Positions 1 through 64,000 of a stretch of DNA of 64,000 nt are shown here, one piece after another; position 1 is the first letter of the stretch, and every line of letters begins with the position of its first letter. The DNA comes from Muribaculaceae bacterium Isolate-104 (HZI) (GTDB taxonomy: Bacteria; Bacteroidota; Bacteroidia; Bacteroidales; Muribaculaceae). The notes beneath the pieces were generated by a model. It was not told the origin of the DNA. It saw only the letters and a program-made list of their open reading frames with translations, and did not search any database. The stretch spans positions 62,001 to 126,000 of the forward strand of contig RIBJ01000030.1 in the NCBI GenBank assembly GCA_003762715.1, written 5' to 3'. The position numbers were made by a program, and so were the translations under genes.

Positions 1-1887
1 CATGGGCAGTAGTTTTGCGAGTGCTGCGCGGCGTCCTTCTTCGTCAGATGCGAGAATCATTTCACGCACTGCTTTGATGCGGTCGCCTTCAAAGAACATA
101 TGTTCTGTGCGGCAGAGACCGATGCCTTGTGCGCCGAAGTTGCGTGCCTGTTTTGCGTCGCGCGGGGTGTCGGCGTTGGTGCGTACGAGTGTTTTGGTGT
201 ATTTTGCCGCGAGGTTCATGATTGAGCCGAAGTCGCCGCCGAGTTCCGGTTCGGTGGTGGGCACCTGTCCGTTGTAAACTTCGCCTGTAGAGCCGTTTAG
301 TGAAATCCAGTCGCCTTCCTTGTAGATTTTGCCGCCCATTTCAACGGTCTTTTCTTTGTAGTCGATGCGGATTTCGCCGGCGCCTGATACGCAGCATTTG
401 CCCATGCCGCGAGCCACAACGGCTGCATGGCTGGTCATGCCGCCGCGCATTGTGAGGATGCCTTGTGCGACAGCCATGCCGCGAAGGTCTTCGGGAGATG
501 TTTCGATGCGTACGAGCACTACTTTCTTTTTCTTTTCAGCCCATGCTTCTGCTTCTTCGGCTGAGAATACTATTTTGCCTGTAGCGGCTCCGGGAGATGC
601 GGGGAGACCTTTTGCCACAACTTCGGCGCGTTTGAGGGCTGTTTTGTCGAACACAGGGTGGAGAAGCTCGTCGAGTTTCTGGGGTTCCATGCGGAGCAGG
701 GCGGTTTTTTCGTCGATTGCGCCTGCGCGGAGGAGGTCCATGGCTATTTTGACCATAGCGGCGCCTGTGCGTTTGCCGTTACGGGTCTGGAGCATCCAGA
801 GTTTGCCGTCCTGAATGGTGAACTCCATGTCCTGCATGTCTTTGTAGTAGTCTTCAAGGCGGTTTGCTATCGCTATGAGTTCTGCGGCGCAAACGGGCAT
901 TGATTCTTCAAGCGAGGGGTATTTTTCAGCGCGTTCTTCTTCGCTGATGCCCTGAAGGGCAGCCCAGCGGCGTGAGCCTTCAACTGTTATCTGCTGGGGT
1001 GTGCGTATGCCGGCTACAACGTCTTCGCCCTGTGCGTTGATGAGGTATTCGCCGTTGAACATGTTTTCACCGGTGGCTGCGTCACGGCTGAACGCCACGC
1101 CTGTTGCGGAGTTGTTGCCCATATTGCCGTACACCATTGCCTGTACGTTTACAGCGGTTCCCCATTCTTCGGGAATCTGGTTCATGCGGCGGTAAAGGAT
1201 GGCACGTTCGTTCATCCAGCTGTCAAATACGGCGCAGATGCCGCCCCAGAGCTGTTCCCACGCGCTGTCGGGGAAGTCTTTGCCGGTATATTCCTTAACA
1301 GCGGCTTTGAAGAGTTTTACAAGCTGCTGGAGGTCTTCTACATCAAGTTCTGTATCGAGTTTGACACCCTTCTCCTCTTTAACTTTTTCCATGATTTCCT
1401 CGAAGGGGTCTATGTCGTTTTTGCTCTTGGGTTTCATGCCGAGCACAACGTCGCCGTACATCTGCACAAATCGGCGGTAGCTGTCCCATGCGAATCTGGG
1501 GTTGCCGCTTTTTTCAGCGAGCGATGCCACGGTAGCGTCGTTCATGCCGAGGTTGAGTACGGTGTCCATCATGCCGGGCATTGATGCGCGGGCACCCGAG
1601 CGTACAGAAACGAGCAGGGGATTGGAGGGGTCGTCAAATTTCTTTCCGGTGAGGCTTTCCACATGTGCTATGGCATCCTCTACCTCTTTATTTATGCGTT
1701 TTACAACTTCGTCCTTGCCATACTCGGTGTACTCTGTGCACACTTCGGTGGTGATAGTGAATCCGGGAGGCACTGGCATGCCGAGAAGGTTCATTTCGGC
1801 AAGGTTGGCACCTTTGCCACCAAGGAGATTGCGCATCGAGGCGTTGCCTTCGGCTTTGCCGTCTCCAAACGTGTAAACTCTTTTCAT
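1..1887 (-). CDS. ppdK: Pyruvate phosphate dikinase, 3' end outside window
   Basis: PPDK interconverts pyruvate, ATP and phosphate with PEP, AMP and PPi in central carbon metabolism in the cytoplasm. The first 629 residues are present. They start MKRVYTFGDG and contain a glycine-rich ATP-grasp segment (LLGGKGANLAEM), a VSVRSGARASMPGMMDTVLN stretch, and the phospho-histidine segment GGMTSHAAVVARGMG near residue 450-465, all typical of PPDK. About 250-280 C-terminal residues (the PEP/pyruvate TIM barrel) lie beyond base 1. The ATG at 1885-1887 is the natural start, about 100 nt downstream of a candidate promoter. The neighbouring gene diverges. Identity is very secure. Only the C-terminus cannot be checked. 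Confidence 0.96.
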   Translation of the reverse strand, partial: MKRVYTFGDGKAEGNASMRNLLGGKGANLAEMNLLGMPVPPGFTITTEVCTEYTEYGKDEVVKRINKEVEDAIAHVESLTGKKFDDPSNPLLVSVRSGARASMPGMMDTVLNLGMNDATVASLAEKSGNPRFAWDSYRRFVQMYGDVVLGMKPKSKNDIDPFEEIMEKVKEEKGVKLDTELDVEDLQQLVKLFKAAVKEYTGKDFPDSAWEQLWGGICAVFDSWMNERAILYRRMNQIPEEWGTAVNVQAMVYGNMGNNSATGVAFSRDAATGENMFNGEYLINAQGEDVVAGIRTPQQITVEGSRRWAALQGISEEERAEKYPSLEESMPVCAAELIAIANRLEDYYKDMQDMEFTIQDGKLWMLQTRNGKRTGAAMVKIAMDLLRAGAIDEKTALLRMEPQKLDELLHPVFDKTALKRAEVVAKGLPASPGAATGKIVFSAEEAEAWAEKKKKVVLVRIETSPEDLRGMAVAQGILTMRGGMTSHAAVVARGMGKCCVSGAGEIRIDYKEKTVEMGGKIYKEGDWISLNGSTGEVYNGQVPTTEPELGGDFGSIMNLAAKYTKTLVRTNADTPRDAKQARNFGAQGIGLCRTEHMFFEGDRIKAVREMILASDEEGRRAALAKLLPM

Positions 1888-1994
1888 TTGTAGTTTTTTA
1901 TTATTAATAATAGTATTGAATTTTGATTTAAAGCTGTCTTTGTCCCTTCCCGACGCGACCGAGCCGGTCTGACGCGGCTATGGGCGGGGCTTTG

Positions 1995-2002
1995 CAAATG
2001 TA
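1995..2002 (-). promoter_or_regulatory. Candidate -7 box for ppdK
   Basis: On the minus strand this reads TACATTTG, matching the Bacteroidetes TAnnTTTG consensus, and gives a leader of about 100 nt before the ppdK ATG. No clear -33 element was seen. Confidence 0.45.
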
Positions 2003-2076
2003 GTGATTATATCTCAGCGGCAGAAATTATTTTTAAAGAAATTGGGTAAATGGAGTGATATTTTTCGTTTATTGAG

Positions 2077-2084
2077 TAGCTTTG
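2077..2084 (+). promoter_or_regulatory. Candidate -7 box for rlmD-like gene
   Basis: TAGCTTTG matches TAnnTTTG and lies about 30 nt upstream of the GTG start at 2115. It fits a short leader. Confidence 0.55.
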
Positions 2085-2114
2085 CACCGTATTTATCACA
2101 ATTAAGTAAAAACA

Positions 2115-3533
2115 GTGGCAAGAAAAAGAAAAGAGTTCCCTTTGCTTGAGGGTGTCGAGATAAAGGATGTGGCTGCGGAGGGCAATGCTATAGCCCGCGT
2201 GGATGAAATGGTTGTTTTTGTGCCGTTCGGTGCTCCCGGAGATATAGCCGATGTCAAGATTGACCGGAAAAAGCGCAGTTATGCCGAGGGGCATATCGAG
2301 CGTATGGTGAGTCCGTCGTCTCTGAGGGTCGAGCCTCGTTGCAGCCATTTCGGTCTTTGCGGCGGTTGCCGCTGGCAGCATCTGCCTTACAGTTTCCAGC
2401 TGGAGTGCAAGCAGCGTCAGGTAAGCGACGCTCTGCGGCGCATAGCCAAGGTTGAGATTCCGGATGTGCTGCCTATAATCGGAGCCGACCCTGTGTGGGA
2501 GTACAGGAACAAGATGGAGTACACTTTTTCCAACAAAAGCTGGCTGACATACGAGCAGATGCGCAGCGGAGAGGAGTTTCCCGACCGGGACGCGGCGGGA
2601 TTTCATATTCCCGGTGCTTTTGACAAGGTTCTTGACATTGACCGTTGTCATCTTCAGGATGATTTTTCAAACAGGTTGCGCAAGTTTGTAAAGAATTTTG
2701 GCAAATCCAACGGCTATCCTTTCTATGACCTCCGGGCTCAGAACGGTTTTCTGCGTACTCTTATGGTAAGGATGGCGTCTACCGGTCAGATAATGGCGAT
2801 GCTTGCGTTCGGCGAGGACAACAGTGAGCGTATTGAGGCGGTGATGAGCGCTGTGAAAAACGAGTTTCCGCAGATAACATCGTTGATTTATGTTGTAAAT
2901 ACCAAGCTCAATGACACTTTCGGCGATTTGCCGGTTGTCACCTACAGCGGTGCGCCTTATATAGAGGAAGAGATGGACGGACTGAAGTTCAGAGTGGGAC
3001 CGAAATCATTCTATCAGACCAATTCAAAGCAGGCTCACAGGCTGTATGAGGTGGCGAGGGATTATGCGCGTCTTACCGGAGACGAGCTGGTGTATGATTT
3101 GTACACCGGCACCGGCACCATAGCCAATTTTGTTGCCCGTCATGCCCGTCATGTGGTAGGTATAGAGTATGTGGCGGACGCGATAGAAGATGCGCGCCTT
3201 AACTCGCGGGTAAACGGCATAGACAATACCGAGTTTTATGCCGGCGATATGAAGGATGTGCTCACTTCTGAGTTTATAGACGCACACGGTCGTCCTGATG
3301 TGATGATAGTAGACCCTCCGCGGGCGGGAATGCACGGCGATGTAGTGGATGTTATTCTTAATGCGAAGCCTCGCCGTATCGTTTACGTGAGCTGCAATCC
3401 GGCAACTCAGGCACGGGACCTCGCTCTGCTGGATGTGAAGTATCGTGTAACGGCTGTGCAGCCGGTGGATATGTTTCCTCACACCCACCATGTGGAAAAT
3501 GTGGTGGCGCTGGAGTTGAGGCAAGGACTATGA
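2115..3533 (+). CDS. rlmD: 23S rRNA (uracil-5-)-methyltransferase, RlmD/RumA family
   Basis: This is a 472-residue SAM-dependent RNA m5U methyltransferase. An N-terminal TRAM-like RNA-binding domain (about residues 1-65) is followed by a Cys cluster C76-x5-C82-x2-C85 that matches the Fe-S cluster of RumA-type enzymes. The C-terminal Rossmann domain carries the SAM loop YDLYTGTGTIANF, the DPPRAGMH motif, and VSCNPAT with the catalytic cysteine near residue 428. The GTG at 2115 is chosen because MARKRKEFPLLEG fits the family N-terminus and follows a promoter. The protein is slightly longer than E. coli RlmD. Which uridine is modified (RlmD, RlmC or TrmA type) cannot be told from sequence alone. 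Confidence 0.88.
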   Translation: MARKRKEFPLLEGVEIKDVAAEGNAIARVDEMVVFVPFGAPGDIADVKIDRKKRSYAEGHIERMVSPSSLRVEPRCSHFGLCGGCRWQHLPYSFQLECKQRQVSDALRRIAKVEIPDVLPIIGADPVWEYRNKMEYTFSNKSWLTYEQMRSGEEFPDRDAAGFHIPGAFDKVLDIDRCHLQDDFSNRLRKFVKNFGKSNGYPFYDLRAQNGFLRTLMVRMASTGQIMAMLAFGEDNSERIEAVMSAVKNEFPQITSLIYVVNTKLNDTFGDLPVVTYSGAPYIEEEMDGLKFRVGPKSFYQTNSKQAHRLYEVARDYARLTGDELVYDLYTGTGTIANFVARHARHVVGIEYVADAIEDARLNSRVNGIDNTEFYAGDMKDVLTSEFIDAHGRPDVMIVDPPRAGMHGDVVDVILNAKPRRIVYVSCNPATQARDLALLDVKYRVTAVQPVDMFPHTHHVENVVALELRQGL

Positions 3534-3640
3534 TTCAGTTATTTTAGTTTTTGTTTAGCTCTTTTAGGACGGAATATATGCGTTTGCCGGTAAACCATAG
3601 TTGCCGGTGTGTTGTTATAGCTGTGACACGGATTCTGTAG

Positions 3641-3669
3641 TGACGGAATGCTGTGTCCGGCATCCGTCA
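3641..3669 (+). other. Imperfect hairpin in rlmD-mfp intergenic region
   Basis: TGACGGA..TGC pairs with GCATCCGTCA with one bulged base, and the CATCCGT unit is repeated directly just downstream. There is no U-tract. It may be a weak terminator or the 5' leader structure of the efflux operon. The remainder of 3534-3716 shows nothing recognisable. Confidence 0.3.
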
Positions 3670-3716
3670 TCCGTCAGGGATGTCTGTATAGTATTCATTA
3701 ATCATTATGCTTTAAG

Positions 3717-4901
3717 ATGGCTAAACGTTCTATTGCCTTGAGTCTTTCCAAGGCTGCGAAAATTGCCATATTGTGTGGCGTGGCAGCGATAATAGCAGGT
3801 ATTGTTATCGCGGTGTGTTTTAAATCATCTGCCTCCCACCCCCGGGAGGAGGGCGCTATTGTGAGCGTGGAGCCTGCCGAGGTGCGCGACGTAAACATTT
3901 ATGGCGAATATGTTGGGCGTATCCGAGCCCAGCAGTTTGTAGAGGTGCGTGCGAGGGTAGAGGGCTATCTTCAGAAAATGCTTTTCAAAGAGGGATCATT
4001 CATTAAAAAGGACCAGACCCTTTTCATAATAGACCCGACAATATACAGCGCACGTGTAAACAAGGCTGCGGCGCAGCTCAACAAGGCCAAGGCCATAGCG
4101 GTGAAAGCGAAGCGTGACCTTGACCGAATCCGTCCTTTGTATGAGGCCAATGCCGCGAGTCAGCTTGACCTTGACAATGCGGTTGCCGCGTACGAGGGGG
4201 CTACAGCAGATGTAGCTGTGTGCCAGGCAGACCTGACACAGGCGCAGCTAACTCTTGGCTATACGGCAGTTAAATCGCCTATAAGCGGGTATATAAGCCA
4301 GCGTTCGGCGGATATAGGCACGCTTGTGGGTCCATCGGCGCAGTCACTGCTTGCCACTGTTGTGAAAAGCGATACTGTAAGGGTGGATTTCAGCATGACG
4401 GCCCTTGATTATCTCCGTAGCAAAAGCCGCAATGTGACAATAGGCGAGGATGACAAGGAGCGCGACTGGAAGTCGACTGTCACAATAACACTTGCCGACG
4501 GCAAGGAGTATCCTTTCAAGGGTGTTGTGGATTTTGCCGACCCTCAGGTAGACCCCAAGACCGGTACTTTCAGTGTGCGTGCCGAGATGCCTAACCCCGA
4601 CCATATTCTGCTGCCCGGAGAGTTTACAAAGGTGAAACTGCTCATGGATGTGCGCGACAGTGTGGTGGTTGTGCCTCAGAAGGCTCTGACTGTGGACAAA
4701 GGCGGGGCATTTATATTTGTGGTGCGTCCCGACAGCGTTGTCGAGAAACGTTTTATAGAAACAGGTCCTGAGATAGGCAATGAGATACTTGTAGAGCGCG
4801 GTCTTGCCGGTGGCGAGAATATTGTTACCGAGGGCTTTCACAAGCTGCGCCACGGCATCAAGGTGACTCCCGTGGAGTCGGAGGCGTCTGCAAAAAAATA
4901 G
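3717..4901 (+). CDS. RND efflux periplasmic adaptor (membrane fusion protein)
   Basis: This 394-residue AcrA/MexA-type adaptor bridges the inner-membrane pump and the outer-membrane channel. It has an N-terminal membrane anchor (about residues 17-36), a biotinyl-lipoyl half (YVGRIRAQQFVEVRARVEGYL), a helical hairpin (about 95-165), the returning lipoyl half (KSPISGYISQRSADIGTLV) and beta-barrel and membrane-proximal domains. No lipobox cysteine is seen, so it is probably held by the transmembrane helix. It is the first gene of a three-gene operon and sits 26 bp before the pump. The substrate cannot be deduced. Confidence 0.93.
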   Translation: MAKRSIALSLSKAAKIAILCGVAAIIAGIVIAVCFKSSASHPREEGAIVSVEPAEVRDVNIYGEYVGRIRAQQFVEVRARVEGYLQKMLFKEGSFIKKDQTLFIIDPTIYSARVNKAAAQLNKAKAIAVKAKRDLDRIRPLYEANAASQLDLDNAVAAYEGATADVAVCQADLTQAQLTLGYTAVKSPISGYISQRSADIGTLVGPSAQSLLATVVKSDTVRVDFSMTALDYLRSKSRNVTIGEDDKERDWKSTVTITLADGKEYPFKGVVDFADPQVDPKTGTFSVRAEMPNPDHILLPGEFTKVKLLMDVRDSVVVVPQKALTVDKGGAFIFVVRPDSVVEKRFIETGPEIGNEILVERGLAGGENIVTEGFHKLRHGIKVTPVESEASAKK

Positions 4902-4927
4902 TAAAACCAATGTCTGTCTTTTGAGCT

Positions 4928-7900
4928 ATGAAGAAGAATTTTTTTCTTGACCATCCGGTATTCTCGATTGTAATATCGATTGTGATACTGATAGTCGGTG
5001 CCATTGGGCTTCTTCTTTTGCCCGTGGATCAATACCCTGACATTGTGCCCCCGGTTGTGCGTGTGAGCGCTTCGTATCCCGGCGCAGACGCGCAGACGGT
5101 TACGGAAGCGGTAGCCACTCCGATAGAGCAGGAACTGAACGGTACTCCGGGCATGATTTACATGCAGTCGTCCAGCTCGAATTCGGGCGGTTTTTCCGCG
5201 ACAGTCACATTTGACATCGGCACAGACCCCGAACTTGCCGCGGTGGATATTCAGAACCGTGTCAAGAAAGCCGAGGCGCGTCTGCCGGCAGAGGTCGTTA
5301 AAAACGGTATCTCTGTCGAGAAGGAAACCGCCAGCAAGCTGATGACTATAACAGTGCTTTCGAGCGACCCGAAATACGACGAGATATATCTGAGCAACTA
5401 TGCGACACTGAATATCATAGACATGCTCAGACGCATACCCGGAGTGGGCTCTATCCGCAATGTCGGCGGCAGATACTATGCCATGCAGGTGTGGGTGCAG
5501 CCTGACAAGCTCGCGGATCTCGGGCTAACCGTCAGTGATTTGCAAAAAGCCATTCAGGACCAGAACAGAGAGAGTGCGGCAGGTGTGCTCGGACAGGCCC
5601 CCATGAACGGCATAGACCTTACTGTTCCTATTACCGCACAGGGGCGTCTGTCTTCGGTAAGTGAGTTCGAGGACATAGTGGTGCGCGCCGACCAGAACGG
5701 CTCTCTGATAAGGATGAAAGATGTGGCGCGTATATCTCTTGAGGCTTCAAGCTATGCCACCGAGAGCGGTATAAACGGAGGCAATGCCGCCGTTCTTGAA
5801 ATTTCGATGCTTCCCGGTTCAAATGCCATAGATGTGGCTGATGCGGTGAAAAAGCAAATGAAAGAGATTAGCGACGGTTTTCCCGAGGGCATCACATATG
5901 AGATTCCGTTTGACATGACCACATATATATCGGAGTCCATACACCATGTGTACCGCACATTGTTCGAAGCGCTGATACTTGTAATAGTGGTGGTGTTTCT
6001 GTCTCTTCAGAACTGGCGTGCCACTATAATACCGGTAGTGGCGGTGCCCATATCGCTTATCGGCACTTTCGGGGTCATGCTTGTGTTCGGGTTTTCGCTC
6101 AACATGCTTACTCTGCTCGGACTCATACTCGCCATTGGCATAGTAGTGGACGATGCCATAGTTGTTGTGGAGAATGTGGACCGTATAATGAACGAGGAGG
6201 GGCTATCGCCATACGAAGCCACCCGCAAGGCTATGTCCGGGCTAAGCAGCGCGCTCATAGCCATGTCGCTGGTGCTTTGTGCCGTGTTTGTGCCGGTGAG
6301 CTTTATTCCGGGCATAACCGGTCAGCTATACAGGCAGTTCACAATAACCATAGCTGTGTCCGTGATAATATCGACAGTCGTGGCGCTGACCCTTTCACCG
6401 GTGATGTGCTCGATGTTGCTTAAGCCGGACAATGGCAAGAAAAACCGTTTTTTCACTGCGATAAACAACGGTCTTGCCAAAGGCAACAGCTTTTATTGCA
6501 GGCTTGTGCGTAAGGCGCTTGCCGCTCCGAAGCGCATGATGGCGCTCTACGGGCTTATTCTTGTGGCTATATGGCTTATGAACAGAGTACTGCCCACCAG
6601 CTTCATGCCGCAGGAGGACCAGGGATATTTCACAGTGGAACTCGAATTGCCTGAAGGCTCAACCATTGAGCGCACGCGCATAGTGACCGAGCGGGCAATG
6701 GAATGGCTAATGGCACAGCCGGATGTGGAGCATGTGCTCACTGTAGCCGGAACATCTCCGCGAGTAGGCACGAATCAGGCACACAGCCAGCTGACTGTGA
6801 TTCTGAAACCGTGGAACGAACGCAGCAACGGCAATCTTTCCACTCTGATGCAGGAAACCATGGCAGAGCTGTCGTCTTATCCGGAAAGCCGTGTATATCT
6901 TTCCACTCCGGCAATTATACCCGGGCTTGGTACTTCCGGCGGCTTTGAAATGGTGCTTGAGGCGCGTGGCAGCACTACGTACGAGGAACTCCAGGATGCG
7001 GTAGACACTTTGGTACATTATGCTTCGGCGGCACCGGAAATAAGCGGATTGTCCACATCGATGCAGAGCGACATACCGCAGCTGTATTTTGACGTTGACC
7101 GTGACAAGGCGCAGCTGCAGGGGGTCAATATGTCGGATATATTTGCCACCATGAAAGCATTCACGGGTTCCATATATGTCAACGACTTCAATATGTTCAA
7201 CCGCATATACAGAGTTTATATCCAGGCGGAGGCTCCTTACAGAGCCCGGCGCGACAATCTCAACCTGTTTTTTGTACGCGGAGCCGGCGGCACCATGATT
7301 CCCGTCACATCGCTCGGCAGCTCGCACTACACCACGGGCGCTGGTTCAGTCAAGCGGTTCAACATGTTCAATTCCGCCACTGTCACAGGCTCGGCAGGGC
7401 AGGGCTACAGTTCCGGTCAGGCTATGGCTACTCTTGAAAACATTGTAAGGGATAAGTTACCAGAAGGCATAGGAGTGGAGTGGAGCGGACTTTCCTATCA
7501 GGAAAAGCACGAAGGCGGTCAGACCGGTATAGTGTTGTTGCTCGCATTTGTGTTTGTGTTCCTGTTTCTGGCAGCCCAGTATGAAAGCTGGTCTGTGCCA
7601 CTTGCGGTGATAATATCGCTGCCGGTAGCCGGAATAGGCGCCTACCTCGGTATATGGCTTTGCGGACTTGAAAACAATATCTATTTTCAGATAGGGCTTG
7701 TAATGCTTGTGGGGCTTGTTGCCAAAAACGCAATCCTAATAGTGGAATTTGCCAAAGAGGGTGCCGACAGAGGCGAGAATCCTGCTGAAGCCGCGCTTGA
7801 GGCGGCGCATCTGCGTTTCCGTCCTATTGTTATGACCTCGTTGGCGTTTATGCTCGGTCTGCTGCCGCTTGTGTTCGCTTCAGGACCAGGCTCGGCAAGC

Positions 7901-8023
7901 CGTCAGGGCATTGGTACCGGAGTGTTTTTCGGAATGCTTGTCGCCATTACGGTCGGCATAGTGTTTGTTCCGTTCTTCTATGTCTATGTTATGAAACTCA
8001 CAAAAAAAATCGGTAAAAAATGA
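4928..8023 (+). CDS. RND family inner-membrane efflux pump (AcrB/MexB type, HAE1)
   Basis: This is a 1031-residue proton-driven drug exporter of usual family length. It has TM1 at the N-terminus (FSIVISIVILIVGAIGLLLL), two large periplasmic loops, and the TM4 proton-relay pair in LAIGIVVDDAIVVVEN (the Asp-Asp of HAE1 pumps). A second TM4-like motif, GLVAKNAILIVEFA, lies in the C-terminal half. The protein is complete and in order with its adaptor and outer-membrane factor. It overlaps the next gene by 4 bases (ATGA), so the two are translationally coupled. Substrate range is unknown. Confidence 0.95.
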   Translation: MKKNFFLDHPVFSIVISIVILIVGAIGLLLLPVDQYPDIVPPVVRVSASYPGADAQTVTEAVATPIEQELNGTPGMIYMQSSSSNSGGFSATVTFDIGTDPELAAVDIQNRVKKAEARLPAEVVKNGISVEKETASKLMTITVLSSDPKYDEIYLSNYATLNIIDMLRRIPGVGSIRNVGGRYYAMQVWVQPDKLADLGLTVSDLQKAIQDQNRESAAGVLGQAPMNGIDLTVPITAQGRLSSVSEFEDIVVRADQNGSLIRMKDVARISLEASSYATESGINGGNAAVLEISMLPGSNAIDVADAVKKQMKEISDGFPEGITYEIPFDMTTYISESIHHVYRTLFEALILVIVVVFLSLQNWRATIIPVVAVPISLIGTFGVMLVFGFSLNMLTLLGLILAIGIVVDDAIVVVENVDRIMNEEGLSPYEATRKAMSGLSSALIAMSLVLCAVFVPVSFIPGITGQLYRQFTITIAVSVIISTVVALTLSPVMCSMLLKPDNGKKNRFFTAINNGLAKGNSFYCRLVRKALAAPKRMMALYGLILVAIWLMNRVLPTSFMPQEDQGYFTVELELPEGSTIERTRIVTERAMEWLMAQPDVEHVLTVAGTSPRVGTNQAHSQLTVILKPWNERSNGNLSTLMQETMAELSSYPESRVYLSTPAIIPGLGTSGGFEMVLEARGSTTYEELQDAVDTLVHYASAAPEISGLSTSMQSDIPQLYFDVDRDKAQLQGVNMSDIFATMKAFTGSIYVNDFNMFNRIYRVYIQAEAPYRARRDNLNLFFVRGAGGTMIPVTSLGSSHYTTGAGSVKRFNMFNSATVTGSAGQGYSSGQAMATLENIVRDKLPEGIGVEWSGLSYQEKHEGGQTGIVLLLAFVFVFLFLAAQYESWSVPLAVIISLPVAGIGAYLGIWLCGLENNIYFQIGLVMLVGLVAKNAILIVEFAKEGADRGENPAEAALEAAHLRFRPIVMTSLAFMLGLLPLVFASGPGSASRQGIGTGVFFGMLVAITVGIVFVPFFYVYVMKLTKKIGKK

Positions 8024-9423
8024 AATTGCATCGTATACTTCCGATAATCTCTCTCGCAGTACTTATCGCCGCAGGCTCATCATGCTCTGCCACCCGCGAG
8101 TGCAAGCCGGCTGATGTTCCGGTGCCGGCAGAGCTTACTGGCAGAAGAGACAGCGCCTCTGTGGCTGACATCCGGTGGTGGACATTTTATACTGACAGCA
8201 CTTTGTGCCGTCTTATAAGGCTCACGCTTGACAATAACCGCGATTTCATGGGCGCGGCTGCAACTGTGAGGCAGATGAAAGCGCTGTACGGTGCGGCTAA
8301 GGCTGAACTTCTGCCGACAATTACAGCCAACGCTTATGCAAACAGGGAGACAAACCATTATAAGGATGAAAAGTTTGTCGGCGACCCTGAAATGGGAGTG
8401 AAGGCATACCTGAGCTGGGAGGCTGACCTGTGGGGCAACTTACGCTGGGGCAAAAGGAAGGGACAAGCCGCGTACCAGGCATCTGTAGAGGACTGGAGGG
8501 CGATGAAGATTACACTTATATCAGAAACCGCATCCGCCTATTTCAATCTTGTTGCTCTTGACAATGAACTCAGTATTGTGAAGCGCACTCTCGAAACCAG
8601 AAAGGAGGAGCTTGCTAAAGCGAAGCTGCGTTATGAGGGTGGACTCACATCTGAAATTACATATCTGCAGGCTCAGGTGGAGTACAATACCGCCGCATCG
8701 CTGCTCCCAGTTGTGGAAAAACGGATAGAGACAACCCAGAATGCGATAGCGCTTCTGATTGGCGCGTTGCCCGGCACCGAGATAAAAAGAGATGCCAATG
8801 CCCTTAAAACACCTTTGCCGGAGACTGTTCCGGTAGGCATTCCGTCCGAGCTGCTGCAACGCCGTCCTGATTTGAGGGCGTCGGCGGCTCAGCTTGCACA
8901 GGCTACAGCTGCCGTAGGAGTGGCGCATACCGACCGTTTTCCCAAATTGACTCTTACCCTTACAGGTGGTGTGGAGAACAATGCTTTCGCCAATCTTTTT
9001 GAATCGCCGTTTTCTTTTATGGCAGGGTCTTTTGCCGGACCGTTGTTGGATTTCGGGCGCAGGCAGAAAAAATACAAAGCTGCAGTAGCCGCCTATGACA
9101 AGGCGCGCTATGCCTATGAGCAAAAAGTGCTTGCTGCGTTCGGTGAAACGGCAAACGCAATCACCGGTTATGCCAAAGCCCGGGAAATAAACACAAAACG
9201 CACGGCTCTCAAGGATGCAGCCCGCAAGTACATGGATTTGGCTCACCTTCAGTATGCCGGAGGGAGCATCAGTTATCTTGGGGTTCTTGACGCGCAGCGC
9301 CGCTATCTTGATGCGGAAATAAGTCAAAGCAATGCGGCGCGCGACGAGATGCTTGCGCTGGTACAGCTGTACAAATCGCTTGGCGGAGGCTGGAATGTCG
9401 CCGACACAATTCCGGAGAAATAA
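8020..9423 (+). CDS. Outer-membrane efflux lipoprotein, NodT/OprM (TolC) family
   Basis: This 467-residue trimeric outer-membrane channel is the partner of the RND pump. The signal sequence ends in a lipobox-like AGSSC (Cys22), so it is probably acylated as in OprM. Two TolC repeats are visible. The usual LLQRRPDLRASAAQLAQATAAVG motif lies at about residues 280-302, and a second helical hairpin follows. Its ATG overlaps the pump stop codon. With the two upstream genes it completes a tripartite system. Confidence 0.94.
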   Translation: MKLHRILPIISLAVLIAAGSSCSATRECKPADVPVPAELTGRRDSASVADIRWWTFYTDSTLCRLIRLTLDNNRDFMGAAATVRQMKALYGAAKAELLPTITANAYANRETNHYKDEKFVGDPEMGVKAYLSWEADLWGNLRWGKRKGQAAYQASVEDWRAMKITLISETASAYFNLVALDNELSIVKRTLETRKEELAKAKLRYEGGLTSEITYLQAQVEYNTAASLLPVVEKRIETTQNAIALLIGALPGTEIKRDANALKTPLPETVPVGIPSELLQRRPDLRASAAQLAQATAAVGVAHTDRFPKLTLTLTGGVENNAFANLFESPFSFMAGSFAGPLLDFGRRQKKYKAAVAAYDKARYAYEQKVLAAFGETANAITGYAKAREINTKRTALKDAARKYMDLAHLQYAGGSISYLGVLDAQRRYLDAEISQSNAARDEMLALVQLYKSLGGGWNVADTIPEK

Positions 9424-9438
9424 AGGTGGCAGACACCA

Positions 9439-9894
9439 TCATTCAGGTACCTCGCCGCTATTGGCAAGAGACGAGTTGTAGTATCTCGCGTCGTCAGAAA
9501 TCTCTCTGCCGATATACGCGGGCAGGGCAATACTCTCGTCGGGGCTGTCAAGCTCTATTTCCGCTACTACAAGACCGGCGAGCGCTCCGTGAAACACATC
9601 TATCTCCCACCTGCCGTCGCGGTAGCGTGTCTTGTCTATGACCGGAGACGTGTCGCATTCCTCAATCATTTCCCGTGCATCTTGCTCGGGAATCTCGTAC
9701 TCCCATTCGCAACGTTCAATTCCGTGGTTGCGGCTTTTGACTGTTATGAAAGCGCGGCTCCCGGCAATGCGAAGCCTTACTGTAGAGTCGGGGTTGGTGT
9801 TCAAATACGTCTGTACAAATCTTGTGCCTTCGCCGCAATGTTCGCGCCAGGACTCGTCTTTTACTAAAAACTTGCGTTCTGTTTCCTTTGCCAT
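9439..9894 (-). CDS. CYTH domain protein (class IV adenylate cyclase/triphosphatase superfamily)
   Basis: This 151-residue single-domain protein opens MAKETERKFLVK, carrying the ExExK signature (E-T-E-R-K) of the CYTH triphosphate tunnel fold. Further alternating charged strands follow (TVRLRIAG, AFITVKSR, CEWEYEIP, WEIDVFHG, VVAEIEL), which line the tunnel. Bacterial stand-alone CYTH proteins usually hydrolyse inorganic triphosphate or related compounds. The actual substrate is not shown here. The start at 9894 is preferred over upstream extension because it places ETERK at the N-terminus and follows a candidate promoter at 9918-9925. Confidence 0.88.
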   Translation of the reverse strand: MAKETERKFLVKDESWREHCGEGTRFVQTYLNTNPDSTVRLRIAGSRAFITVKSRNHGIERCEWEYEIPEQDAREMIEECDTSPVIDKTRYRDGRWEIDVFHGALAGLVVAEIELDSPDESIALPAYIGREISDDARYYNSSLANSGEVPE

Positions 9895-9917
9895 GACAAT
9901 ATGTTTGTTGACCGAAC

Positions 9918-9925
9918 CAAAATTA
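9918..9925 (-). promoter_or_regulatory. Candidate -7 box for CYTH gene
   Basis: Reads TAATTTTG on the minus strand, about 24 nt upstream of the ATG at 9894. It stands back to back with the gluQ promoter. Confidence 0.45.
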
Positions 9926-9956
9926 GCAATAATTTCCGACACAGGGATATATTGAT

Positions 9957-9964
9957 TAATTTTG
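9957..9964 (+). promoter_or_regulatory. -7 box almost abutting the gluQ start codon
   Basis: TAATTTTG ends only 4 nt before the ATG at 9969. Transcription normally begins about 5-8 nt after this box, so the mRNA would be leaderless or nearly so. Confidence 0.5.
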
Positions 9965-9968
9965 GCGC

Positions 9969-10919
9969 ATGAATAAAAGTGAAACACCGGTAGTGAGCAG
10001 GTTCGCACCATCTCCGACAGGCAGAATGCACCTCGGCAACCTCTTTACTGCATTGATGTCGTGGCTGGTGGCAAGAAAAAACGGCGGCAAATGGATTTTG
10101 CGCATAGAGGACCTTGACCCGCAACGCTCGAGGCTTGAGTATGCGCAACAGATTGAGGATGACCTGCTGTGGCTCGGTCTGGAGTGGGACGAAGGAGGTA
10201 TTGACGGCACCGGTGGGCGGGCACCTTATATGCAGAGTCTGCGTTCTGAATATTATGAATCTGCTCTGCGTTGTCTTGAGTCCAAAGGTCTGGTGTACCC
10301 GTGCTACTGTACAAAAGCCGACATCCTATCCACTCAGGCGCCACATGCTTCGGACGGACGAATAATATATCCGGGCACATGCCGCCCGGAGTGGGGCAAA
10401 AGAGTGGAGCGTGGCGGGCGCAAACCGGCATTCAGGCTTAAAGTGGACGGAAATGTCATTAATTTTGAAGATGAGGTCTTTGGCGCACAGTCTATAGACT
10501 TAAGCAGAGAGTTCGGCGATTTTATTCTGCGCCGAGCAGACGGCGCGTGGGCATATCAGCTTGCTGTAACGGTAGACGATGCCGCAATGGGTGTGACGCA
10601 TGTTGTCCGTGGCTGCGACTTGCTTGAAAGCTGTGCCCCGCAGATATATCTGTGCGGGTTGCTCGGATTGCATGAGCCAGATTACCTGCACCTGCCCCTG
10701 ATATGTAATGAGTCGGGCATACGGCTGAGCAAGCGAGACGCATCGCTTGGCATGGCAGAGCTGCGCCTCCGTTACACGCCGCAGCGTATATTGGGTTGCC
10801 TGGCTTATCTCGGCGGCATTATCTCCGACCCTGACGGGTGTTCTGCTCAGGAGCTTGTGCGATATTTCGATACAAAGAAAATACCTGCGAAAAAAACTAT
10901 ATGCGGCAATATGTTGTAA
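9969..10919 (+). CDS. gluQ: Glutamyl-Q tRNA(Asp) synthetase-like protein
   Basis: This is a 316-residue paralogue of the catalytic domain of glutamyl-tRNA synthetase. It has SRFAPSPTGRMHLGN (the HIGH-like motif) near residues 10-24, IEDLDPQR, and RLSKRD (the KMSKS-like motif) near residue 255. It lacks the anticodon-binding domain, as GluQ proteins do. GluQ enzymes attach glutamate to queuosine in tRNA(Asp). The cysteines in YPCYCT and GTCR resemble the GluQ zinc site. queA in the same window (61953) fits a cell that makes queuosine. The start lies immediately after a promoter box, suggesting a leaderless message. Confidence 0.9.
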   Translation: MNKSETPVVSRFAPSPTGRMHLGNLFTALMSWLVARKNGGKWILRIEDLDPQRSRLEYAQQIEDDLLWLGLEWDEGGIDGTGGRAPYMQSLRSEYYESALRCLESKGLVYPCYCTKADILSTQAPHASDGRIIYPGTCRPEWGKRVERGGRKPAFRLKVDGNVINFEDEVFGAQSIDLSREFGDFILRRADGAWAYQLAVTVDDAAMGVTHVVRGCDLLESCAPQIYLCGLLGLHEPDYLHLPLICNESGIRLSKRDASLGMAELRLRYTPQRILGCLAYLGGIISDPDGCSAQELVRYFDTKKIPAKKTICGNML

Positions 10920-10924
10920 CTTTG
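10917..10924 (+). promoter_or_regulatory. -7 box overlapping the gluQ stop codon
   Basis: TAACTTTG begins with the TAA stop of gluQ and lies 20 nt upstream of the MFS ATG at 10945. Confidence 0.6.
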
Positions 10925-10944
10925 CGGCAGCAAAAAGTTGTAAT

Positions 10945-12153
10945 ATGGCAGAGCTTCAGACACAATCGCTTGTTAAGGAAAAACTTTGGAACAGCAATTA
11001 CTGGAAGGTGATGTGCAGCAATTTCCTTCTGTTTTTTGCATTTTACATACTCACCCCGCTGCTCCCTATTTATCTTGACCGCCAGTTTTCGGCAGACAAG
11101 CACCATATAGGCATTGTTTTGAGCGGCTATGTAGTGGCTGCGCTGCTTATACGTCCTTTCAGCGGCTTTATGGTAGACTGTTTCAACCGTAAAAAGGTGC
11201 TGATGTTGTGTTTCTTTGTGTTTTTCATCTGTTTCGCAGGCTATATCGGCGCCGGAACGATACTGATGTTTGCTATAGTAAGAACCATGCACGGCATTCC
11301 GTTCGGAGCCGCTACTGTTGCGAACAGCACTGTTGCCATAGATGTGGTGCCGTCATCTCGCCGCAACGAGGGGATAGGCTACTACGGTCTCAGCAACAAC
11401 CTTGCCATGGCGGTGGCTCCCTCTGCCGGTATCTATATATACACTGCTACGGACAATTTCTCGCTTCTCTTCTGGATAGCGCTTGTGCTGGCTCTTGCCG
11501 GATTCTGCTGTACAGCTACAGTGAAGCTGCCGGTACGAGACATAGTAAAGGCCAAACCGGTGATGAGTCTTGACCACTTTTTTCTTACACGCGCATGGCT
11601 CATGGCAGCAAATGTCTGCCTGTTCGGGCTGTGTTGGGGCATCATGAGCAATTATGTGGCTATATACGGGCAGGAAAAACTCGGCATAACAGACGGTACC
11701 GGAATTTTTTTCATGATACTCAGCGCCGGGCTTTTTGTGAGCCGTCTGTTTGGCACCAAATCGCTCAGGAAAGGTCTTATTACCAGAAATTGTGTAAAAG
11801 GAGTACTGCTTTCCACAATAGGCTACACACTGTTTGCCCTTGCCTTTGGCAAATGGAGCTATTACCTGAGCGCTCTGTTTGTCGGGCTTGGCAACGGACA
11901 GATGTATCCCGCAATGCTTAATATGTTTGTAAAAGTGGCGCGACACGACCAGAGGGGTACTGCAAACTCTTCTATCTTGATTTCCTGGGATTTGGGAATG
12001 GGCATAGGCATTATTACAGGAGGTTTTGTAGCGCAGTACACAGGCTATGGCGCTGCCTTTTGGGTAACTGCCGTGGCTCAGGCGGCCGGAACCCTGCTAT
12101 TTATACTCGTGACACGTCATTTCTTCAGTCGCCGTCGCCTTGACATAGCATAA
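10945..12153 (+). CDS. MFS transporter
   Basis: This is a 402-residue major facilitator with about 12 hydrophobic helices. The signature loop between TM2 and TM3 reads GFMVDCFNRKKVL (a variant of GxxxDRxGRR), and RTMHGIPFGAA fits TM4. The protein is complete. The ATG at 10945 is chosen because it follows the promoter at 10917-10924 and gives a normal MFS N-terminus (MAELQTQSLVKEKLW). An in-frame upstream extension would lie inside gluQ. No substrate can be assigned. The glycan locus next door might suggest a sugar, but nothing in the sequence shows this. Confidence 0.88.
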   Translation: MAELQTQSLVKEKLWNSNYWKVMCSNFLLFFAFYILTPLLPIYLDRQFSADKHHIGIVLSGYVVAALLIRPFSGFMVDCFNRKKVLMLCFFVFFICFAGYIGAGTILMFAIVRTMHGIPFGAATVANSTVAIDVVPSSRRNEGIGYYGLSNNLAMAVAPSAGIYIYTATDNFSLLFWIALVLALAGFCCTATVKLPVRDIVKAKPVMSLDHFFLTRAWLMAANVCLFGLCWGIMSNYVAIYGQEKLGITDGTGIFFMILSAGLFVSRLFGTKSLRKGLITRNCVKGVLLSTIGYTLFALAFGKWSYYLSALFVGLGNGQMYPAMLNMFVKVARHDQRGTANSSILISWDLGMGIGIITGGFVAQYTGYGAAFWVTAVAQAAGTLLFILVTRHFFSRRRLDIA

Positions 12154-12238
12154 ACCCCGTACATGGCATCTTAATGGAATCCGCGTTGATAAAACGGCTC
12201 ATAATCCGGGATGGGATGACGGACTTGGTTATTAATAT

Positions 12239-13810
12239 ATGAAACTGAACAATAAATTTTTGCGAATTTTGGTGAGCCTACTGATATCGGCAGGCTCCCT
12301 TGGTGTCGCGGCGGCGGCAGGCTGTGATGTTTTGCCGACACCGCAGTCGGTAGTGCCGCAGAAAGGTTTTTGCCGTGTTGGTGATTTTGTGGCGCTTTCG
12401 TTTAAAATTACGCCCGATGTGCAGATTCCGTCCAAGGAGTTGGCTGAAGCGATTGTTGGAAAAGGAGTCAATATACGACAGGTATCGACTGTTGATACGG
12501 TTTTGGCTCCGGAGTCCTACGCGCTAACTGTTTCCGGCACCGGTGCGGAGATAACGGCATCCTCTTATTCCGGTCTGATATATGGTCTGCAGACTCTCGC
12601 CCAGCTTGTATCGGACAAAAACGAGGTGGAGTGTGTCACAATAAGCGACACACCACGGTGCGGCTGGAGGGGCTTTATGCTTGATTCAGGGCGGCAGTGG
12701 CAGTCGGTTGAGACAATAAAAAAGTATATCGACATGGCCTCGATGCTTAAGCTCAACCGGTTTCACTGGCATCTCACCGAGGGGCTTGGATGGCGTCCCG
12801 AAATTAAGGCTTATCCCAATCTTACCGAAATAGGTGCGAATGTGGGTCATGCTCCCGGTCAGAAAGGCTGTTATTCGCGGGAACAGATGGCTGAAATTGT
12901 CGAATATGCGGCGCAAAGAGCTGTACAGATAGTGCCTGAAATAGATATTCCGGGACATTCCGAAGCTGCTTTGGTGGCTTATCCGTGGGCTTCATGTACC
13001 GGCAGCGACATAAAGGTGCCGGAGGTAGGCTTTTCCGACAATATTTTCTGTGCCGGAAAAGATACCACCATAGCCATGCTTGAAACCATACTTGATGAAA
13101 TCTGTGACATATTTCCCTCCGAATACATCCATATCGGGGGCGACGAGGCTCCGAAAGGCAACTGGGACAAGTGTCCTCACTGTATCGGAAGAATAAATAA
13201 TCTGGGACTGAAGGATTCTCATGACCTTCAGCTATGGCTTGCCGCAAGAATGGCTACTCATCTTAAAACCAGAAACCGCAAGGCTGTGATGTGGGGCGAT
13301 GTGGTGTATTCGACCGGCTACCCTCTTCCTGACAATTGTGTGGTACAGTGGTGGAACTTCCGTTCAAAAGGTGACTTGGCGGTTAGAAATGCCCTTAAGT
13401 CAGGACTGGAGGTGATACTGAGTCCGAACTACTATAATTATCTGAATTTCCCGGTAACGCCCTGGGCAGGGTATTCTGCCGAGCGTACTTTTGACTTGGA
13501 GGACGCTTATTGCCGCAATCCCATGACAGCTGTCCTTGACGAGGACAACCCTTTGGTGCTTGGTGCAACCTGTGCTCTGTGGACCGACTACGGCGTTACT
13601 GAAAGCATGATTGACAGCCGTGTGTTTCCACGAATATTCGCTTTGACCCAGCGTATGTGGCATAGGGGAGAAGAACTGACATACGAGGCGCTGTGTGCCC
13701 GCATTGCCAAAGTACGCCCATTTTTTGAAAAGCGCGGCTTCTGTTTCGGACCGGCAGACCGGGCTGAGGCGGCAAATTATTACTGGAGCATTTGCCAGCC
13801 CGTTCCTTGA
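12239..13810 (+). CDS. Beta-N-acetylhexosaminidase, GH20
   Basis: This 523-residue secreted enzyme has a signal peptide (about residues 1-27), a GH20 N-terminal alpha/beta domain (about 30-135) and a catalytic TIM barrel. The barrel carries LKLNRFHWHLTEGLGWRPEIK (about 170-190), IVPEIDIPGH (about 231-240) and HIGGDEAPKGNW with the catalytic pair Asp302-Glu303. GH20 enzymes remove terminal GlcNAc or GalNAc by substrate-assisted catalysis. It is followed convergently by the fucosidase/sulfatase pair, so a role in trimming mucin or N-glycan chains is likely. That is inference from context. The export route (periplasm or surface) is not clear, as no lipobox is seen. Confidence 0.94.
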   Translation: MKLNNKFLRILVSLLISAGSLGVAAAAGCDVLPTPQSVVPQKGFCRVGDFVALSFKITPDVQIPSKELAEAIVGKGVNIRQVSTVDTVLAPESYALTVSGTGAEITASSYSGLIYGLQTLAQLVSDKNEVECVTISDTPRCGWRGFMLDSGRQWQSVETIKKYIDMASMLKLNRFHWHLTEGLGWRPEIKAYPNLTEIGANVGHAPGQKGCYSREQMAEIVEYAAQRAVQIVPEIDIPGHSEAALVAYPWASCTGSDIKVPEVGFSDNIFCAGKDTTIAMLETILDEICDIFPSEYIHIGGDEAPKGNWDKCPHCIGRINNLGLKDSHDLQLWLAARMATHLKTRNRKAVMWGDVVYSTGYPLPDNCVVQWWNFRSKGDLAVRNALKSGLEVILSPNYYNYLNFPVTPWAGYSAERTFDLEDAYCRNPMTAVLDEDNPLVLGATCALWTDYGVTESMIDSRVFPRIFALTQRMWHRGEELTYEALCARIAKVRPFFEKRGFCFGPADRAEAANYYWSICQPVP

Positions 13811-13841
13811 GTAAAAACAGTTTCTGAATTACTGATACAAG

Positions 13842-13881
13842 AGCGGCGACCTGACTTGTGAAAAGCTGTCAAGTCGCCGCT
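13842..13881. terminator. Bidirectional hairpin between GH20 and GH29 genes
   Basis: AGCGGCGAC pairs with GTCGCCGCT, extended inward by TGAC/GTCA. It lies between two convergent genes and probably ends both transcripts. Confidence 0.65.
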
Positions 13882-13932
13882 TGTCTGTGCAGCGTCGGTT
13901 TCGGTGTCAAAACCGACATCAGGAATATCCGA

Positions 13933-15717
13933 TTACTTCACTTTAAGTATCTCGAGTTTGCCGGAGGCTTTGGGTTCGTCGTCTGTGCTGACAATGCGAA
14001 TCCAACGGGCATTCACCGGGCTGCTGAATACCACGCGTTGCGGTATCGGGTTGTTGAATATGTTTCCGAACTCGCCTACGGTTTGCACACGCTGCCATTT
14101 GGCGCCGTCATTGCTTGTTTCCGCAACATATTTGAATATCGGTTTTTCGTCTTTTGCCGGAGAGTATATGAATCCTGCTATTTTTGTATCGCTTCCGGCA
14201 TCACATACGAGAGCTGAGCCGTCAACGGTCGATTTGCCTATAACATCAAATTCGGTTTCACGGGCTGCAAGGTTGTCAGGCATTATTACATAATAAGCCT
14301 TTACCGGACGCACATGAGGGGTGTTGCGGGTGGATACTATGTTCACTCTCAGGCTGTCGGCAACGATATCGTCGTCCATTACAAGTATACGTTTTTTACC
14401 GATTGTGGTGCCTTCCGTAACCGGTTTCCAGGCGCCGTCTGTGAGGGCTTCCACAACGAATTTTTCAACGCGCTGTCCTTTGCTGATGTCCTCCGACAGC
14501 ACTACGGTGTTGATTTTTGACTGAGGGTTAAGTGCCGCGCTCATGGTAGCTGAATCAGCTGAAGCCACAAGGTCATTTGAGAAATTGTCGTCCACCCACT
14601 TGCGGAATTCCTTGAGACGAGCCACATCGGCATCTGCAATCAGACCTCTGCGGTCGGGGGGGATGTTGAGAAGAAGCACTGAGTTGCGACCCACAGACGA
14701 AAGGTATATGTCTGCCATCTTGGCAAGGCTTTTCGGCTGCTGAGAGTCGTGATAGAACCAGCCCGGACGAATGGATACATCCACCTCCGACGGCCACCAG
14801 CGCACTTCCTTGGCTTTTGCGAGCATCTCGCGGTCGCCTATATTCTTTGCCATGGCGTTGATGCCGAGCGAATCGTTGTAGGATGCCGACTCAGGGAAAA
14901 TGGAGGGCATAAGGGGGGTCACACTCCATTCGGTTTCGCGTCCCACTCCGCCTTCGTTGCCAACCCAGCGCACGTCGTCACCGGTAATGGCGAGCACTGC
15001 TTCAGGCTGAAGCTGCTCCATGACCTGGCGGAAACGATTCCAGTCATATTCCTGTTTCTTTCCGTTGGGACCTTCGCCGCAGGCTCCGTCAAACCACACT
15101 TCATCTATTTTTCCGTAGTTGGTGAGCAGTTCGGTGAGCTGTGCCACAAACTGGTCGTTGTAAGCCTCCGAGTCACCGTATTTGGGCGAATTCCTGTCCC
15201 ATGGCGACAGGTATATGCCCAGTTTCATGCCGTATTTGTCGCATGCGTCGCGAAGTTCTTTCACAACATCGCCCTTGCCGTCTTTCCACGGCGAGCTTGC
15301 AACAGAGTGGTCGGTGGTCTGTGTGGGCCACAGGCAAAATCCGTCATGGTGTTTGGCTGTGAGTATCACAAGTTTGAATCCGGCGTCCTTAAGGGTTTTG
15401 ACCCACTGCTCGGCGTCAAGCTCTGTCGGGTTGAATAGAGCCGGGTCCTCCTTGCCGTCGCCCCATTCGCGGTCGGTAAAGGTGTTGATGCCGAAGTGCA
15501 GGAATGCGGTAAGCTCAAGGTCCTGCCATGCGAGCTGATTGGCGGTAGGCACGGTGCGAGAGGCAATGTCCACTCTTTCGTCGAGTGTCGCCTCCGCAGG
15601 CAGTTGTGCTACCTTGACATAGTATTGCTCAGGTGCGGCTGTGGCACACTGGCTCATCACTGCCACTGCTGCCGAGCCAAACAGCAGAGCAAGAGTTTTT
15701 ATAGCGAATCTGTTCAT
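13933..15717 (-). CDS. Alpha-L-fucosidase, GH29, with C-terminal discoidin-like region
   Basis: This 594-residue secreted glycosidase has a signal peptide (about residues 1-28) and a GH29 barrel containing FLHFGINTF (72-80) and ILTAKHHDGFCLWPT (about 118-132). The likely nucleophile is Asp210 in KIDEVWFDGACGEGPNG. The last ~130 residues resemble an F5/8 type C (discoidin) carbohydrate-binding domain (ASGKLEILKVK end). The enzyme removes alpha-linked fucose from host glycans. It lies 14 bp downstream of the sulfatase stop on the same strand, so the two are almost certainly one operon. The identity of the acid/base residue was not determined. Confidence 0.94.
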   Translation of the reverse strand: MNRFAIKTLALLFGSAAVAVMSQCATAAPEQYYVKVAQLPAEATLDERVDIASRTVPTANQLAWQDLELTAFLHFGINTFTDREWGDGKEDPALFNPTELDAEQWVKTLKDAGFKLVILTAKHHDGFCLWPTQTTDHSVASSPWKDGKGDVVKELRDACDKYGMKLGIYLSPWDRNSPKYGDSEAYNDQFVAQLTELLTNYGKIDEVWFDGACGEGPNGKKQEYDWNRFRQVMEQLQPEAVLAITGDDVRWVGNEGGVGRETEWSVTPLMPSIFPESASYNDSLGINAMAKNIGDREMLAKAKEVRWWPSEVDVSIRPGWFYHDSQQPKSLAKMADIYLSSVGRNSVLLLNIPPDRRGLIADADVARLKEFRKWVDDNFSNDLVASADSATMSAALNPQSKINTVVLSEDISKGQRVEKFVVEALTDGAWKPVTEGTTIGKKRILVMDDDIVADSLRVNIVSTRNTPHVRPVKAYYVIMPDNLAARETEFDVIGKSTVDGSALVCDAGSDTKIAGFIYSPAKDEKPIFKYVAETSNDGAKWQRVQTVGEFGNIFNNPIPQRVVFSSPVNARWIRIVSTDDEPKASGKLEILKVK

Positions 15718-15731
15718 TTTTCTGTAATGCG

Positions 15732-17321
15732 TTATTTTATTGGAAATTGTTCGCGGATGGGGTCGTCATACTGTTCCTGAGCCTCTTTCAGCTTCTGCAT
15801 CATACGCGCTGTAACCTCTTCTGTGCCGGGTTTGCCGTAGATGTTGTTCATCTCGTTGGGGTCCTCCTTGAGGTCATACAGTTCCCATACGTCGATGTCG
15901 TTATAGAAGTGCATCAGCTTGTAGCGGTCATCGCGCACTCCGTAGTGGCGTTTAACTGCATGTTCTGCGGGATATTCGTGATAGTGGTAGTAGAGATTGT
16001 CGCGCCACTGGTCAGGACCTTTTTTGTCGCGGAGCAGGGGCATCAGCGACATACCCTGCATGTCTTCAGGCACCTCTACGCCGGCGAGTTCAAGGAATGT
16101 GGGCGCATAGTCGATGTTCTGTACCATTTCGGACACATCGCCGCGGCGTTCAAGTCCCTCAGGAAGAAGCATGACAAGGGGAGTGCGCATAGACTCCTCG
16201 TACATGAAGCGCTTGTCAAACCAGCCGTGCTCGCCCATGTAGAAACCCTGGTCGGAAGTGTACACAACAAGAGTGTTGTCGAGCATGTCATGCTCTTCGA
16301 GGTAGTCAAGCACTCTGCCTACATTGTCGTCAAGGCTCTTGACAACCTTCATGTAGTCGCGCATATATCTCTGGAATTTCCATTCGGCGAGTTCTTTGCC
16401 GGTACGTCTGTTTTTGTAGAAATCGTCGATAATAGGCTGGTAGTGCGCGTCAAAGGCAGCTCTCTGAGCGCTGTCCATTCGTCCGATAATAGAGAGGTAT
16501 GCACCTTTGAGGCGGGTATTTACGGTGTCGTTCAGCATCTTGAGGTCATAGATTATGTCAAGATCCTTGCCTATAGACATTTCCTGGGCGGCTGCGGCGG
16601 GTCTGCCGGCATAGTCGTCGTAGAATGTCTCAGGCACCGGGAAATTTGTGTCCTCGAACAGTGCGAGGTCGCAGGTGTCGGCAATCCAGTCGCGGTGTAT
16701 CGCCTTGTGGTGTATCAGTAGTGCGAAAGGTTTGTTTTTGTCTCTTTCGTTTTCAAGCCAGTTGAGGCTCTTGTCGGTAATCAGAGTGGTGAGGTAGCCG
16801 TGTTCTGTCACTGTGTCTCCTTCCTGACGTATGAACCGGGGATTGTAGTAATCGCCTTGTCCGGGAAGAATTTCCCAGCGGTCAAATCCGGTGGGCAGAG
16901 TCTCGAGATGCCATTTGCCGAATATCGCGGTCTGGTATCCCGCTTTCTGAAGATATTTTGGAAATGTCGGCTGTGAGCCGTCAAACACACTCATCTCGTT
17001 GCTCAGAAATCCGTTTTTGTGGCTGTGCTTGCCGGTGAGCATGCATGCTCTTGAGGGCCCGCTGAGCGAGTTCGCTACAAAACTGTTTGTAAATCTCACA
17101 CCGTCACGCGCAATGCGGTCCAGATTCGGAGTGTTGATGTAGCGGGTGTCATAACAGCTCATCATCTGCGCTGTATGGTCATCTGTCATTATGTACACAA
17201 TGTTCATCGGCTTTTGCTGCTGTTGGTCAGCGGTCTTTGCCGTGGAACAAGAAACCAAAGGAGTGATAGCTGCTATCGCGGCTACCGGCACTGTTACCGA
17301 GTCGTGGCGTAATTTTGTCAT
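15732..17321 (-). CDS. Serine-type sulfatase, S1 family, lipoprotein
   Basis: This 529-residue formylglycine-dependent sulfatase has the N-terminal metal motif YIMTDDHTAQM (Asp46-Asp47) and the maturation motif S87-G-P-S-R, followed by ACMLTGKH. Serine rather than cysteine at the modified position requires an anaerobic radical-SAM maturase, which is encoded next door. LVSC (Cys25) looks like a lipobox. The C-terminal HYHEYPAEHAVKRHYGVRDDRYKL and YNDIDVWELYDL resemble sulfatases acting on GlcNAc-6-sulfate (S1_11-like). That subfamily call is from memory of the pattern and is tentative. It is the first gene of the operon with the fucosidase, consistent with desulfating mucin or heparan-type glycans. 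Confidence 0.93.
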   Translation of the reverse strand: MTKLRHDSVTVPVAAIAAITPLVSCSTAKTADQQQQKPMNIVYIMTDDHTAQMMSCYDTRYINTPNLDRIARDGVRFTNSFVANSLSGPSRACMLTGKHSHKNGFLSNEMSVFDGSQPTFPKYLQKAGYQTAIFGKWHLETLPTGFDRWEILPGQGDYYNPRFIRQEGDTVTEHGYLTTLITDKSLNWLENERDKNKPFALLIHHKAIHRDWIADTCDLALFEDTNFPVPETFYDDYAGRPAAAAQEMSIGKDLDIIYDLKMLNDTVNTRLKGAYLSIIGRMDSAQRAAFDAHYQPIIDDFYKNRRTGKELAEWKFQRYMRDYMKVVKSLDDNVGRVLDYLEEHDMLDNTLVVYTSDQGFYMGEHGWFDKRFMYEESMRTPLVMLLPEGLERRGDVSEMVQNIDYAPTFLELAGVEVPEDMQGMSLMPLLRDKKGPDQWRDNLYYHYHEYPAEHAVKRHYGVRDDRYKLMHFYNDIDVWELYDLKEDPNEMNNIYGKPGTEEVTARMMQKLKEAQEQYDDPIREQFPIK

Positions 17322-17349
17322 TAGATAAAAGGGATTAAAAAATACAAAT

Positions 17350-17391
17350 GCAAAAATAACGATAAAATCCGGATAATAATGTTATTTTTGC
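17350..17391. promoter_or_regulatory. Symmetric divergent promoter of sulfatase and its maturase
   Basis: A perfect 11-bp inverted repeat (17350-17360 and 17381-17391) carries a TATTTTTG -7 box pointing outward in each arm: minus strand 17351-17358 for the sulfatase, plus strand 17383-17390 for the maturase. The -33 region of each promoter falls in or next to the other arm. Confidence 0.65.
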
Positions 17392-17433
17392 AGTTCTTTT
17401 ACCGATAAAACAGACCGACAGCCCTGATTTTAC

Positions 17434-18627
17434 ATGATAAATCCGTTTTCTCATCCTATATACGTCATGCCCAAGCCGGTGGGCTCTTCCTGCAATCTGG
17501 CATGCGAGTACTGCTACTATCTTGAAAAGAAAGGGTATTACCCGGATGCGTCACGGCAGCTTATGAGCGATGCCACTCTCGAGGAGTTTGTCAGCCAGTA
17601 CATAGCGGCACAGACCGTGCCTGAAGTGATGTTCACATGGCATGGCGGCGAGGCTACAATGCGCCCGGTGGAGTTTTACAGGAAGGCAATGGCGCTCCAG
17701 AAAAAGTATGGCGCAGGGAAGCGCATAGAAAACTGTCTTCAGACCAATGCCACACATCTCACCGATGAATGGTGTCGTTTTTTAAAAGAAAACGATTGGC
17801 TTGTGGGTGTGTCGATAGACGGCCCCGAAGAGTTTCACAACGAGTACAGGCGCACTGCCGCAGGCAAAGCCACGTTTCGCAATGTGATGCGAGGCATCCA
17901 GCTGCTGCAGAGGCACGGTGTGGAGTGGAACGCCCTTGCTGTTGTCAATGACTACAATGCGGATTATCCAGTGGAATTCTACCGATTTTTCAAGTCGATA
18001 GGATGCCGCTTCATTCAGTTTACCCCTGTGGTGGAGAGGCTTGCCGCCGACAACCGGCTCGCTGATGTGGCTACTGCCGGCGAAATGGCTCCGTTTTCTG
18101 TGACCCCGCGCCAGTGGGGCAATTTTCTCACAGGTGTGTTTGACGAGTGGGTGAAAGAGGATGTAGGGCAGGTGTTCGTGCAGATTTTCGATGCGACACT
18201 TGCCAATTGGGTCGGGGCTACCCCCGGAGTGTGTACGCTCGCCAAGCAGTGCGGACACGCGGCTGCAATGGAGTGGAACGGCGATGTGTACTCGTGCGAC
18301 CACTTTGTTTTTCCGGCATACCGACTCGGCAATATCCACACTTCACACCTTATAGAAATGATGGGCAGTGAGGCTCAGCTCAGTTTCGGCGCCGCCAAGC
18401 GCGACAATCTGCCGGGGCAGTGCCGCAGTTGCCGGTGGCTCTTTGCCTGCAACGGCGAATGTCCCAGAAACCGTTTCGCAGTCACAGCCGATGGCGAGTC
18501 GCACCTTAACTATCTGTGCGAGGGTTACAGACAATACTTTGAGCATGTGGCTCCCTACATGGACTTTATGAAAGCGGAGCTTGCTGCCGGGCGACCGCCG
18601 GCAAATGTCAACGGCAAGCGGTTTTGA
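17434..18627 (+). CDS. Anaerobic sulfatase-maturating enzyme, radical SAM/SPASM
   Basis: This 397-residue enzyme oxidises the active-site Ser or Cys of sulfatases to formylglycine. The radical-SAM cluster is C20-x3-C24-x2-C27 in CNLACEYCYYLEKKG. FTWHGGEATMRP is the glycine-rich SAM-contact region. A C-terminal SPASM domain supplies cysteines for two further [4Fe-4S] clusters (CTLAKQCGHAA, VYSCDHFVFP, CRSCRWLFACNGECPRNRF). The arrangement matches anSME/ChuR proteins closely. It is divergent from the serine-type sulfatase, which is its obvious client, and shares a symmetric promoter with it. The start MINPFSHPIYVMPKP is typical of the family. Confidence 0.95.
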   Translation: MINPFSHPIYVMPKPVGSSCNLACEYCYYLEKKGYYPDASRQLMSDATLEEFVSQYIAAQTVPEVMFTWHGGEATMRPVEFYRKAMALQKKYGAGKRIENCLQTNATHLTDEWCRFLKENDWLVGVSIDGPEEFHNEYRRTAAGKATFRNVMRGIQLLQRHGVEWNALAVVNDYNADYPVEFYRFFKSIGCRFIQFTPVVERLAADNRLADVATAGEMAPFSVTPRQWGNFLTGVFDEWVKEDVGQVFVQIFDATLANWVGATPGVCTLAKQCGHAAAMEWNGDVYSCDHFVFPAYRLGNIHTSHLIEMMGSEAQLSFGAAKRDNLPGQCRSCRWLFACNGECPRNRFAVTADGESHLNYLCEGYRQYFEHVAPYMDFMKAELAAGRPPANVNGKRF

Positions 18628-18691
18628 TAGCCGCCCGCGCATCTGCAAAGAGCAGATTCCACACAATTGTAAAATAAATCAAAGCGCGGAA

Positions 18692-18723
18692 TTTGCTCAT
18701 AAAAAAGATTTTGTCTAAATTTG
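18692..18723 (+). promoter_or_regulatory. rpmH promoter
   Basis: TTTG at 18692-18695 and TAAATTTG at 18716-18723, separated by 20 nt, form a near-ideal Bacteroidetes -33/-7 pair 45 nt upstream of rpmH. Confidence 0.75.
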
Positions 18724-18768
18724 CACTCTGAATTGCGAATATAAATAATAAAAATATAAAATACGGCA

Positions 18769-18924
18769 ATGAAAAGAACATTTCAACCTTCTAACAGAAA
18801 GAGAGTTAACAAGCATGGCTTCCGTGAAAGAATGGCAACAGCCGATGGCCGCAAGGTGCTTGCACGCCGCCGCGCCAAAGGTCGCAAACGTCTCACTGTA
18901 AGCTGCTCTATTGCCGGAAAATAA
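18769..18924 (+). CDS. rpmH: 50S ribosomal protein L34
   Basis: A 51-residue very basic protein starting [22 protein letters not shown], continuing with the conserved [10 protein letters not shown] core and ending in a short SCSIAGK tail as in other Bacteroidetes. It is a component of the large ribosomal subunit. It is monocistronic, with a strong promoter upstream and a strong hairpin terminator downstream. The usual rpmH-rnpA-dnaA neighbourhood is absent here. Confidence 0.97.
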
Positions 18925-18971
18925 ATTAAGGCGGCGCAAAACAGCCGCTTGAGTTGACCGGTCAGTAAACA

Positions 18972-19014
18972 AAACAACAGGGGCGCAGCCATTATGGTTG
19001 CGCCCCTGTTGTTT
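18972..19014. terminator. Bidirectional terminator, rpmH / META lipoprotein
   Basis: A perfect 16-bp stem (18972-18987 with 18999-19014) is extended by three further pairs around an ATTAT loop. The arms are A-rich and T-rich at the outer ends, so it can act for both converging transcripts. Confidence 0.85.
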
Positions 19015-19028
19015 GTGATAGCCTCGGC

Positions 19029-19898
19029 TTATTGCTTGAGGTCAAGACGTTTGAGGGTTATGAGGGTCTGACCGTGCGCATCCTTAAGCAGGGCGGTTGA
19101 GGTGTCGGCGCCGGGCACAACAGTCTCCACCTGTTCAAGCGCAACAAGAAACTTCTGCTCGTTCTCTATGTCGGGACACATCATCCTGGTGGTGGCAAGA
19201 TTCTTGAACTGGAGCGAATTTTGCTTGTCGGGGTCTACAAAAATGCTTCCGTTGAGTATGTTGCACCCGGTGTTGCCGTGAACTTTGAGTTCCGGCACAT
19301 CTATAACAAGCTTCATGCCGCTTTCCTCGCTGATGCTCTCGTTGCCGAGACCGGTCACCCGCCAGGCTCCGTTTATAAAGGAAATATCGCTTTTGCGAAG
19401 AATCATAAGGGGTTTTCCGGCTGAGTTTTTCATATACAACAGATAATCATTGCCTATTTTTTCGATGTTAAACGAAGTCACGGTTTCGAAAGCCATGTTG
19501 ATGCCGATTTCGTAGGGAGCGTCGGCGCAGTACTTCATGGTGCTCAGAAAGTCCGACACCTTGCGCATGTCGCCGCCGGGGGTCACTGCCATGTCGCCGT
19601 TAAGGGTGTTGCAGCCGTTGTCGGCATACACCCTGAGCTGGAAGGGGTTGACGCTTGTTGTGTCAAAAACAACGTATGGTCTGTCGTCAGAGGTCACGGC
19701 GGTGCCGTTGACATTGGCTACAGTCCATTCGCCGTACAGAATTTTGTCTATGGCGGCAACAGTTTCAGTAGGGGTCGCTGTCTTTACGTTGCCGGTGCTC
19801 TTGTCTGTGCTTACAGTCGGTTTGGGAGACAGAATCGAACAGCCGGTGGCTGTTATTGCCAACGCTGCGGTGGCAATCAGTAAATTTGAATGTTTCAT
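19029..19898 (-). CDS. META domain lipoprotein (two HslJ-like repeats)
   Basis: This 289-residue envelope lipoprotein has the signal MKHSNLLIATAALAITATGC with lipid-attachment Cys20. Two META/HslJ-type domains follow (about residues 50-165 and 175-285). Each has the family pattern of an initial W-x-V strand, a G-C-N-x-L-N/G turn (DNGCNTLNGD and NTGCNILNGS), an MxxxTxxxC strand (TMKYCAD and TTRMMCPD) and a final L-x-L strand. META domains are associated with heat-shock and secretion phenotypes in other bacteria. The function here is not established. Confidence 0.85.
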   Translation of the reverse strand: MKHSNLLIATAALAITATGCSILSPKPTVSTDKSTGNVKTATPTETVAAIDKILYGEWTVANVNGTAVTSDDRPYVVFDTTSVNPFQLRVYADNGCNTLNGDMAVTPGGDMRKVSDFLSTMKYCADAPYEIGINMAFETVTSFNIEKIGNDYLLYMKNSAGKPLMILRKSDISFINGAWRVTGLGNESISEESGMKLVIDVPELKVHGNTGCNILNGSIFVDPDKQNSLQFKNLATTRMMCPDIENEQKFLVALEQVETVVPGADTSTALLKDAHGQTLITLKRLDLKQ

Positions 19899-19943
19899 TA
19901 TATCCTTGAATTTTAATTATACCTATATAATATTATGACGAGG

Positions 19944-21269
19944 CTATTTGTTCACACCGGAGCTGTTCAGCTTGCGCGGAAATCCGAAAATAATGGACAG
20001 CGTCACGCACACGGCGAGCGCCCAGGGGTATATGAGATAGCGCCACGGCTCAGCCGGAGTTATGCCGGCAAGGCTGGTGGCAAGCAGGGTCTGTGCCCCG
20101 TAGGGTATGAGACACTGTGTTATGCAGGAGCATGTGTCAAGCAATGACGCGGTTTTTCTCGGGTCGAGTCCGAAGCGCTCGGCTATATCGCGGCTTATCG
20201 AGCCTGAGGTTATTATTGCCACCGTATTGTTAGCCGTGCATACATTCACCGCCGCCACCAGCACCGCTATGCATGTCTGCGCGCCACGCTTGCCTGAGGT
20301 GTGGCGGGTGAGTGCCTGCAGCAGAAACGATATGCCGCCGGTGGCTTTCACCACTCCGAGCATCCCTGCCGCAAGAAGTGTTATTATGATGAGATTGCCC
20401 ATGGAGTCGATTCCCCCGCCCATGAATCCGAGCATATCTGTAGCCGATGTGCCGCCTGTCAATCCGAGCAGCAGGGTGGCGGCTATGCCGCAGCACAACA
20501 CCACTGTGACATTGATGCTGCACACAGCCATTGCTATTATAATAAGGTATGGCAACACAAGCCACGGTCGGTCGGTGGCTTCGGCTGAAACCTCTCCGAT
20601 GCCCGATGGTATGGCCATGTACGCGGCAAGGGTGACACACGCCGCCGGCACCGCAAGCCACAGATTGGCTCGAAACTTGTCGCCGGTATTGCACCCCTGT
20701 GTGCGGGTGGCGGCTATGGTGGTGTCGGAAATGAAAGAAAGGTTGTCGCCGAAAAATGCGCCGCCGAGCACCGCCGCCACTATAAAGGGGGTGTTTCCGC
20801 CAGACTCTGCGGCTATTTCTGCCGCAAGAGGGCTGAGCGCCACCACGGTGCCTACGGATGTGCCTATGGACAGGGATATGAAGCACGCCGCAAGAAAAAG
20901 CCCGGGCACTATGAACTCCGCAGGAAAAATGTGCAGGGTCATACTCACCGTGGCTTCCACCGCGCCTATCTCTCTGGCAAGCGAGGCAAAAGCTCCTGCA
21001 AGGATAAAAATCCACACCATGTACAGTATGTCGGAGTGTCCTGCCGAACGCGAAAACACTTCTATGCGCTCTGTCAGGCTCCTGCCTCTGAACACCGCGA
21101 TGCTCCAGATGCACGCCGCCGCGAGAGCCACTGCAATGGGTATCTTGTAAAAATCGCCTATCACTGCCGAAACGGCAAGGTATAGAAGCAAAAACAGCAC
21201 AACCGGCGACAAAGACAGGAGCCCTTTGCCTACAGATACTGTTTTATGCTGCGATGCTGATGTGTCCAT
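19944..21269 (-). CDS. nhaC: Na+/H+ antiporter, NhaC family
   Basis: This polytopic antiporter of 441 residues uses the ATG at 21269. A TTG four codons upstream is less likely. It has about 11-12 hydrophobic helices with conserved segments SLSIGTSVGTVVALSPLA, GGAFFGDNLSFISDTTIAATRTQG (acidic residues in the helix break, typical of NhaC) and VCTANNTVAIITSGSI. NhaC proteins expel sodium in exchange for protons. Malate/lactate-exchanging relatives (MleN) have the same fold and cannot be excluded. It is the last gene before the accessory cluster. Confidence 0.88.
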   Translation of the reverse strand: MDTSASQHKTVSVGKGLLSLSPVVLFLLLYLAVSAVIGDFYKIPIAVALAAACIWSIAVFRGRSLTERIEVFSRSAGHSDILYMVWIFILAGAFASLAREIGAVEATVSMTLHIFPAEFIVPGLFLAACFISLSIGTSVGTVVALSPLAAEIAAESGGNTPFIVAAVLGGAFFGDNLSFISDTTIAATRTQGCNTGDKFRANLWLAVPAACVTLAAYMAIPSGIGEVSAEATDRPWLVLPYLIIIAMAVCSINVTVVLCCGIAATLLLGLTGGTSATDMLGFMGGGIDSMGNLIIITLLAAGMLGVVKATGGISFLLQALTRHTSGKRGAQTCIAVLVAAVNVCTANNTVAIITSGSISRDIAERFGLDPRKTASLLDTCSCITQCLIPYGAQTLLATSLAGITPAEPWRYLIYPWALAVCVTLSIIFGFPRKLNSSGVNK

Positions 21270-21281
21270 ATTTAAGTGCAA

Positions 21282-21670
21282 AGTAATTAAAAAAAGCTGT
21301 CATTGCCAACTGTTGTGCCTTTGGACAGGCTTATTGTGCCTATTTTCAACCACATAAACCGCACTTGCCACCTCAAGCCTCTTTGGGTGTGAAATAAAAT
21401 TAGACACTATTGTGTTGTTTTATTTGAATCAGCGTATGTATATTTGCAATGCAAACAGCAGCTACAGCCGCTGTGGGGAGATTACACCATCTCGGCAATT
21501 CGGTGGCACTGCCTTCAGGCGAAGCTACTGAAAATGGTGGAACGGCTCTTCTTCCCGTGTCCGGACTTTCCGGCACAAACTTACATAGTGTTGCATCCCG
21601 TTTGCAATTTTATTAACATGATTTCCTTTAGGGATTTTTTTCCTGTGAAGGGATGTAGTGATTATTTAAA
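21282..21670. other. 389-bp gene-free leader before the accessory cluster
   Basis: This holds a promoter for the HTH gene (21415-21446) and then a transcribed leader of about 220 nt. The leader has several short complementary stretches but no riboswitch, tRNA or small protein that I recognise. A reading frame starting at TTG 21444 crosses it but has low-complexity, unconserved-looking composition and overlaps the HTH gene, so it is not called. Confidence 0.5.
21415..21446 (+). promoter_or_regulatory. Promoter of the HTH regulator / accessory cluster
   Basis: TTG at 21415-21417 and TATATTTG at 21439-21446, with 21 nt between them, fit the -33/-7 pattern. They imply an unusually long leader of about 220 nt. 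Confidence 0.55.
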
Positions 21671-22015
21671 ATGCAACACAGAAAAGACAACACGGATCTT
21701 GCCGAGTCAACATTGTTTATTGGAAAACTGATTGAAGAGGAACTGCGCCGACAGGAACGCAGTGTCACTTGGCTGAGTCGCAAAATTCACTGCGACCGCC
21801 GCAACGTCTATGACATTTTCAAACGTGCCGACATCGACACCAGTCTGCTGTATCGCATAAGTCAGGCGCTCCACGTTGATTTTTTTGAATGCTATTCAAG
21901 GCAGCTGGGCGCTCCTGCATTGCAGAGCCGCGTTTCTACGGCAACCATCTCTGAAAATACCCCCCCCCCCCCTATTGTTAGCCGCTTGATTATCAATAAT
22001 ATAGTGGCGGTGTGA
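21671..22015 (+). CDS. Small HTH (Xre-like) regulator with 3' poly-C tract
   Basis: This is a 114-residue protein. Residues 15-75 form a helical segment with a plausible helix-turn-helix (SVTWLSRKIHCDRRNVYDIFKR, then TSLLYRISQALHVDFFECYS) like Cro/C1-type regulators found next to Bacteroides accessory genes. The C-terminal ~30 residues are low complexity. They include TPPPP encoded by a run of 13 C at 21960-21972, then IVSRLIINNIVAV. Gaining one C would end the protein two codons after the prolines (TPPPPYC stop). Losing one would give TPPPLLLAA stop. It is the first gene of the same-strand accessory cluster and may regulate it. Confidence 0.65.
   Translation: MQHRKDNTDLAESTLFIGKLIEEELRRQERSVTWLSRKIHCDRRNVYDIFKRADIDTSLLYRISQALHVDFFECYSRQLGAPALQSRVSTATISENTPPPPIVSRLIINNIVAV
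21960..21972 (+). repeat. Poly-C homopolymer, 13 bases
   Basis: Thirteen consecutive C lie inside the 3' end of the HTH gene. Tracts of this length are prone to slipped-strand mispairing, and also to sequencing error. Confidence 0.9.
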
Positions 22016-22138
22016 AAAATAATTACACACATTCGGGACACATGCTGTCTCAAAAAACAACCTGTGAATATGCGCAATAAAGCTATTTTCGCATAAACGA
22101 ATATATATAAACACATCATAAATTTAATAATTAATATT

Positions 22139-22525
22139 ATGGCAAAGAAATCAGCTATTTCAGGAGAGTATATCATCACAGTTGAGGACAGTGGTACAGT
22201 CCGCGTATGCAAGATTTATGACAACGTCATAGGCTCGCTCCGCGAAATCGCCGCCACAAAAAACTTCGAAATCGACCCCAAATGGAACACTCAGGAAACC
22301 GGACGACGAATCGTCAAAGAATTCGGCGACGGCTCTATTGCTGAAATCGGAGAATATGTGGTGACACGCCGCGAAAACGGCAAAATCGAAACATACCGCA
22401 CCTACGCAAACACCCTCGGAGCGCTCCGCGAAATCGCTGCTGAAGTCGGATTTGAAATCAACGAAAAATCAAATACCCGAAACAACGGCTCCAAGCTCGT
22501 TGACTTCATCAATGCAAATAAGTGA
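22139..22525 (+). CDS. Hypothetical protein, two tandem copies of an unknown ~55-residue module
   Basis: This 128-residue protein has no signal peptide or membrane segment. It is an internal duplication. Residues 9-64 (GEYIITVEDSGTVRVCKIYD.., IGSLREIAATKNFEID) align with 71-126 (GEYVVTRRENGKIETYRTYA.., LGALREIAAEVGFEIN). Each copy looks like a beta hairpin, a linker, then a helix L-G-x-L-R-E-I-A-A and a strand. I do not recognise the family. The next gene contains two more divergent copies of the same module, which ties the two genes together. The start at 22139 follows an A/T-rich spacer after the HTH gene. Confidence 0.75.
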   Translation: MAKKSAISGEYIITVEDSGTVRVCKIYDNVIGSLREIAATKNFEIDPKWNTQETGRRIVKEFGDGSIAEIGEYVVTRRENGKIETYRTYANTLGALREIAAEVGFEINEKSNTRNNGSKLVDFINANK

Positions 22526-22533
22526 TAGATGTT

Positions 22534-23091
22534 ATGGCTGACAAAATTATAGAGGAGCTTACACGTCGCGTTGAGGAGCTTGAAAAGAAGTACTATGAGG
22601 TTAATTTCCCATATCAGAAACCGCCATATCCCTGTGTGGTGGAGCATATATGTATAAGTGGCTTGTATGGCAATTATGCGTTTCTGTTATCAGACGGGCA
22701 GATAAAGTTCAACCGAAGTTCAGCTTATGGTCAATCCTCCGGCTCTTTTGACACTGCTCCAACCACACTCGGTGCTATGGCTGAACGCGCCGGGGTTGAA
22801 GTGTCGCCTGCTGACATGAAGAAAAAGACAGTTGTCACTCCGAAGATTTTTGAGAAATTCGGAGGCATGAAATGGGCGTATATGGGCGAATTTATGGTTA
22901 ACGACTATGGTAACTTGTATAGCATCGAATCGAAATCGCCTGCAGAGATGTTTGACACTTTGGAGAGGCGAGCTGCTGAGAAAGGCTGGTCATACACATT
23001 CAAGGTAGATTCCTCAGCCTCTGTATGGGACAATGTCAAGGCTGCTTTCAATGCAATAGATGTAGCATATGAAAGTAACAAAAAATCCTGA
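22534..23091 (+). CDS. Hypothetical protein, coiled coil plus two divergent copies of the same module
   Basis: This 185-residue cytoplasmic-looking protein has an N-terminal amphipathic helix or coiled coil (about residues 4-22, IIEELTRRVEELEKKY). Two copies of the module seen in the preceding gene follow: about 46-92 (GNYAFLLSDGQIKFN.., TTLGAMAERAGVEVSP) and 118-160 (GEFMVNDYGNLYSIES.., MFDTLERRAAEKGWSYTF). The ATG at 22534 is preferred over a GTG at 22522 that overlaps the previous stop. It overlaps the next gene by 23 bases, so the two are probably translationally coupled. No function can be assigned. Confidence 0.72.
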   Translation: MADKIIEELTRRVEELEKKYYEVNFPYQKPPYPCVVEHICISGLYGNYAFLLSDGQIKFNRSSAYGQSSGSFDTAPTTLGAMAERAGVEVSPADMKKKTVVTPKIFEKFGGMKWAYMGEFMVNDYGNLYSIESKSPAEMFDTLERRAAEKGWSYTFKVDSSASVWDNVKAAFNAIDVAYESNKKS

Positions 23092-23842
23092 GTCTAAGGG
23101 AGAGCTGATTGAGGCACTGGCTACAGATGTCACAGAGTTTATTGAACGGGAACCGAGGTTGTTTTTCAATGAATGTGACATGCAGGTTCGCCTATGTGTT
23201 TATCTTCAGTCAACCGGTCATTATGAAGCAGTAGTTCCCGAGTATCGCATTCCTCTCGCTGAACTTGTGAGCCGTGGTGTGCCGGGTACAAGGGATGGCA
23301 AAAAATGGATAATGACCGGGGAATTCCCATGGAACAACGACATTTTTGCAGATATCGTGGTAAAGTCGCACGGACAATACGCATGTGTGGAATTGAAGTA
23401 TGCCACAGCCCAGCTGCGAAATTCGCTGACTCTGTTTGACGAGCCCCTGCTTGGCAATGAAGAAATCATCAAGACACAGGCTGCATCCAATCTGGTAATG
23501 TATAGTTACTGGAAAGATGTCCGCAGGATAGAGGTGATTACCGAAAAATTTCACAACGTGGCGGGTGGTGTGGCACTTCTTGTGACAAACGACAATACTT
23601 ACTGGGACAAACCTCGTGACAATGCGAAGTATCTGCCGTTTTCAACCCATGCCGACCGGGAAATCACACCCGGTGCGCTTGTCTGGAACGGGCAGCTGTC
23701 TTCTGAAAACCTGAAGTCTCACATGCCGTTCCACATATCGGGTCGTTATGTCTGCAACTGGCATCCGGCAGGGGTTACTGATGTTTCCCGTAAAGGTCAC
23801 CCGTTCAAGTATATTCTGAATATTATAAATAAATTGAAATAA
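23069..23842 (+). CDS. PD-(D/E)XK nuclease-fold-like protein
   Basis: This is a 257-residue protein of unknown family. Residues 34-49 (NECDMQVRLCVYLQST) followed by EYRIP, then FADIVV (Asp95) and YACVELKYA (Glu108-x-Lys110), reproduce the E..D..ExK order of PD-(D/E)XK endonuclease folds. The spacing of Asp95 to Glu108 is typical. No partner methyltransferase or helicase is adjacent, so it is not a conventional restriction enzyme. It overlaps the preceding gene by 23 bases and is followed 2 bp later by a lysine-rich protein. The fold call is motif-based and catalytic activity is untested. Confidence 0.6.
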   Translation: MKVTKNPESKGELIEALATDVTEFIEREPRLFFNECDMQVRLCVYLQSTGHYEAVVPEYRIPLAELVSRGVPGTRDGKKWIMTGEFPWNNDIFADIVVKSHGQYACVELKYATAQLRNSLTLFDEPLLGNEEIIKTQAASNLVMYSYWKDVRRIEVITEKFHNVAGGVALLVTNDNTYWDKPRDNAKYLPFSTHADREITPGALVWNGQLSSENLKSHMPFHISGRYVCNWHPAGVTDVSRKGHPFKYILNIINKLK

Positions 23843-23844
23843 TT

Positions 23845-24105
23845 ATGGCAGTTAAAACCACAGCCTCCGGCAAAATGGACAAGCGTACCAAAGAGTACAA
23901 GGAGCTTAAAGCGCGCCTTGCCAAGGCTCGCGCCGCTAAATCCAAAACAGCAGCGCCAAAGAAACCCGCCTCGACACTGAAAAGAACAGCTTCGGGCAAA
24001 GTTGACAAACGAACCAAAGAAGGCAAGGAAATTGCAGCACGCATGGCGAAAGCGCGCAAGGCAAAAAATTCACTTGCCAACCGCATGAAACGTCTTTTCC
24101 GTTAA
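23845..24105 (+). CDS. Small lysine-rich protein with two tandem repeats
   Basis: This 86-residue, strongly basic protein consists of two copies of a ~28-residue unit (residues 6-33 and 48-75: TASGKxDKRTKExKE..AR.AKAR.AK). An Ala/Pro/Lys linker (KTAAPKKPAS) joins them and the protein ends in NRMKRLFR. The composition recalls histone H1-like nucleoid proteins, but the repeated TASGK-DKRTKE motif is not one I recognise. It could bind nucleic acid or an acidic partner such as the adjacent TerB-like protein with its DEDED tail. It starts 2 bp after the nuclease-fold gene, in the same operon. Confidence 0.7.
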   Translation: MAVKTTASGKMDKRTKEYKELKARLAKARAAKSKTAAPKKPASTLKRTASGKVDKRTKEGKEIAARMAKARKAKNSLANRMKRLFR

Positions 24106-24124
24106 ATACAAACACTTAATAGAA

Positions 24125-24322
24125 ATGAAAACATCAAATGCAACCATAGGCTCCATCCTTGCCGCTATAATCTGGGCTGATGGAGAATACTCCGACGTGG
24201 AGCGCACCACTGTCAGCGAAATAGCGGAAGCTCTCGGTCTTACAGAAAAGGAACTTACAATGAACGTGACAGCCGCCCTTGTCGAACTCAAAATATGGAC
24301 GAGGCAAAAGCGACTGAATTAG
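24125..24322 (+). CDS. TerB-like helical protein, N-terminal part (frame-disrupted)
   Basis: This frame encodes 65 residues beginning MKTSNATIGSILAAIIWADGEYSDVERTTVSEIAEALGL. The A-x-ADG-x-x-x-x-E pattern followed by an LGL turn is that of a TerB-type helical bundle. After ALVELK the frame runs into an unrelated tail (IWTRQKRLN). Frame -1 continues naturally as NMDEAKATELAVKHAA and overlaps this gene from 24295. The disruption falls at a run of four A (24290-24293). One more A would give a single protein of about 144 residues. It is therefore either a frameshifted gene, a sequencing error, or a programmed -1 frameshift. Confidence 0.55.
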   Translation: MKTSNATIGSILAAIIWADGEYSDVERTTVSEIAEALGLTEKELTMNVTAALVELKIWTRQKRLN

Positions 24323-24555
24323 CAGTGAAACACGCTGCCAAGGTTGACGACGAAGAAACCGGCGAAATCTTTCAGGCGCTCCTGCAAATGGCATTGTGCG
24401 ACAATGTGCTCACCTATGGCGAGGTTCACAATCTCCTTGCGCTCGCCGATGCGCTGGACATTGACCAGGATGCTGCAGTGCTAATGTTGTGCGACCTCGT
24501 GAAGTCCGAACCCGAGCTTGAAGTGTCGTTTGAGCCGGATGAAGACGAAGATTAA
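24295..24555 (+). CDS. TerB-like helical protein, C-terminal part
   Basis: This frame encodes 86 residues with an ATG at 24295 inside the end of the preceding frame. It repeats the TerB-like pattern (IFQALLQMALCDNVLTYGEVHNLLALADALDID) and ends in an acidic tail (SFEPDEDED). The first helix (MDEAKATELAVKHAAKVDDEE) looks like the continuation of the upstream bundle rather than a natural N-terminus, supporting one original gene. If it is translated on its own, the two halves could still associate. The function in this cluster is unknown. TerB domains elsewhere occur in membrane-associated stress and defence loci. Confidence 0.55.
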   Translation: MDEAKATELAVKHAAKVDDEETGEIFQALLQMALCDNVLTYGEVHNLLALADALDIDQDAAVLMLCDLVKSEPELEVSFEPDEDED

Positions 24556-24579
24556 CGTTCAAATCATTAAAACACTGCA

Positions 24580-25086
24580 ATGGCAAATAAAGTAAAAGTT
24601 TATGGCAAAGCGCAAAACCGCACCGCACTTGGCATAGCCCATGCTTACCTGGTGATGTATCCTCACGCCACTCTTGAGGATTTGCGCAAAGCTTTTCCCA
24701 ATAACACTAATCCCGACTCCGGCGTGAAAGAGCTGTTTCTTCCGTTGGGCGAGGCTGAGACTTTCAACACAAAGATGAACCTGTACTTTGCCAAATCCGA
24801 TGAGGTGTTTGACCTTGACGACGGCTCAAAGGTAGCTATGGCTCAGGTTTGGTCAAAGCCTTCGTTCGAACGCATGGTGGAGCAGGGCAGCCTATACGGC
24901 ATCGAGGTGGCTGAGTTTGAAAAAACCGCGCACCCCGGTCAAAAAGGCGGCTACCGTCTCGAATATCTGAACGGCTATGTGCCCCCGGTGTCCGAAGAGA
25001 AGAAAAAGGGCGGAGCATGGGTCTGGATTCTCCTCGCATTGCTGGCTGTCGGAGCTATTGCATGGTTTGTCTTCGGAAGCAAGTAA
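24580..25086 (+). CDS. Tail-anchored hypothetical protein
   Basis: This 168-residue protein has no N-terminal signal and one C-terminal transmembrane helix (about residues 145-165, WVWILLALLAVGAIAWFVF). A lysine-rich stretch (SEEKKKGG) precedes the helix. The soluble part should therefore face the cytoplasm. It begins MANKVKVYGKAQNRTALGIAHAYLVMYPHATLEDLRKAFP and includes DLDDGSKVAMAQVWSK. It is of no family I can name. Membrane anchoring links the soluble cluster products to the ion-channel-like gene further downstream. A 146-bp gap follows in which I see no gene. Confidence 0.72.
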   Translation: MANKVKVYGKAQNRTALGIAHAYLVMYPHATLEDLRKAFPNNTNPDSGVKELFLPLGEAETFNTKMNLYFAKSDEVFDLDDGSKVAMAQVWSKPSFERMVEQGSLYGIEVAEFEKTAHPGQKGGYRLEYLNGYVPPVSEEKKKGGAWVWILLALLAVGAIAWFVFGSK

Positions 25087-25232
25087 CCCGAGCCTCTGAT
25101 TGTGGAGAGATAAGTATTTGTGCGCGATACCGTATATATACAGCCAATCGAAGATATAGAAGCGAGCTTCAATGCCGCCCAGTTTACACAAGGCAAAAAA
25201 CAAACAGCTTTAAACCATATTATTTAAATATC

Positions 25233-25547
25233 ATGGCAGATTTCAAGATTGAGGGCCGTATGAAAGTGAAAGGCCTGAAAGAAAAATTCAAAGAAACATT
25301 CGGACTCACCCTCCGTGTATATACCACACTTGCCTGCAAGTCACCCGCAAAGGATGACGCCACACTGGCATCCATCCGTGCCGAAGGTGCAAAGGGTGGC
25401 GAGATAGTGGTCGGCTCCAACATCCGTGTCGGAAACTTTGAGAAAAAGGTGGCTGACCTCTACGGCATAGGAGTGCAGGTGGCAAATGGGGCAAATACCA
25501 AATTGTCCAATGACGACGACACACTTGCCGCCGCCTCTAAGAAATAA
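25233..25547 (+). CDS. Conserved-looking 104-residue hypothetical protein
   Basis: This soluble alpha/beta protein of 104 residues begins MADFKIEGRMKVKGLKEKFKETFGLTLRVY. It then has a DDATLASIR segment, GGEIVVGSNIRVGNFEKKVADLYGIGVQVA, and a DDDTLAAASKK tail. The two DD(A/D)TLA motifs and the paired FGLTLRVY / YGIGVQVA strands suggest an internal duplication. The general pattern looks familiar from Bacteroides accessory loci, but I cannot name a function. The ATG at 25233 is chosen because the in-frame sequence upstream is intergenic in character. A strong hairpin follows the gene. Confidence 0.7.
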   Translation: MADFKIEGRMKVKGLKEKFKETFGLTLRVYTTLACKSPAKDDATLASIRAEGAKGGEIVVGSNIRVGNFEKKVADLYGIGVQVANGANTKLSNDDDTLAAASKK

Positions 25548-25562
25548 TAGTTCAAACACATC

Positions 25563-25604
25563 AACGGAGTGAAACCGGTTTTGACAGAAAGGTTTCACTC
25601 CGTT
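25563..25604 (+). terminator. Hairpin inside the accessory cluster
   Basis: A perfect 14-bp stem (25563-25576 with 25591-25604) with a 14-nt loop. There is no U-tract, so it may act as a partial terminator, processing site or mRNA stabiliser between cluster genes. Confidence 0.5.
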
Positions 25605-25624
25605 AATTAAAACAAGTAATTCAC

Positions 25625-25846
25625 ATGGCACTATCAGCATCAACCAAAGCAAATATCGAGAATCTGAAAGGCATAATCGAAAACCTTAAGCGAGACATCG
25701 AGGCATACAACCGTACAATTAAAGCCAACAACTCTAAAACCGGCAGCAAGTCGGCAGGAGAGCACGCCAAGCAGCAAAAGAAATATGCTCAGGAAAAAAT
25801 AAAAGGCTATCGCGAACAGATTGCAAATTATCGCAAGCAGGGATAG
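25625..25846 (+). CDS. Small coiled-coil hypothetical protein
   Basis: This 73-residue, highly charged, almost wholly helical protein has one helix at about residues 8-34 (NIENLKGIIENLKRDIEAYNRTIKANN) and one at about 48-70 (AKQQKKYAQEKIKGYREQIANYRK). They are joined by a Gly/Ser linker, so a helical hairpin or dimeric coiled coil is likely. It has no signal or membrane segment. It lies in line with the other cluster genes. Function unknown. Confidence 0.65.
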   Translation: MALSASTKANIENLKGIIENLKRDIEAYNRTIKANNSKTGSKSAGEHAKQQKKYAQEKIKGYREQIANYRKQG

Positions 25847-25893
25847 TATAGTATTAAATGGGCATGGTCTTTTAAACTGATATTCTCAAAAAA

Positions 25894-26064
25894 ATGAAAA
25901 TCCCCGGATTCTCTTTTTCATTGAAACGCGCTGTAGGCATAACGGCGGCAAAGCAGAAGTTTGCCCGCTCCACCGGCATTCCCACCTCGCGCGCCGGACT
26001 TGAGCGTAAGGTTGGCGCAATGGTTCTCGGAGCCATTCTCGGAGGCAGGAAAAAACGAAAATAA
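25894..26064 (+). CDS. Tiny basic hypothetical protein
   Basis: This 56-residue protein reads MKIPGFSFSLKRAVGITAAK and continues through FARSTGIPTSRAGLERKVG to a hydrophobic AMVLGAILGG patch and a GRKKRK end. It is strongly basic. The start is supported by an A-rich region just upstream and by a clean frame to the TAA. Six bases separate it from the next small gene. The organised composition and position within the run suggest a real gene, but there is no recognised family or function. Confidence 0.6.
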   Translation: MKIPGFSFSLKRAVGITAAKQKFARSTGIPTSRAGLERKVGAMVLGAILGGRKKRK

Positions 26065-26070
26065 AATAGA

Positions 26071-26205
26071 ATGGGAGATATAGTAAAGGCATTTCTGTAC
26101 ATTGTGACACTGCGCTGGCTGTTCAATGGCGGCTGCAAGACGCTCATTACAATACTGATTCTGTTGATATGCACAATCATGTATTTCACCGGCTCTTTTG
26201 ACTGA
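26071..26205 (+). CDS. Tiny membrane protein
   Basis: This 44-residue protein has one clear transmembrane helix (about residues 24-40, TLITILILLICTIMYFT) preceded by an amphipathic N-terminal segment (MGDIVKAFLYIVTLRWLFNGG). It starts 6 bp after the preceding tiny gene and ends 7 bp before the preferred ATG of the channel-like gene. An alternative TTG start of that gene would overlap it. The tight spacing suggests coupled expression, and it could be an accessory subunit of the channel. Confidence 0.6.
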   Translation: MGDIVKAFLYIVTLRWLFNGGCKTLITILILLICTIMYFTGSFD

Positions 26206-26212
26206 AAACGGC

Positions 26213-27928
26213 ATGAAAGAGCAATTGCGGCGGTTCAGGCACAGCCTTGGACTCGTTTTTGATGACAACCTCGGCACCCGGCAATGGTACAACATTGTCG
26301 ACTGGGTCATAGTATTCATGATACTGCTCAGCTCAGTGGAGATATTTGTCTCCACTATGCCTGTCGGCGCACAGGTAATGAGGGTTCTTGACATAATAAA
26401 TGAAGTGACGCTGTGGTTCTTTATCATAGAAGTGACGCTGCGCATCTGGGCTGCTCCCGAGCAAAATCCCCGTTTCAGCGGACTCAGGGGGCGGCTGCGC
26501 TACTGCCTGACATTCTACGGGTTCATTGACTTTGTATCCACATATCCGTTCATAATACAGTACTTCTGTCCGCTGCCGCTGGGCGCTTTGCGCATTCTGC
26601 GTACCGCACGCATCATACGCGTATTCCGCATCACACGCTATGCGAGCAGTTTCAACCTTTTATCTGACTCAATAAAAGAGAAACGCAACGAACTCCTTGT
26701 GTCAATGCAATTTCTCGTAATCATAACATTCATACTGTCAATAATGATGTATGTGTACGAACACAATGCCCAGCCCGAAGTGTATCACAACGGATTCAAG
26801 TCTGTGGTGTGGGCGTTCGCACAGTACATCGGCGACCCGGGGCAGTTCGCCGACACTCCTCCTGTAACAGTTCCGGGACGGATAATAGCCTGTATTGTCG
26901 GTGTCTTGGGCATAGCCATTGTAGCGGTGCCGGCGGGCATACTCGGCGCGGGGTTTACCGAGGCGATTGAAAACCGCAACTATGCTGCAAAAGTAACGGA
27001 AAACTCGAATAAACTGCGCAAAGCGTTTCAACGCAAACTTGACCGTCCATCCGGTTTTCAGGTAGTGCTGCCGTTCAACACAGTTGCGTCTTTGCAGGCA
27101 AAGCTGAGCATGACCACGGACGAGATAGTCAATGCGGTTAACTCCGAGCACGCTCCCCATTTCCGTCTGGTAAATCTTGCCTCATCCGTGCCCGTTTCAA
27201 GGCAGTCGGCAGACATTATCGCTGTAGAGCATTTTGTTGTCAACCGGTCTTATGGATGCATGATTGACCGCGGCTCTGCTGTAACGATAGTTTCCCCGTC
27301 AAGCCACATAGATGTAGGCATAGGCAACTGGGCTTTTTATCTCGCAGCTATAGGCGGATTCAATTATATAAGCCGCGAAGTCGGCGACCGAGCCGACATT
27401 CAGTCATTTTACCAGAATGACGATCCTGAAACGGTTCCGGGTTTGTCCGAATACCTTTGCGACTTGCAAGAATTCCTGAGCCGTGACGGGGCATGGTCGT
27501 TTACAGTCCTTGTGTCAAGCGGGGCTCTCGAGCCGGAGTATCCCACTCATGTTCATTTCTGCATCGGAGGTAAAAAAGGGGATGCCTCAACCGGCGGACC
27601 GGGACTTTTTGTCAAGGATTCAAAGCGTTATGAAGCCCTGTACAACGCGGTGGCTGAGAGTGTTCACACCCGGTTCGGACTTGAACCCGACCACCAGGTG
27701 TGTTATGACACTTCCGGCAATCGCATTTACCTGAGGCGAAACCGGATGCCCAATGAAAACAATGTCATTGTGAGAATTGAGTGGGCAAAAATACTCTGGA
27801 GTCTCGACCGAATTCTGATAGCCAAGGCTTTTGCCGAAGAGATATGGCGCGCCATACTTGGCAAGGAGATGCCCGCGCCGCCGCCGGAACTCAAAAAGAA
27901 ACAGATCGGATTTGAGGGGTACCTGTAG
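26213..27928 (+). CDS. Voltage-gated ion channel-like protein with large unknown C-terminal domain
   Basis: This 571-residue protein uses the ATG at 26213, or a TTG at 26198. It has six transmembrane segments: S1 about 30-48, S2 60-80, S3 97-116, S4 124-144 with regularly spaced arginines (RILRTARIIRVFRITRYA), S5 161-183 and S6 223-248. The pore loop between S5 and S6 reads VVWAFAQYIGDPG (198-210) instead of the TVGYGD filter of potassium channels, so ion selectivity is open. Residues 270-571 form a soluble domain I do not recognise. It is the last and largest gene of the accessory run and could be its membrane effector. Confidence 0.75.
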   Translation: MKEQLRRFRHSLGLVFDDNLGTRQWYNIVDWVIVFMILLSSVEIFVSTMPVGAQVMRVLDIINEVTLWFFIIEVTLRIWAAPEQNPRFSGLRGRLRYCLTFYGFIDFVSTYPFIIQYFCPLPLGALRILRTARIIRVFRITRYASSFNLLSDSIKEKRNELLVSMQFLVIITFILSIMMYVYEHNAQPEVYHNGFKSVVWAFAQYIGDPGQFADTPPVTVPGRIIACIVGVLGIAIVAVPAGILGAGFTEAIENRNYAAKVTENSNKLRKAFQRKLDRPSGFQVVLPFNTVASLQAKLSMTTDEIVNAVNSEHAPHFRLVNLASSVPVSRQSADIIAVEHFVVNRSYGCMIDRGSAVTIVSPSSHIDVGIGNWAFYLAAIGGFNYISREVGDRADIQSFYQNDDPETVPGLSEYLCDLQEFLSRDGAWSFTVLVSSGALEPEYPTHVHFCIGGKKGDASTGGPGLFVKDSKRYEALYNAVAESVHTRFGLEPDHQVCYDTSGNRIYLRRNRMPNENNVIVRIEWAKILWSLDRILIAKAFAEEIWRAILGKEMPAPPPELKKKQIGFEGYL

Positions 27929-28011
27929 CACTACAGCGGGATGTGTTTACCCTATTGCAGGCTTATGACCGGTTTCATTGCCGATATTTGACAGCAAAAT
28001 GCGTCCGTTTT

Positions 28012-28197
28012 AGAAACTGTTTAAATTTAATTGTGAGGTTCATTGAGAGTATTTTAAGAGGTGTTTTTACGAGTCGAAGAGGGAGCATAGCGAGCTATGT
28101 GACCGATGAGACTCGGTGAAAACTCCCCATAAAAGACCTCAAGGAAGCCACAAGATTCACTATATAAATAATTTCGAATTAAATTTAAACAGTTTCT
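28012..28197. mobile_element. Palindromic MITE-like element, short form
   Basis: The element is 186 bp, bounded by perfect 21-bp terminal inverted repeats (28012-28032 and 28177-28197). An internal core at 28081-28106 contains GAGCATAGCGAGCTATGTGA and recurs in the element at 47158. It has no coding capacity. No clear target-site duplication was seen. Its right end supplies the region just upstream of the porin promoter. Confidence 0.65.
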
Positions 28198-28210
28198 TAG
28201 AAAATGGCTG

Positions 28211-28218
28211 TATCTTTG
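28211..28218 (+). promoter_or_regulatory. -7 box of putative porin gene
   Basis: TATCTTTG ends 8 nt before the ATG at 28227, giving a very short or absent 5' leader. The -33 region falls inside the right terminal repeat of the MITE-like element. Confidence 0.6.
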
Positions 28219-28226
28219 CACCCGAA

Positions 28227-30203
28227 ATGAAACACAAAATCACTTTACTGGCAGTTCTGCTGGCTGTTGTATTGCCCTCCTTTGCAAAGTCGCCGGAGAT
28301 AGCTCCTTCATACGCATGGAAAATGCTCCCTCCGCTCGGACTGCATGAACCCGCCACCATAGACACCCTGCTGTGCAACTATTATCTGAAATCGGTGCCC
28401 TCCGATGTGTCACTCGCGTGGGCTTCGACTGGCAATCTCGGCAGCCAGGGCATAAACATGATATTTTTTGACCGCCCCGGCATGAGCGATTTTTTCTTTC
28501 ACGACGCTCTTGCCCACTGGCTGCCCGAGTTGGGGAACCATACTTTTTACAACACCAGGATTCCGATGACCCTGCTCAGCTATAATTTCGGAGGAGGCAG
28601 AGACAACTCCCAGGACAGGCTCACGGGTGTGTTTTCCGGTAATGTGAACAAGAAGCTCCAGATAGGGGCAAATATTGATTACCTATATTCAAAAGGCAGC
28701 TACAACAATCAGGCAGACAAGAATCTGGCTTGGGGTCTGTCAGGCTCCTACATGGGCGACCGCTACGAACTGCAGGCGTTTTACAACCACTACAACCTGC
28801 TCAACAAAGAGAACGGCGGCATTACCGATGACCTGTATATCACGGACCCCGAGCTGCTGCAGGGCGGCAACGCGTCTATAAGCCCGAAAACCATACCGAC
28901 CAGACTGACAGCGGCGCACAACAGGATAAAAGGTCAGGAGCTGCTTATAAACAACCGCTATAAAGTAGGCTACTGGCAAGTGACTCCGCCAAACGACACA
29001 GTGCCTGACGATACTATCGAGCATCGCGAGTACATACCGGTGTCAAGTTTCATATGGACTCTTGATTACCGCAAGGCGCACCACATGTTTCTGAATCAGT
29101 CGCCGCAGGAGGCCCGTGAGTTTTGGCGAAACACATATCTCCGCGATGACGGCACCAATGACGTAACAAGCTACTGGTCGCTGAAAAACACCGTTGGAGT
29201 GTCACTGCTCGAAGGCTTTCACAAGTATGCCAAATTCGGTATCGCCGCCTATCTGACTCATGAGATAAGGCGCTATAATCAGGCGGTAGACTCTATTCCG
29301 CTCGGTGCCGACCGACCGGAAGGGCTGACACCCTATCCGTTTGATGTCAAGCTGGCGCCAAAGGCTACCGAAAACCTGCTGTGGGCTGGCGCGCAGCTTA
29401 CAAAACAGAGTGGCTCTCTGCTGAGGTATGATGTTACCGGACGCATAGGTTTTGCAGGTCCGGTTGCCGGAGACATTCATGTCAGCGGCAACGTGTCAAC
29501 CCGGTTCAAGGTGTTCGACGATTCTGTGACAATAAACGCATATGGAAATTTCTCCAACGAGGAGGCTCCGTATCTCATGAAGAATTTTGTGTCGAATCAC
29601 TTTATATGGCATAATGATTTCGGTAAAATACGCAGGCTGCGCCTTGGCGGCTGGCTGACCCTGCCGCACACCGGCACATATATCAACGCCGGTGTGGAAA
29701 ACATTCAAAACATGATTTATTTCGGAGAAAATTGTATGCCGGTACAGAACGGCGGTTCCGTGCAAGTTGTGAGCATGACTCTGAAACAGGATTTCAAGGT
29801 GGGTATGCTGCATTGGGACAACAGGCTGACATTTCAGACAAGCTCTGATGACAGGGTGCTTCCACTCCCGAAATTCGCGGTGTACTCCAATCTCTACCTG
29901 CTGTTTAAAGTGGCGCGGGTGCTTCATGTGCAGTTTGGCGTAGACTGCGACTACTACACCAAGTACTATGCTCCGGATTATCAGCCCGCCACCACTACTT
30001 TCTATAACCAGAGAGAAATAAAATGCGGCAACTATCCGTTTATGAACGCCTATGCCAACATGAAACTTGGCAAAGCCCGTTTTTATGTTATGTTCAGCCA
30101 TGTGAACCAGGGGCTTTGCGGCAACAATTATTTTGCCATGCCGCACTATCCGATGAATCCCCGCCGGTTTCAGCTCGGAGTGTCGGTAGATTTTGCAAAC
30201 TGA
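28227..30203 (+). CDS. Putative porin, Bacteroidetes outer-membrane beta-barrel
   Basis: This 658-residue outer-membrane protein has a cleavable signal (MKHKITLLAVLLAVVLPSFAKS) followed by many alternating amphipathic strands (YNFGGGRDNSQDRLTGVFSGNVNKKLQIGANIDYLYSKGSY and similar). It ends in a strand RRFQLGVSVDFAN. It matches the large putative porins common in Bacteroidales. The ATG at 28227 is chosen because it yields the signal peptide directly and lies just after the -7 box. An in-frame extension to 28116 would run back into the MITE-like element. It is followed one base later by a solute-binding-like protein, probably in the same operon. Cargo unknown. Confidence 0.85.
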   Translation: MKHKITLLAVLLAVVLPSFAKSPEIAPSYAWKMLPPLGLHEPATIDTLLCNYYLKSVPSDVSLAWASTGNLGSQGINMIFFDRPGMSDFFFHDALAHWLPELGNHTFYNTRIPMTLLSYNFGGGRDNSQDRLTGVFSGNVNKKLQIGANIDYLYSKGSYNNQADKNLAWGLSGSYMGDRYELQAFYNHYNLLNKENGGITDDLYITDPELLQGGNASISPKTIPTRLTAAHNRIKGQELLINNRYKVGYWQVTPPNDTVPDDTIEHREYIPVSSFIWTLDYRKAHHMFLNQSPQEAREFWRNTYLRDDGTNDVTSYWSLKNTVGVSLLEGFHKYAKFGIAAYLTHEIRRYNQAVDSIPLGADRPEGLTPYPFDVKLAPKATENLLWAGAQLTKQSGSLLRYDVTGRIGFAGPVAGDIHVSGNVSTRFKVFDDSVTINAYGNFSNEEAPYLMKNFVSNHFIWHNDFGKIRRLRLGGWLTLPHTGTYINAGVENIQNMIYFGENCMPVQNGGSVQVVSMTLKQDFKVGMLHWDNRLTFQTSSDDRVLPLPKFAVYSNLYLLFKVARVLHVQFGVDCDYYTKYYAPDYQPATTTFYNQREIKCGNYPFMNAYANMKLGKARFYVMFSHVNQGLCGNNYFAMPHYPMNPRRFQLGVSVDFAN

Positions 30204-30204
30204 T

Positions 30205-31029
30205 ATGAAAAAGCAACTGCATAGAATATCAAAGAAACAGATATCGCTGCTGACAGGGCTTCTTGCGGTAGCCGTTCTGCTGATGGTCGCGGCAAAGACA
30301 TGCTCTGCGCCAGGAGTGTATGACAGCCGTCACAAACCGAGTGGAGGCGACACAGTGGATGTGGCGATAGAGTATGGACCGTTGTCGCTGTACCGCTACA
30401 ATGACACTCTCGGCGGGTTTGCCTACGATTTCATAAGGCACATAGAGGCAAGTGCCGGGCTGCCGGTGAAGTTTCACCCCGTGATGACGCTCTCGGAGGC
30501 TCTTGAAGGCATAGACGAAGGCTATTACCGTATGGCTGTGGCAGCTATGCCTCTTAGCGCGAGTCTGAGCCGCAACTATGCTTCCACAGTGCCGGTTTTT
30601 CTTGACCGCCAGGTGTATGTGCAGATGCTTGACGATTCGGGCAAGGTGGAGGTCCGGACACAGCTTGACCTTGCCTGCCGTACCGTACATGTGATGTCAG
30701 GCTCGCCGGTGGCTGAGCGCCTCAGAAATCTCGCATCGGAAATAGGCGATACAATATATGTGGTGGAGGACAGCGAATATGGCAACGAACAGCTGTTTAT
30801 CCTTGCCGCAACAGGTGAGATTCCCGGAGCGGTAGTGACTGAACGTACGGCAAAGGCTCTTGCCGCCGACTATCCGCGCGCGGATATTTCCACAGCAGTG
30901 TCGTTCACCCAGTTCCAGAGCTGGCTGCTGGGCAGAAACGACACAATTCTTCTGCACCGCATCGACTCGATAATAGAGTCGGAGAAGTCAAAGCGCTTTT
31001 ACAAAGGGCTTGAGAAGCGTTATTTCTGA
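30205..31029 (+). CDS. Periplasmic solute-binding protein-like (family 3 / MltF-like), membrane-anchored
   Basis: This 274-residue protein has an N-terminal hydrophobic anchor (about residues 13-32) and then a type-2 periplasmic binding fold: DVAIEYGPLSLYRYNDTLGGFAYDFIRHIEASAGLPVKFHPV, MAVAAMPLSASLSRNYAST, VHVMSGSPVAERL and PGAVVTERTAKAL. This matches family 3 solute-binding proteins and the non-catalytic half of MltF. No ABC transporter genes or lytic transglycosylase domain accompany it, so it may be a sensor or porin partner rather than a transporter component. Its ATG is 1 bp after the porin stop. Its 3' end overlaps the convergent hydrolase gene by 10 bases. Confidence 0.8.
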   Translation: MKKQLHRISKKQISLLTGLLAVAVLLMVAAKTCSAPGVYDSRHKPSGGDTVDVAIEYGPLSLYRYNDTLGGFAYDFIRHIEASAGLPVKFHPVMTLSEALEGIDEGYYRMAVAAMPLSASLSRNYASTVPVFLDRQVYVQMLDDSGKVEVRTQLDLACRTVHVMSGSPVAERLRNLASEIGDTIYVVEDSEYGNEQLFILAATGEIPGAVVTERTAKALAADYPRADISTAVSFTQFQSWLLGRNDTILLHRIDSIIESEKSKRFYKGLEKRYF

Positions 31030-32390
31030 AACTTTGAAAGGTCTACGTCGATAGAGGCGGGGTACAGGCGGCGCGGGTCATGGAATTGCGCGCAGCTTTC
31101 GAGCATGTTGTCGAGCGTGCATTTTACCTTGCCGCAGAAAACCCGCTTGCCGTTCACTGTCAGTGTCACCGGTCTGTCAAGATTCACAAGGCTGCCGTTA
31201 AGGTACACTCTGAACTTTCCTGTTGTGGCGGTAGTGTAAGAGCGGGCAAATTTCAGGGCTATGCCCCATTTGCTGTCGGTTTCGACGGTGGAGTAGTCCA
31301 CATTGCTGACGGTTATGTCCACATTGTTTCCGGTTATATTCATTTCGTAGCGGGTGCGCTTGTTGGCGGCAGGGCGCTCCATAACCTGAAGATTGTAGAA
31401 GCCGGTGCGGTGTATTCCGTCCATCTCGAAGTCTTCCCAGCTCACTTTTTTAGGGTAGGGGTTGCGCTTGAAAGCCGACAGCCAGGGGGTAGTCGGCCGG
31501 TAGTCTATTGCGTGTCCGTATCCGGGTATCAGTTCTATATTGTGAACATAGCCGGCGGGGTGCAGAGCCAAAAGGCTGTCAAACGCCTCCTTTGTGTAGC
31601 GGGTCAGCTTGTCGCGGTAAAATCCGAAATCGCGGTCGCCTGTGCGCAGCGAAAAAGCTATGTTGCGGCAGTTTTCGGCAGGTGCGTTGGCAAGCGGTTC
31701 TCCACCCGCCATTGGACCTGCGGCGGCAAGGTAGTCGGCATAGAAAGATGCGAGTCGCTGGCTGCCGTAGCCGCCTTCGCTGATGCCGAAAAAGTACACT
31801 CTGTCGGGGTCTATCTCTCCGCTTGCAAGAGCTTGCCTTAGAAGTTTTTCCCAAGCGTATTGCTTGCTTTTCTGCCACCAGCGGTACCATTCGCCGGTGC
31901 GTGGTATCTTAGGCACAAAGTAAACCGACGGGCTATCGGCGAATGTGCGGGCAAAGTAGAGTCCGTTGCTCCACTCTCTGTCGGGCGCTCCTGAGCCGTG
32001 AAGGTAGAGAAACAGCGGGTAGCCGCCTGCCGGCATGTCGCCTTTGCTGCCCCAGTAGTATTTCATCGTGGCGTCTGCCTCAAGATTTGCCGGAATTTTC
32101 CACTCTCCGCTGTCTCCCGAGGCTATCGGTCGGGGTGACGGCAATTTTTCTTCGTCAAGTTTCCTGTTGGCGTCAACCCATGCGCTCCATACAAGTGAGT
32201 CGGTTGCGGCAATGTCGGATATCTTTATTTTTTTGTCCGGAGAAAAACGGCTTACGTTATTGTTTTCCAGCACTGAAGAAAACCAGCGTGTGATGTCGGA
32301 TTTAAGATTGGCATCGCCGGATGTTGCCAGTGCCGGCATTGCTATTGTGGCAACTGCGCCACATATAAGCCATTTGGAGAATTTGTTCAT
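31020..32390 (-). CDS. Secreted alpha/beta hydrolase (esterase/peptidase-like)
   Basis: This 456-residue protein has a signal peptide (about residues 1-23). The alpha/beta-hydrolase core has an oxyanion-type segment YPLFLYLHGSGAPDREW (about 124-140), a nucleophile elbow GISEGGYG with Ser204, and the likely catalytic histidine in PGYGHAIDY. The region after the core (about 330-456) is beta-rich and may be a small accessory domain. Similar Bacteroidetes proteins are annotated as esterases or prolyl-oligopeptidase-like enzymes. The substrate here is unknown. The start at 32390 is preferred because it gives a clean signal sequence. It is convergent with the binding-protein gene. Confidence 0.8.
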   Translation of the reverse strand: MNKFSKWLICGAVATIAMPALATSGDANLKSDITRWFSSVLENNNVSRFSPDKKIKISDIAATDSLVWSAWVDANRKLDEEKLPSPRPIASGDSGEWKIPANLEADATMKYYWGSKGDMPAGGYPLFLYLHGSGAPDREWSNGLYFARTFADSPSVYFVPKIPRTGEWYRWWQKSKQYAWEKLLRQALASGEIDPDRVYFFGISEGGYGSQRLASFYADYLAAAGPMAGGEPLANAPAENCRNIAFSLRTGDRDFGFYRDKLTRYTKEAFDSLLALHPAGYVHNIELIPGYGHAIDYRPTTPWLSAFKRNPYPKKVSWEDFEMDGIHRTGFYNLQVMERPAANKRTRYEMNITGNNVDITVSNVDYSTVETDSKWGIALKFARSYTTATTGKFRVYLNGSLVNLDRPVTLTVNGKRVFCGKVKCTLDNMLESCAQFHDPRRLYPASIDVDLSKFQK

Positions 32391-32468
32391 TAGTCGGGTA
32401 TATAGTGTAATGATATGCAAAAATCAACAAAAAATCCGACTTCTGCAACCTCATTGCCCAAAATTGAG

Positions 32469-32499
32469 TTGACAGTTAGTGCGGATGTGGCTATATTTG
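32469..32499 (+). promoter_or_regulatory. Promoter of TSCPD gene
   Basis: TTG at 32469-32471 and TATATTTG at 32492-32499, separated by 20 nt, 25 nt upstream of the start. Confidence 0.65.
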
Positions 32500-32524
32500 C
32501 ACTCCATTTATCAAAATTGTAATT

Positions 32525-32767
32525 ATGAAGCATAGCTACAAGACTTGCGGCACATGTTCGCGGCAGATAGAAATCGAGGTCGAGGACGGAGTTATCAAAA
32601 GTGTGGAATTTATGGGCGGATGTCACGGAAATCTCCAGGGCATAGGCGCTTTGGTAAAGGGTCTTAAGCCGGAGGATGTGATAAGTCGCGTCGAGGGCAT
32701 AAAATGTGGCAACAAGCCGACTTCTTGTCCAGACCAGCTTGCTCAGGCGCTTAAAGAGATAGTGTAA
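32525..32767 (+). CDS. TSCPD domain-containing protein
   Basis: This 80-residue protein matches the small TSCPD family (TIGR03905-like). It has TCGTCSRQIEIEVEDG, GGCHGNLQGIGALVKG, and the name-giving segment near the C-terminus in the form TSCPDQLAQAL. Conserved cysteines (residues 8, 11, 33, 61 and 68) suggest metal binding. The same domain is found at the C-terminus of some B12-dependent ribonucleotide reductases. The stand-alone role is not known. It is monocistronic, with its own promoter and terminator. Confidence 0.88.
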   Translation: MKHSYKTCGTCSRQIEIEVEDGVIKSVEFMGGCHGNLQGIGALVKGLKPEDVISRVEGIKCGNKPTSCPDQLAQALKEIV

Positions 32768-32786
32768 GAGCGCTAAGAACTCTAAT

Positions 32787-32824
32787 AAAAAGTGCGTCAC
32801 AGCCAACGCCGTGACGCACTTTTT
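32787..32824. terminator. Bidirectional terminator TSCPD / htpG
   Basis: A perfect 14-bp stem (32787-32800 with 32811-32824), GTGCGTCAC core, ends in A5 and T5. It serves both convergent genes. Confidence 0.85.
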
Positions 32825-32842
32825 GTGTGTATGTGGATGAAA

Positions 32843-34891
32843 TCAGAGAAGTTTTACTGAGCGGGATATGAATTCTGACAGCTCTGAGCCTTTCAGCAGC
32901 CCGTTGGCGAGCAACGCAAGGTCAATAGTCTGCTTGACAAGTGGTTGGGTAGACGCGTATGACGCAATCTCTTTTTCGCTTTCCTTGCGGTTGTGGGTGG
33001 CTGTTTCCTCCAGGCTTTTGATTTGGTTTTCCTCTTCTTCGGTAGGCTTGCCATCCTTTGCCGCTTTGCGTATTTCGGCGATTTTTTCGTTGTTTTCGTT
33101 TATAATCGCGTTCATAGGCACAATCCGGGGCATTATTTCGGCATCGGCGCTTTCAATAATCTTCTTGATTACCGGCTGCTCGGTGTTGACTATGAGGTTG
33201 TAGCTGTCAGGCAGCTCGCCGTAGAAGCTCATTCCGGGCTGCATTGCAGCCATGTCTTTCATGCGCCGCATATATTCGCTCTGGGTGATGAGTACGGGGT
33301 TAGCTTCGGGCGACAGTGCCTCAAAAGAAACTATGAACTCTGCTTTTTCTATTTTGGGCAACTGGCTTCTGAACAGGGTGGAGAGCATTGCCCGTTTGTC
33401 GCTTGCCATTTCTACAGCCTTGCGGTCGGAGGAGGGGATAAGGTTGTCGATGACATCTGAGTCGACTCTGACAAACCGCGCTTTTTCAAGTTTGCTTTCG
33501 AGCAGACCAATAAAGTGGCTGTCAAGCTGTCCGTCCATCTGCAAAACGTTGTAGCCTCTGTCGGTGGCGGTTTTTATGTAGGAGTACTGAGCCACGGGGT
33601 CTGTTGTGTACAGGTACACCACATTGCCGTCTTTGTCGGTCTGAGTTGATTCGATGAGGGTGCGGTACTCGTCAAGGGTGAAGTGTTTGCCTTCGGTGTC
33701 TTTGATCAATACGAATTTCATGGCTGCCTCGCAGAATTTTTCATCCGTCAGCATGCCGTATTCTATGAATATGCGTATGTCGTCCCACTTTTTCTCGAAG
33801 TCGGGGCGGTCGTTTTTGAAAATCTCTTCAAGGCGCGATGCCACTTTTTTGGTTATGTAGCCTGATATTTTTTTGACAGCGGTGTCGCTCTGAAGATATG
33901 ATCTGGATACATTCAGGGGTATGTCGGGTGAGTCTATGACTCCTTGCAGCAGCATCATGAATTCAGGTACCACACCCTCTACGGAGTCGGTTACATAAAC
34001 CTGGTTGCAGTACAGCTGTATTCTGTTTTTGGTAATTTCGAAATTGTTCTTGATTTTGGGAAAGAACAGAATGCCGGTAAGGTTGAAAGGGTAGTCGACA
34101 TTGAGGTGAATCCAGAACAAGGGGTCTTCCTGTCCGGGGTACAGCTCATGGTAGAAGTTGCGGTAGTCTTCGTCTGTGAGCGATGCCGGTTTCTTGGTCC
34201 AAGTGGGTTCGGTGTTGTTCACCACTTTGTCGCGGTCGGTGTCGGTCATCTTGCCGTCTTTCCATTCCTGTTCTTTGCCGCTCACGACAGGCACGGGCAG
34301 AAACCGGCAATATTTTTTGAGCAGTGAGTCTATTTCGCTCTGTTGCAGGAATTTTTTATTTTCGTCGTCAATGTACAGTATAATGTCTGTACCGCGTGTG
34401 CTCTTGTCAGCTGGCTCCATTGTGTATTCCGGTGAGCCGTCACACTCCCATTTCACTGCTTCTGCGCCCTCTTTGTATGAAAGCGAGCGAATTTCCACTT
34501 TTTTAGCCACCATGAAGGCTGAGTAGAAGCCGAGTCCGAAATGACCTATGATGGCGTTTGCATTATCCTTGTATTTCTCAAGAAACTCCTCGGCACCGGA
34601 AAACGCTATCTGGTTTATGTATTTTTCAATGTCTTCGGCTGTCATTCCTATGCCGTGGTCGCTTACAGTGAGGGTGCCCGCATCGGGGTCGACAGTCACT
34701 TTGACATTCATTTCGCCGAGCTCGCCTTTGTACTCTCCGAATGAGGCGAGAGTCTTGAGTTTCTGAGTGGCGTCAATTGCATTGCTCACAAGCTCGCGCA
34801 GAAAAATCTCGTGGTCGGAATAAAGAAATTTCTTGATTACGGGGAATATATTTTCAGTAGTAACCCCGATAGTTCCTTTTTGAGTGCTCAT
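32843..34891 (-). CDS. htpG: Molecular chaperone HtpG (Hsp90)
   Basis: This is a 682-residue cytosolic Hsp90. The N-terminal GHKL ATPase contains ELVSNAIDATQKL, DHGIGMTAEDI and GHFGLGFYSAFMVA. The middle domain includes NRIQLYCNQVYVTD and the catalytic-loop region SRSYLQSD. The C-terminal dimerisation domain ends at SVKLL. Eukaryotic-type MEEVD is absent, as in all bacterial HtpG. Length is in the range of Bacteroidetes orthologues. It lies downstream of clpC on the same strand but is separated from it by a terminator-like hairpin, so it probably has its own promoter. Confidence 0.97.
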   Translation of the reverse strand: MSTQKGTIGVTTENIFPVIKKFLYSDHEIFLRELVSNAIDATQKLKTLASFGEYKGELGEMNVKVTVDPDAGTLTVSDHGIGMTAEDIEKYINQIAFSGAEEFLEKYKDNANAIIGHFGLGFYSAFMVAKKVEIRSLSYKEGAEAVKWECDGSPEYTMEPADKSTRGTDIILYIDDENKKFLQQSEIDSLLKKYCRFLPVPVVSGKEQEWKDGKMTDTDRDKVVNNTEPTWTKKPASLTDEDYRNFYHELYPGQEDPLFWIHLNVDYPFNLTGILFFPKIKNNFEITKNRIQLYCNQVYVTDSVEGVVPEFMMLLQGVIDSPDIPLNVSRSYLQSDTAVKKISGYITKKVASRLEEIFKNDRPDFEKKWDDIRIFIEYGMLTDEKFCEAAMKFVLIKDTEGKHFTLDEYRTLIESTQTDKDGNVVYLYTTDPVAQYSYIKTATDRGYNVLQMDGQLDSHFIGLLESKLEKARFVRVDSDVIDNLIPSSDRKAVEMASDKRAMLSTLFRSQLPKIEKAEFIVSFEALSPEANPVLITQSEYMRRMKDMAAMQPGMSFYGELPDSYNLIVNTEQPVIKKIIESADAEIMPRIVPMNAIINENNEKIAEIRKAAKDGKPTEEEENQIKSLEETATHNRKESEKEIASYASTQPLVKQTIDLALLANGLLKGSELSEFISRSVKLL

Positions 34892-34940
34892 ATATTATGA
34901 ATGAATTTGGTTTTCTATTGTACTATAACAATTGAGCAAA

Positions 34941-34971
34941 AAAAATGCCACATTGACAATGTGACATTTTT
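34941..34971 (-). terminator. Hairpin between clpC and htpG
   Basis: AAAAATGCCACATTG and CAATGTGACATTTTT pair with one mismatch, and read on the minus strand the stem ends in U. It probably terminates clpC. Confidence 0.65.
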
Positions 34972-35005
34972 ATAGTGTGGCGGTGTGTACCTGACTGACA
35001 TGATG

Positions 35006-37561
35006 TCAGTCGGCGGGTTTGATTTTTGTGGTTATTTTGTTCTGTTCCTTGTCAAAACCTACTTCAATATGGTCGCCTGCAGAGAGTTCTCCTGAAATTA
35101 TGAATTCCGCGAGTTCGTCCTCGAGGTACTTCTGAATGGCTCTCTTCAGTGGTCTGGCGCCGAACTGCACGTCGTAGCCTCTTTCGGCAATGAAGTTTTT
35201 CGCATCGTCAGATATTGAAAGCGAGTAGCCGAGCGAGTCTATGCGTTTGTAGAAACCGGCGAGTTCAATGTCTATAATCTTGAATATCGATTCCTTTTCA
35301 AGCTGGTCAAACATCACAATGTCGTCTATTCGGTTTAGAAACTCCGGCGAAAAGGCTTTGTTGAGGGCTTTCTGCAGCACACCGTGCGAGTATTCCTTGT
35401 CAATGGCGCGGGTTGTGAAGCCTACGCCTGAACCGAAATCCTTGAGCTGTCGGGTGCCGATGTTGGAGGTCATTATAATAATGGTGTTTTTGAAGTCGAC
35501 CCGGCGTCCGAGGCTGTCGGTCAGGCGTCCTTCGTCCATGACCTGCAGCAGCAGGTTGAACACATCCGGATGAGCTTTTTCGATTTCATCGAGCAGTACC
35601 ACGGAGTAGGGGCGACGACGCACTTTTTCAGTAAGCTGTCCGCCCTCTTCGTAGCCGACATATCCGGGAGGGGCTCCGACAAGGCGGCTCACTGTGAATT
35701 TCTCCATGAATTCGCTCATGTCAATCCGTATAAGTGTCTCAGCCGAGTCAAACAGGTATTCGGCAAGTTTTTTTGCAAGATGAGTCTTGCCGACACCGGT
35801 TGGCCCGAGGAACATGAATGTGCCTATCGGTTTGTTCGGGTCCTTGAGCCCTATACGGTTACGCTGTATGGCTTTTACTATCTTTTCTATGGCGTTGTCC
35901 TGTCCGATAATCATGTCTTTGAGTCTCGGAGCCATTTCTTTGAGTCTGCGACCTTCGGCTTCTGCAATACGTTGTACAGGCACGCCTGTCATCATAGCCA
36001 CCACTTCGGCAACCTTGTCTTCGTCAACAGTCTCGCGATGGGAGTTCAAATGCTCTTCCCATTTGTTTTTTGCCTCGTCAAGTTCCCGGCGCAGGTTCTG
36101 TTCTTTGTCTCTGAACGCTGCGGCGCTTTCGAAGTCCTGCGACTGGGCGGCCTTGAGTTTGGACTGACCGGCTTCCTCAATGGCTTTTTCTATGTTCTCA
36201 ATCTCCTCCGGCACAGTTATGTTTGTCAGATGGACACGCGACCCGGCTTCATCAAGGGCATCTATTGCCTTGTCGGGGAAGTTGCGGTCGGTGAGGTAGC
36301 GTTCGGTGAGACTTACACAGGCCTTGAGGGCTTCTTCTGTGTAGTTTACGTTGTGGTGGCTCTCGTATTTATCCTTTATGTTGAGGAGAATCTGCATGGT
36401 TTCCTCTGCGGTAGTTGGCTCCACGGTCACTTTCTGGAAGCGGCGTTCAAGCGCTCCGTCCTTTTCGATGTTTTTGCGGTATTCGTCAAGCGTGGTGGCT
36501 CCTATGCACTGGATTTCACCTCTTGCAAGCGCCGGTTTCAACATGTTTGCGGCATCCATGGCTCCTGCGGAGTTTCCGGCGCCGACTATGGTGTGCAGCT
36601 CGTCAATGAAGAGTATGACATCTTTGTTTTTGGCGAGTTCCGTGAGTATCGCCTTGATGCGTTCCTCGAACTGCCCTCTGTACTTTGTTCCTGCTACAAG
36701 CGATGCCATGTCGAGCGACACAACTCTTTTGTCGAACAGTACACGAGAAACCTTACGCTGCACGATTCTCAGCGCAAGTCCCTCAACGATAGCCGATTTT
36801 CCTACACCCGGCTCTCCTATCAGCACGGGGTTGTTTTTTTTGCGGCGGCTGAGTATCTGGGCAAGGCGTTCAATTTCGGTTTCACGCCCCACAACGGGGT
36901 CCAGTCGGTTTTCTTCGGCGGCTTTTGTCATGTCGATGCCGAACTTGTCAAGCACGGGGGTGTCGTTGCCGCGTCTTGAAGCGGAGGTCTGCCTGGAGTC
37001 GGCAGACGAAGGCTCGGCAGGTCGTTTTGACGGACCGAAAGGCTGTTCTGCCTCATCGTCGTCCTCGTCCTCTCCGGAGAATCCGGCTCCCATACGCGGC
37101 GCGTCTGCCACATTGGAAAGCAGGCTGTACAGCGAGTCGTATGTCACACCGGCGTTGCGGAATGCGTCCATGTACGCAAGGTTCTGTATGTCGGCATTAT
37201 GGAAAAGGGCGAGCAGCAGGTGCTCGGAGTCCACAGTGTCGCTGCGCAGCATCCTTGCTTCCAGCACGCTGAGCTTTATGAGTCTGTTTGACATGTCGCT
37301 GACTGACACCTGGGCGGCAGAGGCATCGCCGTAAGTGTTCAGGGCTTCTTCAAAAAGGTATTTGTCAAGGTTCTGCTGCAGCGCGTATGCCGAAGAGCTT
37401 GTGGCGGCTTTTTCTATGAGCCTGAAACCTTTGCTGTCGGAGTCGCTTATCAGAGCCATGAGCAGGTGTTCAGGCTGAATCACAGCCACATTGTGGCGCA
37501 GTGCCTGCTTGGTGCTGTCTGCGAGAACTTTTTTTAATTCGGGTGAAAAGTTGGTATCCAT
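35006..37561 (-). CDS. clpC: ATP-dependent Clp protease ATP-binding subunit, ClpC/ClpA type
   Basis: This 851-residue Hsp100 unfoldase has a Clp-N double repeat (about residues 1-150) and a low-complexity acidic linker (DEDDDEAEQPFGPSKR). The first AAA+ domain has Walker A GEPGVGKSAI and VILFIDELHTIVGAG. A middle domain carries a UVR-like segment (ESAAAFRDKEQNLRRELDEAK). The second AAA+ domain has GPTGVGKTHLAKKLAEYLF and SVVLLDEIEKAHPDVF. It feeds unfolded substrates to ClpP, which is not in this window. The middle domain places it with ClpC rather than ClpB. Confidence 0.95.
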   Translation of the reverse strand: MDTNFSPELKKVLADSTKQALRHNVAVIQPEHLLMALISDSDSKGFRLIEKAATSSSAYALQQNLDKYLFEEALNTYGDASAAQVSVSDMSNRLIKLSVLEARMLRSDTVDSEHLLLALFHNADIQNLAYMDAFRNAGVTYDSLYSLLSNVADAPRMGAGFSGEDEDDDEAEQPFGPSKRPAEPSSADSRQTSASRRGNDTPVLDKFGIDMTKAAEENRLDPVVGRETEIERLAQILSRRKKNNPVLIGEPGVGKSAIVEGLALRIVQRKVSRVLFDKRVVSLDMASLVAGTKYRGQFEERIKAILTELAKNKDVILFIDELHTIVGAGNSAGAMDAANMLKPALARGEIQCIGATTLDEYRKNIEKDGALERRFQKVTVEPTTAEETMQILLNIKDKYESHHNVNYTEEALKACVSLTERYLTDRNFPDKAIDALDEAGSRVHLTNITVPEEIENIEKAIEEAGQSKLKAAQSQDFESAAAFRDKEQNLRRELDEAKNKWEEHLNSHRETVDEDKVAEVVAMMTGVPVQRIAEAEGRRLKEMAPRLKDMIIGQDNAIEKIVKAIQRNRIGLKDPNKPIGTFMFLGPTGVGKTHLAKKLAEYLFDSAETLIRIDMSEFMEKFTVSRLVGAPPGYVGYEEGGQLTEKVRRRPYSVVLLDEIEKAHPDVFNLLLQVMDEGRLTDSLGRRVDFKNTIIIMTSNIGTRQLKDFGSGVGFTTRAIDKEYSHGVLQKALNKAFSPEFLNRIDDIVMFDQLEKESIFKIIDIELAGFYKRIDSLGYSLSISDDAKNFIAERGYDVQFGARPLKRAIQKYLEDELAEFIISGELSAGDHIEVGFDKEQNKITTKIKPAD

Positions 37562-37738
37562 CAGTGCGTTAAGCTAAATTCTGAATAAATGGTGAAGCGT
37601 ATAATGCTGTTTGTGGCTTCGTAACGGTGCTGTTGCAATAAGCGTGCCAAACCGGCTGCCGCACATATAATATATATTATTAACACACAAAAAACATTTC
37701 TTGCTCACCAAAATTACAATAAATTGCAAAATAATGCG

Positions 37739-37746
37739 TATCTTTG
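37739..37746 (+). promoter_or_regulatory. Candidate -7 box for gyrA
   Basis: TATCTTTG about 94 nt upstream of gyrA. The rest of the 37562-37839 spacer is A/T rich, with no other element recognised. Confidence 0.55.
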
Positions 37747-37839
37747 TATGATATTTAACAGAGCCACGGGCGCATTCATGTGCAAGCCGCATTTAATGGT
37801 ATACGCTCCGGCTACAGAGTATAATGACTGTTTTTCAAT

Positions 37840-40419
37840 ATGATAGAAGAAGACAACATTCAAAGAATCGACATTGAAAAAGAAATGAAGTCGGCGTATA
37901 TCGACTACTCCATGTCTGTAATCGTGTCGCGTGCGCTCCCTGATGTGCGCGACGGTCTCAAGCCGGTGCACCGCAGGGTGTTGTTCGGTATGAACGAGAT
38001 GGGTAATACGTCGGACCACCCTTACAAGAAGTCTGCGAACTGCGTGGGTGAGGTTATGGGTAAATATCACCCTCACGGAGACTCGTCTATCTACGGCACA
38101 GTGGTGCGTCTTGCCCAGCCATGGGCGCTTCGCTACACACTTGTCGACGGACATGGAAACTTCGGCTCTGTGGACGGTGACGGCGCGGCGGCGATGCGTT
38201 ACACCGAGGTGCGCCTCAAACGTATCGGCGAAGAGATGCTGAGCGACATAGAAAGCGACACGGTAGACTTTCAGCCCAACTATGACAATACCCGCCGCGA
38301 GCCGGTGGTATTGCCCACAAGGTTTCCCAATCTGCTTGTCAACGGTGCGAGCGGTATCGCCGTGGGTATGGCTACAAATATTCCCCCCCACAATCTTACT
38401 GAAAGCATCAACGCCTCTATAGCGCTGATAGACAATCCGGAAATCACGATACCCGAGCTGATGGAGCACATCAAGGCTCCCGATTTCCCCACAGGCGGCA
38501 TTATCTACGGCTATAACGGCGTGAAAGACGCTTTTGAAACCGGTCGCGGACGTATAGTCATACGAGCCAAGGCTGAGATTGAGCAGGAAGCCAACCATGA
38601 GAATATCGTGGTGACCGAGATTCCCTACAATGTCAACAAAGCACTCCTTGTTAAATATATATCGGAACTGATAAACGAGAAGAAGCTGGACGGCATCGCA
38701 GGCATCCATGACTTCAGCAACTACAAGGGCATGCGCATTGTCATTAAGGTGAAGAGCGATGCAAACGCCAATGTGGTTCTGAACAAGCTCTACAAGATGA
38801 CTCAGATGCAGTCGTCGTTCAGCGTAAACAATGTAGCGCTGGTAAACGGACGTCCGCGCACTCTGAATCTCAAGGAGATACTTCAGGCGTTTGTCGACCA
38901 CAGACACGATGTGGTGATACGCCGCACAAAATTCGAACTCGGCAAGGCTCAGGAGCGCGCCCACATACTGGAGGGTCTGATAATAGCTTCGCAGAATATC
39001 GACGAGGTAATATCGATTATACGCGCAAGTGCTTCTGCCGAAGATGCCAAAGAGAAACTCACAGCCCGTTTCGGTCTCAGCGACGCGCAGACCACCGCAA
39101 TCGTAGAGATGCGCCTGAAACAGCTTACCGGACTGGAGCAGGACAAACTGCGTCAGAACTATGATGAGGTTATGGCTGAAATACGCCGTCTCGAAGAGAT
39201 TCTGAACGACGATTCAGTGTGTCGTGAGCTTATAAAGAGCGAACTTGCCGAGGTGCGTGACAAATACGGCGATGCCCGCATGACATCGATTGACTACACC
39301 GCCGGCGACTTCAACGCGGAGGATTTCTATGCCGACGACGATATGATTATTACAATAAGTCATTTCGGCTACATCAAGCGTACTCCTCTGTCGGAATTCA
39401 GAGCGCAGCACCGTGGCGGTGTGGGCGCGCGCGGCAGCAATACCCGCGACGAAGACTTTATCGAGCACATCTACCCCGCGTCGATGCACAACTACATGCT
39501 GTTCTTCACCAGCAAGGGCAGGTGCTACTGGCTCAAGGTATATGAGATACCCGAAGGTGCCAAAAACAGCAAGGGCAGAGCTATACAGAACCTGCTCAAC
39601 ATTGACTCCGATGATTCGGTGAACGCGTTTATCCGTGTCAAAGGGCTTGACGACAAAGAATTTGTCACATCGCACAACCTTGTGTTCTGTACCCGTAACG
39701 GTGTCATAAAGAAAACAAGCCTCGAGGCATACTCCCGTCCGAGGTCAAACGGTGTCAACGCCATTGTAATCCGCGAGGGCGATCAGCTGATATCTGTCGA
39801 GCTGACCGACGGCAACTCCGAAATATTGATGGCAAACCGCAACGGACGCGCTATCCGCTTCCATGAAAGCAAAGTCAGAGAGATGGGACGTGTGAGCGCC
39901 GGTGTGCGCGGCATGACTCTCGATGACGAAAACGATGCTGTAGTGGGCATGATATGCATGAGTTCCGACAGCGTCAACAATGTCATGGTGATTTCTGAAA
40001 ACGGATTCGGCAAGCGCTCGCCCCTTGAGGATTATAGAATCACAAACCGAGGCGGCAAGGGTGTCAAGACTCTTAACGTCACCGACAAGACAGGCAGACT
40101 TGTGGCTATAAAGAGTGTGAATGACGAAAACGACCTTGTCATAATAAACAAGAGCGGCATAACACTCCGCATCCGCGTGGCTGATATCCGGGTAATGGGC
40201 AGAGCCACCCAGGGCGTGCGTCTGATAAATCTCGGCAAGCGCGGCGACTCTATAGCATCTGTGTGCTGTGTTGACACCGACCCCGAAGAGGAAGCGGACA
40301 AGGAGCTGATTGAACTCCAGGAGGAGGCGGCAGCTGCAAGCGCCGAAGAGGTTGTTGAAGAAATAACCGAAGAGGATGTTGTCGAGGAAGACCCCGAGGC
40401 AACAGAAGATGAAGAATAA
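37840..40419 (+). CDS. gyrA: DNA gyrase subunit A
   Basis: This 859-residue type IIA topoisomerase subunit introduces negative supercoils together with GyrB. The N-terminal breakage-reunion domain has the active-site tyrosine in AAAMRYTEVRL and the quinolone-determining region HPHGDSSIYGTVVRLAQPW. It has serine at the position of E. coli Ser83 and glycine at that of Asp87. The C-terminal pinwheel has about six blades. The GyrA box is in the form QHRGGVGARGS, which distinguishes it from ParC. An acidic tail (EEVVEEITEEDVVEEDPEATEDEE) ends the protein. A TPR gene follows after 32 bp. Confidence 0.96.
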   Translation: MIEEDNIQRIDIEKEMKSAYIDYSMSVIVSRALPDVRDGLKPVHRRVLFGMNEMGNTSDHPYKKSANCVGEVMGKYHPHGDSSIYGTVVRLAQPWALRYTLVDGHGNFGSVDGDGAAAMRYTEVRLKRIGEEMLSDIESDTVDFQPNYDNTRREPVVLPTRFPNLLVNGASGIAVGMATNIPPHNLTESINASIALIDNPEITIPELMEHIKAPDFPTGGIIYGYNGVKDAFETGRGRIVIRAKAEIEQEANHENIVVTEIPYNVNKALLVKYISELINEKKLDGIAGIHDFSNYKGMRIVIKVKSDANANVVLNKLYKMTQMQSSFSVNNVALVNGRPRTLNLKEILQAFVDHRHDVVIRRTKFELGKAQERAHILEGLIIASQNIDEVISIIRASASAEDAKEKLTARFGLSDAQTTAIVEMRLKQLTGLEQDKLRQNYDEVMAEIRRLEEILNDDSVCRELIKSELAEVRDKYGDARMTSIDYTAGDFNAEDFYADDDMIITISHFGYIKRTPLSEFRAQHRGGVGARGSNTRDEDFIEHIYPASMHNYMLFFTSKGRCYWLKVYEIPEGAKNSKGRAIQNLLNIDSDDSVNAFIRVKGLDDKEFVTSHNLVFCTRNGVIKKTSLEAYSRPRSNGVNAIVIREGDQLISVELTDGNSEILMANRNGRAIRFHESKVREMGRVSAGVRGMTLDDENDAVVGMICMSSDSVNNVMVISENGFGKRSPLEDYRITNRGGKGVKTLNVTDKTGRLVAIKSVNDENDLVIINKSGITLRIRVADIRVMGRATQGVRLINLGKRGDSIASVCCVDTDPEEEADKELIELQEEAAAASAEEVVEEITEEDVVEEDPEATEDEE

Positions 40420-40451
40420 ACCTTAACAATAATTCAAACAAACCGACAATT

Positions 40452-41681
40452 ATGAAAAAGTTTAGCCTTTTAGGCATTTGCCTTTTCGGAGCATTTGCAC
40501 TTTCGGCTCAGACAGAAGTTATGAAAGAGGTTGAGCAGGCATTGAAGGGTGCCAACCCGGACTATGCTGCCGCGTTGGCAAAAATCAAGCCCGCCCTCAC
40601 TGACGAAACCACGAAAAACGACCCTCTCGCCTGGAAACTCGCGGGTCAGGCCAACGAAGGTATCTACGACTCATTCTTCAAGCAGATGATGCTTGGCTCC
40701 GAGCTGTCAAACGATGACAAGAAAAAAGCGGGTACAGCTCTGCTTGAATGCTACAACGACTATCTCACCGCAATCCCGATGGACCAGCACCCCGACAAAA
40801 AAGGCGTGATGAAGCCCGGCAAGCTGGTAAAAGGAATGGTGAAGACACTCAGCGACAACTATCCCCACCTCCAGAGAGCAGGTGTGCTTCTCTTCGAGGC
40901 AGGCGACTACAACGGAGCCTACGATGTCTGGGAAATGTATGTGAACGTGCCTCAGAATCCGGTTCTCGGCAACAACGCGCCTAAGGCTGACCCCGACACC
41001 GCTGTGGGTCAGATAATGTACTATCAGCTGCTTTCAGCTCTTTCTGCAAATGAAAACAAGAAAGCCCTCGACAAGGTGGAGCCCATTATCAAGAGCGGCT
41101 ACAACAACATTGACACCTATGTCTACGGCATCGAAGCAGCTCGCCGTCTCAACGACAGCATCGCCATGTACGAGCTTGCAAAGCGCGGCTATGAAAAATA
41201 TGGCACTGAAAACATTTCGTTCATCGGCGAGCTTATCAACGATCGTCTTAACAAAGAAGATTTCGCAGGCTGTGAAACTCTTGTTGCTGAAGCGATAGCG
41301 GCAACTCCCGACACCAATACCGTAATCAAGAGCCAGCTTTATGATATTCTCGGCATTGTGTACGAGCAGCAGAACAACGACGCAAAAGCCATTGAAAACC
41401 TCAATAAAGCTATTGAGCTCAGTCCCAAAACAGCTAAAAACTACTATGACCTTGCCCGTATCATCTACAATCAGGCTGTGAAACTTGATGAAACAGTTGA
41501 AACAGAAGAACAGCGTAAGGCAGAAGTAGACCCCAAACTTCTCGAAGCTGCAAAATACTTTGAGAAAGCTTACTCGCTTGACTCTGAAAACCTCGATAAG
41601 ATTCCCAACATCCTCTACCGTCTCTACTACCGTCTCGGCGACGGCTACCAGGACAAGGCAGAAGAGTGGAGCAACAAATAA
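40452..41681 (+). CDS. Secreted TPR-repeat protein
   Basis: This 409-residue exported protein has a signal peptide (MKKFSLLGICLFGAFALSAQ). Several TPR helix pairs follow, clearest at about residues 290-345 (DILGIVYEQQNNDAKAIENLNKAIELSPKTAKNYYDLARIIYNQAVKL) and before the C-terminus (AAKYFEKAYSLDSENLDKIPNILYRLYYRLGDGY). TPR proteins scaffold protein complexes. The partner is unknown and the location is probably periplasmic. It lies 32 bp after gyrA and may be read through from it, with a strong terminator behind. Confidence 0.85.
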   Translation: MKKFSLLGICLFGAFALSAQTEVMKEVEQALKGANPDYAAALAKIKPALTDETTKNDPLAWKLAGQANEGIYDSFFKQMMLGSELSNDDKKKAGTALLECYNDYLTAIPMDQHPDKKGVMKPGKLVKGMVKTLSDNYPHLQRAGVLLFEAGDYNGAYDVWEMYVNVPQNPVLGNNAPKADPDTAVGQIMYYQLLSALSANENKKALDKVEPIIKSGYNNIDTYVYGIEAARRLNDSIAMYELAKRGYEKYGTENISFIGELINDRLNKEDFAGCETLVAEAIAATPDTNTVIKSQLYDILGIVYEQQNNDAKAIENLNKAIELSPKTAKNYYDLARIIYNQAVKLDETVETEEQRKAEVDPKLLEAAKYFEKAYSLDSENLDKIPNILYRLYYRLGDGYQDKAEEWSNK

Positions 41682-41702
41682 CGGTATTATATATACTAAG
41701 GT

Positions 41703-41738
41703 GTGCCTGGCAGTATTCCTGTCAGGCACTTTTTTTTT
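41703..41738 (+). terminator. Rho-independent terminator after TPR gene
   Basis: GTGCCTGGCAG pairs with CTGTCAGGCAC around a 5-nt loop and is followed by a run of nine T. Confidence 0.9.
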
Positions 41739-41821
41739 GACCGTCTGTTAAATTTGATGAACCGGCAGACCTTTTCGCGCCGATAGTGTTATATAAGTAA
41801 AACGTATTTAAACTTACTATT

Positions 41822-41995
41822 ATGAAAGCACTGTTAGTTTTAGCCGTAATCTTCGCTCTTGTAGGAGCCGGCTGTATGGTTGCCACTCTTTTCACCGCAG
41901 GCAGCAATCTGGTTCTATTGTCCATAGGAGGCGGTCTCGCTCTCGTCGCATTTGTGCTGGCATATCTGGCATACCTCGGCAAATCAACGAAATAA
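41822..41995 (+). CDS. Small two-helix membrane protein
   Basis: This 57-residue hydrophobic protein begins MKALLVLAVIFALVGAGCMV. It has two predicted transmembrane helices (about residues 2-24 and 29-52) and the tail YLGKSTK. It sits alone between two hairpins, 140 bp after the TPR gene, which supports an independent small gene. No obvious TAnnTTTG box is seen just upstream. No family is recognised. Confidence 0.65.
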   Translation: MKALLVLAVIFALVGAGCMVATLFTAGSNLVLLSIGGGLALVAFVLAYLAYLGKSTK

Positions 41996-42020
41996 GCCTT
42001 GAACAGACTCTTGATACACA

Positions 42021-42052
42021 GCAGGGACGCATTATGCTCAATGCGTCCCTGC
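42021..42052 (+). terminator. Hairpin after small membrane gene
   Basis: A perfect 13-bp stem (42021-42033 with 42040-42052) around a 6-nt loop, followed by a mixed T-rich stretch. Confidence 0.7.
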
Positions 42053-42069
42053 CGTTGTTTGCTCCACCC

Positions 42070-42100
42070 TTGCACCAAACGGCTATTTTTATTACTTTTG
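42070..42100 (+). promoter_or_regulatory. Promoter of DUF1599 gene
   Basis: TTG at 42070-42072 and TACTTTTG at 42093-42100 with 20 nt between them. Confidence 0.55.
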
Positions 42101-42131
42101 CGGAGTTAAACCATTGTCCACCGGTATACAT

Positions 42132-42683
42132 ATGACACCGAAAGATACAAATGCCCAGTTTGAGGCGGCGATGAATACTTGCCGAGATATTTTTGAAAAA
42201 AAACTGCGCGATTACGGCGCCTCCTGGCGAATCATGCGCCCGCAATCAATTACCGACCAGATTTTTATCAAGGCAAAACGCATACGGTCGCTTGAGGTCA
42301 AAGGTCATTCAATGGTGGGCGAAGGCATCCTTCCTGAGTTCATGGCTATTGTCAACTATGGTATCATAGGGCTTATACAGCTGGAGCTTGGTTGGGCAGA
42401 CACCGTGGATGTCACTGCCGACAAAGCCATGACTCTGTATGACAGATTTGCTCGGCAGTCTGCCGAGCTTATGAAAGCCAAAAATCATGACTATGACGAG
42501 GCATGGCGCGGCATGAGAGTAAACTCGTACACAGACTTCATACTGACAAAAGTGGAACGCATAAAGGAAATCGAAGACAACTGCGGCAACACAATCGTTT
42601 CAGAAGGGGTCGACTCCAATTACCTCGACATAATAAACTATGCGGTTTTCGGTATAATCAAACTCACTGAAGACAATGGCTGA
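42132..42683 (+). CDS. DUF1599 domain protein (nucleotide-modification-associated type)
   Basis: This 183-residue protein consists of two similar halves. Each has a K-(L/N)-x-DYxx-(S/A)WR-x-MR-x-x-S-x-TD motif (KKLRDYGASWRIMRPQSITDQIFIKAKRIRSLE and KNHDYDEAWRGMRVNSYTDFILTKVERIKEIE). A later EG-(I/V)-xxx-xx-x-I-(V/I)-NY segment closes each half. This duplicated pattern is that of DUF1599. The family is predicted to act on nucleotides, but no activity is known to me. The ATG at 42132 is chosen over a TTG at 42114. It overlaps the next gene by 8 bases, implying coupled translation. Confidence 0.85.
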   Translation: MTPKDTNAQFEAAMNTCRDIFEKKLRDYGASWRIMRPQSITDQIFIKAKRIRSLEVKGHSMVGEGILPEFMAIVNYGIIGLIQLELGWADTVDVTADKAMTLYDRFARQSAELMKAKNHDYDEAWRGMRVNSYTDFILTKVERIKEIEDNCGNTIVSEGVDSNYLDIINYAVFGIIKLTEDNG

Positions 42684-43947
42684 AAACCGACAGCTGCCGG
42701 GATATGTGCCTGCCGTAGTGTGGATTCTGCGCATTGTGGTGGGAGCTGTGTTTGTCGTGTCCGGTTTTGCGAAGGCCGACGACATATATGGCTTTATATT
42801 CAAGATAGATGAGTATCTCGAAGTATGGAACATGTCACAGCCGCGCTCGCTCGTGCTTGTCGGAGCCATGGGGCTGAGCGTCTTTGAGTTTGTACTCGGG
42901 CTTATGCTGGTCTTTGGCTGCTATAAGCGCACTGTTGTGTGGCTGATGCTTGCCGTTATGGCATTCATGCTGCCGCTTACCGGCTACTTGTATGTCGCAG
43001 ACCCGGTGCCTGACTGCGGATGCTTCGGCGATTTTATAATCCTGTCCAATGGCGCGACGTTTGTCAAGAACATCCTTTTGACTGCGGCGCTGGCGTATCT
43101 CTTTGTCTACAATAAAAAAGTAGCCGGACTTTTCGGCGCGTACATACAATGGCTTGTTGCTACAGTGTGCTCGCTTTACATACTCATAATCGGCATATAT
43201 GGCTATACCCTCCAGCCGCTCGTGGACTTCCGCTCGTTTCCTGTCGGTACTTCGCTTGTGCCGGCGGAGGAAGATGGCGAGAACGCCGAATTTGAATTTG
43301 TGTACGAAAAAAAAGGAGAGCAAAGAGCCTTCACTGAAAGCGAATTGCCCGATTCCACATGGACTTTTGTCGACCGTCGCCTGTTGAATGCGCCCGAGGC
43401 AGACAAAACAGAGCTTGTGGTAATGGATTCCGGAGAGAATGTCACCGGCGAGGTAATAGCCTCGGAAGGCGAGCAGCTGCTGGTTATAATACCAGATTAT
43501 GACAGGGCGGATGTGTCGAACACATACGTTCTCAATCTCATGGCAGACTATATCCGGTCGCACGGAGGCAATGTGGTGTCGCTCATAGCGGCAGACAGCA
43601 ACGACATCGAGGAATGGAAAGACCTGTCAATGGCTGACTATCCGGTTTACTACGCCGAGCCTACTGTTTTGAAAGAACTTGCAAGAGGCATAATGCCGAC
43701 CGTATTTCTGCGTGACGGAAAAATAGTGTGGAAGCGCACTACAACCAGCATTCCCCCGGAAATATTCGAAAATGCGGCAGATACGCCCGGACTGCTTGAC
43801 ACTCTTGCTATTGACGGATGTGCCATAGCGCGAAACCTTACTCTTGTGCTGCTGATAGTGCTCGCGGTGCTGTTTTTGCTCGACCGTAGCGGTCGGCTTG
43901 TGAAATGGAGCATTATGATAAGAAAAAAAGCCGGAAAGATGAAATAA
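42676..43947 (+). CDS. DoxX-like membrane protein, BT_3928 family
   Basis: This 423-residue inner-membrane protein has four N-terminal helices of MauE/DoxX type (WILRIVVGAVFVVSGFAKADD, VLVGAMGLSVFEFVLGLMLVFG) and a DCGCFGD motif whose two cysteines suggest redox activity. A soluble domain (about residues 180-380) of thioredoxin-like character (PTVFLRDGKIVWKRTT) follows, then a C-terminal helix. Bacteroidetes proteins of this arrangement are labelled BT_3928 family. A role in disulfide or quinone-linked redox is likely but unproven. It overlaps the DUF1599 gene upstream. Confidence 0.82.
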   Translation: MAENRQLPGYVPAVVWILRIVVGAVFVVSGFAKADDIYGFIFKIDEYLEVWNMSQPRSLVLVGAMGLSVFEFVLGLMLVFGCYKRTVVWLMLAVMAFMLPLTGYLYVADPVPDCGCFGDFIILSNGATFVKNILLTAALAYLFVYNKKVAGLFGAYIQWLVATVCSLYILIIGIYGYTLQPLVDFRSFPVGTSLVPAEEDGENAEFEFVYEKKGEQRAFTESELPDSTWTFVDRRLLNAPEADKTELVVMDSGENVTGEVIASEGEQLLVIIPDYDRADVSNTYVLNLMADYIRSHGGNVVSLIAADSNDIEEWKDLSMADYPVYYAEPTVLKELARGIMPTVFLRDGKIVWKRTTTSIPPEIFENAADTPGLLDTLAIDGCAIARNLTLVLLIVLAVLFLLDRSGRLVKWSIMIRKKAGKMK

Positions 43948-43951
43948 TTCG

Positions 43952-43959
43952 TAACTTTG
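43952..43959 (+). promoter_or_regulatory. -7 box for tpiA
   Basis: TAACTTTG, 5 nt after the previous stop codon, gives a leader of about 65 nt before tpiA. Confidence 0.6.
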
Positions 43960-44030
43960 CATCCGGGTGTCGTAACTGGCATCACTATATACAGAACAAT
44001 TCATTATCAAAATACAAAACCCATTAAACG

Positions 44031-44789
44031 ATGAGAAAGAATATTGTAGCCGGAAACTGGAAAATGAACACAACCCTCCATGAAGGTGTCGGACTCGCCA
44101 AGGACGTAAACGAAGCCCTCGGCAAAGTTAACGCAGCTTGTGATGTGATTATATGTGTGCCTTTCACACACCTCGCTTCTGTAAATGCCGTTATTGATTC
44201 TTCAAAGCTCGGCCTCGGTGCTGAAAACTGCGCCGACCACAAGAGCGGAGCATACACCGGCGAAGTCAGCGCCTCTATGGTAGCCTCTACCGGAGCGACA
44301 TATGTAATTCTCGGTCACTCAGAGCGCCGTCAGTACTACGGCGAGACAGCCGAAACCCTCAAGGAAAAAGTGGCTCTCGCTTTTGAAAACAACCTCACCC
44401 CCATATTCTGCATCGGCGAGGTTCTTGAACAGCGTGAAAACGGCACATACTTCGACGTGGTGAAAGCTCAGATCGTTGACGCTCTCTTCCACCTTTCTGC
44501 CGAAGATTTCTCCAAACTCATTCTCGCTTACGAACCCGTATGGGCTATCGGCACAGGCAAAACCGCTACCGATGACCAGGCTCAGGAAATGCACGCTTTC
44601 ATCCGTGGTGTAATCGCTGAAAAGTATGGCAAGGAGGTTGCCGACAACACATCAATTCTTTACGGCGGCAGCTGCAAGCCTTCAAATGCCCGCGCCCTTT
44701 TTGCAAAGCCCGACGTAGACGGCGGCCTTATCGGCGGCGCCGCACTCGAAGCCGAAAGCTTCATGGGCATTGTCACCGCCTTTAACTAA
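44031..44789 (+). CDS. tpiA: Triosephosphate isomerase
   Basis: This 252-residue glycolytic enzyme interconverts glyceraldehyde-3-phosphate and dihydroxyacetone phosphate. It has the N-terminal VAGNWKMN with the catalytic lysine, the ILGHSERR histidine segment, the [14 protein letters not shown] loop with the catalytic glutamate, and the phosphate-binding [12 protein letters not shown] and GLIGGAAL motifs. It is complete and of normal length. It has its own promoter and ends just before a perfect inverted repeat. Confidence 0.97.
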
Positions 44790-44828
44790 GTCGGTTCACC
44801 GGCAGGTTGTAAGAAATAACACCTTTGA

Positions 44829-44869
44829 TATAGACTGCAAAAATATTTTTTGTATTTTTGCAGTCTATA
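44829..44869. promoter_or_regulatory. Perfect 17-bp inverted repeat containing the SPOR gene -7 box
   Basis: The arms 44829-44845 and 44853-44869 are perfectly complementary around a 7-nt T-rich loop. The right arm starts with TATTTTTG (44853-44860), a -7 box for the gene at 44882. As RNA it would also form the tpiA 3' hairpin. Confidence 0.65.
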
Positions 44870-44881
44870 TATTTTACCAGT

Positions 44882-45397
44882 ATGTCAAAACTATCTGCTA
44901 TATGCGTGGCTATTGTTGCAGGCGTCTGCCTTACGGCGCATGCAGCGGGCAATGACGACATTGTCAGCCATATAACTGCCGGAGGCACCAACACCATTGT
45001 CCAGCCGCAGGCGCTCGCAAGATTGCTTGTCCGCCCGGCGGCTGTCAGCGCACCCGTGTCGCAGACATCCGATGCTGCCGATTCCGGTGTGGAAGAAAAC
45101 CAGACCGCCACTGTGACACATGCTGTTAAAACAGCCGGTTTCCGTGTACAGGTGTTTTCCGACAACCGTCCCGCAGCCAAAGGCGAAGCGCGTTCAAAAG
45201 GCAGGGCGATATCAGGCAGATTTCCAAATATTCGCACCTATGTGACATATAACTCCCCGTACTGGCGCCTGAAAGTAGGCGATTTTCGCACAAAACGCGA
45301 GGCGGAAGACGCTGCCGAGGAAATAAGGCAGGCATTTCCGGCTTACAGCAGGGAGATTCGTGTGGTTGCCGACAAAATTTCTGTCGGCGCAAACTGA
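44882..45397 (+). CDS. SPOR domain-containing exported protein
   Basis: This 171-residue protein has a signal peptide (MSKLSAICVAIVAGVCLTAHAAG), a variable Ala/Pro/Val-rich middle, and a C-terminal SPOR domain (about residues 85-165: GFRVQVFSDNRPAAKGEARSKGRAISGRFPNIRTYVTYNSPYWRLKVGDFRTKREAEDAAEEI, read in segments). SPOR domains bind denuded peptidoglycan glycans, often at division sites. The ATG at 44882 is preferred because a TTG at 44858 would lie inside the promoter box. It ends 6 bp before folE, which is probably co-transcribed. Confidence 0.88.
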   Translation: MSKLSAICVAIVAGVCLTAHAAGNDDIVSHITAGGTNTIVQPQALARLLVRPAAVSAPVSQTSDAADSGVEENQTATVTHAVKTAGFRVQVFSDNRPAAKGEARSKGRAISGRFPNIRTYVTYNSPYWRLKVGDFRTKREAEDAAEEIRQAFPAYSREIRVVADKISVGAN

Positions 45398-45403
45398 TAG
45401 CTA

Positions 45404-45979
45404 ATGGAATTGGAATACCCGACCGAGACAATAGACAAAATAGCCGGACACATAGAAGAAATTGTCAGGCTTCTGGGCGAGGACCCCTCACGCGAAGGGC
45501 TGCTCAAAACCCCGCAGCGTGCGGCAAAAGCGTTGTACTATGCAACTCAGGGCTATCGCTACTCTGAGGAGGAGACTGTTGGCGACGCTTTGTTCACAGC
45601 ACCGTCGTCTGACCCTGTGATTGTAAAGGACATTGAATTTTATTCGTTCTGCGAACACCATATCCTGCCGTTTTTTGGCAAGGTTTCCGTAGGTTACATC
45701 CCTGACAAAAAGATTATCGGACTAAGCAAGGTGGCGAGAATCGTAAACCTTTTCGCACGCCGTCTGCAAACACAGGAACGCTTCACAAGGCAGGTGTGTG
45801 ACGCCGTGGCTACCGCTGTTGGTGCCAAAGGTGTTATTGTTGTGTGCAACGGGCAGCATATGTGCATGAAAATGAGAGGCGTGGAGAAGCAGGAGTCCTC
45901 AACCACCACAATCGCCACTTCCGGCGATCTCGACACCGGTATGCGCCGCGAATTTATGGAGGCTTTGAAATATCAGTAG
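45404..45979 (+). CDS. folE: GTP cyclohydrolase I
   Basis: This 191-residue enzyme catalyses the first step from GTP to tetrahydrofolate and pterins. It has [19 protein letters not shown], the zinc-site segment [43 protein letters not shown], and the second zinc cysteine in [24 protein letters not shown]. Length is normal for the type IA enzyme. It lies 6 bp behind the SPOR gene and ahead of a hairpin terminator. Confidence 0.97.
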
Positions 45980-46012
45980 AGCAGTACTCGGCTCTATGGC
46001 ATAAAACATAAA

Positions 46013-46044
46013 AAAGCCGTGAGAGAATAATCTCCCGCGGCTTT
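46013..46044. terminator. Hairpin between folE and DUF5606 gene
   Basis: AAAGCCGTGAGAGA pairs with TCTCCCGCGGCTTT with two imperfect pairs. It lies between convergent genes. Confidence 0.75.
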
Positions 46045-46065
46045 GTGTTTTATACAGTTAAAATG

Positions 46066-46497
46066 TTATTCCGCTTCTGCAGTTTCGCCGGCTTCGGTTT
46101 CGGTCTCTTCCGGCTGATACTCGGTTATACCGGCAGCGAGAAGTGCGTTATACCAGTTTAGCACCTTGCGGATATCGTTGGTGTACACCCGCTCGCGGTC
46201 GAAATCAGGTACAGCCTCGCCAAACCATGCGCGCACAGCCGCGTCATCGCCAAGACCCTTCACGTCTATAGCCTTGCCCTCTGCTTTTGCCTTTACAGCA
46301 TCGAAAACATCGGCAAGCGGTTTGTCTTCGTCAGTGGTGTAAATGGAAATGTCGCCGAGCGACACAACCTTGTCGTGTGCGTAGGCGGGAGTGCGTTTGC
46401 CGGTGGAGAGCGATTCGACTATAAGCATGTTTTTGCCCTGGCTCACAAGTCTGAAAAGACCGGGTTTGCCGGCTATTGAAAGGATAGTTCTTATCAT
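46066..46497 (-). CDS. DUF5606 domain protein
   Basis: This 143-residue cytosolic protein starts MIRTILSIAGKPGLFRLVSQGKNMLIVESL and continues KRTPAYAHDKVVSLGDISIYTTDEDKPL, the characteristic opening of the Bacteroidetes DUF5606 family. The middle helices include VYTNDIRKVLNWYNALLAAGI, and the tail is acidic and Glu/Thr rich. The biochemical role is unknown. Its promoter region is shared back to back with the Yip1-like gene. Confidence 0.85.
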   Translation of the reverse strand: MIRTILSIAGKPGLFRLVSQGKNMLIVESLSTGKRTPAYAHDKVVSLGDISIYTTDEDKPLADVFDAVKAKAEGKAIDVKGLGDDAAVRAWFGEAVPDFDRERVYTNDIRKVLNWYNALLAAGITEYQPEETETEAGETAEAE

Positions 46498-46529
46498 TGA
46501 TTAATAAATAAAGAGTGAATTACCGGCTG

Positions 46530-46567
46530 CAAAAGTAATCAAAATCCGGTAAATTACACTAACTTTG
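46530..46567. promoter_or_regulatory. Divergent promoter pair, DUF5606 and Yip1-like genes
   Basis: The minus-strand box TACTTTTG lies at 46530-46537 and the plus-strand box TAACTTTG at 46560-46567, 22 bp apart and pointing outward. Confidence 0.55.
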
Positions 46568-46591
46568 CGGGGCATTGAATTGAAATTATAG

Positions 46592-47152
46592 ATGGGCACT
46601 TTCTTTAAACTACTGTTTCAGCTGATATTGTCGCCTTCTCAGGGCTGGCAGGATGTGTCGCACGATGCCGTCGAGCCCCGCCGCCTTGCATCGTCAGGGT
46701 TCTATCCGCTCATAGCGCTTGCGGCGGTGGTCTTTTTCCTGCAGGGGATATACCACCCCGGACTGTTGTCGTTCGGTATGATGTTTCAGGAGGCGATAGT
46801 CATATTCGTGCAGTATTTCCTGTCCTATTACTTCGCGCAGTTTGTGTTCTCGTGCTTTATTCACCGCTATGTCATGACCGACCCGAGCGAGAAACACAAC
46901 TGTACATACATTCTTTTCGGGCTGTCGCTGCTCGCACTTGCCTCGCTGGTGGAAAATTGTCTGCCGATATACCTTCCCGTGCGCCAGTTTTTCGCCATAT
47001 ACATAGCCATAGTGTTGTGGCGCGGTGTCAGATACATGGCTGTATATCCCGAAAAGGTGGGACATTTCATGCTCATGAGCATAGGAGCCATACTTTTGCC
47101 TCCGTTCATTATAAACTTTCTGTTCAATATCATAATCGGGCTGCCCGCATGA
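46592..47152 (+). CDS. Yip1-like polytopic membrane protein
   Basis: This is a 186-residue membrane protein. A short amphipathic N-terminus (MGTFFKLLFQLILSPSQGWQDV, read in two parts) precedes about five hydrophobic helices (FYPLIALAAVVFFLQGIY, FVQYFLSYYFAQFVF, ILFGLSLLALASLVENCL, FFAIYIAIVLWRGVRYM, LMSIGAILLPPFIINFLFNIII). The N-terminal P-x-x-G/W-x-x-(V/I) and the arrangement recall bacterial Yip1/YIPF-family proteins. Function unknown. It is directly followed by a palindromic element. Confidence 0.7.
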   Translation: MGTFFKLLFQLILSPSQGWQDVSHDAVEPRRLASSGFYPLIALAAVVFFLQGIYHPGLLSFGMMFQEAIVIFVQYFLSYYFAQFVFSCFIHRYVMTDPSEKHNCTYILFGLSLLALASLVENCLPIYLPVRQFFAIYIAIVLWRGVRYMAVYPEKVGHFMLMSIGAILLPPFIINFLFNIIIGLPA

Positions 47153-47157
47153 TATTA

Positions 47158-47480
47158 AGAGGTTGTTTAAAAACAAGAGTTAAAAATCTGAGTGGTGTAT
47201 CTTATAGATAAATTGTTGTAAATTAGGAAGGAGCATAGCGAGCTATGTGACTGACGAATTTCAACAATTTAGCAAAAGAGACACCAAGGCTCAGGTAACT
47301 AAAATATACTCAAACATGAAATTACTAAAAGGAAAAAATATAATACCCTCGCTTGCGAAAGTTTTGGGCGCCTATGACTCTTCATCTCAGTCACATAGCT
47401 TGCTATGCTCCTTCGATTCAGAGCCATATCCACTTCAAACCTTTCGCTCAGAATTTAACTATTGTTTTTAAACAACCTCT
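47158..47480. mobile_element. Palindromic MITE-like element, long form
   Basis: The element is 323 bp with perfect 19-bp terminal inverted repeats (47158-47176 and 47462-47480). Partly complementary subterminal regions follow. A core occurs in both arms in opposite orientation (47228-47254 and 47387-47413, one mismatch). The same GAGCATAGCGAGCTATGTGA core is in the element at 28012. It has no transposase. It fills the gap between the Yip1-like gene and smpB, and no gene is seen in it. Confidence 0.72.
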
Positions 47481-47504
47481 AAACAAGCTCTAAGATACTG
47501 ATTG

Positions 47505-47963
47505 ATGAAACTCAAAGGTTCAGACATAAACATACGAAACCGTCGGGCAAGGTTCGACTATGAGATTTCCGACACATTTACTGCCGGAATGGTTCTTACA
47601 GGCACCGAAATTAAATCGCTAAGACAAGGCAAAGGCTCGCTGACCGACAGCTTTTGCTTCGTTGCCGATGGCGAGGTGTGGCTCAAGAACATGTACATCG
47701 CCGAGTATTTCTACGGTTCGTACAACAACCATTCGGCTCGCCGCGACCGCAAGCTGCTGCTTACCAAAAAAGAGATAGCCAGGCTTGGCAAGGCTGGCAA
47801 AGAATCCGGCTTTACCATTGTGCCGCTTAAGGTTTTCATCAGCGAAAAGGGGCTTGCAAAAATAGTCATAGGCATTGGGCGCGGCAAAAAAGAGTACGAC
47901 AAGCGTCAGAGCATAAAAGAGCGCGACGACAAGCGCTCGATTGCAAGAGCATTCCAGAAATAA
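47505..47963 (+). CDS. smpB: SsrA-binding protein SmpB
   Basis: This 152-residue partner of tmRNA is used in ribosome rescue. It has [36 protein letters not shown] (oligonucleotide-binding barrel, read in segments), [27 protein letters not shown], and the C-terminal tail [28 protein letters not shown] that enters the mRNA channel. The ATG at 47505 is chosen over a TTG one codon upstream. The gene lies 24 bp after the palindromic element. The ssrA RNA gene was not found in the window. Confidence 0.95.
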
Positions 47964-48023
47964 GCCATAATAGCTTTCTCCTTTAACACTTTCTCTTGAA
48001 ATTTTAACACTTGGCAAATTTAT

Positions 48024-48060
48024 AAGATGCAACATTCTGTACTACAGGATGTTGCATTTT
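48024..48060 (+). terminator. Rho-independent terminator after smpB
   Basis: A 17-bp stem with two G-U pairs (48024-48040 with 48044-48060) and a 3-nt loop, ending in T-rich sequence. Confidence 0.82.
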
Positions 48061-48110
48061 TAACATTCACGAGTGTGAAAATTAAGACAACATCCCGCAT
48101 TTTCGTGTCG

Positions 48111-48118
48111 TAACTTTG
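48111..48118 (+). promoter_or_regulatory. -7 box of the hypothetical gene at 48146
   Basis: TAACTTTG, 27 nt upstream of the ATG. Confidence 0.6.
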
Positions 48119-48145
48119 CACACACGCATAAAAAAAACACACAAA

Positions 48146-48706
48146 ATGAGAAAGAAAACACAAATCAGCCTGCGCATTGAATGGATTGAAACAATCGCCA
48201 CCCTCGCCACATCGTTGCAACTCGGTGTAATCAACGCTGTAATAGCCTATCTGACAGACGGCACCGTAACTAAGATTGACAACATTGACGCCGCCGAGAT
48301 GTTCATGAGCATCAAAAACGACATAGACGCCCGCGCCGAACAGCGCCGCCGCAAGGCTGCCGAACGCCGCGCCAAAAAAGCTCCCGTGCCGGGCTATATC
48401 CCTGAAAAGGCTCCCGAAAATCTTGACGAGAGAGTAGCAGCCAACGGTCTTGTGGGCTGGGTGGTCAGCTGCCATTCGTTCAAGGATTTCCGCCGTTTCG
48501 ACAAACCGTTGCTTGCCGAGCTTGCCCTTCAGGTGTGCGACTGGTGGCGCGAGCATCCGAGCGAAGAGTTGCCGAGCCAGCAGAAAATTCGCGCGGAGAT
48601 AAACGCCCGTTTCGGCAAAGTTGCCGACGAGCTTGCCGGAAGCACCTATGTGACCCGCGAAAAATGGCTCGCGCACATGGCTCCGTATGCCCGGAAAAGA
48701 GGGTAG
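48146..48706 (+). CDS. Hypothetical protein with basic, helical middle
   Basis: This is a 186-residue soluble protein. The N-terminus reads MRKKTQISLRIEWIETIATLATSLQLGVINAVIAYLTDG, a helical segment. A strongly basic helix follows (about residues 63-78, EQRRRKAAERRAKKAP). The C-terminal part (about 90-186) is conserved-looking, with a helical WWREHPSEELPSQQKIRAEINARF segment. The opening resembles small proteins of the DUF6291 sort found near replication or phage genes, but I am not certain. The ATG at 48146 is used because upstream codons fall in the promoter. It stands alone between smpB and mutA. Confidence 0.6.
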   Translation: MRKKTQISLRIEWIETIATLATSLQLGVINAVIAYLTDGTVTKIDNIDAAEMFMSIKNDIDARAEQRRRKAAERRAKKAPVPGYIPEKAPENLDERVAANGLVGWVVSCHSFKDFRRFDKPLLAELALQVCDWWREHPSEELPSQQKIRAEINARFGKVADELAGSTYVTREKWLAHMAPYARKRG

Positions 48707-48782
48707 TGGAGGCTAAGAGCGATACAAGAGCCGACATTTGTCGTTACAAGCGGTAAATGCCGATTTTTCAGCCAAAAATATA

Positions 48783-48814
48783 TTTGCAAACATGGTTGGA
48801 AGTTATTAAATTTG
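48783..48814 (+). promoter_or_regulatory. Promoter of the mutAB operon
   Basis: TTTG at 48783-48786 and TAAATTTG at 48807-48814 are separated by 20 nt. The leader is about 90 nt and can form a hairpin with a GTAC/GTAC inner stem, but it shows no cobalamin riboswitch features. Confidence 0.7.
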
Positions 48815-48908
48815 CAAGCAATTGTGCCGCGTATGTACCGAGAGTACAAACCATGTGCGGGCATAAATTGACTACGAGCAGAAAAATAATTACCATATAA
48901 CCTTAACC

Positions 48909-50753
48909 ATGGCAGAAAATAAAGAAAAATTGTTTGACCAGTTTCCTCCGGTGTCTACCGCCGAATGGAAGGCCAAGGTAGAAGCCGACCTGAAAGGCGC
49001 TCCCTTTGACAAAAAGCTGGTTTGGCGTACAAATGAAGGCTTTGACCTTCAGCCTATGTATCGTGCGGAAGATATAGAGGGGTTCAATACTACAGACTCT
49101 TTGCCGGGCGAATACCCTTATATCCGTGGCACCCGCAACGACAATGACTGGCTCACCCGTCAGGAAATCGACGCTTCCGATGTGAAGGCTGCTAACGCCA
49201 AAGCTCTTGACATCCTGACAAAAGGAGTCAACTCTCTTGGCTTCAAGGGCGTTTCTCCTGACTATGACGCTGTTGCAGCACTGCTTGAAGGCATAGACAT
49301 AACAGCGGTGGAAATCAACTTCCACGGTTGTCCCCGCAGCGCTGAGCCACTTGCGCAGGCACTCGTGAAATACATAAAAGAAAAAGGCGCCGAAAACACC
49401 TTCAGGGGCAGCATAGGGTTCAACCCTCTGAAAAAAGCCCTCAAGCATGGCAAACCGTTCCCCGGCAACATTGCTGATATGGCAAAAAATCTTGTGTCAG
49501 CCACCGCAGACATTCCCGGACTTAAAGTGCTCGCCGTTGACAGTGTGATGCTTAGCGATGCAGGCGCTTACATATTTCAGGAACTCGGCTATGCTCTCGC
49601 ATGGGGCGCGGAATGGATGACAATTCTTACCGATGCCGGTGTGGATGCCAATCTCGCAGCCTCGAAAATCAAGTTCAACATGGGTATTTCAAGCAACTAC
49701 TTCATGGAACTTGCAAAATTCCGTGCGGCGCGTATGCTCTGGGCTCAGATTGCCTGCAAATACGGTGTCAGCGAAGCGGCAGCGAAAATGGCTGTCCATG
49801 CATCGACATCACGTTTCAACCAGACCATATATGACGCACATGTGAATCTGTTGCGCAGCCAGACAGAATGTATGAGCGCCGCCCTTGCCGGTGTCGATTC
49901 CATTACAGTGACCCCCTTTGACGCTCCATACCAGACTCCCGATGATTTCTCAGAGCGCATAGCCCGCAACCAGCAGTTCCTTCTTAAGGAAGAGAGTCAT
50001 CTTGACAAGGTCGTTGACCCTGCCGGCGGAAGCTACTATGTTGAAACCCTCACAGTGTCTATTGCAAACGAAGCGTGGAAACTCTTCCTTGCTACAGAAG
50101 AGAAAGGTGGTTTTGTGGCATGTGTGAACAACGGTACCGTACAGGCGGTTGTGCGCGAGACCTCTGAGAAACGTCACACAGATGTGGCGCGGCGCAAAGA
50201 GATTCTTCTCGGCACCAACCAGTACCCCAATATCAACGAAACGGCTGCCGCCAAGATTAAGACCACCGGATGTCACTGCTCATGCTCGCACGAAGACGAA
50301 GACAGCGCAAACGCACTGCCCGCAACCCGTGCGGCAAGCGATTTCGAGGCTCTGCGTCTTGCCACCGAAGCCGCTTCAAACCGCCCGAAAGTGTTTATGC
50401 TGACAATAGGCAACCTCGCAATGCGTCTTGCCCGCGCACAGTTCAGCACAAACTTCTTCGGCTGTGCAGGTTATGAGATTATCGACAACCTCGGCTTCGA
50501 TACAGTGGAGCAGGGTGTGGATGCCGCTCTTGCCAAAGGAGCCGATGTGGTGGTGCTTTGCTCCAGCGACGACGAGTACGCAGAGCTTGCTCCTGCGGCT
50601 TACAAATACCTTGACGGCAGAGCCGAGTTTGTGGTAGCCGGTGCCCCGGCTTGTACCGAAGAGCTCAAGGCTGTCGGCATTGTAAACTATGTGAATGTAC
50701 GCAGCAACGTGCTTGACACCCTCCGTGCTTTCAACGCAAAATTTCTGAAATAA
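48909..50753 (+). CDS. mutA: Methylmalonyl-CoA mutase small (beta) subunit
   Basis: This is the 614-residue non-catalytic subunit of the B12-dependent mutase that interconverts succinyl-CoA and methylmalonyl-CoA in propionate formation. The N-terminal TIM-barrel half is recognisable ([75 protein letters not shown], in pieces). The C-terminal Rossmann half lacks the DxHxxG cobalamin-binding motif, as expected for the small subunit. The linker between them holds a Cys/His-rich CHCSCSHEDED stretch. It precedes mutB by 25 bp in one operon. Confidence 0.95.
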   Translation: MAENKEKLFDQFPPVSTAEWKAKVEADLKGAPFDKKLVWRTNEGFDLQPMYRAEDIEGFNTTDSLPGEYPYIRGTRNDNDWLTRQEIDASDVKAANAKALDILTKGVNSLGFKGVSPDYDAVAALLEGIDITAVEINFHGCPRSAEPLAQALVKYIKEKGAENTFRGSIGFNPLKKALKHGKPFPGNIADMAKNLVSATADIPGLKVLAVDSVMLSDAGAYIFQELGYALAWGAEWMTILTDAGVDANLAASKIKFNMGISSNYFMELAKFRAARMLWAQIACKYGVSEAAAKMAVHASTSRFNQTIYDAHVNLLRSQTECMSAALAGVDSITVTPFDAPYQTPDDFSERIARNQQFLLKEESHLDKVVDPAGGSYYVETLTVSIANEAWKLFLATEEKGGFVACVNNGTVQAVVRETSEKRHTDVARRKEILLGTNQYPNINETAAAKIKTTGCHCSCSHEDEDSANALPATRAASDFEALRLATEAASNRPKVFMLTIGNLAMRLARAQFSTNFFGCAGYEIIDNLGFDTVEQGVDAALAKGADVVVLCSSDDEYAELAPAAYKYLDGRAEFVVAGAPACTEELKAVGIVNYVNVRSNVLDTLRAFNAKFLK

Positions 50754-50778
50754 TTCACCCTCATAATATTTACAGTCA

Positions 50779-52908
50779 ATGAGACCCGATTTTAAAGAAA
50801 TAGATATTACAAAGGATGCTTTCGCTCACAAGAGCGCCGCTCCCTCGACGGGTGAAGAATGGCTCACCCCGGAACTCATACCGGTTAAGCCCGTCTATAC
50901 AAAAGAGGACCTCGAAGGTCTTGAACACCTGAACTATGTGTCCGGTCTGCCCCCGTTCCTTCGCGGACCGTACAGCGCCATGTATCCGCTGCGCCCCTGG
51001 ACAATACGCCAGTATGCGGGGTTCTCCACCGCTGCCGAAAGTAACGCCTTCTACCGCCGTAACCTCGCGGCAGGTCAGAAAGGACTCTCTGTGGCGTTTG
51101 ACCTTGCCACACACCGAGGCTATGATGCCGACCACGAAAGGGTGGTGGGCGACGTGGGTAAAGCAGGCGTTTCAATCTGCTCGCTCGATGACATGAAGGT
51201 GCTTTTCGACGGCATTCCCCTCAACAAAATGTCAGTGTCCATGACAATGAACGGCGCCGTGCTGCCTGTGCTTGCATTCTATATCAACGCAGGTCTTGAA
51301 CAGGGCGCCAAACTCGAGGAGATGGCGGGAACAATCCAGAACGACATCCTTAAGGAATTCATGGTGCGCAACACATATATCTATCCGCCTGAATTCTCAA
51401 TGCGCATCATCGCAGATATTTTCGAGTACACATCACAGAACATGCCCAAGTTCAACAGCATATCCATTTCGGGATACCACATGCAGGAGGCTGGTGCAAC
51501 CTGTGACATCGAGCTTGCCTATACTCTTGCCGACGGTCTAGAATACCTTCGCGCCGGTGTGAACGCAGGCATGGACATCGACTCATTCGCACCCCGTCTG
51601 TCATTCTTCTGGGCTATCGGCATGAACTTCTTCATGGAAGTTGCCAAGATGCGCGCGGCTCGTATGCTTTGGGCTAAGATTGTCAAACAGTTCAACCCCA
51701 AGAACCCCAAATCGCTCGCCCTGCGCACACACTCGCAGACATCAGGCTGGAGCCTTACAGAACAGGACCCCTTCAACAATGTGGGTCGCACATGTATCGA
51801 GGCAATGGGTGCCGCTCTCGGACACACCCAGTCGCTGCACACCAACGCTCTTGACGAAGCTATTGCGCTGCCCACCGACTTCTCCGCACGTATTGCCCGC
51901 AATACACAGATTTATATCCAGGAGGAGACAATGGTTACAAAGCAGGTTGACCCCTGGGCTGGTTCATACTACGTCGAAGCTCTCACAAACGAAATCGCTC
52001 ACCGCGCATGGGCGCACATTCAGGAAATTGAAAAGCTCGGCGGCATGGCAAAAGCCATTGAAACCGGACTGCCCAAACTTCGCATCGAAGAGGCGGCTGC
52101 CCGCACGCAGGCTCGTATCGACTCCGGTCGCCAGACCATTGTAGGCATAAACAAATACCGTCTCGACCACGAGGAGCCCATTGACATCCTTGAAATTGAC
52201 AACACAGAGGTGCGCAAAGAACAGATTGAACGCCTTAATGATGTCAAATCTCACCGTGACGAAGCGAAAGTCAAGGAAGCGCTTGCCGCGATAACCGAAT
52301 GCGTGCGCACCGGCAACGGCAATCTTCTCGACCTTGCGGTAAAAGCAGCGGGTCTCCGTGCCACCCTCGGAGAAATAAGCGATGCCTGCGAAGAAGTTGT
52401 AGGACGTTACAAAGCAATAATCAGAACCATATCAGGCGTGTACTCAAACGAAACCAAGCAGGACCCTGACTTTGTCAAGGCTCAGAAAATGTGTGAGGAA
52501 TTTGCAAAACGTGAAGGTCGCCAGCCCCGTATAATGATAGCGAAAATGGGTCAGGACGGACACGACCGCGGAGCGAAAGTTGTTGCTACTGGCTATGCCG
52601 ACTGTGGATTTGACGTGGATATGGGACCTCTGTTCCAGACTCCCGCCGAAGCAGCGCGTCAGGCGGTGGAAAACGATGTGCACATCCTTGGTGTAAGCTC
52701 GCTCGCCGCTGGTCACAAGACCCTTGTGCCCCAGGTGATAGAAGAACTGCGTAAACTCGGACGTGAGGATATTCTTGTAACCGCCGGTGGTGTGATTCCC
52801 GCTCAGGACTATGACTTCCTGTACAAAGCCGGAGTTGCAGCGATATTTGGTCCCGGTACAAGAATTCCCGAAAGCGCTATCAAGATGCTCGAGCTTCTTG
52901 AAGACTGA
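50779..52908 (+). CDS. mutB: Methylmalonyl-CoA mutase large (alpha) subunit
   Basis: This is the 709-residue catalytic subunit. The barrel has [42 protein letters not shown] and the [10 protein letters not shown] segment. The C-terminal B12-binding domain has the lower-ligand motif D-G-H-D-R-G in [28 protein letters not shown] and [28 protein letters not shown]. It is complete and of normal length. Together with the small subunit it supports succinate-propionate fermentation. The methylmalonyl-CoA epimerase and decarboxylase genes are not in this window. A strong terminator follows. Confidence 0.97.
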
Positions 52909-52930
52909 TACGGCAACACTTGCCGACCAT

Positions 52931-52969
52931 AAAAAAACTCGCAGGGCAACAAACCCTGCGAGTTTTTTT
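52931..52969. terminator. Terminator after mutB (bidirectional)
   Basis: A perfect 16-bp stem (52931-52946 with 52954-52969), ACTCGCAGGG core, with A7 and T7 ends, between convergent genes. Confidence 0.92.
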
Positions 52970-53013
52970 GTCTATACAGCTTACATCTCTTGCCAACTGA
53001 AATAGCCGGCGGC

Positions 53014-53715
53014 TTATTGCAGAGTTTCTGCCTGAGCCTGCTGAATCATCTGTTGGTTGGCGCTTATGTATATCTCCACGCGGCGGTTCTGCGCGCGTCC
53101 TTCCGGAGTGGCGTTGCTTGCAACATAGTCAGCCATGGGGATGCCCTCCGCGCTAAGACGCGATGCTGACACACCGCTGTTGAGCAGGTAGTTTCTCACT
53201 GCATCGGCACGTCCGGTAGCCACACGCTCATTGACAGCCATGGAGCCGGTGTTGTCGGTGAAGCCGAAAATCTGCACATTGGTTTCCGGATTGTTCAGCA
53301 ATGATGACGCGAAAGCTGTGAGGTCGGTTCTCGCGCTTGTGCTGAGAGTGGTGCCGTTTGTCGGGAACAGAATGCCGCCGTTGAAAGTCACCTTGATAGC
53401 CTGTAGTCCGTTCTGGTCCTGTACGGTTTCGACTTCAGCCTTTTCGGCGAGTTCCTTTTCAAGTTCGGCTTTCTGCTTGTCCATCTTCTTGCCTATGAGC
53501 GCTCCGGCTCCGGCTCCGACAGCAGCACCTATGGCACTGCCTATGCCTGCACCCTTGCCGCCTCCGATAATAGCGCCGAGACCGGCTCCGACAGCAGCAC
53601 CGCCGCCACCGCCTATGAGGGCTCCCTTACCGGTATTGGTAAAACTGCTACAGCCTGACGATGTGAGGATGCATACCGACAGAGCTCCGATTGTGAAAAA
53701 CTTGAATACTTTCAT
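53014..53715 (-). CDS. OmpA-family lipoprotein with glycine zipper
   Basis: This is a 233-residue outer-membrane lipoprotein with lipid-attachment Cys22 in LTSSGC. A long glycine-zipper segment lies at about residues 30-75 (GALIGGGGGAAVGAGLGAIIGG and a similar repeat). A charged helix (about 77-95) follows, then an OmpA C-terminal peptidoglycan-binding domain (about 105-222: TDNTGSMAVNERVATGRADAV.., PEGRAQNRRVEIYI). It probably anchors the outer membrane to the wall, with the zipper embedded in the membrane. It stands alone, convergent with mutB. Confidence 0.92.
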   Translation of the reverse strand: MKVFKFFTIGALSVCILTSSGCSSFTNTGKGALIGGGGGAAVGAGLGAIIGGGKGAGIGSAIGAAVGAGAGALIGKKMDKQKAELEKELAEKAEVETVQDQNGLQAIKVTFNGGILFPTNGTTLSTSARTDLTAFASSLLNNPETNVQIFGFTDNTGSMAVNERVATGRADAVRNYLLNSGVSASRLSAEGIPMADYVASNATPEGRAQNRRVEIYISANQQMIQQAQAETLQ

Positions 53716-53952
53716 AATTCTATATTTTAAATAAGTAATGTCAAGGGGTTGAATTACACATCACAAGGCAGCGGGCTGCCCGGACGGAACAAAAACACCT
53801 TTACTTTTATACAATCCAACCCGTTGCAAGGTTTTGGACACACATTGTAAAATTAAGTAAAAAATATTTCAGGGCACAAAGATAATAAAAAACGGCATCA
53901 TGTGTGATTGCAGTCCGGTGCCGGATACTTTACTCGTAACAGGTGTCTATAT

Positions 53953-53984
53953 TTTGTTTATCTTTATACAAATGCCTATCTTTG
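53953..53984 (+). promoter_or_regulatory. Promoter of EamA transporter gene
   Basis: TTTG at 53953-53956 and TATCTTTG at 53977-53984 with 20 nt between them, 18 nt before the ATG. The rest of the 53716-54002 spacer shows nothing else. Confidence 0.7.
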
Positions 53985-54002
53985 TAGGCATAATCTTAGG
54001 TT

Positions 54003-54944
54003 ATGTCGAAAATCACCTTACCGCAAAGAGACAGAGGCTCGAACATGATGTATCACATCGGCGCCCTCATAGCCGTTACGGCGTGGGGCGCGTCGTTCAT
54101 ATCCACCAAGGTGCTTCTTAACAACGGGTTGAGCGCGGTGGAAATATATCTTGTGAGATTTATTATTGCATATTTATTCACTCTGCTTATATGTCCCCGT
54201 CCTATTCTGTCCAACAGCTTCCGCGATGAGGTTTCTTTTGTGCTTTGCGGTATCTGCGGCGGCTCGGTCTATTTTATAGCCGAAAACATGGCGGTGATGT
54301 ACACACTTGTCTCTAATGTGTCGCTTATTGTGACGCTGTCACCGATTATTACCACGGTAATAGTGGCGGTGCTGTACAAAAGTGAAAAAGTATCCAGGGG
54401 TGTGGTCATTGGGTCGCTCACGGCTCTGCTTGGTGTGGCGTGTGTTATTTTCAACAGCAGCATGAACTTGCAGGTGAATCCGTTAGGCGACATGCTCGCG
54501 CTTCTTTCAGCGGTGTGCTGGGCTGTGTACAGTGTCATACTCCGTCCGTTGAGCAGTGTGTACGGGGTATGGTTCATAACCCGTAAGACATTTTTCTACG
54601 GAGTGCTCACGGCAGTGCCGTATCTGCTCCTTGATGACCATCATTCAAGCCTGTCCACGCTGCTGGTGCCGGAAGTGGCGGGTAACATATTGTTCCTTGG
54701 GCTGTTTGCCTCTTTGATTGCCTACCTGTTGTGGGGTGGGGCGGTGAAGCATCTCGGAGCAGTCAAATCAGGCAACTACCTTTACTTTTCGCCTATAGTC
54801 ACTCTTGTGCTTTCCGCGTGGCTGCTCGGCGAAAAAATATCAGTGTTCGGCTACACAGGCTGCGCCATGATTCTTGGCGGAGTTATAGCCTGCGAGAAAC
54901 TCGGCAAGCGCCGTCATGCAAGCTCGCCCTCTAATCCCCGCTGA
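54003..54944 (+). CDS. EamA/DMT superfamily transporter
   Basis: This 313-residue inner-membrane transporter has ten hydrophobic helices in two homologous EamA halves (about residues 20-145 and 160-300). Typical motifs are IAVTAWGASFISTKVLL in helix 1 and the late GGAVKHLGAVKSGNYLYFSPIVTLVLSAWLLGEKIS segment (read in two parts). Family members export metabolites such as amino acids or related compounds. No substrate can be given. The 3' end overlaps the convergent HEAT-like gene by 14 bases. Confidence 0.88.
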   Translation: MSKITLPQRDRGSNMMYHIGALIAVTAWGASFISTKVLLNNGLSAVEIYLVRFIIAYLFTLLICPRPILSNSFRDEVSFVLCGICGGSVYFIAENMAVMYTLVSNVSLIVTLSPIITTVIVAVLYKSEKVSRGVVIGSLTALLGVACVIFNSSMNLQVNPLGDMLALLSAVCWAVYSVILRPLSSVYGVWFITRKTFFYGVLTAVPYLLLDDHHSSLSTLLVPEVAGNILFLGLFASLIAYLLWGGAVKHLGAVKSGNYLYFSPIVTLVLSAWLLGEKISVFGYTGCAMILGGVIACEKLGKRRHASSPSNPR

Positions 54945-55476
54945 AAAAATCAATCTCTTCAAGCAGCGTGGTTGCCGCGCGGTGAGTCAGAGCGCAGTTT
55001 CTGTCAGCCTCTTTCTGTATAAGCTCCTTCATTTCCGAAGCGGGTGACGGCAGCAGATTCCAAAGCAATCGTATGCCGCCGTAACGAACCATATCCGAGT
55101 CTCCTTCAAGAGCGGCGCTCGCCAGGGCGGCGGCAAAGGGGAGCTTGCGCAGCAGCTTGTGGCACATAATGTCGGTTGTCTCGACACATTGGCTGCCGGC
55201 AAGCCATTCAAGCGCCAGTTCGGGTGTCATACACTGTTCCGGCATTATCATTGGCGCAAGCAGAGAACTTTCGCGGTTGTTCCTGTCGGCAAAAAGCATC
55301 AAAGCCAGCTCCTCGTCCTTGCCGGTATCGGCTGCAATCTCGTCAAGCTGGGGCAGATTAAGCCCGAAAATCATGCGGAAAGGAGACCCCGCCTTGCGCA
55401 GGGAATCGGCTATGATACCGTTGCGCATCGCAAACATTCGGCGTTTGACAGTCTGCATCTTGTTGAATTCGCTCAT
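54931..55476 (-). CDS. HEAT-like helical protein, possibly AlkD-related
   Basis: This is a 181-residue all-helical protein with no signal. MRNGIIADSLRKAGSPFRMIFGLNLPQLDEIA, LALEWLAGSQCVETTDIMCHKLLRKLPFAAALASAALEG and MVRYGGIRLLWNLL look like successive helical pairs of the DNA-alkylation-repair (AlkD) HEAT-like fold. It is shorter than typical AlkD, and I could not identify the catalytic residues, so a repair function is uncertain. The ATG at 55476 is used because it lies 21 nt downstream of a TACCTTTG box (55498-55505, minus strand). It is convergent with the EamA gene and overlaps it slightly. Confidence 0.62.
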   Translation of the reverse strand: MSEFNKMQTVKRRMFAMRNGIIADSLRKAGSPFRMIFGLNLPQLDEIAADTGKDEELALMLFADRNNRESSLLAPMIMPEQCMTPELALEWLAGSQCVETTDIMCHKLLRKLPFAAALASAALEGDSDMVRYGGIRLLWNLLPSPASEMKELIQKEADRNCALTHRAATTLLEEIDFFSGD

Positions 55477-55497
55477 AGATTCAAAAAAACTTTTCAG

Positions 55498-55552
55498 CAA
55501 AGGTACACAAAAAATCCGGCGTTGCATATTTCCTCCAAACATGCTATCTTTG
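55498..55552. promoter_or_regulatory. Divergent promoters, HEAT-like gene and LysM gene
   Basis: The minus-strand box TACCTTTG lies at 55498-55505. The plus-strand box TATCTTTG lies at 55545-55552 with TTG at 55522-55524, 20 nt upstream. Confidence 0.65.
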
Positions 55553-55602
55553 CATTTTGTACGCATAAAACATTCTTATCCGTTTATAATTAACTTATAG
55601 CA

Positions 55603-57585
55603 ATGGGTTTATCCAAAATCGCTATCGCAGCCTGTCTGTTTTGCTCGGTCTCATTGGCGGGCAACGCGCAGATTGTCAACCTTCCCCGCAAGAATGTCAA
55701 CGGGGCAAGCTACTATTATTATGAAGTGCAGCCCAAGGAAACAATATATTCCATAAGTCGCAAACTGGGTGTGAGCGGTGCAGAGATACAGCGCCACAAT
55801 CCAAGTGTTGCCGACGGTCTCAAGATTGGTCAGGTTCTATATTTTCCTGCCGAAGGTGAGGTGCTGGCTCGCACTCATGTCGTTAAAAACAAAGAAACAC
55901 TCTACGGCATAGGCAAACTCTACGGGGTGTCACCGGACCGTCTGCTGGAATGGAACCCTCAGGCAAAAGACGGCATCCGTCCGGGGCAGACCCTTTATGT
56001 AAGCGCCCCTGAAAATATTGTGGCGGAAAACCAGCCGATGCAAAAGAGCGAACCCTCTGCCGTCGGCTCTGCAACGCACATCATAGCGCAGGGAGAAACC
56101 CTGTACAGCATAGCTGTGGCACACAATACAACCGTAGATGATATACTTGCGGCAAATCCCGGTCTGAGCCGCGACCATTATGCCGCCGGCACCGAGATAG
56201 TGCTGCCCGGGCACTCCGCAGGCTCGCTCGCCGGTCTGGTGCAGACACCTCAGGCGGTTACAGTGGAGAATGCCGCCTCCGGGGTTCAGCCGACAGACAG
56301 ATATATTGTCAAGAAAGGAGAAACATTCTATTCCATTGCCCACTCTCACGGCATTACTGTAGAGGCTCTTGAAAAAGCGAATCCGGAGGTGGGCATACTC
56401 GCGGAAGGCATGGCGCTGAATATCCCCGCCGTTTCGGCAGACAAGGCTCTTGCACAAACAACATCCGGCTGCGAAGATATAAAACCGGAAGAAACGCTCA
56501 CAGAGCAGGGTGCGGCGGTCAGCCAAGGCTCGGTGGACATTGCTCTTGCTTTGCCGCTTATGCTGTCGGCTGGCGAACAGCCGCGTCAGGCGCAGCTCTA
56601 TACGGAATTTTACAAAGGTTTTCTTGTGGCGGTAGACAGTATGCGCAACTGCGGCACTCCTATAAATATTCAGGTCTACGACACATCTTCGTCGCTTGAC
56701 AGCGTAAGAAACATAATAGTCAATCCCGAACTTGCCAAGGCAAAAATCATCATAGCGCCCGACAACGAGGCGCAGCTCGCCGCGCTTGGTGCTTATGGAC
56801 AGCAAAACGGAATAAAGATTCTCAACCTTTTTGTGGTCAAGGACGAAACATACCGCACCAATCCTTACATTATGCAGGGCAATATACCCCACAAGGCTAT
56901 GTATGCCAAGGCTGTGGACGGACTGATAGCCCGCATGGGCGCTCATGTGCCGGTGATTCTCACCCGCAACAACGGTGAGGCAGACAAAACCGAGTACATA
57001 GCGTATCTCAAAGAAACCCTTGCAGCCAAAGGTATAGAGTACAAAGAGGTGTTCTTTGACGGAACAATGAAGGCGAGTGACCTTGAGGGGCTTGATGCCG
57101 ACGGCGAGTATGCGTTTGTGCCATATTCGGGACGTCAGGTGGAGCTGAACAGAATACTGCCTGCCGTGCTTGACTTTAAGGCAAAATCGCTCAAGGCGGA
57201 TCCCGTGCAGGTGTTCGGCTACCCTGAATGGATTACATTCCGAGGCGAGACACTGCAGAACATGCACAAGGCAAACTGTTTTGTTTATTCCAGATTCTTT
57301 ACAGTGCCGGAGGAGCCGTCTGTAAAGAGAGTAGAAGACAAGTACACCGGCTGGTACGGCACTCCGATGGCAAACTTTGTGCCCCGTCAGGGACTATTCG
57401 GCTATGACACAGCCATGTTCCTGATAAACAGCCTGCGCGCAGAGCAGGACGGTGACATGAAAAAATGGGAAGGTGTGCAGAACGGTTTCGACTTCAAACG
57501 CATTCCCGGAGGTGGATTGGTAAACGATGAACTCTATTTCATCAACTACCGTCCCAGCGGACTCATTGACAAAATAACACTCTGA
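55603..57585 (+). CDS. LysM peptidoglycan-binding protein with periplasmic binding-protein-like domain
   Basis: This 660-residue exported protein has a signal peptide (about residues 1-22). Four LysM repeats (about 40-82, 92-134, 159-201 and 233-275) are recognisable from YxV-x-x-x-ETxYxI and IxxGxxLxxP patterns. After a spacer, residues 312-660 resemble a type-1 periplasmic binding protein/LivK fold (DIALALPLMLSAGEQP, AKIIIAPDNEAQLAALGAYG, IKILNLFVVKDETY). It probably anchors to peptidoglycan and senses or tethers something in the periplasm. It lies 7 bp before the outer-membrane barrel gene, in one operon. Confidence 0.85.
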   Translation: MGLSKIAIAACLFCSVSLAGNAQIVNLPRKNVNGASYYYYEVQPKETIYSISRKLGVSGAEIQRHNPSVADGLKIGQVLYFPAEGEVLARTHVVKNKETLYGIGKLYGVSPDRLLEWNPQAKDGIRPGQTLYVSAPENIVAENQPMQKSEPSAVGSATHIIAQGETLYSIAVAHNTTVDDILAANPGLSRDHYAAGTEIVLPGHSAGSLAGLVQTPQAVTVENAASGVQPTDRYIVKKGETFYSIAHSHGITVEALEKANPEVGILAEGMALNIPAVSADKALAQTTSGCEDIKPEETLTEQGAAVSQGSVDIALALPLMLSAGEQPRQAQLYTEFYKGFLVAVDSMRNCGTPINIQVYDTSSSLDSVRNIIVNPELAKAKIIIAPDNEAQLAALGAYGQQNGIKILNLFVVKDETYRTNPYIMQGNIPHKAMYAKAVDGLIARMGAHVPVILTRNNGEADKTEYIAYLKETLAAKGIEYKEVFFDGTMKASDLEGLDADGEYAFVPYSGRQVELNRILPAVLDFKAKSLKADPVQVFGYPEWITFRGETLQNMHKANCFVYSRFFTVPEEPSVKRVEDKYTGWYGTPMANFVPRQGLFGYDTAMFLINSLRAEQDGDMKKWEGVQNGFDFKRIPGGGLVNDELYFINYRPSGLIDKITL

Positions 57586-57592
57586 CAAAGGC

Positions 57593-58282
57593 ATGAAAAG
57601 ACCCGTTCAAGCGCTTTTGGCGGCGCTGATGCTCGTTGGCGGTGCGTTGACAGCAAGCGCACAACGCTATTATGAGCCGAAATTCTATGTCGGAGCCAAG
57701 GGCGGAGCCACGCTCAGCAGCGTGGCATTCACGCCCCATGTCAAGCAGAGCCTTCTGCCCGGCATGATGATGGGTGCCACCGTGAGGTACACCGAAGAGT
57801 CGGTGTTCGGGCTCATCGGAGAGCTGTTGCTTGAGCAACGCGGCTGGAAAGAAAACTACGAGGGGGCGCCGTTTGCGTACCAAAGGCAAATCACATACCT
57901 TTCATTGCCTGTGCTGACACACATATATTTCGGCAGTGAGAAAATCAAAGGGTTTGTGAATCTCGGAGCTTCTGTCAGCTATATGCTCGGTAGCGGCATT
58001 AAATCCGATTTCGACTATGCCAATGCGCTTGACCAACCGGGATTCCCCTCCCACAGAAGCGTGGAGCAGATGAGTCTGGATATTAAAAACAAATTTGACT
58101 ACGGTATAATGGGCGGTCTAGGCATGGAGTTCGTTGCCCGTAAAAAGCATTGTTTCAACCTGGAGTGCCGTTATTATTTCGGACTCGGAAACATATTTCC
58201 GTCAAGCAAAAAAGATATATTTTCGGCATCGCGCAACACCACCATATCCGTGTCGCTCGGCTATCTTTTCAGAGTCAAATAA
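57593..58282 (+). CDS. PorT-family outer-membrane beta-barrel protein
   Basis: This 229-residue protein has a signal peptide (MKRPVQALLAALMLVGGALTASAQ) and eight-stranded barrel character (YVGAKGGATLSSVAF, MMGATVRYTEESVFGLIGELLLEQRGWKE, YLSLPVLTHIYFG, and the final TTISVSLGYLFRVK, read in segments). The K-G-G-A-T-x-S opening and L-P-V-L strand are typical of PorT/outer-membrane-barrel family proteins. It is co-transcribed with the LysM protein, which suggests a joint envelope function. Exact role unknown. Confidence 0.82.
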   Translation: MKRPVQALLAALMLVGGALTASAQRYYEPKFYVGAKGGATLSSVAFTPHVKQSLLPGMMMGATVRYTEESVFGLIGELLLEQRGWKENYEGAPFAYQRQITYLSLPVLTHIYFGSEKIKGFVNLGASVSYMLGSGIKSDFDYANALDQPGFPSHRSVEQMSLDIKNKFDYGIMGGLGMEFVARKKHCFNLECRYYFGLGNIFPSSKKDIFSASRNTTISVSLGYLFRVK

Positions 58283-58309
58283 TGCCGGTATAGTCCGGGC
58301 GGCAGGTTG

Positions 58310-59344
58310 TCAGAAAGCAATGTTTCCCGGAGCCGTCAGTATTCTGAACATGAGGTCATGAAACAGGTCGTACTCAGGCTGGCGTGAGCCTATGCCTTTG
58401 CTGCGGGTGTCAAACTCGCGCAATGCTGATATTATTTCTATCACCTTGTAGGCATTGTAGTTTCTTGCTCCAAGCTCGTAATTTTTGAGCTGGCTCTGCC
58501 ATTTTAGTCCGAGCGCAGCCATCAGTGACGAGGGCGATTTGTCTTTTGTGAAATGCACTATCAGCAGGTTGGCGAAATAATTGAATATCTGCGTTAGCAT
58601 AGCGTGCGAGCTTACTTTCGACCGCCTGAAATATTCAATCATCGTAAATACCTTTTTCGTGTTTTTCGCCGCCAAAGCGTCAATCAGCTCAAATGTGTTG
58701 TAGTCCTTGCTGATACCGATGTTCTGTTCAATGCTTTCCGGAGTGATTGTGGCTCCTGCGGGGAGAACGGTAGCCATTTTGGAAATTTCGTTGTGGAGCT
58801 TGGCGAGATTCGCACCGATAAACTCTGTCAGCATGGCAACTCCTTTTTCCTCGATGTTCAGCCCCGTTTCTTTTACGAGGTTGACAATCAGTGCGGCGAT
58901 ATTGCGCTCCTGAATGCGCGGCGATTCAAAAACCACGCCTCCGCTTTTCTTTATGGCAGCTGTAAGAGCGGCTGCCTTGACCGACTCTCCGCGGCAGCAA
59001 ATTGCAAGTATGGTGGTAGATGACGGATTTGCCGCATAGTCGGCAAGTTTGTTGAGTACGCCGGTTTTGTTGTTCTGCGCTTCTTTTACAATAACCACCT
59101 GACGTTCCGACATCATCGGAAATCTGGTGCATGTGTCCGCTATAGCGTCGGCTGTCGTTTCCGGGGCATAGAGTATGTGCAGGTTGAAGTCTCGCTCGCT
59201 TTCGGGCAGTATATTTTCAAACAATTTGGCAAGTTCGTCAATATAGTAAGCCTCTTCGCCGTGAATCAGATACACGGGGGCGTACTGTCGTTTTGCAATG
59301 GATTGCTTTATGGAAGCGAATGTCACAGCCGGTGAGGGTGCCAT
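58310..59344 (-). CDS. holA: DNA polymerase III subunit delta
   Basis: This 344-residue clamp-loader subunit opens the sliding clamp. The N-terminal domain has PVYLIHGEEAYYIDELAKLF and a degenerate AAA+ core (ERQVVIVKEAQNN, TTILAICCRG). Domain II reads VFESPRIQERNIAALIVNLVKETGLNIEEKG, and the C-terminal helical collar is present. TITPESIEQNIGISKDYNTFELIDAL is very characteristic of HolA. Complete and of normal length. It is convergent with the PorT gene and divergent from the HSDR_N-type gene. Confidence 0.94.
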   Translation of the reverse strand: MAPSPAVTFASIKQSIAKRQYAPVYLIHGEEAYYIDELAKLFENILPESERDFNLHILYAPETTADAIADTCTRFPMMSERQVVIVKEAQNNKTGVLNKLADYAANPSSTTILAICCRGESVKAAALTAAIKKSGGVVFESPRIQERNIAALIVNLVKETGLNIEEKGVAMLTEFIGANLAKLHNEISKMATVLPAGATITPESIEQNIGISKDYNTFELIDALAAKNTKKVFTMIEYFRRSKVSSHAMLTQIFNYFANLLIVHFTKDKSPSSLMAALGLKWQSQLKNYELGARNYNAYKVIEIISALREFDTRSKGIGSRQPEYDLFHDLMFRILTAPGNIAF

Positions 59345-59456
59345 ATCTTGGGGTATGTTTGGATTAGGCGCGTTTAAACACAGCAGAGAATGCCTGAAAA
59401 TAAAAAATCAGTACGTTCTCTTATTTTTTTGTAAATTTACGCACAAAAATATTACA

Positions 59457-59939
59457 ATGCAAGTAGATAGTCTGTTTGAACCTATAAATATTCCGATTTC
59501 GCAGCAGCGTTTGCGAATGAGCGGGCGCTCTGTTCCAGAGATTTACGACCGGCTGCGGCAAAAATGGGTGGCTGCTACTCCGGAGGAGTGGGTAAGGCAG
59601 AATTTCACTGCATGGCTCATCTCGGCAAAGGGGTTTCCCGCTTCGCTTATGGCGAACGAGGTAGGCATAAGACTCAACAATACATTGCGCAGATGTGACA
59701 CCATAGTGTACACTCCGGCTCTAAAACCGCTTGTCATTGTGGAGTACAAGGCTCCGTCCGTAGTCATTTCCCAGAAGACATTTGACCAGATTGCGCGCTA
59801 TAACATAGCTCTTGGAGCCGCTGTGCTGATAGTGTCAAACGGCAAAAACAATTACTGCTGCCGTTTTGACGGCAGCAGCTATGTTTTTTTGCGGGATGTG
59901 CCTGCCTACGAAGATTTGATGCGGCAGGAAAATGTCTGA
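59457..59939 (+). CDS. HSDR_N-type (type I restriction R subunit N-terminal-like) nuclease-fold protein
   Basis: This 160-residue protein contains WVRQNFTAWLIS, then RRCDTIVYTPALKPLVIVEYKAPS, in which Asp and Glu-x-Lys form the PD-(D/E)XK core. QKTFDQIARYNIALGAAVLIVSNG follows. This is the HSDR_N_2 domain alone, without helicase or specificity subunits, as is common in Bacteroidetes genomes. A house-keeping nuclease role is possible but not shown. The ATG at 59457 is chosen because the in-frame upstream part lies within holA antisense sequence. It is convergent with the Dabb gene, with no gap. Confidence 0.85.
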   Translation: MQVDSLFEPINIPISQQRLRMSGRSVPEIYDRLRQKWVAATPEEWVRQNFTAWLISAKGFPASLMANEVGIRLNNTLRRCDTIVYTPALKPLVIVEYKAPSVVISQKTFDQIARYNIALGAAVLIVSNGKNNYCCRFDGSSYVFLRDVPAYEDLMRQENV

Positions 59940-60233
59940 TTAAAACTCGTAGTCAACGCAGGCTCTTGACTCCTTGACCGGAGCGATGATGCCGGCGGCG
60001 GCAACATGGGCGGGATGAGTGGCGTAAACGCTGACATCTGCCATTGTGGGAACTACTGCGGTAAGCACCACGTCCCAGTCTTCCGCCGGATTGGAGTTAA
60101 TGCCCACTTCCATGGATTCAAGCACGTCAATCTGCGCCGGCAGCGCCTCGAGCGCGGCTTTGAAACGTGTAGCATAGTCAAGACGCTCCTCCGGAGTGCC
60201 TTTTAGTCGGAAAGTTACAATATGTTTTACCAT
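59940..60233 (-). CDS. Dabb (stress-responsive A/B barrel) protein
   Basis: This 97-residue ferredoxin-like protein starts MVKHIVTFRLKGTPEE. LESMEVGINSNPAEDWDVVLTAVVPTMADVSVYATHPAHVAA follows, in which the HP-x-H motif is the hallmark of the Dabb family. Members dimerise into a small barrel. Functions vary and are often unknown. It lies 11 bp downstream of the ABC-F gene on the same strand and may be in its operon. Confidence 0.9.
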   Translation of the reverse strand: MVKHIVTFRLKGTPEERLDYATRFKAALEALPAQIDVLESMEVGINSNPAEDWDVVLTAVVPTMADVSVYATHPAHVAAAGIIAPVKESRACVDYEF

Positions 60234-60244
60234 TGCGCCTGAAT

Positions 60245-63161
<2,917 letters not shown>

Positions 63162-63203
63162 GATGTAGTTTTTAAGCGACCTCTTAAAGCCGGTCGGTCG
63201 CGG

Positions 63204-63265
63204 CTGTGGAACCAGGCGGATATATGTTCCACAGAGTTATCAACATTTTGCGGAGGTTATAAACA
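63204..63265 (+). other. Inverted repeat and DnaA-box-like sites upstream of parA
   Basis: CTGTGGAAC (63204-63212) and GTTCCACAG (63226-63234) form a perfect 9-bp inverted repeat. TTATCAACA (63237-63245) and TTATAAACA (63257-63265) each resemble the DnaA box TTATCCACA. The function is uncertain; it may be a queA hairpin, a ParA/DnaA regulatory site or part of an origin. Confidence 0.35.
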
Positions 63266-63349
63266 TTTAACTCAAATTAGAGCCCCAATAGGTTGTGTGT
63301 TAAAGTATAATGCTTTTACTTTGCGCCGTTGTTCCAATAATAGATAAGC

Positions 63350-64000
63350 ATGGGCAAAATAATAGCTATTGCAAACCAAAAGGGAGGGGTGGGAAAAACC
63401 ACCACGACAATAAATCTCGGCGCGTCTCTTGCCGCCGAGGGTAAGAAAGTTCTTATCATCGATGCCGATCCTCAGGCAAACGCCACCTCCGGCTATGGAA
63501 TAAAGCCTTCTGAGCTGTCATCTTCCATCTACGAGTGTCTGGTAGACGACTATCCTGTGGACGGCTCTCAGGTGCCTACATGTGTGGAGGGTCTTGAGCT
63601 TGTGGGCTCGCACATCAATCTCGCGGGCGCTGAGATAGAGCTTATCAACCGTCCGAACAGAGAGCAGGCAATGGCAAACTGTCTTAAAAGCGTTGTTGAC
63701 AAGTATGACTACATACTGATTGACTGTTCGCCCTCGCTCGGTCTGATAACTGTAAACGCGCTTACCGCAGCGCACTCGGTGATAATACCGGTACAGGCGG
63801 AATACTTCGCGCTCGAAGGCATCACCAAGCTCATAAACACAATCCGCATAATAAAGCCCAAACTCAACCCCGGGCTTGAGATAGAGGGTTTTCTGCTTAC
63901 CATGTATGACGCCCGCCTGCGCCTTGCCAATCAGATATATGAAGAGCTGAAAGGTCACTTCGGCGATATGGTGTTCAACACCGTGATACCGCGCAATATC
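63350..64000 (+). CDS. parA: ParA/Soj chromosome-partitioning ATPase, 3' end outside window
   Basis: The first 217 residues are present. MGKIIAIANQKGGVGKTTTTINLGASLA carries the deviant Walker A (KGGVGKTT, residues 11-18). VLIIDADPQANATSG, YDYILIDCSPSLGLITVNAL (Walker B region) and VIIPVQAEYFALEG follow. This is the chromosomal ParA/Soj pattern, which moves or positions ParB-parS complexes. The ATG at 63350 is the natural start. A near-consensus -7 box (TTACTTTG, 63316-63323) lies just upstream. parB is expected just beyond the window edge. Confidence 0.95.
   Translation, partial: MGKIIAIANQKGGVGKTTTTINLGASLAAEGKKVLIIDADPQANATSGYGIKPSELSSSIYECLVDDYPVDGSQVPTCVEGLELVGSHINLAGAEIELINRPNREQAMANCLKSVVDKYDYILIDCSPSLGLITVNALTAAHSVIIPVQAEYFALEGITKLINTIRIIKPKLNPGLEIEGFLLTMYDARLRLANQIYEELKGHFGDMVFNTVIPRNI

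Follow-up and report, generated by a model that had tools for sequence, protein, structure and literature searches.

The window, meaning the whole stretch of 64,000 nucleotides analysed here, carries a multi-gene system that belongs to many Bacteroidales and is without a name in the libraries and literature searched; among the matches listed in CC-licensed PubMed Central texts, none describes the cluster. Our favoured interpretation, to which we give a probability of about one half, is that the cluster is an envelope-tethered response system in which adaptors feed a gated channel. By analogy, the system would be best read as comparable in logic to Zorya and to EAD-coupled systems, and built of other parts.

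Layout and recurrence of the gene cluster

The region 21671..27928 contains 13 ORFs on the same (+) strand, or 12 genes if the split TerB gene is counted once (Table 1), and 12 of the 13 ORFs are shorter than 260 aa. Two pairs overlap (g03/g04 and the two TerB ORFs, g06a/g06b), six gaps measure 2-24 bp (g02-g03, g04-g05, g05-g06, g06-g07, g10-g11 and g11-g12), and four are wider: g01-g02 (123 bp), g07-g08 (146 bp), g08-g09 (77 bp) and g09-g10 (47 bp). The tightly packed same-strand run described in the first-pass annotation is thus confirmed. The hairpin between g08 and g09 has a loop of 14 nt and, judged from its sequence, may mark the boundary of two transcripts. A Bacteroidetes-type promoter pattern has seven matches in the window, none of them upstream of g01. 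The small HTH gene proposed for the start of the run is there, but its HTH_3 similarity stays below the cut-off.

Table 1 Features of the cluster and its immediate surroundings (positions in the window).
Feature	Positions	Strand	Basis
g01, small HTH-like regulator, 114 aa	21671..22015	+	sub-threshold HTH_3 match (E 0.091)
g02, two tandem ~60-aa modules, adaptor-like	22139..22525	+	no Pfam match; module in relatives
g03, 185 aa, coiled-coil-like start (by eye), variable slot	22534..23091	+	
g04, PD-(D/E)XK-like nuclease by motif, 257 aa	23069..23842	+	D95, E108, K110
g05, short Lys/Arg-rich repeat protein, 86 aa	23845..24105	+	
g06a, first part of TerB-like gene	24125..24322	+	TerB E 5.8e-4
g06b, second part of TerB-like gene, other frame	24295..24555	+	TerB E 0.062
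g07, N-terminal domain and one transmembrane helix, cut short	24580..25086	+	
Non-coding remnant of g07 linker and OmpA start	25087..25203	+	tblastn with L114 g07
g08, two similar beta-alpha-beta halves, ubiquitin-like (weak), adaptor-like	25233..25547	+	
14-bp perfect hairpin, terminator- or attenuator-like	25563..25604	+	read from sequence
g09, small coiled-coil-like protein; CC2 family occupies slot in many relatives	25625..25846	+	
g10, short basic protein, 56 aa	25894..26064	+	no Pfam match
g11, single-TM microprotein, 44 aa	26071..26205	+	
g12, channel (~1-282) and C-terminal domain (~310-551), 571 aa	26213..27928	+	
Dispersed MITE-like repeat, 21-bp perfect inverted ends	28012..28197	no strand	

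At least 159 relatives of the channel g12 are present in the genome collection, mostly in gut MAGs among the matches listed, and the loci of the best 80 of these 159 form the sample for every count out of 80 given here. Per-family counts were taken from all ORFs, because greedy gene picking lost the channel in 4/80 loci together with some short genes. Of nine partner families, one or more lie near the channel in 76 of the 80 Bacteroidales loci, and at least three do so in 55; none was found in four loci, one of which is a 3.5-kb contig. Gene order is similar in many Muribaculaceae loci. These results support the earlier proposal of one multi-gene system travelling together in other Bacteroidales: the genes are linked in relatives rather than scattered, though the channel stands without partners in the four loci mentioned. 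Among 118 related genomes, ten have the full-type channel; nine of these ten have g08 (P 2.5e-8) and nine have g02 (P 6e-11), both values ignoring relatedness. The co-occurrence of g08 and g02 with the channel is not due to chance.

Sixteen relatives were compared around the downstream gene. Three keep both flanks and all three carry one transporter-like gene (read from the DNA) and no cluster gene at the site, so the cluster is exchangeable. Its GC is lower, and the lower GC and the empty site suggest acquisition, not a function. Since the TerB gene is split and g07 is without its OmpA domain, this copy may be decaying. The palindromic element noted beside the cluster does exist and has inverted-repeat ends, but it is a dispersed repeat, of which the genome has seven near-full-length copies counting this one, and is probably not part of the system.

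The channel and its partner proteins

The annotated six-helix channel-like protein with a large extra domain was recovered at the end of the run: g12 matches Ion_trans (Pfam, E 1.2e-22) and has ~290 further residues. As in KCNQ/Kv and bacterial Ion_trans channels, it combines a six-helix pore with a KCNQ-like voltage sensor, in which arginines recur every three residues. Unlike either group, the g12 family has a large C-domain of predicted hydrolase fold and, in place of the K+ signature, a QYxGDPG pore motif (56/58 aligned channels; T[VIL]G[YF]G in 1/58). The T-V-G-Y-G-type filter signature is absent from g12 itself, whose pore motif does not resemble the one found in K+ channels. The family has 82 ORFs, 77 of them 540-620 aa long; after thinning at 85% identity, 57 of these 77 make up the alignment (A2) together with the window copy. 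The structural model of g12 is least sure in S4 and the pore (pLDDT 62-74 at residues 121-150 and 191-220). The channel part also matches phrog_7872, a family of unknown function (PHROGs, 9.3e-27), and no PADLOC model matches g12 at E 0.1.

The C-terminal domain of g12 is predicted to adopt the fold of N-formylglutamate and poly-gamma-glutamate hydrolases, in a fold comparison that hardly tested this domain beyond its own few rows. The predicted fold alone links them: sequence profiles gave no link to the hydrolases, and hhalign against five FGase relatives found nothing, a weak null result because these five are diverse. FGase occurs in 5 and Gamma_PGA_hydro in 0 of the 118 relatives, which leaves no near catalytic relative for comparison. 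The predicted fold resembles PghP/PghL, whose zinc set consists of two His and one Glu (PMC6506827); unlike in PghP/PghL, this canonical set is not evident in the C-domain. In the 58-sequence alignment, H448 is the only His column conserved at 90% or above (56/58), followed by H498 (50/58) and H340 (41/58), as counted by alignment column.

In relatives, the C-domain is also fused to a kinase, stands alone beside Pcp (pyroglutamyl peptidase), or sits on a pore with no voltage sensor. Pcp lies at most two genes from the channel in 31 of the 39 Pcp loci among the best 80 of 159, and its catalytic motifs are kept (Cys motif 39/39, His 37/39, Glu pattern 27/39), as are those of the kinase in 20/20. 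Pcp is missing from this genome.

Neither the g02 nor the g08 module has a Pfam match at E 0.1. The g02 module is present in 30/80 loci and is joined to other domains in relatives; one such module from a relative was predicted by AF2 to form three strands followed by two helices. Among the structure matches listed, none is named as a relative of g02, and g02 is not taken as a new fold, because the comparison mostly covers residues 1-91. The g08 protein is weakly ubiquitin-like and may have a beta-grasp fold; its conservation reaches 88% identity. Across the 80 loci, 26 fusion ORFs combine a g02 or g08 module with at least 70 extra residues, and single loci carry the modules on several proteins. 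Because the fusion partners in relatives include OmpA, PspC (with g08, in the relative L126), LRR_5, WG repeats and PDDEXK_4, both modules look like shared adaptors, common to g07-type proteins and to other soluble or membrane proteins. None of the fusion ORFs examined in these 80 loci places either module on a channel protein; it is their linkage that suggests a coupling between adaptors and channel.

Most g07 relatives consist of an N-terminal domain, one membrane helix and a peptidoglycan-binding-type OmpA domain (E 2.3e-19 in L113). The latter also matches ZorB1 (E 1.8e-6, residues 236-306 only). The window g07 was annotated as tail-anchored, which it is only because it is cut short. It aligns with relatives of ~305 aa that run on into the OmpA domain, and remains of the linker and of the OmpA start seen in 302-307-aa relatives can be matched in the DNA as far as 25197-25203, with tblastn of the 307-aa L114 protein reaching residue 213 at 25203. 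The OmpA domain is missing from g07 here and in two relatives (L106 and L118), and hence this anchor is not always present.

TerB similarity, also annotated previously, is present, but the gene is split. Neither ORF alone reaches the TerB cut-off (g06a scores 20.6 bits against 24.4); g06a aligns to residues 1-62 of a 142-aa relative, and g06b aligns to residues 56-142 of the same protein. A g06a-g06b read-through exceeds the cut-off (5.1e-7, 30.4 bits). All 22 family genes at the relatives' loci are single ORFs of 134-143 aa, and the split is therefore a peculiarity of this genome or its assembly.

The three residues listed for the nuclease-like g04 are invariant in 17/17 aligned sequences; g04 has no Pfam match above cut-off and no PDB sequence match of weight. 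Homologues occur in the 80 loci as follows: g01 in 14, g04 in 19, g05 in 26 (often adjoining TerB), g09 in 4 (CC2 in 43), g10 in 47, and g11 in 1 by blastp, with a similar 50-aa gene family in 7. No g03 homologue was found in these loci; in several relatives its position is taken by a g02 module with a variable domain. Pfam labels of the relatives' families mostly come from one scanned representative each. Weak matches of g05 to ribosomal L13 (E 0.004) or phrog_16816 (6.4e-4), of g09 to coiled-coil models (best E 0.0017) and of g04 to DUF1923 (0.006) were set aside as chance. The sequence libraries (Pfam, NCBIfam, PHROGs and PDB sequences) gave no credible function for g02, g03, g04, g05, g08 or the channel C-domain.

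Comparison with known systems and alternative explanations

Zorya (ZorAB with ZorCD or ZorE) unites a peptidoglycan-binding OmpA/MotB-like part, an ion-conducting membrane part and a nuclease in one locus, according to the passages of PMC11890865 consulted, and the present system may resemble it in these three elements. Unlike Zorya, the cluster has a six-helix voltage-sensor-type channel on a separate gene, and TerB, Pcp and the g02/g08 modules do not figure in the account of Zorya given there. A ZorA (MotA-like) protein was not found, the membrane protein g12 being of Ion_trans type. In EAD-coupled conflict systems (Kaur et al. 2020, PMC7159879), adjacent genes encode core, effector and signalling proteins that share repeated small non-enzymatic modules, and some of these systems have TM and OmpA proteins. 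The g02 and g08 modules of relatives likewise recur on several proteins of adjacent genes; unlike EAD-coupled systems, the 13 window proteins have no vWA-MoxR or STAND core by Pfam. The TerB gene and the PspC-g08 fusion recall phage-shock and Ter-type stress systems. Ter-type systems have TerC, TerD/TerZ or vWA partners. None of PspA, TerC, TerD/TerZ and vWA has a Pfam match among the 13 window proteins. Against known systems in PADLOC, ten of the 13 ORFs gave weak matches only, the best being PDC-S48 (E 2e-4, TerB ORFs); for g09, g10 and g11 the scan covered Pfam alone.

The system could serve phage defense, with phage damage to wall or membrane being sensed and the channel and nuclease halting infection by dormancy or suicide, as in Zorya. 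We regard this as possible but rather unlikely. In four related loci from the same family as the window (L092-L095), one endonuclease is followed in a row by CC2 and a g08 fusion, with g10 in 3/4; the L094 endonuclease is PvuRts1I-like with an SRA domain, and the other three are 80-92% alike. Relatives' clusters also hold nucleases, kinases like mad6/PD-T4-6 and, in 7/80 loci, a KAP NTPase like PifA/PDC-S20, and the ZorB1 match of the g07 relative (1.8e-6) points the same way. However, PvuRts1I-like genes are rare (2/393 genomes), both loci, in other families, being without the cassette, and the ten window proteins scanned match no known defense model beyond weak TerB. No relative was found in viral_contigs and no match to the C-domain in phages, and eight plasmids give only partial matches to generic ion transporters. 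In the flanks, 47 PADLOC models matched among 60 proteins (of 95 chosen from 237 genes) in an uncontrolled scan, the 25 models listed having one or two proteins each; this result counts neither for nor against phage defense. Phage defense is not our main reading, since a single lineage of PvuRts1I-like loci provides the one direct link to it.

An ordinary operon for ion, osmotic or pH homeostasis, with the channel as a constitutive regulator and the small proteins as assembly factors, appears improbable. An adjoining Na+/H+ antiporter-family gene, the number of channel relatives (at least 159) and the four partnerless loci would fit it, but the patchy presence of the channel (10/118), the replacement of the cluster by another gene in three relatives, the repeat-rich and nuclease partners and the fusion of the C-domain to a kinase argue against it. 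Still harder to sustain is a loose accretion of short selfish or phage-derived genes, gathered at a variable site and having no single function. The variable content and slot, the two damaged genes in this copy and the adjoining MITE-like repeat would fit it, whereas the conservation of g08, the similar gene order in many Muribaculaceae loci, the modules common to several genes and the catalytic motifs kept in Pcp and the kinase argue against it.

A possible mechanism

We then propose a model for the envelope-tethered response system. The earlier idea of soluble sensor or scaffold proteins acting on a channel effector stands as regards the adaptor-like proteins, a membrane/peptidoglycan protein and the channel as likely effector, but not as regards a tail-anchored protein or an intact TerB. 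Upon disturbance of the wall or membrane, g07 would act as the sensor, and a signalling complex may assemble from g02/g08 modules, TerB and the small proteins of basic or coiled-coil type. The channel would be gated either by this complex or by a small ligand that binds the C-domain; in loci having Pcp, this enzyme probably makes or removes the ligand. The output could be ion flux (depolarisation or K+ loss) together with the g04 nuclease, leading to protective slowing or cell suicide.

It is tempting to take g12 more specifically as a damage-sensing channel for pyroglutamyl peptides, which we consider unlikely. In Bacteroidetes, most Sec-exported proteins start with pyroglutamate under the Q-rule (PMC10653852). 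A break in the envelope might release pyroglutamyl fragments into the cytosol, where they would bind the C-domain of predicted glutamate-hydrolase fold and open the channel. The signal would be cleared by cytosolic Pcp, which adjoins in about half of the loci (the best 80 of 159); where Pcp is missing, as in this genome, the switch-off would have to differ. An outer-membrane protein of the cluster has a small residue followed by Gln at the expected signal-peptide end in 14/14 relatives (by pattern only) and could be a built-in signal source, and the adaptor modules would link the channel to peptidoglycan sensors and nucleases.

The system joins two unnamed adaptor-like modules and peptidoglycan-anchored proteins to a voltage-sensor channel and an enzyme fold of ligand-binding type. 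Should this reading be true, these bacteria would possess an alarm built on a channel, for which Zorya and damage sensing in animals offer comparisons.

Locus layout and an exchangeable site

Between a Na+/H+ antiporter-family gene and a Porin_10 gene lie 13 ORFs, all on the plus strand, of which only g12, an Ion_trans match at 1.2e-22, and TerB, in its split form, show clear Pfam relatives. The Ion_trans match bears out the first-pass annotation, which had described the last gene as a six-helix channel-like protein. The GC content of the cluster is 0.478 vs 0.505 for the window, and 2.6% of equal windows are equally low. A perfect hairpin, terminator- or attenuator-like, occupies the g08/g09 gap. 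The 2.8-Mb genome (G000:C11) also holds seven near-full-length copies of a MITE-like repeat, including the window's, at 82-100% identity, plus fragments.

The cluster site is exchangeable. Among 16 relatives compared around the Porin_10 gene, three (G026, G020 and G018; loci L223-L225) keep both window flanks, with a gap of roughly 1.3-1.6 kb in which a single transporter-like gene, probably MFS from our reading of the DNA, replaces the cluster. The best match to cluster proteins in these gaps reached only E 0.28.

Features of the window and of relatives' loci
Feature	Location	Size	Remark
Na+/H+ antiporter-family gene	19944-21281		upstream flank
Perfect hairpin	25563-25604	14 bp	g08/g09 gap
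MITE-like repeat	28012-28197		21-bp perfect inverted ends
Porin_10 gene	28116-30203		downstream flank
ORF in channel place, G011	L088:5050-5232	60 aa	masked bases nearby
C-domain + Ser/Thr kinase fusion	L042:8476-10344	622 aa	
C-domain + Ser/Thr kinase	L043:4366-6028		spread over two ORFs
C-domain + pore lacking a voltage sensor	L040	420 aa	judged a pore by eye, no Pfam match
C-domain standing alone	L041	299 aa	adjoins Pcp gene
Family F13, beta-barrel protein (14 loci)	e.g. L128:7381-8136, L137:6164-6919, L139:6733-7494		Phenol_MetA_deg (Pfam) in L137
PvuRts1I-like mini-operon	L092:7380-9657; L093; L094; L095		

Recurrence and possible decay of the cluster

The g01-g12 run forms a genuine cluster. 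Of 118 relatives, 10 carry the full-type channel (at least 45% identity over most of its length), counting the window's own genome and one partial copy; the adaptor-like g08 and g02 and the nuclease-like g04 are present in 17, 11 and 5; the 10 channel genomes have g08 in nine, g02 in nine and g04 in four. A wider search of genome contigs gave 159 channel relatives, and none was found in viral contigs. The best 80 of the 159 are all titled as Bacteroidales groups, one merely as Bacteroidia; among named records, the channel sequences nearest to the window's come from Duncaniella and Muribaculaceae MAGs. As to recurrence in other Bacteroidales, about which the first-pass annotation had asked, 76 of these 80 channel loci carry at least one of nine partner families and 55 carry at least three near the channel in the DNA examined; among the 50 with at least 5 kb upstream, the numbers are 47 and 41. 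By family, the 80 loci contain g08 (57), g10 (47), coiled-coil-like CC2 (43), g07 (42), the pyroglutamyl peptidase Pcp (40), g02 (30), TerB (28), g05 (26), the STK kinase (20), g04 (19) and g01 (14). All 16 gene families common to at least 12 loci are cluster genes or located with them, so the chromosomal flanks vary between loci. Family F11 mostly adjoins the kinase. Two channel genes stand close together in six loci (L137, L141, L143, L145, L169 and L176), perhaps as a two-subunit channel.

TerB is a single ORF of 134-143 aa in all 22 family genes of relatives' loci and two overlapping ORFs in the window. The window's g07 DNA aligns beyond its own stop to residue 209-213 of the 302-307-aa relatives and then breaks off. 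G011 retains much of the cluster, with a short ORF in the channel place that looks by eye like a channel fragment; this is perhaps a second decaying copy. Given the split TerB and the shortened g07, the copy in the window may be dying, half active or, for TerB, misassembled.

The channel C-domain and a speculative role of pyroglutamyl peptides

The channel C-domain is an independent module, as its arrangements in relatives demonstrate (Table). Among the 39 Pcp loci of the best 80, Pcp is one gene away from the channel in 27 and at a distance of two in a further 4. Its Cys motif is intact in 39/39, its His motif in 37/39 and its Glu pattern matched in 27/39, and a simple count found a hydrophobic signal-like N-terminus in 0/39. 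No Pcp gene was found in the window genome.

Since a cytosolic Pcp adjoins a channel bearing a predicted glutamate-hydrolase fold, and since an outer-membrane-type protein (family F13) shows, by pattern, a small residue followed by Gln where cleavage is expected in 14/14, a bold and less likely reading takes pyroglutamyl peptides as a putative damage signal. The F13 gene adjoins the channel or Pcp in 10/14, and a conserved start such as FTADRPGASTGP follows the Gln in 8/14. Part of the case is that Sec-exported proteins of Bacteroidetes mostly begin with pyroglutamate; among signal peptidase I substrates, PMC10653852 puts the share at about 71%. Two points count against this reading: the same rule of the phylum predicts much Gln anyway, and Pcp is restricted to 40 of the best 80 loci.

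Proposed working

We found no PADLOC match of weight among the window proteins scanned (10 of 13 ORFs), no family in Pfam that covers the key parts of the cluster and no description of it among the open-access papers searched. The cluster appears to belong to no known family and to resemble adaptor-coupled, channel-using systems in its working. Beyond gene content and fold, we infer every mechanistic step. The shared logic would comprise a wall-anchored membrane protein, common adaptor modules and variable repeat proteins, nucleases or kinases, to which the channel with its ligand-type domain would add a further part. In Zorya, a single defence can combine the binding of peptidoglycan with ion flow and a nuclease (PMC11890865); in relatives, the cluster likewise brings together putative wall-binding, ion-flow and nuclease parts, judged from genes and predicted fold. 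In EAD-coupled systems, small common modules connect the core with effectors (PMC7159879), and the small modules common to several cluster proteins may play such a linking role.

The mini-operon of the four related loci L092-L095 encodes a PvuRts1I-like endonuclease (with an SRA domain in L094, the sole locus Pfam-scanned), CC2 and a 291-292-aa g08 fusion. By blastp, g10 is present in three of the four loci, with none seen in L093, and no channel lies nearby in the examined DNA of L092-L095. This arrangement, in which CC2 and the g08 fusion follow the endonuclease, favours phage defence, whereas the PspC, OmpA, DUF4230 and DUF1232 partners in relatives favour envelope stress. The relatives' kinase and KAP proteins match PADLOC models belonging to broad enzyme families and discriminate little between the two. 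Together, the cluster fits both a stress response and phage defence.
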